Source: a virus. From it: a stretch of 34,814 nt of DNA. Position 1 is the first letter of the stretch. Every line of letters starts with the position of its first letter. Below, piece after piece: positions 1 through 34,814 of the stretch. The stretch is from the IMG/VR virus record IMGVR_UViG_3300022939_002825, positions 1 through 34,814 of that record; one strand, written 5' to 3'. The position numbers and the translations under genes are program-made. Below the pieces are notes generated by a model. The model ran no database searches. It was not told the origin of the DNA and saw only the letters and a program-made list of their open reading frames with translations.

Positions 1-336
1 AAAGAACACATGACACATACCTGGGCCCATTGGATATACTGCTGTTACTCGCACACGGCCCATATCGCCTGTGTCAGGACCATGCCATACACAAGTCTCG
101 CCTAAGTTCAATTGCTCTAGCGCAAAGAACACACATCGTTGGTGGCGCTCTCTGTCTGCTACTTCAACATCAAACGCATTAGCTTTGCCCTGTAGCTTCT
201 GTGCAATCTGATGGACCCATAGCCCCTGTGTCTGTGAGCGATTGGCAGTAGTCTGACTACCATAGTAAGGAGCAGCAGAACGGCTACAGCCAATAACAGC
301 CAAACCAATCAATGCGGATAATAATAGCTTCTTCAT
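1..336 (-). CDS. Lipoprotein, surface-antigen-like (partial, runs off the left edge)
   Basis: An open frame of 112 codons with no stop before base 1, so the C-terminus lies outside the window. The start is ATG at 336-334, beginning MKKLLLSALIGLAVIGCS. This is a basic N-terminus, a hydrophobic core and a lipobox (AVIGC) with the acylated Cys at about residue 17, so the product should be a membrane-anchored lipoprotein. The end of the visible part, around MGRVRVTAVYPMGPGMC, resembles the repeat of small alphaproteobacterial surface-antigen lipoproteins (17 kDa antigen type). That is family-pattern recognition only. It starts 3 bases after the stop of the upstream lipoprotein gene, so it is co-transcribed and probably translationally coupled. 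No clear Shine-Dalgarno site is visible. It may be displayed on the infected cell, for example for superinfection exclusion (inference). Confidence 0.72.
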   Translation of the reverse strand, partial: MKKLLLSALIGLAVIGCSRSAAPYYGSQTTANRSQTQGLWVHQIAQKLQGKANAFDVEVADRERHQRCVFFALEQLNLGETCVWHGPDTGDMGRVRVTAVYPMGPGMCHVFF

Positions 337-339
337 ATA

Positions 340-690
340 TTACTCAAAATAGGAATAACGGGCATCCACCGCTTGCCATTCGCCGTTGGGAAACTTACAC
401 AACAAACCTTTTACGTGGCGGGTTTGTCCTTTCATACGATATGATGTGTAGTAGTTACGACATTCTTGTGCTTTGCCTACGTCCTTCATAAAGTGTTCTA
501 CACGTGGCTTATCTGAACATCGCATTACAGTCTCGGAACTCTCAAGCTCTCCGTCTTTAGATTTGATAGTCTCATCTACATAGCAAAAATTATGCCCGTT
601 GTCCTCCAGTGTTGCATGTTGATGTGCTGTGGAACAAGCGACGAGTGTCAAGCCCGCAAGGGCGGCGATAATAGCAGATTTCATAGTCAT
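340..690 (-). CDS. Small lipoprotein, 17-kDa-antigen-like
   Basis: A 116-residue protein with a lipoprotein signal: MTMKSAIIAALAGLTLVACS, lipobox LVAC with Cys at residue 19. The mature part has several cysteines. It ends in a pattern (ECRNYY about residues 76-81, then LLCKFPNGEWQAV) that recalls the C-REY...C..PDG.W repeat of small alphaproteobacterial outer-membrane antigens. It is the second of three consecutive lipoprotein genes reading left. A UUCG hairpin separates it from the upstream gene, and no good ribosome-binding site is seen, so translation may depend on coupling. The start could be residue 1 or residue 3 (both Met). The role in infection is unknown; surface modification of the host is possible. 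Confidence 0.75.
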   Translation of the reverse strand: MTMKSAIIAALAGLTLVACSTAHQHATLEDNGHNFCYVDETIKSKDGELESSETVMRCSDKPRVEHFMKDVGKAQECRNYYTSYRMKGQTRHVKGLLCKFPNGEWQAVDARYSYFE

Positions 691-700
691 AATATGTAAA

Positions 701-714
701 GGGGCCGAAGCCCC
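701..714 (-). promoter_or_regulatory. Intercistronic GGGGC-UUCG-GCCCC hairpin
   Basis: On the minus strand GGGGC, TTCG, GCCCC form a 5-bp G/C stem closed by an exceptionally stable UUCG tetraloop. It lies between the 723-1295 stop and the 690 start. Only a weak T run (TTT) follows, so it is more likely an mRNA stabiliser or weak attenuator than a full terminator. Confidence 0.55.
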
Positions 715-722
715 GTTAGGAA

Positions 723-1295
723 TTAGTTCAAGCCTGGATTCAGCTTGGACGCTACAGCCGGCGCATTTTTGAGCCGATCACGCTTCTTAGCCTCAGCAAT
801 CGCCCCCTCTACCTTATTTTTAGGAAGAGCAATTCTAGCAAACGAATAGAACTGACCCTTCATCTTATAAGTGTAGTGATTGACGACAGAGTAGTCTGTG
901 AGCGCAACCTCATCAATCTTATTGACGATGAGCATCTCAGTCTCAGTCTCAGAACGCATATCGTCTGGTGTGCCGATGTCGCTCATGCGAATCTTCTCAC
1001 CTGCGCTAATACGTCCATTGACGACGTCTGCCATATGGCGCTTGGCAATGTTAGTTGCCTTGATTTTAGCTGCCTCAGGGAAGCCGGATTGTGCCTCGCC
1101 ACAAGCGAAGTAAATCTCCTCGGTGTCCCAAAATGCAAGCCCGTTGGACTCAGTGTCACGTGTCACACACTCTGCGTGCCACTCGGGTACTACATACTCT
1201 TTGTGTGTAGCAACTTTAACAGTATTTGTGCCACAGCCAACAGCGGCTACAGCGATGAGAGCAGACAGAGCTGCCAACTTGAATTTGCTAAACAT
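723..1295 (-). CDS. Lipoprotein of unknown function (LPP20-like?)
   Basis: 190 residues. The N-terminus MFSKFKLAALSALIAVAAVGC carries a lipobox (AVGC) with Cys at about residue 21, followed by a long mature domain. The middle (AAKIKATNIAKRHMADVVNG, about residues 75-94) and the C-terminal strand region (FYSFARIALPKNKVEGAI) are loosely like LPP20-type bacterial lipoproteins, but I cannot confirm this. The start is well supported: AAGGAG precedes the ATG by about 8 bases. It is the first gene behind the sigma70 promoter at 1367-1395, so it heads an early operon with the two lipoprotein genes downstream. Phage genes carrying bacterial-type lipoprotein signals suggest capture from a host-like genome. 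Confidence 0.75.
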   Translation of the reverse strand: MFSKFKLAALSALIAVAAVGCGTNTVKVATHKEYVVPEWHAECVTRDTESNGLAFWDTEEIYFACGEAQSGFPEAAKIKATNIAKRHMADVVNGRISAGEKIRMSDIGTPDDMRSETETEMLIVNKIDEVALTDYSVVNHYTYKMKGQFYSFARIALPKNKVEGAIAEAKKRDRLKNAPAVASKLNPGLN

Positions 1296-1366
1296 AGCAA
1301 TATCTCCTTAGGGAGGTTGAAAATGCAGCGATATGCTGCGGTGGAAAAACTTACTGTATAATTCTA

Positions 1367-1395
1367 ATTATATACGATAAATTATTGGTTGTCAA
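1367..1395 (-). promoter_or_regulatory. Sigma70-type early promoter for the lipoprotein operon
   Basis: Minus strand: TTGACA (1395-1390), a 17-base spacer and TATAAT (1372-1367). An A-rich stretch precedes the -35 box. The element ACAGTAA lies 9 bases past the -10 box (1357-1351), as in four other promoters of this window with the same or nearly the same spacing. Confidence 0.82.
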
Positions 1396-1404
1396 GCACT
1401 TTTT

Positions 1405-2589
1405 TCAAATATTTGCCTCAATGTGAGCAATCTCTTCAGCAGTAAAACCCCACTCAACTGGATACTCTTCGCCAGTAACAATCTGTGACAAGTCAAATCG
1501 CTTGACCCATTTGAAACTGTTCATAGGCTTCTTTATTTTGGCTGCCTTGTTGAAGTATTTTACCGCCTTGTTGTTCAAAATAAACTTAGCAAGTGCCTCA
1601 GCTTCTGCCATTGTATCTGTAATGTAACTTGTAACAGTGCCAGCAGCAACTGCTGAGTCAGTAGCAATAATGGACTTGGTGCTGCTCAGTGCCGTGCCAA
1701 CAACTTTGGGCCCAGCTGGAATCATATATCGTGTATTAGCAACGGAATCATAAATGGGGTTGTCACCTCGGCTGCCTGGCAAGTAACGAATAGCATCAAC
1801 ACCATTTGGGCCAAATACATTCTCACGAGCCATTTCTTTTTCTGACTTGTTATTCAACTTACAAGTAAAAGTATCAGTACAGGTAATGTCAAGCATCTTG
1901 CCTAGCACCATATCGTCTAAAGCAACACCACTTGTTCTTTCTGCTGTTGCTTGTAATACAAAGTAGCAAGTATCATATTCCCAAACATTCAACTCGCTCA
2001 TAAAGTTGAGGTTCTTTACCTCATAGTTTCGTATGACTTTGTCCTTCAACAGTGTATTGATAATACCTTTTGGAGTAATCAATGCTACATAACCATCTTT
2101 GCGAACTAATGTTGCTGCTAGGTTAGTAAAAAACTTGAACTTCTTAGTGTCGCCTTCGACACCTGTGTTGCTCTTCTTTACATCTGATCCAGTATTGAAG
2201 GGAGGATTGCCAATAACTACGTCAAACAGTTTATTCATTGGTAGCTCTGTTATGACTTTTACGCCCATCATTTCTACCCACTCTGTTTTTTCTTTATCAT
2301 CGGAGTAAAATGTAATATTAGTTTCAGAAGTGTTTGCTCCCATTAGCCTGTTTTGTTCAAGTAGCTCTAGTACAAATTCTACGTTATATAGCACTAGGAT
2401 ATTTTCTGTTGCTTCAACATTCTTTAGAATTTCTCCTACAAGTTTTTTAGTAATAACTCGTGGAGTATGAATCTTATGACTTGACGGCATCATATGATGC
2501 TTTTGTAATTTTACAATATGATCCCATGCTTTATCAAATTTGGCACTAATAATAGCTTTGTGATCTACTGTATTTATTTTTGCTGCCAT
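1405..2589 (-). CDS. Adenine-N6 DNA methyltransferase
   Basis: 394 residues. The catalytic motif IV of amino-methyltransferases, NPPF, is at about residues 128-131 (IGNPPFNTG). This class (gamma/Eco57I-like) transfers a methyl group from S-adenosylmethionine to N6 of adenine. Upstream, ENILVLYNVEFVLELL (about 62-77) sits where the AdoMet-binding motif I should be, but it lacks the usual glycine-rich loop. A C-terminal half of about 200 residues probably recognises the target. No restriction enzyme gene is adjacent, so it is most likely an orphan methylase protecting phage DNA or altering host expression. It has its own strong promoter (2636-2663). The start context is ATG with a modest GGAAA upstream. 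Confidence 0.85.
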   Translation of the reverse strand: MAAKINTVDHKAIISAKFDKAWDHIVKLQKHHMMPSSHKIHTPRVITKKLVGEILKNVEATENILVLYNVEFVLELLEQNRLMGANTSETNITFYSDDKEKTEWVEMMGVKVITELPMNKLFDVVIGNPPFNTGSDVKKSNTGVEGDTKKFKFFTNLAATLVRKDGYVALITPKGIINTLLKDKVIRNYEVKNLNFMSELNVWEYDTCYFVLQATAERTSGVALDDMVLGKMLDITCTDTFTCKLNNKSEKEMARENVFGPNGVDAIRYLPGSRGDNPIYDSVANTRYMIPAGPKVVGTALSSTKSIIATDSAVAAGTVTSYITDTMAEAEALAKFILNNKAVKYFNKAAKIKKPMNSFKWVKRFDLSQIVTGEEYPVEWGFTAEEIAHIEANI

Positions 2590-2635
2590 CGTGTGTTTCC
2601 TGTGTGTGTGCTAAAATATTTACTGTATAAATATT

Positions 2636-2663
2636 ATTATAGCACACTTAGCAGGAAAGTCAA
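2636..2663 (-). promoter_or_regulatory. Sigma70-type early promoter for the methyltransferase
   Basis: Minus strand: TTGACT (2663-2658), a 16-base spacer and TATAAT (2641-2636), with ACAGTAA 9 bases past the -10 box (2626-2620). The -35 box lies inside the 3' end of the upstream gene. Confidence 0.8.
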
Positions 2664-2890
2664 GCCTTTTTCTTACCTTTTTTTGTCTTTTTCTTTTGGT
2701 TGATCATTTTTCTCACCAATGCCAGCTCCAGCTCTCGCTTGGCGTGATATGGCGTTCCGATCTCACCTCTGTTCTCATCGTGCTCAAGCTCAGCCACAAT
2801 CTCCTGCTCTAGCATCTTGAGGGTCGTGCGGCTGAACTTATTATACTTCTTATAGAATTTAGTCAGCGCCTGCTTTACGGTTGTCTTCAT
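2660..2890 (-). CDS. Small basic protein of unknown function
   Basis: 76 residues, mostly predicted helix, very basic at the C-terminus (a lysine-rich tail of about 14 residues). The tail suggests nucleic-acid binding, but no family is recognised. Its start overlaps the end of the 45-residue membrane protein gene upstream, so the two are translated from one mRNA behind the promoter at 3005-3033. Its last codons overlap the methyltransferase promoter. Confidence 0.65.
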   Translation of the reverse strand: MKTTVKQALTKFYKKYNKFSRTTLKMLEQEIVAELEHDENRGEIGTPYHAKRELELALVRKMINQKKKTKKGKKKA

Positions 2891-2996
2891 TTTTTGATCC
2901 TCTAAATAAAATTCTTAGAATTACTTCTACAAGTATAACCACTAGGACCAAAGGCCCAAATGATATGATGAACATCAATGTTTCAAAATCTACCAT
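2859..2996 (-). CDS. Small single-span membrane protein
   Basis: A 45-codon ORF beginning MVDFETLMFIISFGPLVLVV. It has a hydrophobic segment of about 24 residues (8-32) followed by a charged tail (RGSKNEDNRKAGAD). The ATG (2996-2994) is 9 bases past the -10 box of the promoter at 3005-3033, so the leader is extremely short. It overlaps the next gene by 32 bases in another frame. The position directly behind a strong promoter and the clear transmembrane pattern support a real gene. Function unknown. Confidence 0.6.
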   Translation of the reverse strand: MVDFETLMFIISFGPLVLVVILVEVILRILFRGSKNEDNRKAGAD

Positions 2997-3004
2997 ATAT
3001 TCTC

Positions 3005-3033
3005 ATTATAGCTTAATGTTTAGGTTCTGTCAA
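3005..3033 (-). promoter_or_regulatory. Sigma70-type early promoter
   Basis: Minus strand: TTGACA (3033-3028), a 17-base spacer and TATAAT (3010-3005). This one lacks the downstream ACAGTAA element. Transcription would start almost at the ATG of the 45-residue ORF. Confidence 0.8.
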
Positions 3034-3041
3034 GTAAAAAA

Positions 3042-3788
3042 TTATAGCCAGCGATAAAATTTATGTTTGCCAATTCTACCAACTGGATATTTTGTCTTCG
3101 CCCAGCGTGGATTGACATATGTTGCGTGGTAGTGTGTGCTGCCCTCAGTGATCCCTCTGAAGGTTAGGTTGCCCAGCATCATATACGCAATAGTAGTAGC
3201 CTGCCTCCAAGCAAGCTCTTCGTGTGTGTCGTCGTCTTGTCCATCACAATACCAAGAGAATTGGCATTTGTTCTTTACGGGATAGTAAATAGCGTCATTT
3301 GGATCCTCTGTAAGTTTTGTCTTTGCGGACTCATACACTGGACCTTCTTTGACTACTTCACATATAGTATTTGGAAACCGCTTATCATCTACACGATTGA
3401 GGACTACATCAGCTACAGCAAACTGCCCAGCCAACATATCATTTCGTGCCTCATGGTAAATGTTTTGCGCTAAACAATCAATTTCTTCTTTAGCATATGA
3501 GTTGATTCGTCTGCTGAAATCATCCAATGCTTCCTGCTTCTTATAGGATCGTTCTACTTCCTCAGACATATTATATACTTTCTGATTTTCAACAACATCA
3601 GATGATCCAATGGAGGATGGGGTTATAAATGCTGTAGTCAGCAATAGCACTACAATAAGAAATAGAGCACGATAGAGCATAGTGCTTGTTCGCCCTCTGC
3701 GCTCTTCTTTCTTTTGAAAAATTATTCTTTGCTGTTTCCTATATAGACGCTTGTTCATTTTCTTCTTCACACTATACCAAAATAGCAT
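3042..3788 (-). CDS. Cell-wall hydrolase, SleB/CwlJ type, membrane-anchored
   Basis: 248 residues. A basic N-terminus is followed by one hydrophobic segment (about 38-57) that should act as a signal anchor, then a linker. From about residue 101 comes a domain with the features of the SleB/CwlJ hydrolase family: AQNIYHEARND with the likely catalytic Glu at 113, VADVVLNRV, PNTICEVV, CQFSWYCDG (175-183) and the late THYHATYVNPRWA motif. Such enzymes cleave peptidoglycan glycan strands, so it is a candidate endolysin or virion-associated muralytic enzyme that reaches the periplasm by its own anchor. The start has AAAAAGG just upstream. It lies 9 bases after the 806-residue gene, implying co-expression. 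A second muralytic enzyme (GH19) is at 30136-30867. Confidence 0.85.
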   Translation of the reverse strand: MLFWYSVKKKMNKRLYRKQQRIIFQKKEERRGRTSTMLYRALFLIVVLLLTTAFITPSSIGSSDVVENQKVYNMSEEVERSYKKQEALDDFSRRINSYAKEEIDCLAQNIYHEARNDMLAGQFAVADVVLNRVDDKRFPNTICEVVKEGPVYESAKTKLTEDPNDAIYYPVKNKCQFSWYCDGQDDDTHEELAWRQATTIAYMMLGNLTFRGITEGSTHYHATYVNPRWAKTKYPVGRIGKHKFYRWL

Positions 3789-3797
3789 ACTACCTTT

Positions 3798-6218
3798 TTA
3801 GGTTGTAGTTGAGTAATCATCCACCAATGTTACAATATCGTCAAAGTCTTTTTCTAGAACCGCAAAGTCCTCCGTACTTGCTGATTCTTGATATTTTTTG
3901 AGATTGGCATGGAAATTGTTGATTCGCTCACCAATTCCTGCATACATTTTACTATTTGGATCCGTATCCAACGGGGCGTTATCTTCACTCCATCCTATAC
4001 CTTCGATAGTGGTTGTAAGAAACTCTACAACTCGTGTAGCGTGGTCCTGTGCTAACTCTAATAATTCTGTCTCTTCTTCATCTTTTGCTATATAAGAAGC
4101 ATCTGTGGTTGGGTTCTGTACATCTACAGCTAAATCAGCTACTAGTTCTGTATTTAATTCATGATCATTTGCTATACGATTTTTAGCAGCATCTGCTGCC
4201 TCTTGTTCTCTGGTTTCTTCATCTTGTTCGTCTTGGGCGACTCTTTGGTCGAAATCCTTTTCCCAAGCAGTCAAGTCTTTGAGATCTTGTTCTTCTTGCG
4301 GAGTTAGTTTAAACTCATCACTTAGTCCAAACTTGGTTTTTGCTCGGAGTGCTGCTAAGTATTCACCTTTAGCCTCATCGTTCATATTTTGCCACTCTTG
4401 AGTCTCTTGCCCAATCCTGCTAAATATGTCTTCCCATTCCTCAAGCCCGTCTTCCCAATCATCTATAAGATCCGTGTGGATTGGTATATCTCTTGAATAT
4501 CTTCTAGCAGTATCTATATATTTCTTAATCCCTTTAAAGAGATCTTTCAAACCAAGGAATTTATATACTTGTCCTTCTTCTATAAAGAATGGGATATCTG
4601 CTTCAGCATATAAATCTTCATACATGTCTTCATCAATAATTGATTTACCATTAGAATCTAAATATTTTTGTGCCCATTCTTCTATGTCATATAAATCATT
4701 GAGTGCGTCTCTAGCCTTGCCACGTTTTAATCCATCGCCAGATTTCATATCGGCTTTTAACCGCTCGATATGTTTATCTCTATCAAATAGATGTTGTTGT
4801 TGATACCATACTTCAGCATTTTTAGCCATTATAGCAGATTTATGAAGTTTAGTCAAGTATTTCATACTAGGACCAGTCCATTCAATAGCTATGTTTCCTA
4901 GATCTGGTTGTTGATCATAATCACTGTCAAAATCATATGGCTCTTCTGTAGTTGGTTGTACAAAATTCTGTACCTCTCCTACACTAGGAACATAATTATT
5001 TGGGTCTTGAAGCTCTTGCATTATTTCAGCAGCCATTTGCTTTCGTTTTGCTCTAAGCTCACGTTTATCTTCAGTCAGTATAGGCCTATGTGTTGGCTGT
5101 TTGCTTTCAAAAGTTGCTCCCCATTTCTGTGCATGTCCTTGAAGGTCCAACAAATACTTTGTTAGCTTTGGAAAGTCTTGCCCACTAGCTTGTGCCCGCT
5201 GCTGTATATTAGCTAACTGGGCTTGTAACTCTTGAATCCCATCTTTACTATTACTATTAATCATATTCTTTAGTGTTAGAAAAGATTGTGATAGATCATT
5301 TCTAAATTGATCTCTTGAGCTATATCCTTGCAATGGAACTTCTTCTGGTGCTATAGTATTAGTTGCAGGATCCGTGCTAGCCTGCGCCTGTGGCTGAGAA
5401 TTATTTGCCTCTGGCGACACTTCTTGGCTGAAGTCTGCCGGTGTTATAGTATTAACTGCAGGATTCGTGCTAGCCTGTGCCGGTTTGTGAAATTTTTGAT
5501 AATTTCCTGCGGTTTGCTGCTGAATTTGTTGGGTAGCTTGTGGAATCTCAGGCGGCACCTCTGGAGCTGGTTCAGGTGTTGGTGCTGGTGCTGGTGTGGG
5601 CCTATTAGCATATGAGGCATACCTAGCAGCCGTAGCAAGATCCTCTGGTGATGGTTGCTCTGGTTGCTCTGGCTGTTCTGGTTGAAGTGCTGGGTCAGCT
5701 TGTTGATCGCCTACTTGTCCTGCAGGGACAGGTTCCTGTGATACTGTAGTATCTTGTGGTTGTTGGGATAGTGTTGGGTCTTCGCCTTCTGGTGCGGCAA
5801 ACTCTGCTTCTTCTTCTGGGGTTACTTCTGGCGTTGTATCTTGTTCAGGAGCAGCAGGAGCTTGAGTTGGTTCTTCAAACTCCGCCTCTTCCTCAGGTGT
5901 TACTTCTTCTTCTTCAGGCTCTTCTTGAGCTGTCGGAGTAACTTCTTCTTCTGCCCCTTGGACAGTTTCTTCATTTTCTTCTTCTTCATTGCCCTCTCCT
6001 TCGTAGGAAATAATAGATTCAATAGTATTGACACCAGCAATACCATCTTCCTCTAATCCTGATTCACGCTGAAAATTAGCTACAGCCTGTGATGTCTTTT
6101 GTCCGTATCTGCCATCTTCTTTGATGCTGGCACTAGTAAATTGGTTTAGCCATTTTTGAAGCTCTTTTACTACTTCACCGCGTGAGCCTACAGATAATGA
6201 GGTTTCTTGTTCTGCCAT
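3798..6218 (-). CDS. Large acidic protein with N-terminal peptidoglycan-binding domain
   Basis: 806 residues. Residues about 6-70 match the PG_binding_1 fold: GSRGEVVKELQKWLNQ, then DGRYGQKTSQAVANFQ and GIAGVNTIES. Residues about 75-300 are low complexity, rich in Glu, Pro, Gln and Ala, with internal repeats (VTPEEEAEF twice; AQASTNPAVNTITP and AQASTDPATNTIAP). The C-terminal 500 residues look helical and charged, with no recognised family. It is followed 9 bases later by a SleB-type hydrolase, so it may position muralytic activity at the cell wall, perhaps as a virion protein used at entry (inference). The start ATG follows a GGACA sequence, and the spacing to the 6228-6650 gene is 9 bases. 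Confidence 0.75.
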   Translation of the reverse strand: MAEQETSLSVGSRGEVVKELQKWLNQFTSASIKEDGRYGQKTSQAVANFQRESGLEEDGIAGVNTIESIISYEGEGNEEEENEETVQGAEEEVTPTAQEEPEEEEVTPEEEAEFEEPTQAPAAPEQDTTPEVTPEEEAEFAAPEGEDPTLSQQPQDTTVSQEPVPAGQVGDQQADPALQPEQPEQPEQPSPEDLATAARYASYANRPTPAPAPTPEPAPEVPPEIPQATQQIQQQTAGNYQKFHKPAQASTNPAVNTITPADFSQEVSPEANNSQPQAQASTDPATNTIAPEEVPLQGYSSRDQFRNDLSQSFLTLKNMINSNSKDGIQELQAQLANIQQRAQASGQDFPKLTKYLLDLQGHAQKWGATFESKQPTHRPILTEDKRELRAKRKQMAAEIMQELQDPNNYVPSVGEVQNFVQPTTEEPYDFDSDYDQQPDLGNIAIEWTGPSMKYLTKLHKSAIMAKNAEVWYQQQHLFDRDKHIERLKADMKSGDGLKRGKARDALNDLYDIEEWAQKYLDSNGKSIIDEDMYEDLYAEADIPFFIEEGQVYKFLGLKDLFKGIKKYIDTARRYSRDIPIHTDLIDDWEDGLEEWEDIFSRIGQETQEWQNMNDEAKGEYLAALRAKTKFGLSDEFKLTPQEEQDLKDLTAWEKDFDQRVAQDEQDEETREQEAADAAKNRIANDHELNTELVADLAVDVQNPTTDASYIAKDEEETELLELAQDHATRVVEFLTTTIEGIGWSEDNAPLDTDPNSKMYAGIGERINNFHANLKKYQESASTEDFAVLEKDFDDIVTLVDDYSTTT

Positions 6219-6227
6219 TGACTGTCC

Positions 6228-6650
6228 TTATTTTTTATACAGTCGGCGCATATCCTTAGATAGTGATTCAAGGAAATCTCGGTACATTGGATAGTCACCC
6301 CAAGATTTGCGGATGGCATACTGAACATTATCTGATAGCTTGGCTCTTCCTTCAGACAGTTGTGGATGTCTATACAAAGACTGTGCAAACTTTAGGTAGC
6401 CTTTCATTTCAGCAATTGTTTCATGTGCTGAATCTGGTAAAGCATTCCCCCCAAACTCACGCTTGAAGTCATTGTACATTTTGACTAATTCTTTTGACTC
6501 ATTTGTGTAGTGTGACATAAAAGTAGCATATGGTGCGCTAAAGTATTTCCTAGCCCATGCGTCATTGTCAGCAGTCATATCGAGGACTTCCTCTTGTACA
6601 ACTTCTTTCTTATCTAAATCAATGTTTTCCAATAAATCATAAACTTTCAT
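6228..6650 (-). CDS. Late protein with capsid-targeting-like N-terminus
   Basis: 140 residues, mostly helical, with no known domain. The N-terminus MKVYDLLENIDLDKKE resembles the T4 capsid-targeting peptide (MKTYQEFIAE) in its M-K-x-Y-x-hydrophobic-hydrophobic layout ending in an acidic residue. AAAGGACA precedes the ATG and a late-promoter motif (ATAAATA) lies 28 bases upstream. These features suggest a late, possibly head-packaged protein. Its coupling to the PG-binding protein downstream could also mean a tail-associated role. Confidence 0.7.
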   Translation of the reverse strand: MKVYDLLENIDLDKKEVVQEEVLDMTADNDAWARKYFSAPYATFMSHYTNESKELVKMYNDFKREFGGNALPDSAHETIAEMKGYLKFAQSLYRHPQLSEGRAKLSDNVQYAIRKSWGDYPMYRDFLESLSKDMRRLYKK

Positions 6651-6677
6651 TCATTGTCCTTTAAATATCTCTACTTT

Positions 6678-6684
6678 TATTTAT
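6678..6684 (-). promoter_or_regulatory. T4-type late promoter motif
   Basis: Minus strand CGATAAATAAAAG. The core ATAAATA matches the T4 late -10 element and lies 28 bases upstream of the 6650 start, between two genes. Confidence 0.5.
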
Positions 6685-6689
6685 CGTTT

Positions 6690-6914
6690 TTATTGTCTGA
6701 CACATCCAGTAGTTTTGGGGTCATCCCATTTACCGCATATGTTTTTATAGGCTGGTTTATTGTTTCGTTTTGATGAATTGTCTTTTTTGGGAGGATTGGC
6801 TTTTGCTATATCCATCTTGCTGCTAGCACTTGCTTTGCCAAATCTAAATGCATCGCCTATTCTATTAATAAGATCAAATGCACCTTCATCAATTTCTACC
6901 AATTTCATTATCAT
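6690..6914 (-). CDS. Small late protein with capsid-targeting-like N-terminus
   Basis: 74 residues. The translated start is MIMKLVEIDEGAFDL; the second Met gives MKLVEIDEG, which fits the short N-terminal motif shared by several proteins here. The middle is rich in Lys, Ser and Asn (likely disordered). The end has two cysteines (NICGKWDDPKTTGCVRQ) that could bind metal or form a disulfide. It is the first gene downstream of the tmRNA. Function unknown. Confidence 0.6.
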   Translation of the reverse strand: MIMKLVEIDEGAFDLINRIGDAFRFGKASASSKMDIAKANPPKKDNSSKRNNKPAYKNICGKWDDPKTTGCVRQ

Positions 6915-6919
6915 TCCTT

Positions 6920-7230
6920 GTTGTGGGAGGTTTTCTGTTGCCGGGCTTACCCCCTCTAACCCCGAAGCCTCACTACCTATTAGGCAGCGACTAGATCACG
7001 ATCCATTGAAAAATCCAAGGATGTGATAGCTTCAGCAATGAAACTTTCGTTTGCATTTATAAAGTTTGATGGTAGGTCATCGCCCTCTTTGCTCCTCTTT
7101 GATATCGTTATCCTACGTCGAAACTATCATCCCCCAACATACCACTTCGTAAAATGCTATCTTGGTGGAGATGAGGGTGGCGAAACCCTGTCCGTAGCAA
7201 CTATTTTCTCAAGTCATCAAGCAAAATCTT
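6920..7230 (-). ncRNA. ssrA: tmRNA, circularly permuted two-piece form
   Basis: Rescues stalled ribosomes by trans-translation. The acceptor piece comes first on the minus strand and ends in CATCTCC-A-CCA (CCA end at 7163), with a T-arm region AGGG TTTCGCCA CCCT just before it. After about 28 spacer bases the coding piece begins at 7134 with GGGGATGATAGTTTCGAC. GGGGATG pairs with CATCTCC as a 7-bp acceptor stem (one G-U). GTAGG...CCTAC forms a pseudoknot-1-type stem before the tag. The tag frame runs from GCA at 7054 to TAA at 6980. It starts ANESFIAEA and ends DLVAA, 24 residues in all. The stop lies in the loop of a CTGCCT/AGGTAG hairpin, followed by a GGCTT/AAGCC pseudoknot-like fold. The outer ends are approximate. 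A late promoter motif at 7341-7347 probably drives it. Confidence 0.9.
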
Positions 7231-7335
7231 TTATCCGATGTCTGGAACTGCCAGTGCTGTTTCTAAGACTGCTAATACAACAAATATTACTAACATACAT
7301 ATCAGCCAAATCGCTAAATTCCTTGCATCATTCAT
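7231..7335 (-). CDS. Putative 34-residue membrane peptide
   Basis: ATG at 7335-7333 and TAA at 7233-7231. The peptide starts MNDARNLAIWLICMLVIF and continues with one hydrophobic span (about residues 7-30) ending near ALAVPDIG. It lies between the PAAR gene and the tmRNA acceptor piece. There is no Shine-Dalgarno sequence. The late motif at 7341-7347 puts the expected transcript start at or beside the ATG, so it would be leaderless. The transmembrane composition argues for a real gene. The alternative is that this is only the 5' leader of the tmRNA precursor. Confidence 0.45.
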   Translation of the reverse strand: MNDARNLAIWLICMLVIFVVLAVLETALAVPDIG

Positions 7336-7340
7336 ATATA

Positions 7341-7347
7341 TATTTAT
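7341..7347 (-). promoter_or_regulatory. T4-type late promoter motif for the tmRNA
   Basis: Minus strand CAGCATAAATATATATATG. The ATAAATA core overlaps the PAAR stop codon. It is the only promoter-like element seen between PAAR and the tmRNA. Confidence 0.5.
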
Positions 7348-7646
7348 GCTGTATAGCTGGTTCCAGAGCCAGATACTATTGTAGCTACATATGGTCCAGC
7401 AACGGAGTCGCCAACCCTGGCAACGCCAATTCCATCCGCAAATGATACGCCTGATGCTGATACAATTGAGCTTACATGCCCACAGCCTGGAAGGACAGCA
7501 TCGCCTAATCTTGCTACCCCAGAACCGTCAGCAAATGTTGTACCACTTCCTGATATAATAACTCCTGAACCACTCCATGGTGACTTTGGATGTCCTAAGG
7601 GGCATGTACCTACTGTTGTATCACCTATTCTCGCAATAGCTGGCAT
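7344..7646 (-). CDS. PAAR-repeat spike-tip protein (T4 gp5.4-like)
   Basis: 100 residues. It begins MPAIARIGDTTVGTCP, contains a second VARLGDAVLPGCGH and a third VARVGDSVAG, all typical PAAR repeats. Cys and His in the first two (about C15, H19, C55, H57) could bind the metal that sharpens the cone. In T4 the homologue gp5.4 caps the gp5 needle and helps pierce the outer membrane. The start lies one base after the stop of the Hc1-like gene, so the two are coupled. The length is normal for a bare spike tip with no effector domain fused. Confidence 0.88.
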   Translation of the reverse strand: MPAIARIGDTTVGTCPLGHPKSPWSGSGVIISGSGTTFADGSGVARLGDAVLPGCGHVSSIVSASGVSFADGIGVARVGDSVAGPYVATIVSGSGTSYTA

Positions 7647-7647
7647 T

Positions 7648-7824
7648 TTACATTCCGTTCTTTTTGTCTTGAATCTCTTTGCGACGAGCAGTCACAAGTT
7701 TACCTAAGTCACCCAATGCTTTACGAGCTCTTGGTGCTGCGGCTTTTGTACCTTTGTTTTCAAAGGTAGCTGATTCAGCTAGATAGAGATTGAATGCCTG
7801 TATAATTTCTTCGTGAAGTGTCAT
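7648..7824 (-). CDS. Histone H1-like (Hc1-type) DNA-binding protein
   Basis: 58 residues, start ATG 7824-7822. The sequence MTLHEEIIQAFNLYLAES is followed by NKGTKAAAPRARKALGDLGK and LVTARRKEIQDKK. The pattern (G-x-K-A-A-A-x-R-x-R-K...E/D-L-x-K) resembles the chlamydial Hc1 histone family and short histone-like proteins of marine T4-like phages. The high Lys/Arg content fits nucleoid or phage-DNA binding in the cytoplasm or head. It overlaps neither neighbour but is separated from PAAR by a single base. GGAAAAC is the likely ribosome-binding site. Confidence 0.7.
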   Translation of the reverse strand: MTLHEEIIQAFNLYLAESATFENKGTKAAAPRARKALGDLGKLVTARRKEIQDKKNGM

Positions 7825-7832
7825 TGTTTTCC

Positions 7833-8120
7833 TTATATTGCTAAGTCACTTGTTCTCTGTAGATAATCATCAGCAACCTCTTTTGCGGATTTTACTACAC
7901 ACAACAATTGTTGATTATTTAGTTTAATAGTTGCGTCCATATTAACAGTGTATAAGAAAGGAGCCATCACTGCTCCTTCTTGTGTAATAACAGTAACTAG
8001 TGGCTTATTGACTATGACTGTTGAGCTATCCTCGCCTTCATACCTAGCAATAAGTTCTTGTCCAGCTACTGTTTTCAGTGTTACTACATCTCCTTTTTTA
8101 TATGGAGTTTCAATTAGCAT
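7833..8120 (-). CDS. Small beta-rich (Sm-like?) protein
   Basis: 95 residues. Alternating short strands dominate: MLIETPYKKGDVVTLKTVAG, QELIARYEG, STVIVNKPLVTVI, APFLYTVN, then a short C-terminal helix. The strand pattern with VVTLKTVAGQELIARYEG resembles Sm/LSm-type barrels found in marine T4-like phages, but this is fold-level guesswork. It overlaps the glutaredoxin gene by 11 bases, so it is part of the nrd operon. Function unknown; an Hfq-like RNA role is only a possibility. Confidence 0.65.
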   Translation of the reverse strand: MLIETPYKKGDVVTLKTVAGQELIARYEGEDSSTVIVNKPLVTVITQEGAVMAPFLYTVNMDATIKLNNQQLLCVVKSAKEVADDYLQRTSDLAI

Positions 8121-8364
8121 TTACACCTTTAGTGTCTAATCCCATTGTCTCGATATAAGTAATCATTTGCTCATATCCTCCAACAGGTGTGTTATTAATT
8201 TTGACTTGTGGGAATGTTCTAGCATTAACAAACTCTGTTAGCACTTCTTCCCGTGTAAAGTCTTCTCCTAGCTTTTTGTATATATAGTCTATGTTACGAG
8301 TCTCTAAGTAAGTCTTGGCTTTGAAGCATTGTGTGCATTGATCCTTGCCCCATATCTCTATCAT
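8110..8364 (-). CDS. grx: Glutaredoxin
   Basis: 84 residues. The redox site C10-T-Q-C13 sits in the usual place after the first strand. It is followed by the cis-proline region TFPQVKIN and the GGYEQM loop that binds glutathione. Glutaredoxins pass electrons from glutathione to class Ia ribonucleotide reductase. The gene overlaps nrdB by 4 bases (ATGA), which fits direct service to the NrdAB enzyme, as T4 NrdC does. CTQC rather than CPYC is somewhat unusual but occurs in phage forms. Confidence 0.9.
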   Translation of the reverse strand: MIEIWGKDQCTQCFKAKTYLETRNIDYIYKKLGEDFTREEVLTEFVNARTFPQVKINNTPVGGYEQMITYIETMGLDTKGVNAN

Positions 8365-9449
8365 AAAGTAAATCCTTTCAAACTATCTTTATTTACATCT
8401 TGTTTTATACCGCCAATAATATATGATTCTACTTCTGTCTCTTGTGGTGCGACTTGTAAGCCTGAACTAGTGAGCCAATGTTGTGTCCATGGTAGAGGGT
8501 TTGTATTTACTGGTTGTTCAAATATTGTATTATAGCCTAATGCTCGTAAGCGCCTATTAGCGATGTATTCAACATACTGATTCAACAGTGTAGTATTGAG
8601 TCCGATCATTGAACCATCTTTAAATAAATATTCTGCCCATTCCTTTTCCTCTGCTACACATTCACGCCAAAGGTTATACACTTCTTCCTCACATTCTCCT
8701 GCTATTGTTAGCATGTCTGGATCATCTTTACCTTGCATCCATAGTTTTAGAATGTGTGTTGAGATAGCCAAATGTTGTGCTTCGTCACGGGCAATAAAAG
8801 AAATAATTTTAGCAGAGCCTTCCATTAGCTTCAGTTCGCCAAAGCCAAAGGTACAAGCAAACGAAACATAAAAACGCAATCCCTCTAGGATATTTACGGT
8901 CATCATAGCCAAGAACAAGTTCTTCTTGACTGTTTTCATATTTGAAGTTTTATCGCTTGCTAACTCTATAAATTTATCATAATGTCTTGTAACAGACTCT
9001 GCTCGTTTGATGATATTCTCATCATCAAGTATAGTATCAAACACCTCAGATGGATCAGCATATATATTCTTCATTATATGCGTATATGAGCGTGAGTGGA
9101 TAGTCTCAAAGAAATCCCACGTTACAATACAACCCTCAAGCTCAGGTAGTGAAACGTGTGGTAAAAATGCTAGACAAGGACCACGCCCTTGCACAGAGTC
9201 TAATAATGTTTGATATTTTAAATTGGATGTAAAAATATGTTTTTGTTCGGGTCTAAAATTTTGATAATCTGATCTATCTTTTTGTAAGCTAACTTCCTCA
9301 GGTCTCCAAAAATAACCTAGCATTGTTTGATTTAGCTTATCAAACTGTGGAAATTTAAACACGTCATATCTTTGTGTGCTTTGTGGAGCACCAAAAAACA
9401 TATGTTGTTTAGTATAGTCTATTTTGTCTTTATTAAATACAGTCGTCAT
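8361..9449 (-). CDS. nrdB: Ribonucleotide reductase class Ia, beta subunit
   Basis: 362 residues. All diiron and radical features are visible: LLDS (first Asp ligand), FFETIHSRSYTHI (Glu, His and the radical Tyr), ILEGLRFY (Glu) and ARDEAQHL (Glu and His). The sequence is close in style to the enterobacterial NrdB. It houses the tyrosyl radical that NrdA uses to reduce ribonucleoside diphosphates, feeding phage DNA synthesis. It sits 8 bases after nrdA and overlaps grx. No intein or intron is present. Confidence 0.97.
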   Translation of the reverse strand: MTTVFNKDKIDYTKQHMFFGAPQSTQRYDVFKFPQFDKLNQTMLGYFWRPEEVSLQKDRSDYQNFRPEQKHIFTSNLKYQTLLDSVQGRGPCLAFLPHVSLPELEGCIVTWDFFETIHSRSYTHIMKNIYADPSEVFDTILDDENIIKRAESVTRHYDKFIELASDKTSNMKTVKKNLFLAMMTVNILEGLRFYVSFACTFGFGELKLMEGSAKIISFIARDEAQHLAISTHILKLWMQGKDDPDMLTIAGECEEEVYNLWRECVAEEKEWAEYLFKDGSMIGLNTTLLNQYVEYIANRRLRALGYNTIFEQPVNTNPLPWTQHWLTSSGLQVAPQETEVESYIIGGIKQDVNKDSLKGFTL

Positions 9450-9457
9450 TCATTGCC

Positions 9458-11752
9458 TCATATTACGCAGGACTCACATTCCTCAGCATCTTCTAGCTCA
9501 GGTAATGGTTCAATTTTTCTTTCGGTTTCTTCAAAGTCACTAGGATCAGTCTTAAAATCATATGTATTCTGATAGTAGCTTGTCTTCCATCCTAGTTTAT
9601 ATGTGGTGAGCAAGTCCCGTAACATTACGCTCATAGGAACTTCGTTGTTATCGTAGTTGAGGGGGTTGTAGCTCCAATTACCACTAATCGCCTGATCAAA
9701 GAATTTTTGCATTACTGCTACTATATTGATATAACCTTCGTTGCTGGGCATATCCCATAGTAGGGTGTAGTAATTTTTAAGGCTTTGATACTGCGGAACA
9801 ATTTGTTTAAGAGGCCCTTTTTTGCTTTTCTTAATGGACAAAAATCCTCTTGGAGGTTCGATTCCATTGGTAGCGTTTGACACAACAGATGAGCTTTCTG
9901 ATGGCATTTGTGCGGACAGTGTTGAGTGCCGTAAGCCGTGTTCTCTGATATCAATTCTAAGAGCTTCCCAATCATAGTGATGCTGCTTTCCACATATATC
10001 ATCCAAATCCTTTTTGTAAGTATCAATAGGAAGGATGCCATCATAGTATTTAGTGCGTGGGAAAGCAGTGCAAGGTCCTTTCTCTTTGGCGAGTTGGTTA
10101 CTTGCTAGCAATAAGAAATATTGAAATGCCTCTGTTAAATGGTGAACTAAATCAACAGCGCCTGGATCATTATATCCCATTTTGTGTCGTGCCAAGAAGT
10201 GGGCCAAGCCTATATAACCAATACCTAAACTGCGACGAGCTTTTGTTCCATACTCTGCTGCTAACACTGGATATCTCTGGTAGTCAATCACTTCGTCTAG
10301 TGCTCGTACTGCCAGCTCGCATATTTCGTGTAAGTCTGTAAAGTTTTCAATCACACCAACATTAACTGCACTCAAAATACATAGTGCTATTTCTCCGTCA
10401 GTGTCGTCTATATGTTGTAATGGGTTGGTTGGAAGGGTTATTTCTTGACATAAGTTACTCATATATACAGTGTCTTTGAAACTGCTATGAGTATTACAGT
10501 GATCTACATTCATAATATAGATGCGCCCTGTTTCTGCTCGCTCCTTTAATAAATCTGAAAATAGATCCATTGCTTTGAGCTTTTTCTTTTTGATACTTGT
10601 AGCTCTCTCATATTTTTCGTATAGCTCTTTGAACTTCTCTGGCTCTCCAAAATATGCGTCATACAAGTCTGGAACATCGTGCGGGCTGAACAGTGTAATC
10701 TCACCATCCCCAAGCAATCTCTCATACATTGTTTTGTTCATTTGTATTGAGTAGTCTAGCTTGCGAACACGATTGTCCTCTGTGCCTTTGTTATTTTTTA
10801 GCACAAGGATATCTTCTATCTCTTGATGCCATAGTGGGAAGTGTACAGTTGCTGATCCTCCCCGTACTCCATTTTGTGTGCAACAACGAACCGTAGATTC
10901 AAACTTCTTTAGGAATGGGATAACACCAGTGTGTGCTACTTCTCCGCCACGTATTTTTGAATTGACTCCACGGATGCGTCCTGCGTTGATACCAATGCCT
11001 GCTCGCTGTGCTATGTAACGTCCAATAGCCATATCTGATGAGAAAATAGAATCGAGAGTGTCATCAGAATCTACTAATACACAACTAGCAAACTGTCGCA
11101 TAGGTGTTCGTACCCCTGCCATAATGGGAGTTGGAACATTTATCTTAAATAGCGAAATTGCGTTGTAGTATCTGCGAACATAGGAGAGGCGTGTTTCTGG
11201 TGGGTATTTAGCAAAGAGTGTAGCAGCAATCATCATATACATATATTGCGGTGTCTCATATAACTGACCCGTACTACGATCTTGACATAAGTATTTGTCC
11301 ACTACCTGACGTAACCCAGCGTATGTAAAATTCTCATCTCTCTTGTGAGCAATATATGTATTGAGTTTGTTTAGTTCTTCTTCATCATATAGTTCTAGGA
11401 TCTCAGGATCATATACTCCTAGTTTTACATTTCGTTCAATTAGATTCTTTAGTGGGATAGTACAGTAATCGCCAAATACTTCTTTATATGTTCCGTATAA
11501 TAAAAGTCTAGCTGCGGCATATTGATAGTTAGGGTGGTCCAATGATATTAAATCATTAGCACTACGAATAAGGACTTCTTGAATTTCCCGTGTAGTAATA
11601 CCATCATAAAACTGGATGTTTGCGTTCATCTCAATTTGGCTACTACTTACGCCTGCGAGTCCGTCACAAGCAAACTCCACTACAGTGTGGATCTTATCTA
11701 TGTTTAGTGGTTCTTTAGCTCCAGTTCTTTTAATGATATTGATCTCTGACAT
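9458..11752 (-). CDS. nrdA: Ribonucleotide reductase class Ia, alpha subunit
   Basis: 764 residues, normal length. An N-terminal ATP-cone-like region (IIKRTGAKEPLNIDKIHTVV) suggests dATP control. Further on are FASCVLVDS (first active-site Cys), MSNLCQEITLP (the Asn-Cys-Glu catalytic group), QMPSESSS with SNATNGIEPP (phosphate-binding region) and KTSYYQNTYD (the Tyr pair of the radical path). The C-terminal ECESCVI holds the redox Cys pair. It forms the cytoplasmic reductase with NrdB and is re-reduced by the nearby glutaredoxin. The start is supported by AAAGGATAAGA just upstream, following the 142-residue gene. Confidence 0.97.
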   Translation of the reverse strand: MSEINIIKRTGAKEPLNIDKIHTVVEFACDGLAGVSSSQIEMNANIQFYDGITTREIQEVLIRSANDLISLDHPNYQYAAARLLLYGTYKEVFGDYCTIPLKNLIERNVKLGVYDPEILELYDEEELNKLNTYIAHKRDENFTYAGLRQVVDKYLCQDRSTGQLYETPQYMYMMIAATLFAKYPPETRLSYVRRYYNAISLFKINVPTPIMAGVRTPMRQFASCVLVDSDDTLDSIFSSDMAIGRYIAQRAGIGINAGRIRGVNSKIRGGEVAHTGVIPFLKKFESTVRCCTQNGVRGGSATVHFPLWHQEIEDILVLKNNKGTEDNRVRKLDYSIQMNKTMYERLLGDGEITLFSPHDVPDLYDAYFGEPEKFKELYEKYERATSIKKKKLKAMDLFSDLLKERAETGRIYIMNVDHCNTHSSFKDTVYMSNLCQEITLPTNPLQHIDDTDGEIALCILSAVNVGVIENFTDLHEICELAVRALDEVIDYQRYPVLAAEYGTKARRSLGIGYIGLAHFLARHKMGYNDPGAVDLVHHLTEAFQYFLLLASNQLAKEKGPCTAFPRTKYYDGILPIDTYKKDLDDICGKQHHYDWEALRIDIREHGLRHSTLSAQMPSESSSVVSNATNGIEPPRGFLSIKKSKKGPLKQIVPQYQSLKNYYTLLWDMPSNEGYINIVAVMQKFFDQAISGNWSYNPLNYDNNEVPMSVMLRDLLTTYKLGWKTSYYQNTYDFKTDPSDFEETERKIEPLPELEDAEECESCVI

Positions 11753-11754
11753 TC

Positions 11755-12183
11755 TTATCCTTTTATTAAGTCATTTATATTAATTTCTTTTAACACGGAA
11801 AATTTATTATCAATATCGTCTTTCAAAAGTATTTCATTATCCATTCCTAATACATGGTTATCTACTACGCAAAGATAGCGTGTCTGTAATTCTTCATCTT
11901 TAGCTATAATAAACTTCAAGTCTTCGTCTTTATAGCGTTCTGTTAGTTTTAGGCTATAACACATTCCTAACGTGCGTAGGAAAGCACAATACCTATTTTC
12001 AAATATTAACGTCCAAGGGCTAGGCCAATCCTTTTCATCCCAAGGATTATACTCCTGACTCTTTAGCTCTATTTTATTGTACTTCTCTGATACATCCTGT
12101 AATGGATCTTGACTCTTTTCCAAAGAGTCTCTAAACATCGCCCAGTACAATAGACGATCTTCATAAGAACCTTTATCAAACAT
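11755..12183 (-). CDS. Conserved-looking phage protein of unknown function
   Basis: 142 residues, soluble, rich in aromatic and acidic residues, with a central NPWDEKDWPSPWTLI stretch and FENRYCAFLRTLGMC. I do not recognise a family. It lies directly upstream of nrdA with 2 bases between stop and start and 1 base after the tailspike gene. It is therefore on the same late or middle transcript, but the position gives no clear functional clue. Confidence 0.7.
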   Translation of the reverse strand: MFDKGSYEDRLLYWAMFRDSLEKSQDPLQDVSEKYNKIELKSQEYNPWDEKDWPSPWTLIFENRYCAFLRTLGMCYSLKLTERYKDEDLKFIIAKDEELQTRYLCVVDNHVLGMDNEILLKDDIDNKFSVLKEININDLIKG

Positions 12184-12184
12184 A

Positions 12185-13861
12185 TTAGAATTTTAGTTTA
12201 TGATTCACCAGCTTATATCTAAAATAGGTTGGGGCAACAAAATCACTAGTGGCTCTCAAATAAATTGAATACACCGGATCTGTTGATGTTCCATCGTTTA
12301 TAAACTCGCCGGAAAAATGTATATCATAATTTAGATATCCAGTTATTGTTTCATATTTAGAATCGCCAACTTGATCATAGCTGTCGCTAATGTAAACTTT
12401 ATCAGCGCCTGTTTTATCACATGCAATAGTTAACACACCAGTTCGTTGTAAATCATAACTCTGATTAAACATATAGTATTCTAGTGTATAACTTTGATTT
12501 TGTTCAGCTGGTAACCGCAGCACATTCTCAGGTGTGCTTGAAGTATATATCATACAATCATGAGTATAACCACTCTGATGGTTAACATTGCCTTTTACTT
12601 CAGCAATATATGTAGATGCTACAACAAACTCGGTCCTCAATAAATCAGTTCTATGAAAATAATCATTTACTGTTTCGTTTGTTGTATAGTTAAAATCTAA
12701 AATTGGTGTAATAGATTGATACTCATTGCCGCCATAGTTACCTACACTTCTAAATGTATTATTTGTGCTAAGATTATTTCTTCCTCTATCAATTTTTATA
12801 GCTTCAGAATGTATATCATCAAATGTAGAGTTTGATATAATGTTATTACAAGGTAACTCATTATTAGTATTCATCTGAGCACCAAAGACTATAGCCCGTC
12901 CTAAATCATGGAATGTACATCTATCATATAAGTTTTCTATAACATATTGATTAGCAATTGTACCATATGTAAAGTTAGATATAATAGTGTTTGTGATAGT
13001 TACATTACTAGTCTTAACAACAGAACTCAGTGAGTCTAATAATATACCAACACTTCTAGATAGTTCTGTAGCATGAATAGGAGTAAGTGAATCGCCAATT
13101 ACCCAACTACCTTTTATCTTAACATTATTAATAATAGACTGTTTGCAACTAGATAAGTGTATTCCTATGCCATTTTTGTCTGCGTGTTGTATTGTTAAAT
13201 TCTCTAATCTTATAGAGCGTGGCTGATTGTTGTAAGTTGTAGCACTATCAACAGAAACTTCATCGAGAGCTGGAAGTCCAGGTTGGCTGAGATCATTTAC
13301 TGTTATAAAGGCAGCCCCTATTCCTATATAATCAATTATAGTTTTATCTACACCTGCTCCAACAATTGTAGCATATGGAGGAATGTATATAGTTTTAGAA
13401 ATAGTATATGTACCAGGATCAATATTTAGCACAACTCTGCTACGGGGATCACCCTTTGTAGCATTGTTTATAAACAGTTGATCTATTGCTCTCTGGAATT
13501 CCTCTGTTACATCATCTAGTGGATCACCCATACAGCCAAATGCTCGTATGGATACTACATCATCTAACCTGTCTTGTAGAGAGCGTGTGGTAGGGCTTGC
13601 TGGTGCTGAGCCTGTTTGAACAAAAGGATAATCCTCTTTGTAAGCATAAGCATCACCAAGTTTAAATATATTATCTCTGGCAGTAAGTATCTTTGTATTG
13701 CCAAGCATTGGGGCGCCTTCAGTTAGGCTACCATTACCAATGTATAGTTCCTGTGTATCAATTGCCCAGCCAAGCTCTCCACTGGCTAGCTGGGGTAATC
13801 CTAATCCTTGATTTTTCTGTCCTCTACGGATCTGTATTCTACTGATTTGGACAACAGCCAC
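12185..13861 (-). CDS. Tailspike / tail fibre with beta-helix (pectate-lyase-like) domain
   Basis: 558 residues, GTG start (13861-13859) preceded by AAGGAG at 6 bases. The N-terminal part (QISRIQIRRGQ...LASGELGWAIDTQELYIGNGS) is the short domain seen at the start of many phage fibre proteins. From about residue 100, VSIRAFGCMGDPLDDVTEEFQRAI followed by VLNIDPGTYTISKTIYIPPY and many short Asn/Ser-rich strand repeats marks a right-handed beta-helix of the pectate-lyase-3 type. It continues to about residue 390, then has a C-terminal receptor-binding or trimerising region. Likely a virion tailspike that binds or depolymerises a surface polysaccharide. The late motif at 13887-13893 precedes it. 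Confidence 0.85.
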   Translation of the reverse strand: MAVVQISRIQIRRGQKNQGLGLPQLASGELGWAIDTQELYIGNGSLTEGAPMLGNTKILTARDNIFKLGDAYAYKEDYPFVQTGSAPASPTTRSLQDRLDDVVSIRAFGCMGDPLDDVTEEFQRAIDQLFINNATKGDPRSRVVLNIDPGTYTISKTIYIPPYATIVGAGVDKTIIDYIGIGAAFITVNDLSQPGLPALDEVSVDSATTYNNQPRSIRLENLTIQHADKNGIGIHLSSCKQSIINNVKIKGSWVIGDSLTPIHATELSRSVGILLDSLSSVVKTSNVTITNTIISNFTYGTIANQYVIENLYDRCTFHDLGRAIVFGAQMNTNNELPCNNIISNSTFDDIHSEAIKIDRGRNNLSTNNTFRSVGNYGGNEYQSITPILDFNYTTNETVNDYFHRTDLLRTEFVVASTYIAEVKGNVNHQSGYTHDCMIYTSSTPENVLRLPAEQNQSYTLEYYMFNQSYDLQRTGVLTIACDKTGADKVYISDSYDQVGDSKYETITGYLNYDIHFSGEFINDGTSTDPVYSIYLRATSDFVAPTYFRYKLVNHKLKF

Positions 13862-13886
13862 ATGACTCTCCTTATTCTATATTGTG

Positions 13887-13893
13887 TATTTAT
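13887..13893 (-). promoter_or_regulatory. T4-type late promoter motif for the tailspike
   Basis: Minus strand GCAGCATAAATACACAAT. The core overlaps the stop codon of the nuclease gene and lies 26 bases upstream of the GTG start. Confidence 0.6.
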
Positions 13894-14576
13894 GCTGCTG
13901 CCTGTTTCTGATAGTAAGCATATAACCGCTCATACCACTCGTGTCTCCACTCGTCATAGTTCTCAGGAGTCAAGTCAAACTGCTGATACTCAAAGTCTCT
14001 AGAACACATAAAGATGTGTCCTTCACGAATATTAGTTCCATATATTTCGTTATGTGCTTCAGCGTAGGCTACTAACTGTAAGTAATAGTCAATAACCCAT
14101 TCTTCTTTTTTAGGCTTGTTCGTCTGTTTAAAATCGCATATTGACGGATTACCTTTATACTCACAGACTAAGTCAGTTGTGCCAGCATACATATTAGGCA
14201 TATATACTGCTATCTCAGAGCCCCATATCTCAGTGATTTGGCTAAATGCTTGCTCACGGATAACTTCTGCCATTTTGTGTGCTTGTTGGGCATATGGATT
14301 GCTTCCAGGTGTGGGCCACTCGCCAGTCTCAATGTAGTCCTCAAGATATTTGTGCATCCTAGTTCCTACACCGGCAGCCTCTGTAGTAATCTCTTGTGCT
14401 TTTTGTTCACCAACTCTCTTCCGCCATTCCATTAGATGAGTTTTGTCCTTTGTAGCGTCTAGTACCGTAGTAACACTAGGCACAGGACCGCCGTTAGGAG
14501 CATTATAAAGTCGCTTTCCATCGACACTCGTTCGGGTGAGGGGTTTGTAATCAAATTTATTTACTATTAGACTCAT
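13890..14576 (-). CDS. PD-(D/E)XK exonuclease, RecB/Cas4-like
   Basis: 228 residues. The visible motifs are GTRMHKYLE (His 75), an acidic residue at E121, GTTDLV (Asp 135), SICDFKQ (Asp 148, Lys 150) and the QLVAYAEAH helix (Gln 167, Tyr 171). Together they give the RecB-type nuclease order H...E...D...DxK...QxxxY. Such enzymes digest single- or double-stranded DNA ends in replication or recombination. It starts right after the Nfu-type iron-sulfur protein with no own ribosome-binding site, so translation is coupled. Three Cys residues are present, fewer than the four of Cas4-type clusters, so a cluster is not proven. Confidence 0.88.
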   Translation of the reverse strand: MSLIVNKFDYKPLTRTSVDGKRLYNAPNGGPVPSVTTVLDATKDKTHLMEWRKRVGEQKAQEITTEAAGVGTRMHKYLEDYIETGEWPTPGSNPYAQQAHKMAEVIREQAFSQITEIWGSEIAVYMPNMYAGTTDLVCEYKGNPSICDFKQTNKPKKEEWVIDYYLQLVAYAEAHNEIYGTNIREGHIFMCSRDFEYQQFDLTPENYDEWRHEWYERLYAYYQKQAAA

Positions 14577-14578
14577 AT

Positions 14579-14908
14579 TTAATTTAGCATAGAGGGATCA
14601 TTATTAGAATCAAAGAAAGTGTCATCATATGAATAATATGGATTATTATATGCTGTATCGTGTTCTGCTTGAATAAACTCCACTTCTGGAACGTGTTGGC
14701 GGAACATACCTTCGATTCCCATTTGTAACGTATAAGTTGAGCCAGCGCAGCCACTACAACTACCAGACAGTTGTAATGTTAGAACACCATCTTCAAAACT
14801 AATAAAGTTTACCACCCCACCATGCATATCCACCGCAGGTGCTACATACTCTTTTAGAATTTCTTTAATATGTGTAATTACTTCTTCGTTGGTTCTTACT
14901 TTTTCCAT
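14579..14908 (-). CDS. NifU C-terminal-domain (Nfu) iron-sulfur carrier protein
   Basis: 109 residues, essentially one Nfu domain: helix, then VDMHGGVVNFISFEDGVLTL and SGSCSGCAGS with the cluster-binding CxxC at C51-C54, ending near EVEFIQA. These proteins hold a bridging [4Fe-4S] cluster between two monomers and hand it to target enzymes in the cytoplasm. A C-terminal tail of about 28 residues rich in Asn, Asp and Tyr is extra. It has its own strong sigma70 promoter (14920-14948) and precedes the nuclease gene, a possible client. Confidence 0.92.
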   Translation of the reverse strand: MEKVRTNEEVITHIKEILKEYVAPAVDMHGGVVNFISFEDGVLTLQLSGSCSGCAGSTYTLQMGIEGMFRQHVPEVEFIQAEHDTAYNNPYYSYDDTFFDSNNDPSMLN

Positions 14909-14919
14909 TTTATACTTTC

Positions 14920-14948
14920 ATTATAACACGAATAATTTCGTTTGTCAA
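14920..14948 (-). promoter_or_regulatory. Sigma70-type promoter for the Nfu-nuclease pair
   Basis: Minus strand TTGACA (14948-14943), a 17-base spacer and TATAAT (14925-14920), 11 bases before the ATG at 14908. It lacks the ACAGTAA element of other early promoters. Confidence 0.82.
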
Positions 14949-14955
14949 GTCTTTT

Positions 14956-15396
14956 TTATACATTAGATCCGAGGCTACTAATATCAGTAGCTTGTTTAGC
15001 CAGTTGCTCTACTCCGTTTGGATCAGCATCAGTTGCTGCTTCCTCACCGCCTTTGTCATCTATTGTTTTTGCTGTTTTAGCTTCAATTCCCTTCTGATCA
15101 AAGTTTGCTACCATTGTCTTTACACGTGGATCAGTATCGTATGAAGCTTTAAATGCCCCATAGTCAAAGTTTTCTCCACCAGCGTTACGCATTGCTTTGT
15201 TCAAGTCAATGTTCATAGCGCCTTCTTTTTTGTTCTCGTCTGTTACTTTGTCAAAGTGTAGATATAAGCCTGTGTTCTTTTCATCAGCAGCGCCAATTAG
15301 ACTGCGAAGAACCATAGCTAATTTTGGTGCTGTGGATTTAGGTCCTGCGTCAGGCGCGGGTGGAGGTGGAGGAGCTTCTCCATCCATCCCCATCAT
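14956..15396 (-). CDS. Unknown protein, possible frameshift extension of the upstream gene
   Basis: 146 residues. A Pro-rich start (MMGMDGEAPPPPPAPDAGPK) leads to a region with no recognised family (LHFDKVTDENKKEGAMNIDLNKAM) and an acidic Ala-rich end. The open frame continues upstream without a stop to an A10 run at the end of the 363-residue gene. A -1 slip there would join both proteins through KKIISEEGEDMMG. A separate ATG start is possible: GAAGAAGGCGAAGAC lies upstream, giving at best a weak ribosome-binding site. It is probably a late structural protein like its neighbour. Confidence 0.6.
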   Translation of the reverse strand: MMGMDGEAPPPPPAPDAGPKSTAPKLAMVLRSLIGAADEKNTGLYLHFDKVTDENKKEGAMNIDLNKAMRNAGGENFDYGAFKASYDTDPRVKTMVANFDQKGIEAKTAKTIDDKGGEEAATDADPNGVEQLAKQATDISSLGSNV

Positions 15397-15416
15397 GTCT
15401 TCGCCTTCTTCAGAAA

Positions 15417-16508
15417 TTATTTTTTTTTTGAGCTAAGGATTGTTCCTAGTGAGTGTGATAGCCTATTGATGCTTTCTCTTGCTGGGCGTCCTGCGTCTTC
15501 CATTCCGCCTCCTGCTGCGGGTGCTGTGGCAAACTCATCTCCGCCTGCTTCCATACCTGCTTCCATACCTGGTTCAGCTGGCATCTCTGCTCCCATTTCA
15601 GCTCCGCCCTCAAGTGGTTCCATCTCGCCTTCTGGCGCTGGTTCGGCACCCATCTCTTGAGGTGCTGCGCCGCCTTCGCCTGTTAACAAGGATACTCCTT
15701 GTGTTAGTGCGCCTCTTGATGCCTCTAGTGCTTGATATAGTGCTTCTAATGTGGGTTTTACTGATTGCTGGAATTGATCCGCCTGCTCTTGTCCAAGTTC
15801 ATCACGGATTGCGTCTGTTAGTTTCAACATACTTTCTGATTGCATCTCAGCAGTATCCTGTAACCATTTGCCTACTGTATCTACAAGTTCTTTCGCTGCC
15901 ATTACAAGTTCAGCTTGCTCTTGTGCACCTTCAGCTAATCTTGAACCGTTGGTGTACATAATGCCTTCGCCTCTTAGAGAATTTACGGCATCTTTGGCGT
16001 GTTTGCCTGCTTGCTGTCCTGAGGATTTTGTTCTAACTTTGAACTTTTTCTTAGGTTGCATTTGCTTAGTTCTATATCTATCAATAGCGTCATCAGCAGC
16101 ATCTACAGTATTATCAACTCCTCTGCCTACTCTTTTTACGCCTTTCTTAGCAAGCTTCATACCTGGAGTAATGACATTGTCATCAACCCATTGTTGCCCT
16201 TTTCTTAGTGCTTTACCTATACCAAGGTCCACTGTTGAAGTACGTTCTGAGATATGATTTCTCTCACTAAGAGCAGCATTTAAAACATCCAAATACATTT
16301 TGTTTCTTTGGTAGTCTTCGTTTCGTATTGTAGCATCAAAACTTTCTGTAGTTTCAATGTCACGCAAACTTGTTCTCACTTTATTGCGAGCATCTTGTAA
16401 CTGCTCTAAAGTAAATGCCTCTAAATCAATCTTTTGGCCGAAGGTTTTAGCTAGAGTTTCATTTAGCTGTGCAGCAGTTTTTGGTTTCGAAATCTCTTGT
16501 AGTTTCAT
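15417..16508 (-). CDS. Late structural-type protein with capsid-targeting-like N-terminus
   Basis: 363 residues. The start MKLQEISKPKTAAQLNETL fits the short N-terminal motif of this gene cluster. Residues about 38-82 (EQLQDARNKVRTSLRDIE to MYLDVLNAALSER) form a helical unit that I associate with virion or head-core proteins of marine T4-like phages. A basic stretch (KMQPKKKFKVRTKS, about 150-165) and a Gly/Ala/Glu/Pro-rich low-complexity C-terminus (about 285-340) follow. It ends in SSKKK at an A10 tract. A late motif at 16538-16544 lies 30 bases upstream. Virion location is inferred. Confidence 0.72.
   Translation of the reverse strand: MKLQEISKPKTAAQLNETLAKTFGQKIDLEAFTLEQLQDARNKVRTSLRDIETTESFDATIRNEDYQRNKMYLDVLNAALSERNHISERTSTVDLGIGKALRKGQQWVDDNVITPGMKLAKKGVKRVGRGVDNTVDAADDAIDRYRTKQMQPKKKFKVRTKSSGQQAGKHAKDAVNSLRGEGIMYTNGSRLAEGAQEQAELVMAAKELVDTVGKWLQDTAEMQSESMLKLTDAIRDELGQEQADQFQQSVKPTLEALYQALEASRGALTQGVSLLTGEGGAAPQEMGAEPAPEGEMEPLEGGAEMGAEMPAEPGMEAGMEAGGDEFATAPAAGGGMEDAGRPARESINRLSHSLGTILSSKKK
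15420..15429 (-). other. A10 slippery tract at the end of the 15417-16508 gene
   Basis: On the minus strand the codons read TCA AAA AAA AAA TAA. The run of ten A residues contains overlapping A-AAA-AAA heptamers, which favour -1 slippage by ribosomes or RNA polymerase. The -1 frame continues (ATA ATT TCT GAA GAA) straight into the 15396-14956 ORF. A homopolymer sequencing error would look the same. Confidence 0.6.
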
Positions 16509-16537
16509 GATTACTCATCCTAATAATATATTTTATT

Positions 16538-16544
16538 TATTTAT
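16538..16544 (-). promoter_or_regulatory. T4-type late promoter motif
   Basis: Minus strand AGATAAATAAATAAAATA. Two overlapping ATAAATA cores lie about 30 bases before the 16508 start. Confidence 0.5.
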
Positions 16545-16546
16545 CT

Positions 16547-16969
16547 TTACGCTAATATTATTTCTTTAATCTGCTGTTTAGCATGAGCAGTGAGTGCCTC
16601 AGATAGTTCTAATCTCGTAGTAATAGTTAATGTCTTATCTGGATTATCGGAATGTGCCAATGAGTTTTTATAAAATCTACTATCTAGTTCATGCTTCTCA
16701 ATTAGCTTATCTAATTCTTTGATTTTAGATATGTGTTCTAAGTTGTTCGTTATTCGTGCTCTAACAAAAGCAAGAGCTGCTGCTCTTGTCCATGTTTCTT
16801 CTATTACACGATCCCGCTCAACATCTATAACATAATAACCTGCCTCAATTGGCATAATCTCATAACCGCCCACACGAATATTATTATTGATCTTGACTGG
16901 AATAGTTGATAGCATTTTAGATTTATTAATGAGTGAAAAGATTTGTTCAACGATGTGTTTATTGTACAT
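16547..16969 (-). CDS. Unknown helical phage protein
   Basis: 140 residues with no recognised family. A central strand region (VGGYEIMPIEAGYYVIDVERDRV) is followed by long helices (AAALAFVRARI...HISKIKELDKLIEKHEL...). The N-terminus MYNKHIVEQIFSLINKSKM is helical and unlike the targeting motif of the neighbours. It overlaps the upstream 68-residue gene by 11 bases. Position inside the late cassette suggests a virion or morphogenesis role, without further evidence. Confidence 0.65.
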   Translation of the reverse strand: MYNKHIVEQIFSLINKSKMLSTIPVKINNNIRVGGYEIMPIEAGYYVIDVERDRVIEETWTRAAALAFVRARITNNLEHISKIKELDKLIEKHELDSRFYKNSLAHSDNPDKTLTITTRLELSEALTAHAKQQIKEIILA

Positions 16970-17165
16970 TTTTCCTTACTGAAACGAGTCCACCTTCAAC
17001 AATACGTTTGACTAGGGATTTCCTAATCAAATCATTTAAAACAACTTGCTCATGATCATTGAAGAAAGTCAATAAAACATTATGCTCAGGCATTCTGTCT
17101 AGGAGAGCACTTTCTTCATTATTAACGTAGATACTAAATTCGCCTAGTAGCTCATTCAGTCTCAT
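16959..17165 (-). CDS. Small protein with capsid-targeting-like N-terminus
   Basis: 68 residues beginning MRLNELLGEFSIYVNNEES. The first ten residues fit the M-(K/R)-hydrophobic-x-(E/D)-hydrophobic pattern shared in this cluster. The rest (LLTFFNDHEQVVLNDLIRKSLVKRIVEGG) looks like a small helical, possibly winged-helix-like unit with a basic end. The start overlaps the stop of the 99-residue gene by 4 bases. Function unknown. Confidence 0.6.
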   Translation of the reverse strand: MRLNELLGEFSIYVNNEESALLDRMPEHNVLLTFFNDHEQVVLNDLIRKSLVKRIVEGGLVSVRKNVQ

Positions 17166-17461
17166 ATCACGTTAACTTTTGTCCCGGCTTTTAGTCCTTG
17201 CTGAGCGCCAGGGCCGGATGCCTTTGTGTTTATTGTTACGTTGCCTTGCTTGTCAGTAGATGCAGCTCCTGGTTTCTTTGGATCCTTAGGTATGTTCATT
17301 GTCACCTTTGTTTTAGGATCAACCACTGTAGTAGCTTTGGGATCATCTTTGACGACTTGCATTTGCTTAGGTCCGTTAGCATTGCCAGGACCAGTAGGAG
17401 GTGTGGGCGGTGTGGGGCCCATTTCTAATAACGGCTCTTGTGTAATATCTGATATTCTCAT
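17162..17461 (-). CDS. Small Pro/Gly/Lys-rich late protein
   Basis: 99 residues: MRISDITQEPLLEMGPTPP, then low-complexity Pro/Thr/Gly and Lys-rich sequence, ending in a strand-like segment (GLKAGTKVNVI). The N-terminus again fits the shared short motif. No domain is recognised. It is coupled by a 4-base overlap to the next gene and lies 8 bases after the basic 93-residue protein gene. Confidence 0.6.
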   Translation of the reverse strand: MRISDITQEPLLEMGPTPPTPPTGPGNANGPKQMQVVKDDPKATTVVDPKTKVTMNIPKDPKKPGAASTDKQGNVTINTKASGPGAQQGLKAGTKVNVI

Positions 17462-17469
17462 ATTATTCC

Positions 17470-17751
17470 TTAGTGTTTGTTGAGCCGTTGTACTCGTTTA
17501 GAAGCAGGATTTACTCGTTTGGTTTTTTGTGCTTTACGCATCATACGAGCGCCTTGCTTAGATTTAGTCTTTCTCAGAGACATTCGTTTTTTGATATCAA
17601 TAGGAGCATAGCATTGTGACATAGAAGTAACAACTCTACCATTGCGTTTGCCACCTGAACATCGATATTTTCTTACAACTTGTTTTCCGGATCGAGCCCA
17701 AACTTGTTTTTCGTTTATCTCGATATCCTCTAATAATTCTTGTACTTGCAT
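17470..17751 (-). CDS. Very basic protein with capsid-targeting-like N-terminus
   Basis: 93 residues. MQVQELLEDIEINEKQVWAR is acidic at the start, a layout like an N-terminal propeptide. The rest is strongly basic with two Cys (KYRCSGGKRNGRVV, SQCYAPIDIKKR, then many Lys/Arg/Met). It should bind nucleic acid and would be a good candidate for an internal head protein packaged with DNA. The ATG lies 5 bases after a CTAAATA late motif with no ribosome-binding site, so the mRNA may be leaderless. Confidence 0.7.
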   Translation of the reverse strand: MQVQELLEDIEINEKQVWARSGKQVVRKYRCSGGKRNGRVVTSMSQCYAPIDIKKRMSLRKTKSKQGARMMRKAQKTKRVNPASKRVQRLNKH

Positions 17752-17756
17752 ACAAG

Positions 17757-17763
17757 TATTTAG
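17757..17763 (-). promoter_or_regulatory. T4-type late promoter motif close to a start codon
   Basis: Minus strand GACTAAATACTTGTATG. CTAAATA overlaps the stop of the upstream gene and ends only 5 bases before the next ATG (17751). Confidence 0.5.
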
Positions 17764-18152
17764 TCGATATGTCTAAAAGTTATATTTTTCTTTCGAGAGT
17801 CTTTTGTTAACATAACTGCTTGATCTATCTCTGCTGTTTCATCTAGTCCTAATGTAACAGGAACAAAATCAAAATCTTCTTTAAACATATCAGTCGTAAT
17901 AGGAGTATCTCTTTCATCTTCAAATGTTATAACCCAATACTTCTGCTTACCTTTAAAGTTAACACCAAAGCCTAGTGTAGAAATTCCTCCGTGTTTTAGT
18001 TCAATTTTTGTAGGGGTTAGGTTAGCTCTTAAAGATGCTGTTTGGATTAGTGTATTTAAATTTGATTGTTGTGCGTATTCTTTTTGATTATCATCGCCTC
18101 GACGGGCGTTTGTATTTGTAACGTCAATAAGTGTTAGTATTTGTGTTCTCAT
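17760..18152 (-). CDS. Unknown late protein
   Basis: 130 residues if started at the ATG 18152-18150 (MRTQILTLIDVTNTNARRGD). A longer frame upstream (to 18188) would run back into the terminator hairpin and is unlikely. The protein has mixed strands and helices (KIELKHGGISTLGFGVNFKG, KYWVITFEDERDT). No family is recognised. Its ATG is 5 bases after a TTAAATA late motif, again without a ribosome-binding site. Confidence 0.65.
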   Translation of the reverse strand: MRTQILTLIDVTNTNARRGDDNQKEYAQQSNLNTLIQTASLRANLTPTKIELKHGGISTLGFGVNFKGKQKYWVITFEDERDTPITTDMFKEDFDFVPVTLGLDETAEIDQAVMLTKDSRKKNITFRHID

Positions 18153-18157
18153 ACTAC

Positions 18158-18164
18158 TATTTAA
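18158..18164 (-). promoter_or_regulatory. T4-type late promoter-like motif
   Basis: Minus strand ACTTAAATAGTAGTATG, just after the terminator at 18173-18205 and 5 bases before the start codon. TTAAATA is a weaker match to the late element. Confidence 0.4.
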
Positions 18165-18172
18165 GTAGAAGT

Positions 18173-18205
18173 AAAAAAAGCACCGCAAAAAACGGTGCTC
18201 TTTTT
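18173..18205 (-). terminator. Rho-independent terminator after the 157-residue gene
   Basis: Minus strand AGCACCG, a 7-base loop TTTTTTG, CGGTGCT, then a run of T. The flanks (TTTTT and AAAAAAA) make it usable in both directions. It isolates the 18227-18700 gene as a single transcription unit. Confidence 0.88.
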
Positions 18206-18226
18206 ACAGTGGGTTAAATCCCTATC

Positions 18227-18700
18227 TTAGTGAAGTGGAGCGAAGTAAGCAACGATTGTAGCGGAACCACCAGCTTCGGCAGCAGCATCGTCAATGTTTG
18301 GTTCGCCAGTTGTTTGGCAGCGGAACCACATCTCGCCCAGTGTTGAACCACCAGCAGCCTCAATCTTGTCTTTGATGGGAAGTCCATCAGGAGTACCAAG
18401 AGCGGCAATTGTTACTGTATCTACTGGCAATGGATCAGCACCATCTGCATATGGATGTCCATTTGGGTAACCTGTTACAGGTGTAAAGATGTTAGTAGCT
18501 GAGGCAGTTTGTGTAGCAGACTTGCCTTGAGCCATAGTCATCTTATTCATAAAGACCCAAATATCATCATATGTCATAGCCGATTTTACGAAACGAACGA
18601 TTAGTTCGCGTCCTACATCAGCTTGGTTATTAGTAAGAGTTTTATAATTATCAGCATACCCCCACCCGTGATGGGTTGTATAATTCATTAAATCAGCCAT
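18227..18700 (-). CDS. Probable abundant late structural protein (unrecognised)
   Basis: 157 residues beginning MADLMNYTTHHGWGYADNYK, rich in Gly, Ala, Thr and Pro, with a Gly/Pro loop region (TPVTGYPNGHPYADGADPLP) and a strand-like C-terminus. No family is recognised. Expression signals are strong: a CTAAATA late promoter motif, an ideal TTAAGGAG ribosome-binding site, and its own intrinsic terminator. That pattern fits a highly made virion component such as a head decoration or tail protein (inference). It lacks the targeting-like N-terminus of its neighbours. Confidence 0.72.
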   Translation of the reverse strand: MADLMNYTTHHGWGYADNYKTLTNNQADVGRELIVRFVKSAMTYDDIWVFMNKMTMAQGKSATQTASATNIFTPVTGYPNGHPYADGADPLPVDTVTIAALGTPDGLPIKDKIEAAGGSTLGEMWFRCQTTGEPNIDDAAAEAGGSATIVAYFAPLH

Positions 18701-18731
18701 TTTTCATTCTCCTTAAAAATGTTTCTAATAT

Positions 18732-18738
18732 TATTTAG
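18732..18738 (-). promoter_or_regulatory. T4-type late promoter motif
   Basis: Minus strand GGCTAAATAATATTAG. CTAAATA overlaps the stop codon of the 290-residue gene and lies 31 bases upstream of the 18700 start. Confidence 0.65.
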
Positions 18739-19607
18739 CCATTTTTTGATTTTAAAGCTCGCTTATGTAGATTTCGTAACATCTGAACTTCAGCTGGTCC
18801 AGCATCTATGATATCACTTATAATCTCAAATAACGGATGATACGAGCTGACTAAGTGGCTTGGTATTGATTTACCTTCCCTAGCATGGCGTAGGAACATC
18901 ATGAGCTGCCCTAGTTTATTTCCTTCTACGCCTAACCTTCTATATAACATAAACTCTTTAGGAGTTGTAGTTATATCAGGTGTGCTTTGTGCAGGCTCTG
19001 TATCTGTAACTCGTGAGCTTTCTAAATCGTTATCTGCGACTAGCTTGCTAAAATCATCTATAATATCGCTATTTCGTAGTTTAGCTCGTAAAGCATATAA
19101 TAATTTAGTAGCAATATTTTTTTGAGCCTCTCTAGACTCTTTGCTGTAACGCCCAATATAGCGTCTCAATTCGCTATAATCTTTATTGTTTATGTTTAAT
19201 CCATTCTCTATACGAATGAACATTTGTTGTGTTGAAGACGGAGTTCCTACACTCATACGAGCTATATATTGTGTAACCTCTCGAGCAGGAAAAGCACTCA
19301 AACCTTGCTGCCTTCGAGCAGATCCTGGATCTTTTAGTTTTCCTATAGCTTCGTCATCGCCTTGAATAAAATATATGTAATTGTATAAGTCTGTTCCGCT
19401 TGGGCGAAATGCCTTATAACTGTGATGTTTTGTTTTAGATGCATACTTATGAACAAAACTTGAATATCTTGGGTAATGTTTCATCAGTTCCATACTAAGA
19501 AGTATAAGATACATTCGTTCACAACAATCACTATAAGTGAGAGATCTCTGATTTAGAGAGTCTCTAATCATTTTAGATTCATGCAATTCTTTTATAAATT
19601 CCATCAT
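18735..19607 (-). CDS. Unknown helical protein with T4 Alt-like N-terminal peptide
   Basis: 290 residues. The start MMEFIKELHESKMIRD recalls the capsid-targeting peptide of the T4 Alt protein (MELITELFDE as I remember it), so packaging in the head is plausible. The body is helical with no catalytic motif I can name. A Thr/Pro-rich linker (about 200-215) separates two halves. The Alt ADP-ribosyltransferase motif is not seen. It overlaps the ligase-like gene by 4 bases (ATGA), so it belongs to the same translational unit as the nucleotidyltransferase/ligase pair. Confidence 0.7.
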   Translation of the reverse strand: MMEFIKELHESKMIRDSLNQRSLTYSDCCERMYLILLSMELMKHYPRYSSFVHKYASKTKHHSYKAFRPSGTDLYNYIYFIQGDDEAIGKLKDPGSARRQQGLSAFPAREVTQYIARMSVGTPSSTQQMFIRIENGLNINNKDYSELRRYIGRYSKESREAQKNIATKLLYALRAKLRNSDIIDDFSKLVADNDLESSRVTDTEPAQSTPDITTTPKEFMLYRRLGVEGNKLGQLMMFLRHAREGKSIPSHLVSSYHPLFEIISDIIDAGPAEVQMLRNLHKRALKSKNG

Positions 19608-20764
19608 CGTTCTATTGCTCTGTTTGCTGCTGTAAATCCTGCTCTATTAACTAACTTAATAGGACCTTCAGGATGAGATAATACATAGCCTTCACCTCCT
19701 GGAGTATCACCAATAGATGCTTTGACATCAGCGTCTTGCTTGTCAAACTGATCTATAATATGATCCTTTACAACTTGTATTTCTCTTACTATTTTCCATA
19801 GTGCTGTAAATCCTGCTTTGTTGTTTTGAATATAATCTCGCATTCTCTCTTGCTTTGGTGCGCTAACTTTACTACTGGCTAGCCAATCAAGAAAGTCGCC
19901 CCCCAAGTCATTCATATTAGAACCAACTTTACTGTTTGTGTATGTGTAGAAGACAGAAGGCAAATCTGATATTTTTAGCCCTTGTAATGTTTCTCTTTTT
20001 AGCAAAGAATCAATAGCTTTACCATGCTGATTGATATGAGCTTGTAACTGCTTTATTTCATCGTTCTTTACTTTTGGAGATTTTTGTACAACGACTGGAG
20101 GGAATATCAATGCCTCTCCGTCACCAAAATAAGCATTGGGATCAATGCTTAATGGTGATTCAGTGCCATCCTCACTAACCTCATTGTGTATAACTACGCC
20201 TGTTTTAGAACGAGCGATGCGTTGCCCTAACTCACTCTTGACAGGTATAGTATATGTTACAATATTTGGTGTGAAGACAAAGTTACCGTCTACGACTTTT
20301 GGCGTATCAAAGTACAGCAAGTCACCCTTGAAGTATCCAGTATGATCCGGTGGAACTACTGATTGAAAGCTATCAAATATATTCTTCATATTACGGGCAA
20401 ACTTGGCATAACCATCTGGAACTTCCTGTCCTTTGCTCAACTTCCTGTTTACCAACATTTTTTCTAATTCTCTGCCTGATTTGCTTTTGCCGTCGTATCC
20501 CTTCGCACCAAAACCCGACTTGTCTGTTAGCACAAACTTACCAGTAACTTCGTCACGTCCAAATATGATAGCAGGAGATCCGTCCCACTTTATAGTGACA
20601 TCCTCATGTCCTCCGTTAGCTAAATTCTTAAGGCTTTCTAGAGCACGAATTGCTCCCTGAGATCCCTCCCAGAACACAACGTCTTCGGCGTGTTGGATTC
20701 TTGCGCCTTCCATTAGTAACTCATCTTCTAATAGTAAAGATTCACTAAATTCAAAAAACCTCAT
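19604..20764 (-). CDS. DNA/RNA-ligase-like covalent nucleotidyltransferase
   Basis: 386 residues. The motif order of the ligase/capping-enzyme superfamily can be traced. Motif I is IKWDGSPAIIFG with Lys 59 as the expected AMP-accepting residue. Then come FKGDLLYFD (about 146-153, motif III-like), GEGYVLSHPEG (Glu 358, motif IV-like) and IKLVNR (Lys 370, motif V-like). The distance between motifs III and IV is long (about 200 residues), so an insert or different fold detail is likely. The N-terminus MRFFEFSESLLLEDELLMEG fits the packaged-protein motif, with possible LxE-type cleavage sites. It overlaps the Pol-beta-type gene upstream by 4 bases. Role probably joining or repair of nucleic acid ends; substrate unknown. 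Confidence 0.7.
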   Translation of the reverse strand: MRFFEFSESLLLEDELLMEGARIQHAEDVVFWEGSQGAIRALESLKNLANGGHEDVTIKWDGSPAIIFGRDEVTGKFVLTDKSGFGAKGYDGKSKSGRELEKMLVNRKLSKGQEVPDGYAKFARNMKNIFDSFQSVVPPDHTGYFKGDLLYFDTPKVVDGNFVFTPNIVTYTIPVKSELGQRIARSKTGVVIHNEVSEDGTESPLSIDPNAYFGDGEALIFPPVVVQKSPKVKNDEIKQLQAHINQHGKAIDSLLKRETLQGLKISDLPSVFYTYTNSKVGSNMNDLGGDFLDWLASSKVSAPKQERMRDYIQNNKAGFTALWKIVREIQVVKDHIIDQFDKQDADVKASIGDTPGGEGYVLSHPEGPIKLVNRAGFTAANRAIER

Positions 20765-21504
20765 AAGCCAGCCGCTGCCTTCATTTGTTCTAGCTCGTCA
20801 TAGTGCTTGCTCTCTTGTAGAGATAAGCCCTCTTTAGCAAACGCATCACGAGCGTCAGCTACGAGCTTCTCAGCATCAGGCATTACTTTTACTTTAGCCC
20901 ACATAGCCTCAACTGAATCTAAATCTTCAGCTCTGCCATTTGGTCCTAGTAATTTCTTTGCTATCTCGGCTGGGTTTTGTGATATAAGTTCTCGAGTTTC
21001 TCTGTTAACTAATCCTTTTTGAAAGCTCCACATCATTCCTTTAGCTTTAGCAATAGATGCCATCATTAGATGTCTATGCTTTCCTTTGAATGGAGAGTCA
21101 GATGCTATACCTTTCATGCTCCATCTCATCCAATCTTGATCTCCAAACATCAGATCGGTTTGAACAAAACCGTTGCTTTCGTCGCCACGGATAGGAGTCT
21201 TGAAACTAATATTGACACCAAACTTCTTTATCCATTGTTTAGGATCTAGATTGCGCTCATTAACCCAAGCCATAAGTTTGTTGTAAATCTCTTCCTTATC
21301 TTTTGGATTAACAGCTATATCTAAATCACCTGAAGTGTCTTTTATTCCTGTTGTGCCTAGTTTGAAGTCTTGGTGAGGAACACCTGTTAACTTCTCTAGC
21401 CAAGCTAGGGTAGGTTCAACATCTGCTCTGTTGATTCTTTGTGTTCCACCTTCGCCAGTCCAAATGTTGCCGCCTTCATTTATTATCACGCCGTTTGCTT
21501 TCAA
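20761..21504 (-). CDS. Pol-beta-type nucleotidyltransferase
   Basis: 247 residues. The signature is LGTTGIKDTSGDLDIAV (about 49-65), a G(S/T)...SGDxD loop with metal-binding Asp 60 and Asp 62, followed by a third carboxylate in VQTDLMF (Asp 117). This is the catalytic triad layout of the Pol-beta/MNT nucleotidyltransferase superfamily, which transfers nucleotides to DNA, RNA, proteins or small molecules. The N-terminus MKANGVIINEGG is weakly like the targeting motif. It is sandwiched between a small protein gene (29-base overlap) and the ligase-like gene (ATGA overlap), so the three are translated together. Substrate cannot be told. Confidence 0.75.
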   Translation of the reverse strand: MKANGVIINEGGNIWTGEGGTQRINRADVEPTLAWLEKLTGVPHQDFKLGTTGIKDTSGDLDIAVNPKDKEEIYNKLMAWVNERNLDPKQWIKKFGVNISFKTPIRGDESNGFVQTDLMFGDQDWMRWSMKGIASDSPFKGKHRHLMMASIAKAKGMMWSFQKGLVNRETRELISQNPAEIAKKLLGPNGRAEDLDSVEAMWAKVKVMPDAEKLVADARDAFAKEGLSLQESKHYDELEQMKAAAGL

Positions 21505-21739
21505 TTATTTTATCTACGCCTCTCTTAAATTTGCGAGGATCACCTGAGCGTATGCTATTGAAAAACCTACGCTCAAGCTCATTAGCAGTCTGTTCATCAT
21601 ACGTTTCATAAATCTTTTTGAATAGATTTATACTGCTGTTTATAATATTGTTGGCTGTGCTCTCGATGAGATGATCCGTATTACGGTTCCTTGCCATTTC
21701 GTTTAGTTCTTGTAATATAGAACGAGTCTGCTTTTTCAT
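21476..21739 (-). CDS. Small helical protein, first gene of the nucleotidyltransferase operon
   Basis: 87 residues, helical and charged: MKKQTRSILQELNEMARNRN, then a middle helix (NSSINLFKKIYETYDEQ) and a basic tail (KFKRGVDKIIESKRRDNK). SILQELNEMA is like the shared N-terminal motif moved seven residues in. The ATG is preceded by TAGGAATA and a late motif (21758-21764). No family is recognised. Its 3' end overlaps the nucleotidyltransferase gene by 29 bases. Confidence 0.65.
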   Translation of the reverse strand: MKKQTRSILQELNEMARNRNTDHLIESTANNIINSSINLFKKIYETYDEQTANELERRFFNSIRSGDPRKFKRGVDKIIESKRRDNK

Positions 21740-21757
21740 ATGCGTATTCCTATAATA

Positions 21758-21764
21758 TATTTAT
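21758..21764 (-). promoter_or_regulatory. T4-type late promoter motif for the nucleotidyltransferase operon
   Basis: Minus strand TTGATAAATATATTATAGG. The core touches the prs stop codon and lies 19 bases before the 21739 start. Confidence 0.6.
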
Positions 21765-22714
21765 CAACTAAACAAACTTGAGATGCTCTCCTCGTTCGTT
21801 ACTCTACGCATAGCTTCGCCAAATACTTCAGCAACTGTAATCTGTCGTATCTTTGTTATTTCTTTTGGGCAGCGATCTGATATAGTATCTGTTATAACAA
21901 GCTCTGTTAGCAATGATTCTTGTACTTTTTGACATGCCTGTTTAGATAATACTCCGTGTGTAATATACGCACGAACTGACAATGCACCTTCATCCATAAT
22001 AGCTTGAGCAGCATTACAAAGAGTGCCGCCTGAATCAACAATATCATCTACTAGGATTGCGTGTTTGCCTTCAACTTCACCAATGAGATTCATTACCTCA
22101 GACACTCCAGCTTTGGGTCTTCGTTTATCTACTACAGCAATCTCTCCGTTGAAGCAATCCGCAAACTTACGAGCACGAACAGCCCCGCCAGCATCTGGTG
22201 ATACAAACACTAAGTTTGATTCTGAATCATCAACATCAAATAGATTGAGAGTTTTTTTGATGTCCTTTACAAAGACTAGCCTACTAGTCAAATCATCTAC
22301 AGGAATGTCAAAGAAGCCTTGGATCTGCCCTGCGTGTAAGTCCATAGTGAGCACTCTATTAGCGCCTGCTGTAGTAAGCAAGTTGGCTACTAGCTTTGCT
22401 GTAATGGGCGTTCTGCTTGCTGATTTGCGGTCCTGCCTAGCATATGGGAAGTATGGAATAACTGCTGTAATCCGTTTAGCCGACGAGCGTTTTGCTGCGT
22501 CAATCATAATGAGCAGTTCCATTAGGTTATCATTTACAGGAGTGTTAGTGGATTGGATTATAAATACATCCCGTCCTCTGATGTTCTCTTCAAAGGATAC
22601 TTGGACTTCGCCATCTGCGAACTTGGAAATTGTGCTGGGTAGTATTGGAACGAAACAGTGTTCAGCTATTCCGTCGGACAGTCTCTTGTTTGAATTGCCT
22701 GCGATGATTTTCAT
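21764..22714 (-). CDS. prs: Ribose-phosphate pyrophosphokinase
   Basis: 316 residues, the normal bacterial length. Recognised by SKFADGEVQVSFEENIRG, QSTNTPVNDNLMELL, PYFPYARQDRK, the metal-binding DLHAGQIQGFF and the PRPP loop ILVDDIVDSGGTL. It makes phosphoribosyl pyrophosphate from ribose 5-phosphate and ATP for purine, pyrimidine and NAD synthesis in the cytoplasm. With NrdAB it should raise the deoxynucleotide supply. TAAGGAGA precedes the ATG. The promoter region is unusual, with sigma70 boxes, a late motif and a 9-bp palindrome together. Confidence 0.96.
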   Translation of the reverse strand: MKIIAGNSNKRLSDGIAEHCFVPILPSTISKFADGEVQVSFEENIRGRDVFIIQSTNTPVNDNLMELLIMIDAAKRSSAKRITAVIPYFPYARQDRKSASRTPITAKLVANLLTTAGANRVLTMDLHAGQIQGFFDIPVDDLTSRLVFVKDIKKTLNLFDVDDSESNLVFVSPDAGGAVRARKFADCFNGEIAVVDKRRPKAGVSEVMNLIGEVEGKHAILVDDIVDSGGTLCNAAQAIMDEGALSVRAYITHGVLSKQACQKVQESLLTELVITDTISDRCPKEITKIRQITVAEVFGEAMRRVTNEESISSLFS

Positions 22715-22730
22715 ATTCTCCTTAAGGTTA

Positions 22731-22752
22731 GGGTATAATTTTCATTATACCC
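22731..22752. repeat. Perfect 9-bp inverted repeat at the prs -10 box (possible operator)
   Basis: GGGTATAAT (22731-22739), TTTC, ATTATACCC (22744-22752). One arm is the prs -10 box itself and the other lies around the expected start site, so a dimeric regulator could cover the promoter. Confidence 0.55.
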
Positions 22753-22772
22753 TATTTATAAGGATTTGTCAA
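22744..22772 (-). promoter_or_regulatory. prs promoter: sigma70 boxes with an embedded late motif
   Basis: Minus strand TTGACA (22772-22767), a 17-base spacer and TATAAT (22749-22744). The spacer contains a full TATAAATA (22760-22753), the T4 late consensus. This would allow both early and late transcription of prs. Confidence 0.8.
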
Positions 22773-22779
22773 GCAAAAA

Positions 22780-23739
22780 TTATTTTACGTTGTCTCTCAC
22801 TTGGGCAAGCATCTTCTCGTCAAGTGGTACTAGTCCTGCATCTCCAAGATAGCCCCAGTCTCCCATTGCTGCGTCAGATACATATTCGTTCATGAACTCC
22901 TGCATGCCGTGTATCACGCCAACGTGTTGTCCTTTGCCATAAAGGTATAGTGGGCGAGCAATTGGATACTCGTATGATTGGATGGTGTCTAAGTTCAATT
23001 CTACACCATTTACCTTTGCTCCTTTGATTTTGTCTCCGTTCATATCTAGAAAGGAGAAACCAAAGATACCAAATAGATTTTCATCAGCCGCTAGTCGTTT
23101 TACAATAAGTGTATCGTTTTCGCCTGCTTCTTCTACTCTACCATCTTCTCTGAACAAGTCGCAGTTCTTCTTGTTTGCGGCTTTGATGTCAGCTGGGCAT
23201 CCTTTACGCATCACCAACTCTACCCAAGCGTCTCTGGTGCCTGAGGTTGGAGGAGGTGCTAAAATAAAAATCTCTTGATGTGGGAAGCGAGCATCAATCT
23301 CGTCCCAGTAATTTGGCAGACTTCCTTTGGCTGCCATTGCTTGCCATAGTTCTTGTACTGTTACATCAAACTGTGGTCCTGTTGTTTTATTAGCAAACGC
23401 AATACCGTCGTTGCCAACAATCATTTCAATAATATTAGTTACGCCATTGCTTTTACATAATTCTACTTCTGATTGCTTTATATGTCTGCTTGCATTTGTG
23501 AAATCTGGATGTTTTGGTCCTAGTCCAGCGCAGAACAATTTCATTCCACCACCAGTACCAGTAGATTCTACGATAGGTGTTTTGAATCCTTTTTGTCCGT
23601 GCTTCTCAGCTACAATAGTGGTAAAGGGATATACTGTTGATGATCCAACAATCTTAATTTGATCTCGCGCCATAGCAGGAGTAGCAGCCAACATAGCTAC
23701 AGCAAAGAATGCTCCTACCAATTTCATAAATCGATTCAT
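22780..23739 (-). CDS. pstS: Periplasmic phosphate-binding protein
   Basis: 319 residues. A signal peptide (about 1-24, ending PAMA before RDQIK) leads to a PstS-type binding protein. Phosphate loops are visible in KIVGSSTVYPFTT and ESTGTGGGMKLFC, and the middle has VGNDGIAFAN and PPTSGTRDAW. It captures phosphate for the host PstCAB transporter. This is a known auxiliary metabolic gene of marine phages, useful because DNA synthesis is limited by phosphorus. TAGGAGA is the ribosome-binding site. Upstream lies a Pho-box-like repeat, suggesting control by the host PhoB. Confidence 0.95.
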   Translation of the reverse strand: MNRFMKLVGAFFAVAMLAATPAMARDQIKIVGSSTVYPFTTIVAEKHGQKGFKTPIVESTGTGGGMKLFCAGLGPKHPDFTNASRHIKQSEVELCKSNGVTNIIEMIVGNDGIAFANKTTGPQFDVTVQELWQAMAAKGSLPNYWDEIDARFPHQEIFILAPPPTSGTRDAWVELVMRKGCPADIKAANKKNCDLFREDGRVEEAGENDTLIVKRLAADENLFGIFGFSFLDMNGDKIKGAKVNGVELNLDTIQSYEYPIARPLYLYGKGQHVGVIHGMQEFMNEYVSDAAMGDWGYLGDAGLVPLDEKMLAQVRDNVK

Positions 23740-23762
23740 ATATGTGTCTCCTATATTATATG

Positions 23763-23781
23763 ATGATTACTTTGTAATCAT
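23763..23781. repeat. 8-bp inverted repeat in the pstS leader
   Basis: ATGATTAC-TTT-GTAATCAT, a perfect palindrome with a 3-base centre between the Pho-box-like repeat and the pstS start. It could be an operator or a hairpin in the mRNA leader. Confidence 0.5.
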
Positions 23782-23798
23782 AGTTACTTATTTTCCTA

Positions 23799-23816
23799 AT
23801 GTTAGGATTGTGTTAG
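23799..23816 (-). promoter_or_regulatory. Pho-box-like direct repeat upstream of pstS
   Basis: Minus strand CTAACAC-AATC-CTAACAT: two 7-base repeats 11 bases apart, the spacing of a PhoB box, 60 bases upstream of the pstS ATG. A TATGAT -10-like box lies 16 bases downstream, and another TATAAT further on. Both are less than ideal. Confidence 0.55.
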
Positions 23817-23865
23817 AGTGAGTTTTCTAGATTTAACATAAAATATTTGGGTGCGTGAATTAATG

Positions 23866-23872
23866 ATAAATA
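23866..23872 (+). promoter_or_regulatory. T4-type late promoter motif, plus strand
   Basis: TGATAAATACATTG, 48 bases upstream of the 23921 start. It points into the plus-strand island and is back to back with the pstS control region. Confidence 0.55.
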
Positions 23873-23920
23873 CATTGTTACGATTGTAACATACACATTT
23901 ACACATAGAGGAGTAAAAAA

Positions 23921-24076
23921 ATGGTTCAATATTTTTTAAATGCATTCCGATCGACTCGGAATTCAGACTTGAAATCCTACTTCAAATCTGAATATGGAAA
24001 TGATTGGAAATATGCCTATTCCCAGTATTTACATACTAAACAATTACATCCACAAGATGAAAAAGTTCGTTGGTAA
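23921..24076 (+). CDS. Small 51-residue protein
   Basis: ATG at 23921 with GAGGAG at the right distance and TAA at 24074-24076. The peptide starts MVQYFLNAFRSTRNSDLKSY, is rich in Tyr, Lys and Asp/Glu (FKSEYGNDWKYAYSQYL), and ends EKVRW. No family is recognised. It heads a short plus-strand island inside an otherwise minus-strand late region, behind a late motif. A second ORF starts inside its 3' end. Confidence 0.65.
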   Translation: MVQYFLNAFRSTRNSDLKSYFKSEYGNDWKYAYSQYLHTKQLHPQDEKVRW

Positions 24077-24155
24077 GTTATGGCGGAAGATAGAAGAAGT
24101 CCAAATGAAAAGGGCTGAACACCGTCTTCATGCTTTAGGCTATAAAATTAAATAA
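24057..24155 (+). CDS. Small basic 32-residue protein overlapping its neighbour
   Basis: ATG at 24057 within the preceding gene and TAA at 24153-24155. The peptide MKKFVGKLWRKIEEVQMKRA ends HALGYKIK: an amphipathic, strongly basic helix. No clear ribosome-binding site, so translation would be coupled by the 20-base overlap. It could bind nucleic acid or membrane. Supported by composition and tight packing only. Confidence 0.45.
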   Translation: MKKFVGKLWRKIEEVQMKRAEHRLHALGYKIK

Positions 24156-24160
24156 ATAAG

Positions 24161-24182
24161 TGTGAGCCAATAATGGCTCACA
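24161..24182 (+). promoter_or_regulatory. 9-bp perfect hairpin between small genes
   Basis: TGTGAGCCA-ATAA-TGGCTCACA, with no T run after it. It lies 27 bases before the next ATG, so it is more likely a leader or intercistronic hairpin than a terminator. Confidence 0.6.
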
Positions 24183-24209
24183 TTACTCACACACACGAAA
24201 GGAACTAAT

Positions 24210-24506
24210 ATGAAACCGAATGGATTTGCAACCCCAGAACAATTAACCGATATGATGAAGAATATGATGCCTGAGTTTAGGACCGTAGCAAAAAATGGCT
24301 ACGAAATCAGAACCGAAATATTGGGTCTCGCTAAGGACCAGGTCTGGGCGGACTATACTGCCAAGTTTGGAGCATGGGAAACTTCTGTAAAGAAGGAAGG
24401 CGATGAGATCGTCACTACAGTTCAAATGCCTGAAGTACCAGGTGTGGCGGCTGTTCTTGAGGCGGCGGAACGAATGTACTCCTTTGTTACTGGAAACAAT
24501 AAATAA
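24210..24506 (+). CDS. Helical phasin-like protein (tentative)
   Basis: 98 residues, ribosome-binding site AAAGGAAC. The sequence MKPNGFATPEQLTDMMKNMM continues with helices (FRTVAKNGYEIRTEILGLAK, WADYTAKFGAWETSV) and ends with ALEAAERMYSFVTG-type helix sequence. The arrangement is reminiscent of phasin-like granule proteins, but no diagnostic motif is available. It ends 56 bases before the strong convergent terminator. Its place next to pstS might hint at a metabolic role (weak inference). Confidence 0.6.
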   Translation: MKPNGFATPEQLTDMMKNMMPEFRTVAKNGYEIRTEILGLAKDQVWADYTAKFGAWETSVKKEGDEIVTTVQMPEVPGVAAVLEAAERMYSFVTGNNK

Positions 24507-24561
24507 AACATAGGAGCAAATATATATTTGGGGCGTAGCCTCCTTAAGACAAACAAGCCAT

Positions 24562-24644
24562 AAAAAAAGCTGAACGGGAAGAAATCATTACTGCTGTTTA
24601 TATACAGGTACAGTAAGCAAATTTCCGTTCAGCTTTCTTTTTTT
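24562..24644. terminator. Bidirectional terminator with long structured loop
   Basis: AAAGCTGAACGG (24566-24577) pairs perfectly with CCGTTCAGCTTT (24625-24636), flanked by an A run and a T run, so it works on both strands between convergent genes. The 47-base loop folds again (TTACTG with CAGTAA, CTGT with ACAG), which is unusually elaborate for a terminator. Confidence 0.88.
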
Positions 24645-24658
24645 AAAGCACTTTTATA

Positions 24659-27199
24659 TTAATAGACTCCGCCATCTATAACATTAGAAGGTGTAGGGAC
24701 ACCTGAAGCATCATATCGTAAATAGAAAGATGCATCGGGATCGACGGGTGCAGTAATCGTCTTAAGATCATTAGTGCCGTCACCATACAGTATAGAGTTA
24801 ACAGGGACAGAAGCCAATCCTGTTCCGCCGAAAATAACATCCAATTGTTGTTGAACTTTAGTTGTCAAATCAATTGTGCCATTAGCAATATGCTGATTTA
24901 GAACTCCCAAGTCTTTGATATTGAGGAAGTCTGCTGTGATCTCAATTGTAGAGTCATCTACATTGACCCACATCTCATTACCATCTTTGCTAAGTCCTTC
25001 GCCAGCAATAATCATTCCAGCACCAGAGAACTGAACAAAAGTAAGTGGATCAGTACCTAATGTAGGAAGTCCATCGTGTGTAGCAACAAAGCCGTTGTTG
25101 TCTAATGTATTACCTCGTTCTACAAATACAAATACACCACCAGCAACTTCGTTTCCACGATAAGCATTGCTAGCATTGTCAGCATCGCCTGAGCGTGTCA
25201 ATGTCCAAGATGATCCATCAGCAGCAGTTACATCGTAAATACCGTTTTGGATTTGATTAGCTTGATCCTTGACAAGGATTCTCCAACCAACTTGAGCAAC
25301 AACGCCATCAATAGTCAAAGCACCTGAGCCTGTCAATGTAGGTTCTGTATAAGTTCCTGTCAATGGTGCGGTAGTAGCTAACTGAACTGCTTGCTTTACA
25401 TCAAGTCCTTGTGCTACCTGATCAACATATGATTTATTCGTTAAACTTGTTGCTCCAAAGTTTGCGTTGAACTCGTATCCAACTGGGACTCTTACAGTAC
25501 CTGTAGCACTGACAGTCATATTGATATCATCACCACTAGTAGCAGTAATGTCGTTACCATCAATATTTAGATTATCAATTTGAGCATCACCAGTCAATGA
25601 CATTTTACCTGTAGCTTTGTCAAAGGTAAAGTTAGCATCGTCCTCAAGCTCACCAGCAGTGCCAGCAAATGTAATGCGAGTAGCTGTCAAGTCCTCAACA
25701 TTCATAGAGGCGTGTGTGGATTGTCCATCTACATCCATTGTTCCTGTTACAGAGGTATTTCCGTTAACAGTGAGGTTAGCATTAGTTGTAGGCGTTCCTA
25801 CAGTAGTAGCCATATTAAGCTGTGAGGTTCCTACTACATCAAGATTGTCATCTACTTGTGTTGTTCCAGTAGCAGAGTCAAGCACCAAGTTACCAGCATT
25901 AGTAAATACTTCGTTGTTATCAAATCTAAGATCATCTAACAATAATGTTGTAGATGATGAGAAGTATCTAAACTTAATATCGCCTTGCATTCTGCCGTTT
26001 GTTCCGGCATAAGTAACTTCATTGACTTCGATATCTTCAATGTCTATTGAATTTACTTGTGTATGCATGTTGATGTCTGCTAGTGTTCCACTATTGACTT
26101 GGAGGTTGTCATTGATAATAGTGTTGCCCGTAGCACTATCAAGGATGAGATCCATTGTAGCGGTGTCAATTGTATTGTCTGTTGCTACAGCAATTCTAAT
26201 GTCACCAAAAATAGTTGATTTAGCATACAAGTTGGCCCAACGATTGAGTGGGGAACCCAAGTCCCAAGTGTCATCTGTCTCTGGTACAATATGTGAGGAT
26301 ACTTGAGAATTTATTGTAATAGTTTGTGCAGTAGATACACCAATAATAGTATTGGATCTAACATCTAAATCGCCAATCAGTGTTGTATTACCATTTACAG
26401 TAGTATCAACACCAACATCTAATGAGCCTTCAATGTTTACATCATCTGTAATTTCAGTAATTCCATTAGCACTATTAAGAGTCAAGCTGCCAGCAATAGT
26501 ATCAATAGTTACATTATCAGTTACAGCGACTTGAATATTGTTTTTGAATGTAGCGCCTAAATCTACAGTAGCTGATCCATCAATATCTACATTGCCAGTA
26601 ACGGCTACACTATTATTGATTTGCGTAAATCCTGCTACAGTCAAGGTATCATTAAGTGTAGTTGCTCCAGTAACACCTAATGTATTGCTGAGTGTAGTTG
26701 CTCCAGTAACACCTAGTGTGCCGCCTACTGTAGCATTTGCTACCATAGTTACATCGCCTGTCAGTGTAGAAGTGTTAGCCACTGCCAAAGTAGAGTTGAG
26801 TGTAGTTGCTCCGGTTACTGTTGCTGTTCCTGATACAGTTAAGTTATCATTTACTGCGACAGTTCCGCCGTTGCTGTCTAATAGCAAGTTACCTGTTTCA
26901 GTAGTAATTTGATTATTGTCCAGCATCAGATCATCAACATAAAACTCGTTGATTTTCTTATTGCTATCTACAATAACTGCTGCATCGGCTGTTAGAATTC
27001 CTGGAGTCTGATCCAGCATTCGTGTATAGAATGATCCACCAACGACGAGTTCACCTGATGCTGCTCCACCTGGTGATCCTAAATACAGTCTTTCACCTGT
27101 ACCAAAGTCAGCACCACCAACAAATGCTAATTCGCCTGGCGCCAAACCAGTTGGGGCATTGCTAGTTGCTGTCCGTTTAATTTGAATAGTTGTTGCCAT
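24659..27199 (-). CDS. Long tail-fibre protein with repetitive beta-structure
   Basis: 846 residues. The N-terminal region (TIQIKRTATSNAPTGLAPGELAFVGG...GERLYLGSPGG) is the fibre-type domain also seen in the tailspike. Residues about 80-550 consist of repeated short units with VTGATTLN, LTVSGTATVTG, DDLRFDNN and NLVLDSATG themes, a repetitive beta-structured shaft typical of marine T4-like fibres. The C-terminal part (LTNKSYVDQVAQGLDVKQAVQLATT onward) matches the globular end of such proteins. It should form a trimeric virion fibre used in host recognition. AAGGAAAAAA precedes the ATG. Slippage in the repeats may change its length. Confidence 0.85.
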   Translation of the reverse strand: MATTIQIKRTATSNAPTGLAPGELAFVGGADFGTGERLYLGSPGGAASGELVVGGSFYTRMLDQTPGILTADAAVIVDSNKKINEFYVDDLMLDNNQITTETGNLLLDSNGGTVAVNDNLTVSGTATVTGATTLNSTLAVANTSTLTGDVTMVANATVGGTLGVTGATTLSNTLGVTGATTLNDTLTVAGFTQINNSVAVTGNVDIDGSATVDLGATFKNNIQVAVTDNVTIDTIAGSLTLNSANGITEITDDVNIEGSLDVGVDTTVNGNTTLIGDLDVRSNTIIGVSTAQTITINSQVSSHIVPETDDTWDLGSPLNRWANLYAKSTIFGDIRIAVATDNTIDTATMDLILDSATGNTIINDNLQVNSGTLADINMHTQVNSIDIEDIEVNEVTYAGTNGRMQGDIKFRYFSSSTTLLLDDLRFDNNEVFTNAGNLVLDSATGTTQVDDNLDVVGTSQLNMATTVGTPTTNANLTVNGNTSVTGTMDVDGQSTHASMNVEDLTATRITFAGTAGELEDDANFTFDKATGKMSLTGDAQIDNLNIDGNDITATSGDDINMTVSATGTVRVPVGYEFNANFGATSLTNKSYVDQVAQGLDVKQAVQLATTAPLTGTYTEPTLTGSGALTIDGVVAQVGWRILVKDQANQIQNGIYDVTAADGSSWTLTRSGDADNASNAYRGNEVAGGVFVFVERGNTLDNNGFVATHDGLPTLGTDPLTFVQFSGAGMIIAGEGLSKDGNEMWVNVDDSTIEITADFLNIKDLGVLNQHIANGTIDLTTKVQQQLDVIFGGTGLASVPVNSILYGDGTNDLKTITAPVDPDASFYLRYDASGVPTPSNVIDGGVY
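26655..26720 (-). repeat. 36-base tandem repeat inside the tail-fibre gene
   Basis: Two copies start at 26655 and 26691 with the first 25 bases identical, encoding 12-residue units built on VTGATTL. It lies in frame, so copy number changes would lengthen or shorten the shaft. Confidence 0.75.
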
Positions 27200-27213
27200 T
27201 TATTTTTTCCTTA

Positions 27214-28221
27214 TTAAAACTCACCGCCGCTAATGGTTAAATCGCCGGTATCATCTTCTATATGATTTGTAGTATGCCACATTCCTTGATTATATTGAAG
27301 GAGGCTACCATTTGTTAGTTTTGAACTATCAATATTTATCAGCTCTTCTAAATTAATATTGGACGAGCTAATCACCCTAGTATATTTTGCTGGGATACTT
27401 TCTGGATCTTCTCCAGCAAATGTTTTGGTTACTACAGCATACGCATCACGCCCATATGTGACAACATCACCTGGGTAATAACCATCATGTAGAGGATCAA
27501 AGATCCCAACATATTCTAAACCTGAAGTATTCTTAACCCAATCTGAGCTATAGACTCCAACTGAGTTTATAGGAGCATCAGCAGTACCAAGCTCATTGGT
27601 TACAGAGTAAGAGCATCCATGGAACACAACAGTGTCTCGGAAAGCATATCTTCTTAAGGAGCTATACTGTCCTTCCAAACTATAACCAGCAGCCACAACA
27701 TCAAAGCTAGTTGGTTCTGTTGTAGGATTTGTTCCGGCAGGAATATCTTTTATTGCTATATAAAGTGTTCCTTTCCAACTAACAATGTCAGTATTATTGA
27801 GCTTTTGTGAGCCATTGTAGTTAGGCACATATTTTCCAAGCCCACTAGCAAGTTCAATCCAAGTTCCATCTTTAGCTACTGAATAACTTTGTGGAGTTCT
27901 TGTATCTCCACGGAGTGTGGTTTGAATGCAAATATAGGTGCTACCACCATATTTTACCATTTCATTTTCATAATATATTTTACCTGGTACCCATTCACCA
28001 GCATAGTTTACACCTTTAGCTAATAGCAAATAGCTTTCAGATGCAATCCCAAGAGGATTGTTTCCTACCTCGCCAGTAGATACAATTAGAGATTCAGCTA
28101 ATACTACATATAAAGATCCTCTAAATGTAATAGCATCATACCAAACAAGCTCTTCACCGTTTAGGCTGTCGAAATCTCCTCTAAAATTTATTCTGACTCG
28201 CCCTAGGTTTAGCGTTGCCAT
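27214..28221 (-). CDS. Tail-fibre-like structural protein with carbohydrate-binding-type repeats
   Basis: 335 residues. Repeated units of about 55-65 residues contain a pattern such as YAGEWVPGKIYYENEMVKY-G-STYICI and YRNGDVVTYG-like versions (VGIFDPLHDGYYPGDVVTYG). These resemble chitin-binding (CBM5/12) modules used in phage fibres and baseplate proteins to grip glycans. It overlaps the upstream 218-residue gene by 13 bases and precedes the long fibre gene by 14 bases. The three therefore form one late operon. Confidence 0.78.
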   Translation of the reverse strand: MATLNLGRVRINFRGDFDSLNGEELVWYDAITFRGSLYVVLAESLIVSTGEVGNNPLGIASESYLLLAKGVNYAGEWVPGKIYYENEMVKYGGSTYICIQTTLRGDTRTPQSYSVAKDGTWIELASGLGKYVPNYNGSQKLNNTDIVSWKGTLYIAIKDIPAGTNPTTEPTSFDVVAAGYSLEGQYSSLRRYAFRDTVVFHGCSYSVTNELGTADAPINSVGVYSSDWVKNTSGLEYVGIFDPLHDGYYPGDVVTYGRDAYAVVTKTFAGEDPESIPAKYTRVISSSNINLEELINIDSSKLTNGSLLQYNQGMWHTTNHIEDDTGDLTISGGEF

Positions 28222-28865
28222 AATTCGTTCTCCGGTTCTTCTGTTGTAATAATAAAGTATCCTGCATTGCTGACATAAGTGCTTTCAGGATCAAACATAT
28301 CGCCATGTGTAAAGATTAAATCTCCAGCAGCATCTATGGATACATCTATAATAGCACCAAAAGTTGCTGCAGGTGCTAAGTTTTCAATTTCTATTGCGGA
28401 TGAATCACCGCCTGCGTTTGGATTGAGTCTGATGCCTTGTCCAGCTACTAAATCAAGTTTTTGTGCTTTAGTGTAGCTAGACTTGACAGCAAGTTGTCCA
28501 TCAACATGAATTTGTTTGAAGCCGTCAGCCTTATGCTTTATTTTTACAGAGTTGAAGTCTTGCTCTTCAATTGTAAAGCCACTGCCTAAATCAAAAGATA
28601 GTCGCCTAACATCTGAACAAGTTTCAACAATAGTATCTGCTGTTGATGAGTCGTCAGATTCTTTTAGTGTTGATATAAGACTGAGGGTGCCTTGAGGTTT
28701 TGAATCAAGTCCAGGAAGTAAGGGCCAGCCTCCTGGAGTTTTTCCGTCAGATATTCTAATCTCGCCAGTTTCTATATCATAGAAAAGTAAAGACGGTTCG
28801 CCAACAAACTCGTCTAATTCACTCTCGGCTTTTAGTGCTGCGGAAATTCGTCTTACTGCTGCCAA
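28209..28865 (-). CDS. Fibre-associated structural protein (TTG start)
   Basis: 218 residues if started at TTG 28865-28863, supported by GGGAGAG 4 bases upstream and by the late promoter at 28888-28910. The N-terminal part (SELDEFVGEPSLLFYDIETGEIRISDGKTPGGWPLL) is the small fibre-type domain found at the start of phage receptor-binding proteins. The rest is strand-rich (VKIKHKADGFKQIHVDGQLAVKS). It likely sits between baseplate and fibre, or acts as a fibre subunit. First gene of the fibre operon. Confidence 0.75.
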   Translation of the reverse strand: MAAVRRISAALKAESELDEFVGEPSLLFYDIETGEIRISDGKTPGGWPLLPGLDSKPQGTLSLISTLKESDDSSTADTIVETCSDVRRLSFDLGSGFTIEEQDFNSVKIKHKADGFKQIHVDGQLAVKSSYTKAQKLDLVAGQGIRLNPNAGGDSSAIEIENLAPAATFGAIIDVSIDAAGDLIFTHGDMFDPESTYVSNAGYFIITTEEPENELWQR

Positions 28866-28887
28866 TAATCTCTCCCAAATGCTTTAG

Positions 28888-28910
28888 TAGTATTTATGCT
28901 ATAAATACTA
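28888..28910. promoter_or_regulatory. Palindromic divergent T4-type late promoter
   Basis: TAGTATTTAT-GCT-ATAAATACTA, a perfect 10-bp inverted repeat. The minus arm reads GCATAAATACTACT toward the fibre operon. The plus arm reads TATAAATACTAAT toward 28913-29055. Both are very close to the T4 late consensus TATAAATACTATT. Confidence 0.78.
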
Positions 28911-28912
28911 AT

Positions 28913-29055
28913 AGGCCCAAGGGCAATCAGAGAGGGCTTGCTGGTAAAATCGACGAGCGATGAAACAGCGACAGATTATAAATGAGCCAGCCCGAGCAAC
29001 ATAGAAGGCAACTGCCTGCGTTTGGTAGATGATTGCGTAGCGAATCACCCTTATG
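28913..29055 (+). ncRNA. Putative structured late ncRNA
   Basis: No ORF longer than about 14 codons is seen here. With T4 spacing, the plus-strand late promoter would start transcription near 28913. AAGGG (28919-28923) pairs with CCCTT (29048-29052) and next to it CAATCA with TGATTG (29030-29035), closing a multibranch fold. Inside, GGGCT (28934-28938) pairs with AGCCC (28989-28993), and AGGC-AACT-GCCT (29006-29017) is a hairpin. GC content is above that of the flanks. No T-run terminator follows. The class is not recognised, and an untranslated 3' region of the minus-strand gene is an alternative. Confidence 0.5.
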
Positions 29056-29077
29056 TTATGCTCTGTTCGGACTCTGC

Positions 29078-29548
29078 TTATATATCTACGCCTTGCAGTC
29101 CTGGGGATAGATTAAGTCCAGCAGAGGTTACACAAGCCTCAACTCCATATCCTAGCTTTGCCATTTCATCAGGCAAATAAAAGATTACAGAATATGATCC
29201 TGTCTTTGGATTTACATAGATAGCTGAGTCACCCTTTACAACATTTGCTTGTGGAGAGTTGCCTGGGATTTGAATTACAGAATCTGATATAGTCATTTGA
29301 ACTTCTCCAAATGCTCTAATCTTTTTCATAATAGTATCAATTGGTCCACAGTCTGCGACTAGAGGTAACTTCCTCATTCCTCCCATTGCTGATGGTTGTG
29401 GTGGGAAAGGATTTTGATTTTGGGGAGGAGATGGTTGCTCCTTCTTATTGAATAAATCGTATGGGTTTGTTTCTTGTGCTGACAGCGTTGTGCTTGCCAT
29501 CATAGTCGCGATCCCCATTGCGGCGAATGCCTGGATCAGCTTTTTCAT
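29078..29548 (-). CDS. Secreted protein of unknown function
   Basis: 156 residues. A classical signal peptide (MKKLIQAFAAMGIATMMAST, cleavage near LSA-QE at about residue 24) is followed by a Pro/Gln/Asn-rich linker and a folded domain with two Cys (LVADCGPIDTIMKKI and VEACVTSAGLNLSPG). The domain has ADC-G-x-h and V-FYLPDEM segments. No family is recognised. It should act in the periplasm. A TATAAATA late motif lies 26 bases upstream, so it is made late. Late periplasmic products can assist lysis or adsorption control, but that is speculation. Confidence 0.72.
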   Translation of the reverse strand: MKKLIQAFAAMGIATMMASTTLSAQETNPYDLFNKKEQPSPPQNQNPFPPQPSAMGGMRKLPLVADCGPIDTIMKKIRAFGEVQMTISDSVIQIPGNSPQANVVKGDSAIYVNPKTGSYSVIFYLPDEMAKLGYGVEACVTSAGLNLSPGLQGVDI

Positions 29549-29573
29549 ATGTTCTCCATATTGGGTTATAATA

Positions 29574-29581
29574 TATTTATA
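29574..29581 (-). promoter_or_regulatory. T4-type late promoter (TATAAATA)
   Basis: Minus strand AATATAAATATATTATAACC, full consensus core, 26 bases before the 29548 start and touching the end of the YqgE gene. Confidence 0.65.
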
Positions 29582-29584
29582 TTA

Positions 29585-30139
29585 TTAGAAAAACTTATCA
29601 AATAATTGATGTGAGGATACATCCATTGCGAGTTGATATTGTTTTCCGTGATGGAGATCGAGGATAAAATCTCTTGGGACTTCAGCTACACACCAAGAGT
29701 TTTCAATGCGGTAGGGCCAAGCTCCTGCTAGTTCAGCAGCGAGTTGTCCAGGCTGCCAAATCGACATTCCTCCAAACAAGCGCCAGCTCTTTGGAGGATT
29801 GCCCTTCGCTATTTTCATAAGCATTTCATTATCACTACTAACTAGCATACCCTGTCCTGCTGAAATTGTGTTTGCGCTATGCCATTCGCTACTATGTAGC
29901 AATACTAAGGCGTTTGGATTTACTGGCCCTCCGTGATATACATGGGCGTTATTATCGAGAAACACAATTTTTTTATCAGCACATATGTCCTGGACAGTAT
30001 ATCTAGACACTTTATTTATAATGACTCCAATAGTTCCTTGTGGGTTGTCCTGATAGATATATACTACAGATTTAGCAAAAGGATTATCCCTTGGCATTCC
30101 TGGATGAGCAATAAGTATTTTTCCTTCATATGATGTCAT
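29585..30139 (-). CDS. YqgE/AlgH family protein
   Basis: 184 residues. It matches the YqgE/AlgH (DUF179) fold throughout: GKILIAHPGMPRDNPFAKSVVYI, GTIGVIINK, HVYHGGPVNPNALVLLHS, then GQGMLVSSDNEML, WRLFGGMSIWQPGQLAAEL and GAWPYRIEN. The bacterial function is poorly defined; AlgH was first linked to alginate regulation. It overlaps the GH19 endolysin gene by 4 bases (ATGA-like coupling). A phage copy expressed with lysis genes is notable; it was probably captured from a proteobacterial host. Confidence 0.9.
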   Translation of the reverse strand: MTSYEGKILIAHPGMPRDNPFAKSVVYIYQDNPQGTIGVIINKVSRYTVQDICADKKIVFLDNNAHVYHGGPVNPNALVLLHSSEWHSANTISAGQGMLVSSDNEMLMKIAKGNPPKSWRLFGGMSIWQPGQLAAELAGAWPYRIENSWCVAEVPRDFILDLHHGKQYQLAMDVSSHQLFDKFF

Positions 30140-30867
30140 GCCGTAGTCTCTTTTTTATACTGAGCAACCGCAACATCAAATTTATTTTTACGTCGTCCAA
30201 GCCCTTCTTTTGCTGAGTTAATCTTACTAGTTACTGCTGAAACATCAAATGGATCTGCCTTTCCTATGACACGATTTTCAAAATAATCAATAGCAATTTG
30301 GTTTATATACTCGTCATCAGCAGCAAGATCAGGATCCTCAACTAGAGTCATATCGCCAAACAATCTATCAGAAGCGTTGGCGTAATTCTCTTTCCCAGTC
30401 AGTTGGATCCATCCTCTGCCTCTGTATAGCCATCCGTCATCTCCGCCTTCGTTACCATTTTTGTTACCATATATATGTTTAGCTATAGCTTCTGGGCCAT
30501 CATTGGCAAGCTCTTTAGCTTTTTTCTCTGATATGTTTGGGAAGACTTCCCTCAGCCGTTCGGCGGTGTATTCCAAATTTTCCTCTTTGTGTTTAAAGTT
30601 TGAGCTTTCTACTTCACATTGGGTTACAAGTGCTATGATCCAAATCTCTCTGTCCTCCATATCACGCCATTTGTTCCTAGCCTCTTGAGCTAGCAATGCG
30701 GCTTGAGGATTTCTAGGTTTGTATTCGCCGGAGACTGAATCAAATTCTGATCTGTTCTGTTCTATTTCCTGTATCAGCTTCTTTGCTGCCTCCAAAAACT
30801 TTGGAAGGTGCTTGAACTGAAAAGGCTTCGGGGCTGCTGGTGCCTCCATCAAATCTGTAAGTTTCAT
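30136..30867 (-). CDS. GH19-type endolysin with capsid-targeting-like N-terminus
   Basis: 243 residues starting at ATG 30867-30865. A longer frame back to 31074 exists but runs through the divergent early promoter and is rejected. The catalytic domain (about 65-235) has the GH19 lysozyme/chitinase features: QCEVESSNFKHKEEN with likely catalytic Glu residues near 87 and 95, YGNKNGNEGGDDGWLYRG and RGRGWIQLTGKENY. It would cut peptidoglycan glycan strands. The N-terminus MKLTDLMEAPAAPKPF fits the shared targeting motif. A CTAAATA late motif is 4 bases upstream and no ribosome-binding site is seen. Confidence 0.87.
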   Translation of the reverse strand: MKLTDLMEAPAAPKPFQFKHLPKFLEAAKKLIQEIEQNRSEFDSVSGEYKPRNPQAALLAQEARNKWRDMEDREIWIIALVTQCEVESSNFKHKEENLEYTAERLREVFPNISEKKAKELANDGPEAIAKHIYGNKNGNEGGDDGWLYRGRGWIQLTGKENYANASDRLFGDMTLVEDPDLAADDEYINQIAIDYFENRVIGKADPFDVSAVTSKINSAKEGLGRRKNKFDVAVAQYKKETTA

Positions 30868-30871
30868 ACCG

Positions 30872-30878
30872 TATTTAG
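30872..30878 (-). promoter_or_regulatory. T4-type late promoter motif for the endolysin
   Basis: Minus strand TAGCTAAATACGGTATG. CTAAATA ends 4 bases before the ATG, which would give a leaderless or nearly leaderless mRNA. Confidence 0.5.
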
Positions 30879-30913
30879 CTAAAATTTTTTTCAAAAAAAA
30901 AATAAAAAAAGGC

Positions 30914-30941
30914 TTGACTTTTTCCTCAGGTGTGTTATAAT
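30914..30941 (+). promoter_or_regulatory. Sigma70-type early promoter
   Basis: TTGACT (30914-30919), a 16-base spacer and TATAAT (30936-30941) after a long A-rich (UP-like) stretch. A variant ACAGTTA follows 8 bases past the -10 box. Confidence 0.82.
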
Positions 30942-30980
30942 ATATTTTAACAGTTAGGAATACTACACACAGGAGAGACA

Positions 30981-31196
30981 ATGGAACATTTAGCAGCATA
31001 CGCAAACGTAGTGACGCCTTGTACAACAGATGGTAAGCAATTGGCATTTGGTGTGCTGGAGCAGACGAACACACTGTTTTTACACAATGACAGTGAAATT
31101 GCTGGTGCGCTAGGCAAAGTAGTTACAACAAAAAGCTGGGAAGGTTGGAAGGCAAACAGAATAAATGTTTTGAATAAAATTGAAATTAGGGGTTGA
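30981..31196 (+). CDS. Small early protein of unknown function
   Basis: 71 residues, start ATG 30981 with CAGGAGAG upstream. The sequence MEHLAAYANVVTPCTTDGKQ continues with LAFGVLEQTNTLFLHND and SWEGWKANRINVLNKIEIRG. No family is recognised. It is the first gene of the plus-strand early block, immediately behind a strong promoter and divergent from the late endolysin gene. Its stop codon overlaps the -35 box of the next promoter. Host-takeover roles are common for such genes but nothing specific is shown. Confidence 0.72.
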   Translation: MEHLAAYANVVTPCTTDGKQLAFGVLEQTNTLFLHNDSEIAGALGKVVTTKSWEGWKANRINVLNKIEIRG

Positions 31197-31220
31197 CATT
31201 TTATAAAAGTGTGTTATAAT
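31193..31220 (+). promoter_or_regulatory. Sigma70-type early promoter with leader hairpin
   Basis: TTGACA (31193-31198), a 16-base spacer and TATAAT (31215-31220). ACAGTAA starts 10 bases past the -10 box, and GTAAGC-AATTTA-GCTTAC (31234-31251) then forms a hairpin near the 5' end of the mRNA. Confidence 0.82.
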
Positions 31221-31281
31221 AACATTATAAACAGTAAGCAATTTAGCTTACATTATTTACAATAGCTAACAGGAGCTAGCA

Positions 31282-31539
31282 ATGGAAAAAGTAAAAGTAT
31301 TAGTAAGCGGCGAGAAGAACTTTATGGAACACGCACTGGCACTGGTGACAGGCTTTGGCGTTATTAGCACACTACACAATACTGAGGAGGATGAGAACGA
31401 TGAGTGGACAGAATTTGCTGAGTTTGTGCTTGTAGGTAGCAGGGACGACATTGATGCTAGGCTTGTTATGCTAGAGCAAATTGCTGCTGTAACTGAGAAT
31501 GAAGAAGCGTTTGGCGGAGAGCTAGGCGAAATAGAGTAA
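31282..31539 (+). CDS. Small acidic early protein
   Basis: 85 residues, start ATG 31282 with AGGAG 6 bases upstream. The ribosome-binding site lies in or beside a small TAGCT/AGCTA hairpin. The sequence MEKVKVLVSGEKNFMEHALA has a first-strand and helix pattern, then an acidic middle (TEEDENDEWTEFAEFVLVGS) and helical end. It looks like a small alpha/beta protein; an acidic DNA-mimic role is possible but unproven. It has its own promoter and ends before the next one. Confidence 0.72.
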   Translation: MEKVKVLVSGEKNFMEHALALVTGFGVISTLHNTEEDENDEWTEFAEFVLVGSRDDIDARLVMLEQIAAVTENEEAFGGELGEIE

Positions 31540-31557
31540 AAAAAGGTAAAAAAGTGC

Positions 31558-31586
31558 TTGACATTTGGCAGGCACTTTGTTATAAT
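31558..31586 (+). promoter_or_regulatory. Sigma70-type early promoter for the membrane-protein run
   Basis: TTGACA (31558-31563), a 17-base spacer and TATAAT (31581-31586). ACAGTAA starts 9 bases past the -10 box and a GTAAA-TAT-TTTAC hairpin (31599-31611) follows. No other sigma70-type promoter is seen before 33618, so it probably serves the genes up to 33086. Confidence 0.82.
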
Positions 31587-31627
31587 TAGAAATATACAGT
31601 AAATATTTTACACACACAGGAGACACT

Positions 31628-31810
31628 ATGCTCAAGCTGATCCACGCTGAAGAAGTTACTCACGCACTCGAGGCACTTTATTATAATGCGTACATGACTA
31701 TGCCTCCAGCAGGTGTTGATAATGTGACACTCATCAACCAAATGGTAGCTGATAAGGAGAAAGGTTACTCCATCCAGGACATTATCCGCTACATCTTCCC
31801 CAAAGACTAA
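31628..31810 (+). CDS. Small 60-residue early protein
   Basis: Start ATG 31628 with CAGGAGAC upstream. MLKLIHAEEVTHALEALYYN continues with helices (NVTLINQMVADKEKGYSIQD) and ends IIRYIFPKD. Soluble, helical, no recognised family. It is the first of a tight run of small genes. The next start is one base after its stop. Confidence 0.68.
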   Translation: MLKLIHAEEVTHALEALYYNAYMTMPPAGVDNVTLINQMVADKEKGYSIQDIIRYIFPKD

Positions 31811-31811
31811 T

Positions 31812-31970
31812 ATGGGATTCACATCGTTATTTTATGTATTCAGTCGAGGTCCCAAGCACTTCATCAAGACTGTGATAAATGTTACAATCTTCCTTGTGTT
31901 TTGGAAGTATGTCGGCGATCCATATTTGCTGCCAATCATCCAAGACTTTTTCCCAACCCTATTCAAATAG
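31812..31970 (+). CDS. Small 52-residue membrane-type protein
   Basis: ATG 31812, TAG 31968-31970. MGFTSLFYVFSRGPKHFIKT is followed by a hydrophobic span (VINVTIFLVFWKYVG) and PYLLPIIQDFFPTLFK. One transmembrane or membrane-surface segment is likely. It starts one base after the preceding stop, so translation is coupled. Function unknown. Confidence 0.6.
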   Translation: MGFTSLFYVFSRGPKHFIKTVINVTIFLVFWKYVGDPYLLPIIQDFFPTLFK

Positions 31971-31976
31971 GAGAAC

Positions 31977-32147
31977 ATGGATCTGAGGTATGATATTATC
32001 GAGTGTAACACACACGATAATATATATTACATCCTAGACAATGACACTGGTGTTATTGTACGGACCACAGACGATGCTGACACGGCTCGTTCTGTAGCAC
32101 ATGACTTAAATACCAATGGCGATAACTTCCAATTGGAGACAGTATAA
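31977..32147 (+). CDS. Small 56-residue acidic protein
   Basis: ATG 31977 with AGGAGA just upstream, TAA ending at 32147 where the next ATG begins (TAATG overlap). MDLRYDIIECNTHDNIYYIL continues with DNDTGVIVRTTDDADTARSV. Strand-strand-helix pattern, acidic, no recognised family. Confidence 0.62.
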   Translation: MDLRYDIIECNTHDNIYYILDNDTGVIVRTTDDADTARSVAHDLNTNGDNFQLETV

Positions 32148-32356
32148 TGGGCGGAGCTTTATTATTATATGCTGCTGTGAGCGTTTTCTTTTATGTAGTA
32201 AATGGACCACCCCCACCAGAAGGTTACACACACGACGATGTGTGCATACGATGCGGGGAGGATTATCAATGGATCTCACCTATGGACTCTGCCGTTGGCA
32301 ATGACTCATTTGATGAGAACGGAGCACCACAACAAATCATTATTGAGGAGAACTAA
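32147..32356 (+). CDS. Small membrane protein with a Cys pair
   Basis: 69 residues. A hydrophobic N-terminus (MGGALLLYAAVSVFFYVVNG) serves as membrane anchor, then a Pro-rich stretch and a CIRCGEDYQW segment (a CxxC that could bind zinc), ending in an acidic tail. Overlaps both neighbours by single bases (TAATG). Function unknown. Confidence 0.65.
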   Translation: MGGALLLYAAVSVFFYVVNGPPPPEGYTHDDVCIRCGEDYQWISPMDSAVGNDSFDENGAPQQIIIEEN

Positions 32357-32550
32357 TGGATAACGATTTATGGATATTGCTAGCGTATGGTATTGGAACC
32401 TTCGTTGGTATTATGCTTTGCGAGCTACGATTTGAGGAGCGTGTCAATGAGGTGCTCAGAGATCTCGCAGAGGAAGGCTTTATCAAACATCGCATCAATG
32501 ATGATGGCGATTTCGTTTTTATCAAATCTTCTAACAAAGAAGATAAATAA
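32356..32550 (+). CDS. Small membrane protein
   Basis: 64 residues: a transmembrane N-terminus (MDNDLWILLAYGIGTFVGIM) and a charged helical tail (FEERVNEVLRDLAEEGF) ending in a DGDFVFIK strand. GAGGAG lies just upstream of the ATG, which shares its A with the preceding stop. No recognised family. Confidence 0.65.
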   Translation: MDNDLWILLAYGIGTFVGIMLCELRFEERVNEVLRDLAEEGFIKHRINDDGDFVFIKSSNKEDK

Positions 32551-32576
32551 CCATAACTTCAGAAGTAGAACTTACC

Positions 32577-32795
32577 ATGTTTAAGATTTTATTAGGCGCT
32601 GTAATTGGCTCACTTGTAACTTATAATTTTATCCTCCCAAACGATGACTACCGGGAGACTTTTGAAGACTTCAATGACTGGACTACTGGCAAGATTGAAC
32701 AGCTCTTTGAGGATCCCCCTGCTACTGAGCAGATCCAAGAGGCGGCACAAGACGCTCTAGACACTGTCCAAGAAACCATTGAGGACTTGAAATAA
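32577..32795 (+). CDS. Small membrane-anchored acidic protein
   Basis: 72 residues: a short hydrophobic N-terminus (MFKILLGAVIGSLVTYNFIL), then a highly acidic amphipathic helix region (ETFEDFNDWTTGKIEQLFED, AAQDALDTVQETIEDLK). The ribosome-binding site is weak (AACTTACC before the ATG). A coiled-coil-type tail facing the cytoplasm or periplasm is likely. Function unknown. Confidence 0.62.
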   Translation: MFKILLGAVIGSLVTYNFILPNDDYRETFEDFNDWTTGKIEQLFEDPPATEQIQEAAQDALDTVQETIEDLK

Positions 32796-32810
32796 ACACA
32801 GGAGTATATA

Positions 32811-33086
32811 TTGATAGGCATTGACGAAGTGACGGCGGGTGTATCCTATGCTTGCCGTTTTCGTGTGGAAACAGTGCTGGATGAGAATGGGCGTCCAGCC
32901 AACCCACTATCCCCACCAAAAGAAAAAGGCACTTACGAATCCCTCGGCATTATTATTCAAAGAGACCTACCTAACCAACTAGTATTACTCAAAGACACAA
33001 GAAATTTTCAAGAGTATATTGTTTCATTTGGAGACATTTGGGATATAGATACTATTGAATGGGTTGATCCTCCCGATGAGGATTGA
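32811..33086 (+). CDS. Small beta-rich early protein (TTG start)
   Basis: 91 residues with a TTG start at 32811 supported by CAGGAG 6 bases upstream. The sequence (DEVTAGVSYACRFRVETVLD, then GTYESLGIIIQRDLPNQLVLLKD, YIVSFGDIWDIDTIEWVDPP) is a strand-rich small barrel of the kind common in marine T4-like phages. No function known. It ends just before the structured region at 33090. Confidence 0.65.
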   Translation: MIGIDEVTAGVSYACRFRVETVLDENGRPANPLSPPKEKGTYESLGIIIQRDLPNQLVLLKDTRNFQEYIVSFGDIWDIDTIEWVDPPDED

Positions 33087-33089
33087 CGA

Positions 33090-33182
33090 GTCCCCGGCGC
33101 TGGGTCCAAATATTCCTCTCGGTTAAAGGCTGATTGTTCTAGGCCGCCCGACGCCACCCTAACCTCCCAGTTCGCTGGGAGG
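33090..33182 (+). ncRNA. Possible structured RNA ending in a UUCG hairpin
   Basis: No ORF is seen. GGCGCTGGG (33096-33104) pairs with CCCGACGCC (33147-33155) in a 9-position helix with one mismatch and one G-U. GGC (33128-33130) can pair with GCC (33143-33145) inside. CCTCCCAG-TTCG-CTGGGAGG (33163-33182) is a perfect 8-bp hairpin with a UUCG loop. It is clearly more GC-rich than the neighbours. No T run follows, so a plain terminator is less likely. It could be an ncRNA or a processed 3' end. Class unrecognised. Confidence 0.45.
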
Positions 33183-33196
33183 CTTCGGACGCTATG

Positions 33197-33203
33197 CTAA
33201 ATA
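33197..33203 (+). promoter_or_regulatory. T4-type late promoter motif, plus strand
   Basis: ATGCTAAATAAAAATAAAGG. CTAAATA lies 16 bases upstream of the 33220 start and directly after the hairpin region. Confidence 0.5.
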
Positions 33204-33219
33204 AAAATAAAGGATATTT

Positions 33220-33609
33220 ATGATTGGATTTGTATTAGCATTCTTATTAGGATTAGTTGTGGCAGATCAATACAAGCCAGATTCTAGTCTTACCACATAT
33301 CAACCGTATCACGAAGAACATATCAATTTGATAGTAGAGAACACAAATGAAAAGCCTATTGAGGCTGTATTCATTTCAGAGACTAGCGAAGTGTATGATT
33401 GGAGCGATAATCAACTACAGAACTATAATAGTAATAAAACTATTTACGAAGGGCAAGCCATTATGATCCAAGGACTGCCATGTGGCTGGGATATGGATTA
33501 TGATATGAAGGTAACCTTTGCTCGTCAAGGAGATTCCAATAAGGAATCACAAATTAGGTATGCGGTACCTGCTCCTTGTGGGCCACCAATTTATTGGAAA
33601 GTTCCATAA
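33220..33609 (+). CDS. Secreted or membrane-anchored protein of unknown function
   Basis: 129 residues, start ATG 33220 with AAAGGA upstream. A hydrophobic N-terminus (MIGFVLAFLLGLVVADQYKP) is an anchor or signal peptide. The rest is a strand-rich domain with two Cys (IQGLPCGWDMDY and VPAPCGPPIYWKVP) that could form a disulfide outside the cytoplasm. Behind a late-type motif in an otherwise early block. No family recognised. Confidence 0.7.
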   Translation: MIGFVLAFLLGLVVADQYKPDSSLTTYQPYHEEHINLIVENTNEKPIEAVFISETSEVYDWSDNQLQNYNSNKTIYEGQAIMIQGLPCGWDMDYDMKVTFARQGDSNKESQIRYAVPAPCGPPIYWKVP

Positions 33610-33617
33610 AAAAAGGC

Positions 33618-33645
33618 TTGACTTTTCTGCTCAGTGTGTTATAAT
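33618..33645 (+). promoter_or_regulatory. Sigma70-type early promoter
   Basis: TTGACT (33618-33623), a 16-base spacer and TATAAT (33640-33645), with a variant AGCGTAA at the place of the ACAGTAA element. Confidence 0.8.
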
Positions 33646-33711
33646 TAGAACTATAGCGTAAGGAAACGAATGCGTGGCACGGACCTAAAATTTACAACAG
33701 CAGGAGACTAT

Positions 33712-34041
33712 ATGGCTACTAGAAGCAGAATTGGTATGAGGAACGCAAATGATACCTTTACTTCAGTATATGTTCATTGGGATGGCTCACCAGACACTCG
33801 TATGCCAATCCTAAAGGAGCATTACAACACGCCAGAGAAGATTGAAGAGCTTCTGTCACATGGCAGTATTTCATCACTCGCAGACTCCATTGAGGAGACT
33901 GTATTCTATCACAGAGATAGAGGCGAGGAGCTAGACATTCGAACATCAGAAACTCTACAAGAGTTTTATTATGATGCCTATGCTATGTCAGAAGAGTATG
34001 TGTATCTCTTTGACAATGGCGAATGGACAGTAAGAGATTAA
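33712..34041 (+). CDS. Conserved phage protein of the MATRSxIG type
   Basis: 109 residues if started at ATG 33712, which has an ideal CAGGAGAC. The 14-codon longer frame from 33670 (also with AAGGAA) is less likely, because the family as I know it begins MATRSRIG. The sequence has a strand-rich first part with VYVHWDGSPD, then a helical region (YNTPEKIEELLSHGSISSL). Proteins of this pattern are widespread in phages of many hosts, but their role is not established. Early promoter directly upstream. Confidence 0.75.
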   Translation: MATRSRIGMRNANDTFTSVYVHWDGSPDTRMPILKEHYNTPEKIEELLSHGSISSLADSIEETVFYHRDRGEELDIRTSETLQEFYYDAYAMSEEYVYLFDNGEWTVRD

Positions 34042-34049
34042 GGAATATA

Positions 34050-34415
34050 ATGGATTTTGACAAATACCTTATTGCGGCGGGGATCATGCCGTCGCCATCA
34101 GAAGAGTGGGACACCATCCACAAAGTCACACAAGCAATGATTGACACTCATCATTTGTTCTTGGGCTTTGTTGTTGATATGTATTTTATACATTTTGATG
34201 AGTATCCTGTCTCATTCGCACAGGGCTGTAATAGATTGATAGAGCACGATCCAAAGGCTATTGGATCATATGCTCGTGAGCTTGGCTTCTCTACAAAGGA
34301 ACTGAAGGTGTGTCTAAAATCCACACACTTCGATCATGTAGGAGTAGATGGACTCATCCGTAAGCTAGGTGAGATTGCCTCTACTACTGAATCAGGCGAA
34401 TTAGAAATTGAATAA
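34050..34415 (+). CDS. Unknown early protein
   Basis: 121 residues from ATG 34050, preceded by TAAGGAAT. A longer frame from 34023 overlaps the previous gene and lacks a site, so it is rejected. The sequence is helical: DFDKYLIAAGIMPSPSEEWD, a middle VDMYFIHFDEYPVSFAQGC and a DHVGVDGLIRKLGEIAS end. No recognised family. Eight bases after the MATRS-type gene. Confidence 0.68.
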   Translation: MDFDKYLIAAGIMPSPSEEWDTIHKVTQAMIDTHHLFLGFVVDMYFIHFDEYPVSFAQGCNRLIEHDPKAIGSYARELGFSTKELKVCLKSTHFDHVGVDGLIRKLGEIASTTESGELEIE

Positions 34416-34422
34416 AAAATGC

Positions 34423-34451
34423 TTGACAAATGGAAATAATCCATATATAAT
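34423..34451 (+). promoter_or_regulatory. Sigma70-type early promoter with leader hairpin
   Basis: TTGACA (34423-34428), a 17-base spacer and TATAAT (34446-34451). ACAGTAA starts 9 bases past the -10 box, and GTAAAG-TTTTTG-CTTTAC (34464-34481) forms a 5' hairpin. Confidence 0.82.
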
Positions 34452-34494
34452 TAGAAATATACAGTAAAGTTTTTGCTTTACATTTTTTCAACTC

Positions 34495-34509
34495 TAACCT
34501 ATGAGGTTA
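34495..34509 (+). promoter_or_regulatory. Hairpin holding the ribosome-binding site of the last gene
   Basis: TAACCT-ATG-AGGTTA, a perfect 6-bp inverted repeat whose right arm contains the AGG ribosome-binding bases 5 bases before the ATG at 34512. It could lower translation until opened. Confidence 0.45.
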
Positions 34510-34511
34510 TT

Positions 34512-34814
34512 ATGGCTGGTTTATTTTCGGTTGCTGGTACAAGCAGATTGAATGGCATTGTAAAAGTTCGCTTTGCTAACAACATTTACCAACGAACAAA
34601 GATTCTTGAGCGTGGCGGGCATACAGAGATCAACCTTTTAGAATACAAAGGACGCTTTACGAAGCTTCAGCTTTGTGAGTTCCTAATCAACCACCCCGCA
34701 TTCCAAGATGAAGAGTCACAGTCTGCTATCTTTAGATATGTAGCACAGAATGCCAAAGATAGTTATGATACATTCCGTGGCATTGCTTCCACTGAGGAGG
34801 CAGTTTTAGCTTAA
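34512..34814 (+). CDS. Unknown early protein
   Basis: 100 residues from ATG 34512 to the TAA ending at the last base. A longer TTG frame from 34473 runs through the leader hairpin and is rejected. The sequence MAGLFSVAGTSRLNGIVKVR is strand-rich, then ILERGGHTEINLLEYKGRFT and a helical half (KLQLCEFLINHPAFQDEESQ, FRYVAQNAKDSYDTFRG). It looks like a small two-part domain; no family is recognised. It has its own strong promoter and 5' hairpin, so it is probably made in quantity early. Confidence 0.7.
   Translation: MAGLFSVAGTSRLNGIVKVRFANNIYQRTKILERGGHTEINLLEYKGRFTKLQLCEFLINHPAFQDEESQSAIFRYVAQNAKDSYDTFRGIASTEEAVLA

Follow-up and report, generated by a model that had tools for sequence, protein, structure and literature searches.

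The window analysed here is one entire virus record (IMG/VR record IMGVR_UViG_3300022939_002825) of 34,814 bases, probably a genome fragment, and all coordinates given without the name of another record refer to it. It encodes NrdA, NrdB, a ribose-phosphate pyrophosphokinase and endolysin-like genes. Since its NrdA is approximately 71% identical to that of Synechococcus phages, which are known as T4-like, we take the source of the window to be an uncultured T4-like marine phage. A consensus scan yielded near-perfect sigma-70-like promoters on the plus strand at 31193, 31558, 33618 and 34423, and 17 promoter-like sites in the window where 10.5 were expected; the region considered below would, by consensus only, be of the early type. 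Elsewhere, at 6924–7269 on the minus strand, there is a phage-encoded permuted tmRNA gene (Rfam RF04321 at 6980–7224, 78.5 bits with a gathering threshold of 47) with the predicted tag ANESFIAEAITSLDFSMDRDLVAA, for which there was no ARAGORN report.

The element under study occupies the gap between the stop codon at 33084–33086 and a reading frame starting at 33220. The stop codon is that of the P0001 gene (32811–33086), the last gene of a cluster of small genes that also includes those for proteins of 69 aa (32147–32356) and 72 aa (32577–32795), all on the plus strand. By the consensus scan, the sigma-70-like promoter at 31558–31586 (plus strand, 12/12) could drive this cluster. The stretch 33087–33203 has a GC content of 58% versus 39.7% for the window, which places it in the top 0.43% of 117-base windows and agrees with the initial annotation, which had described it as GC-rich relative to its surroundings. 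The 9-position long-range helix described there, here called P1 (5′ strand GGCGCTGGG at 33096–33104, 3′ strand CCCGACGCC at 33147–33155, plus strand), exists: eight of the nine positions pair, one of them as U-G, and the position 33100/33151 is a C.A mismatch. Between the two strands of P1 lies a loop of 42 nt (33105–33146), and P1 and its loop belong to a conserved core of 65 positions (33092–33156) that can be aligned in five lineages. The perfect 8-bp hairpin with a UUCG loop, here called P3, was recovered by an inverted-repeat search at 33163–33182 on the plus strand (CCTCCCAG-TTCG-CTGGGAGG), and the absence of a T run after it in the window was also borne out. The extra-stable motif cUUCGg is closed by a C-G pair; it should be noted that the UUCG loop of P3 in the window is closed by G-C instead.

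The folding energy of the whole element is unremarkable when set against shuffled sequences, a comparison proposed in the initial annotation (z −0.57; 47 of 200 shuffles fold as well). The same holds for 33087–33192 (z −0.79) and for the core 33093–33158 (z −0.03); the P3 hairpin alone gives z −3.93, which is a post hoc value because the hairpin was picked after being seen. The other proposed check, for covariance among relatives, gave compensatory changes in both P1 and P3 (see below). A folding energy no better than that of shuffled controls together with a lack of conserved pairing had been named as the outcome that would speak against the element; the first part holds, the second does not, and the observation is thus confirmed as real and, by comparison with relatives though not by folding energy, as more than chance. 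Had folding energy been the sole criterion, a real RNA would have been discarded.

Homologues were found in IMG/VR records. When 50 of the records behind the P0001, P0003 and NrdA loci were searched with the DNA of the element, the first homologue was found in G011 (86% identity over 57 bases, E 2.5e-12), where it lies directly 3′ of a P0001 homologue with a protein identity of 42%; two further matches in this search were 14-base chance matches. The pattern GGTTAAAGGCTNATTGTT, taken from the conserved loop, matched nine stretches in viral_contigs. Five of these carry the element (L124, L126, L128, L130 and L132) and four are unrelated (L125, L127, L129 and L131). L124 lies in the record of G011, and L128 equals L130 over 4058 bp; the element is therefore present in four other IMG/VR lineages, namely G011, L126, L132 and L128 = L130. 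A model (CM R1) was built from five rows, which as training rows score 83–96 bits by construction. Run over 48 plus 50 records (with G042 in both), it matched only the five records already known and the window, and no new independent case was added. Its weak matches were taken as chance (a second one in G011, 14.4 bits, E 0.155; G013, 10.3 bits, E 0.91; L174, 11.4 bits, E 3.2).

Other baits gave no further members. An exact 20-mer of the hairpin, whose sequence varies in the relatives, had 0 matches in viral_contigs, and P0002 and the protein encoded at 34023–34415 found no relatives. P0003 led to 25 loci, and blastn with 7-letter words over the loci collected through the P0003 stage gave short chance matches only. 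The NrdA bait led to at least 600 stretches, of which the 80 best were taken. Distant blastn searches with four queries (window, G011, L126 and L130) against 50,697 phage records likewise gave only short matches at chance level. Among them were matches to the short-tail-fibre gene of Bragavirus (E 0.3 to 5), antisense to that gene, which were judged to be chance because no such target was seen in the records that carry the RNA. An exact pattern scan of bacterial genomes (genome_contigs) returned five stretches, none of them with P1. One of the bacterial stretches, L188 1001–1028 in a Proteobacteria bacterium MAG contig, matches part of the loop at a chance-level CM score of 18.3 bits and is without P1.

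The five lineages provide four distinct core rows and three versions of P1: GGCGCTGGG/CCCGACGCC in the window, GGCGATCGG/CCGATAGCC in L126, L132 and G011, and GGTTTTTGG/CCAAAAACC in L128. Over the four distinct rows 91.7% of the P1 cells are paired, and four of the nine pairs show changes on both sides; the pairing is broken by the C.A of the window and by a G.A found in the L126 type. Sliding the P1 partner cuts the pairing to 25–50%. One shuffle in 500 came up to the observed paired percentage, and one to the covariation score, as against 19/500 for the number of both-sided changes and 53/500 for that of further pair types; these figures have to be read with the warning of the tool that rows which are related may outdo shuffled ones even if there is no structure. 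In P3 all 28 counted cells are paired and two of the seven pairs show changes on both sides. Taken alone, P3 is weaker evidence than P1, because its covariation score was reached by 40 of 500 shuffles. The hairpin is kept with different loops (UUCG, GAAA and UUCACG). As to the strand, P1 gives a tie (25/27 on either strand), and for P3 the plus strand accommodates 32/32 pairs versus 29/32 for the minus strand, so that the G-U pairs of P3 favour the plus strand as the putative RNA strand.

Chance pairing in a GC-rich intergenic stretch, for which the folding energy of the whole element, no better than that of shuffles, could be cited, is refuted by this comparison, since both helices show compensatory changes and the loop is nearly invariant beside diverged genes; we assign it next to no probability. 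By covariation in P1 and P3 and by the conservation of the loop, a conserved structured RNA is well supported, and the suggestion of a non-coding RNA made in the initial annotation is, to this extent, borne out. As judged from these alignments, the structured RNA is genuine; few members of it are known, and no catalogue entry was found for it.

The loop is the most conserved part. Between the window and the four relatives 37/40 to 38/42 of its positions are identical (90–93%, gapped positions uncounted), as compared with 10–12 of 18 positions for P1 and 43–57% for the P0001 protein. The loop sequence itself, beyond the fold, thus appears to be under selection. That the loop is near-frozen while the adjacent protein has drifted suggests that it binds something specific that is itself conserved. 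A 19-letter part of the loop occurs only once in each of six records, and neither a second copy nor a complement was found in these records (up to three mismatches, both strands), which means that no long antisense target was seen in the phage. A protein reading of the loop was rejected, because frames and stops differ among the lineages. A hammerhead-like GACGAGTCC...GGAC at the 5′ side was also discarded: it lacks the GAAA core of the hammerhead motif, and the relatives do not preserve the GUCC-GGAC pairing.

The loop possibly folds as an H-type pseudoknot. In the candidate structure CCT (33115–33117) would pair with AGG (33127–33129), and CGGTT (33120–33124) with GGCCG (33142–33146), which abuts P1, all on the plus strand. 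These pairs are present in each row; they are invariant, however, and hence lend no covariation support, and a comparable pseudoknot is found in 2.8–6.2% of shuffled loops. RNAalifold offers an alternative in which GGCC (33142–33145) is paired with 33128–33131. The candidate pseudoknot brings to mind a decoy or mimic RNA that resembles, for instance, a type III antitoxin (ToxI pseudoknot) and is directed against a host defence or an RNase. There is a precedent in phage PhiTE, whose escape mutants are reported to have an expanded pseudo-ToxI region (PMC5449768). ToxI-type RNAs consist of tandem pseudoknot units, whereas the part of the loop that was followed occurs once per record and thus forms no tandem array, and the pseudoknot of the element is itself only a candidate. 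In addition, Pfam and PHROGs scans of the small-gene neighbourhood recognised no toxin gene beside the element. A decoy is therefore quite improbable.

The position of the element relative to its neighbours is asymmetric. In all five lineages the core starts 1–9 nt past the stop codon of the P0001 homologue (5 nt in the window), and in all four relatives the cluster of three small genes, P0001 being the last, lies upstream in the same order. Downstream, the window has the frame 33220–33609 (P0002); L126, L132 and G011 have a sigma-70-like promoter, a frame of 35–37 codons, a tRNA-Arg and a tRNA-Leu; and L128/L130 have a GMP-synthase gene. From the constancy upstream and the variety downstream it follows that the RNA belongs with the upstream cluster. 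Among the side observations, the phage record of L130 has a GuaA-like GMP-synthase gene at 5709–7445, directly after the RNA. In L126 (12083–12121), P3 is followed by a small AT-rich palindrome and a T run that coincide in part with the −35 box of the sigma-70-like promoter that comes next, and L132 and G011 look alike in this respect; terminator and promoter may share sequence there.

These neighbours also bear on three other ideas. A riboswitch-like aptamer that controls the downstream gene would be in keeping with a compact conserved element and a hairpin just ahead of the gene at 33220 in the window and of the GMP-synthase gene in L128/L130. It is improbable, because the downstream gene differs among the three types, so that there is no consistent downstream gene class as expected of a riboswitch or 5′ leader, because a sigma-70-like promoter stands between the RNA and the next frame in L126, L132 and G011, and because no Rfam riboswitch matched. 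Translational recoding, in which a structure after the stop codon drives readthrough or frameshifting, would explain the position 1–9 nt past the stop; beyond that stop the window has 37 open codons, and in L132, too, no stop interrupts the frame over the length of the element. However, L126 and G011 have a second in-frame stop one codon on, and in L128 a stop falls within the loop. The shared reading of the loop, moreover, is in frame −1 in L128, as against frame 0 in the other four lineages. All of this makes recoding highly improbable.

The third idea, a boundary between early and late transcription, came from the initial annotation, which had placed the element ahead of a late-type promoter. 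It found no support in the comparison, since the element is followed in L126, L132 and G011 by a sigma-70-like promoter, a short frame and tRNAs, and not by a late promoter. The proposed promoter, GCTAAATA at 33196–33203 on the plus strand, occurs 6 times in the window versus 2.28 expected, a count reached by 3 of 100 shuffles. It ends 16 nt ahead of the listed start, whereas YATAAATA before three minus-strand frames leaves 25 nt. The latter sites lie at 13887–13894, 28891–28898 and 29574–29581 on the minus strand, each at this distance upstream of its listed frame, and YATAAATA is perhaps the late promoter of the window phage; its total numbers in the window are not above chance.

We give an even chance to the reading that the element is a structured 3′-UTR RNA of the small-gene cluster, kept as a stable RNA, with a near-invariant loop that binds a partner. 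P1 would hold the 42-nt loop in a fixed fold; this may be the H-type pseudoknot described above, which would stack on P1. The P3 hairpin would close the 3′ side and would stop 3′–5′ exonucleases. Transcription would end, or the RNA would be cut, further on, and the element would persist either as the stable 3′ end of the mRNA or as a released small RNA, and its loop would have a protein or a further RNA as its binding partner. The RNase-resistant 3′ end put forward in the initial annotation fits the place of the element 1–9 nt past the final stop codon of the cluster; the formation of a 3′ end there is the part that we infer. That the loop is conserved in sequence argues against a mere barrier, which would need structure but not sequence.

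The chief competing reading is a 3′ end that works in cis only and terminates or stabilises the cluster mRNA; the loop would then be bound by a termination or decay factor of host or phage, and nothing would act in trans. Such an end would account for the distance of 1–9 nt to the stop codon and for the strong 3′ hairpin, and insulation would be useful in L126, L132 and G011, where a sigma-70-like promoter closely follows. On the other hand, no U run follows the element in the window or in L128, ordinary terminators do not need a conserved 42-nt loop, and 39 of 44 related loci are without the element. Indeed, the window hairpin is absent from the seven terminator-like sites listed and, having no U run, does not look like an intrinsic terminator. 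We regard the cis-only 3′ end as possible but clearly less probable. The unusual conservation of the loop tips the balance in favour of the stable RNA with a partner-binding loop, although the data do not decide between the two. It is tempting to go further and to see in the element an undescribed family of small phage RNAs, produced where a small-gene cluster ends, whose near-invariant, pseudoknotted loop acts in trans on a protein or an RNA of the host. This extension is doubtful; if true, uncultured T4-like marine phages would use an RNA as a means of taking over the host.

How far the RNA is tied to the P0001 gene can be seen from the 44 loci with P0001 homologues in viral_contigs. Only five of them adjoin the element (L133 = L126, L134 = L132, L151 = G011, and L164 and L165 = L128 and L130). 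In the other 39 the RNA is absent beside the gene, which shows that the P0001 gene does not need it. Five of the loci (L141, L163, L166, L167 and L176) had been flagged by a loose text filter; the downstream sequence of each, or of its duplicate, is free of the element, and R1 found none in their records. In a tree of 35 P0001 rows the five RNA-bearing rows require three changes, and the RNA may have had a single origin among them. The P0001 protein of L126 had no match in 50,697 phage records. AlphaFold2 predicts a confident small beta barrel for the P0001 protein (pLDDT 91.8), for which Foldseek gave weak matches including Tudor, SH3 and Hfq (best E 0.16 in the PDB and 0.012 in the viral set). 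A link between this predicted protein and the RNA would be a guess. The P0001 homologue of L142 is followed (3280–3335) by another kind of hairpin, which has GCCGCC in common with the element and is accompanied by a T run and a promoter-like site. As R1 gave no match there at E up to 10, it was not counted as a member of the family.

Among known RNAs no counterpart was found. Rfam 15 matched only tmRNA_permuted in the window, outside the locus, and gave nothing but sub-threshold matches for 32780–33660 at E up to 10; in L120 (evalue mode) and in L126, L130, L132 and L151 tRNAs were the only matches above the gathering threshold. T4-like marine cyanophages are reported to carry CfrI, PhotoRC-II, wcaG, manA and glnA RNAs, and S-CREM1 to carry abiF; of these, wcaG and PhotoRC-II are tied to particular genes that they may regulate (PMC9964418, PMC2864571). 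The element is likewise carried by what we take to be marine T4-like phages. It differs from these named RNAs in having no match in Rfam 15, through which alone the comparison with CfrI was made, and from wcaG and PhotoRC-II in that its constant neighbours are the upstream genes. The species 1 and 2 RNAs of T4 (rnaC and rnaD) resemble the element in being small stable RNAs beside tRNA genes, since tRNAs follow the element in L126, L132 and G011. With filters off, however, the best match of R1 in the T4 stretch L190 was 8.1 bits at 3441–3497, outside rnaC (1409–1547) and rnaD (1554–1672), and by R1 they are therefore unrelated to it. To our knowledge, these two T4 RNAs have long had no known function.

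In bacteria, a stable hairpin at the end can protect a transcript after trimming, as in hairpins that block 3′ exonucleases and in small RNAs derived from 3′-UTRs. The element has such a hairpin at its proposed transcript end, and in all five lineages it comes after the last stop codon of a gene cluster, where a 3′-UTR-derived small RNA would be expected. We know of no member of these groups that is defined by one conserved 42-nt loop, and in this the element is different. Among the literature matches listed (title and start of abstract) no such RNA is described, which is not proof of its absence from print, subscription papers and preprints being outside the scope, and the papers found by a search with the core letters were unrelated by title. 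Few studies have looked at structured RNAs located where phage gene clusters end; for this one the alignment is a ready search model, and clear mutants can be defined.

Two other places on the minus strand of the window should be mentioned. At 28866–29077 two listed frames are approximately 210 bases apart, and the space between them, in which several hairpins are possible, is perhaps the first of the two GC-rich elements of the initial annotation. At 24562–24636, just past the end of a frame of 846 aa (24659–27199), there is an inverted repeat, AAAGCTGAACGG...CCGTTCAGCTTTTTTT, which is likely an ordinary terminator.
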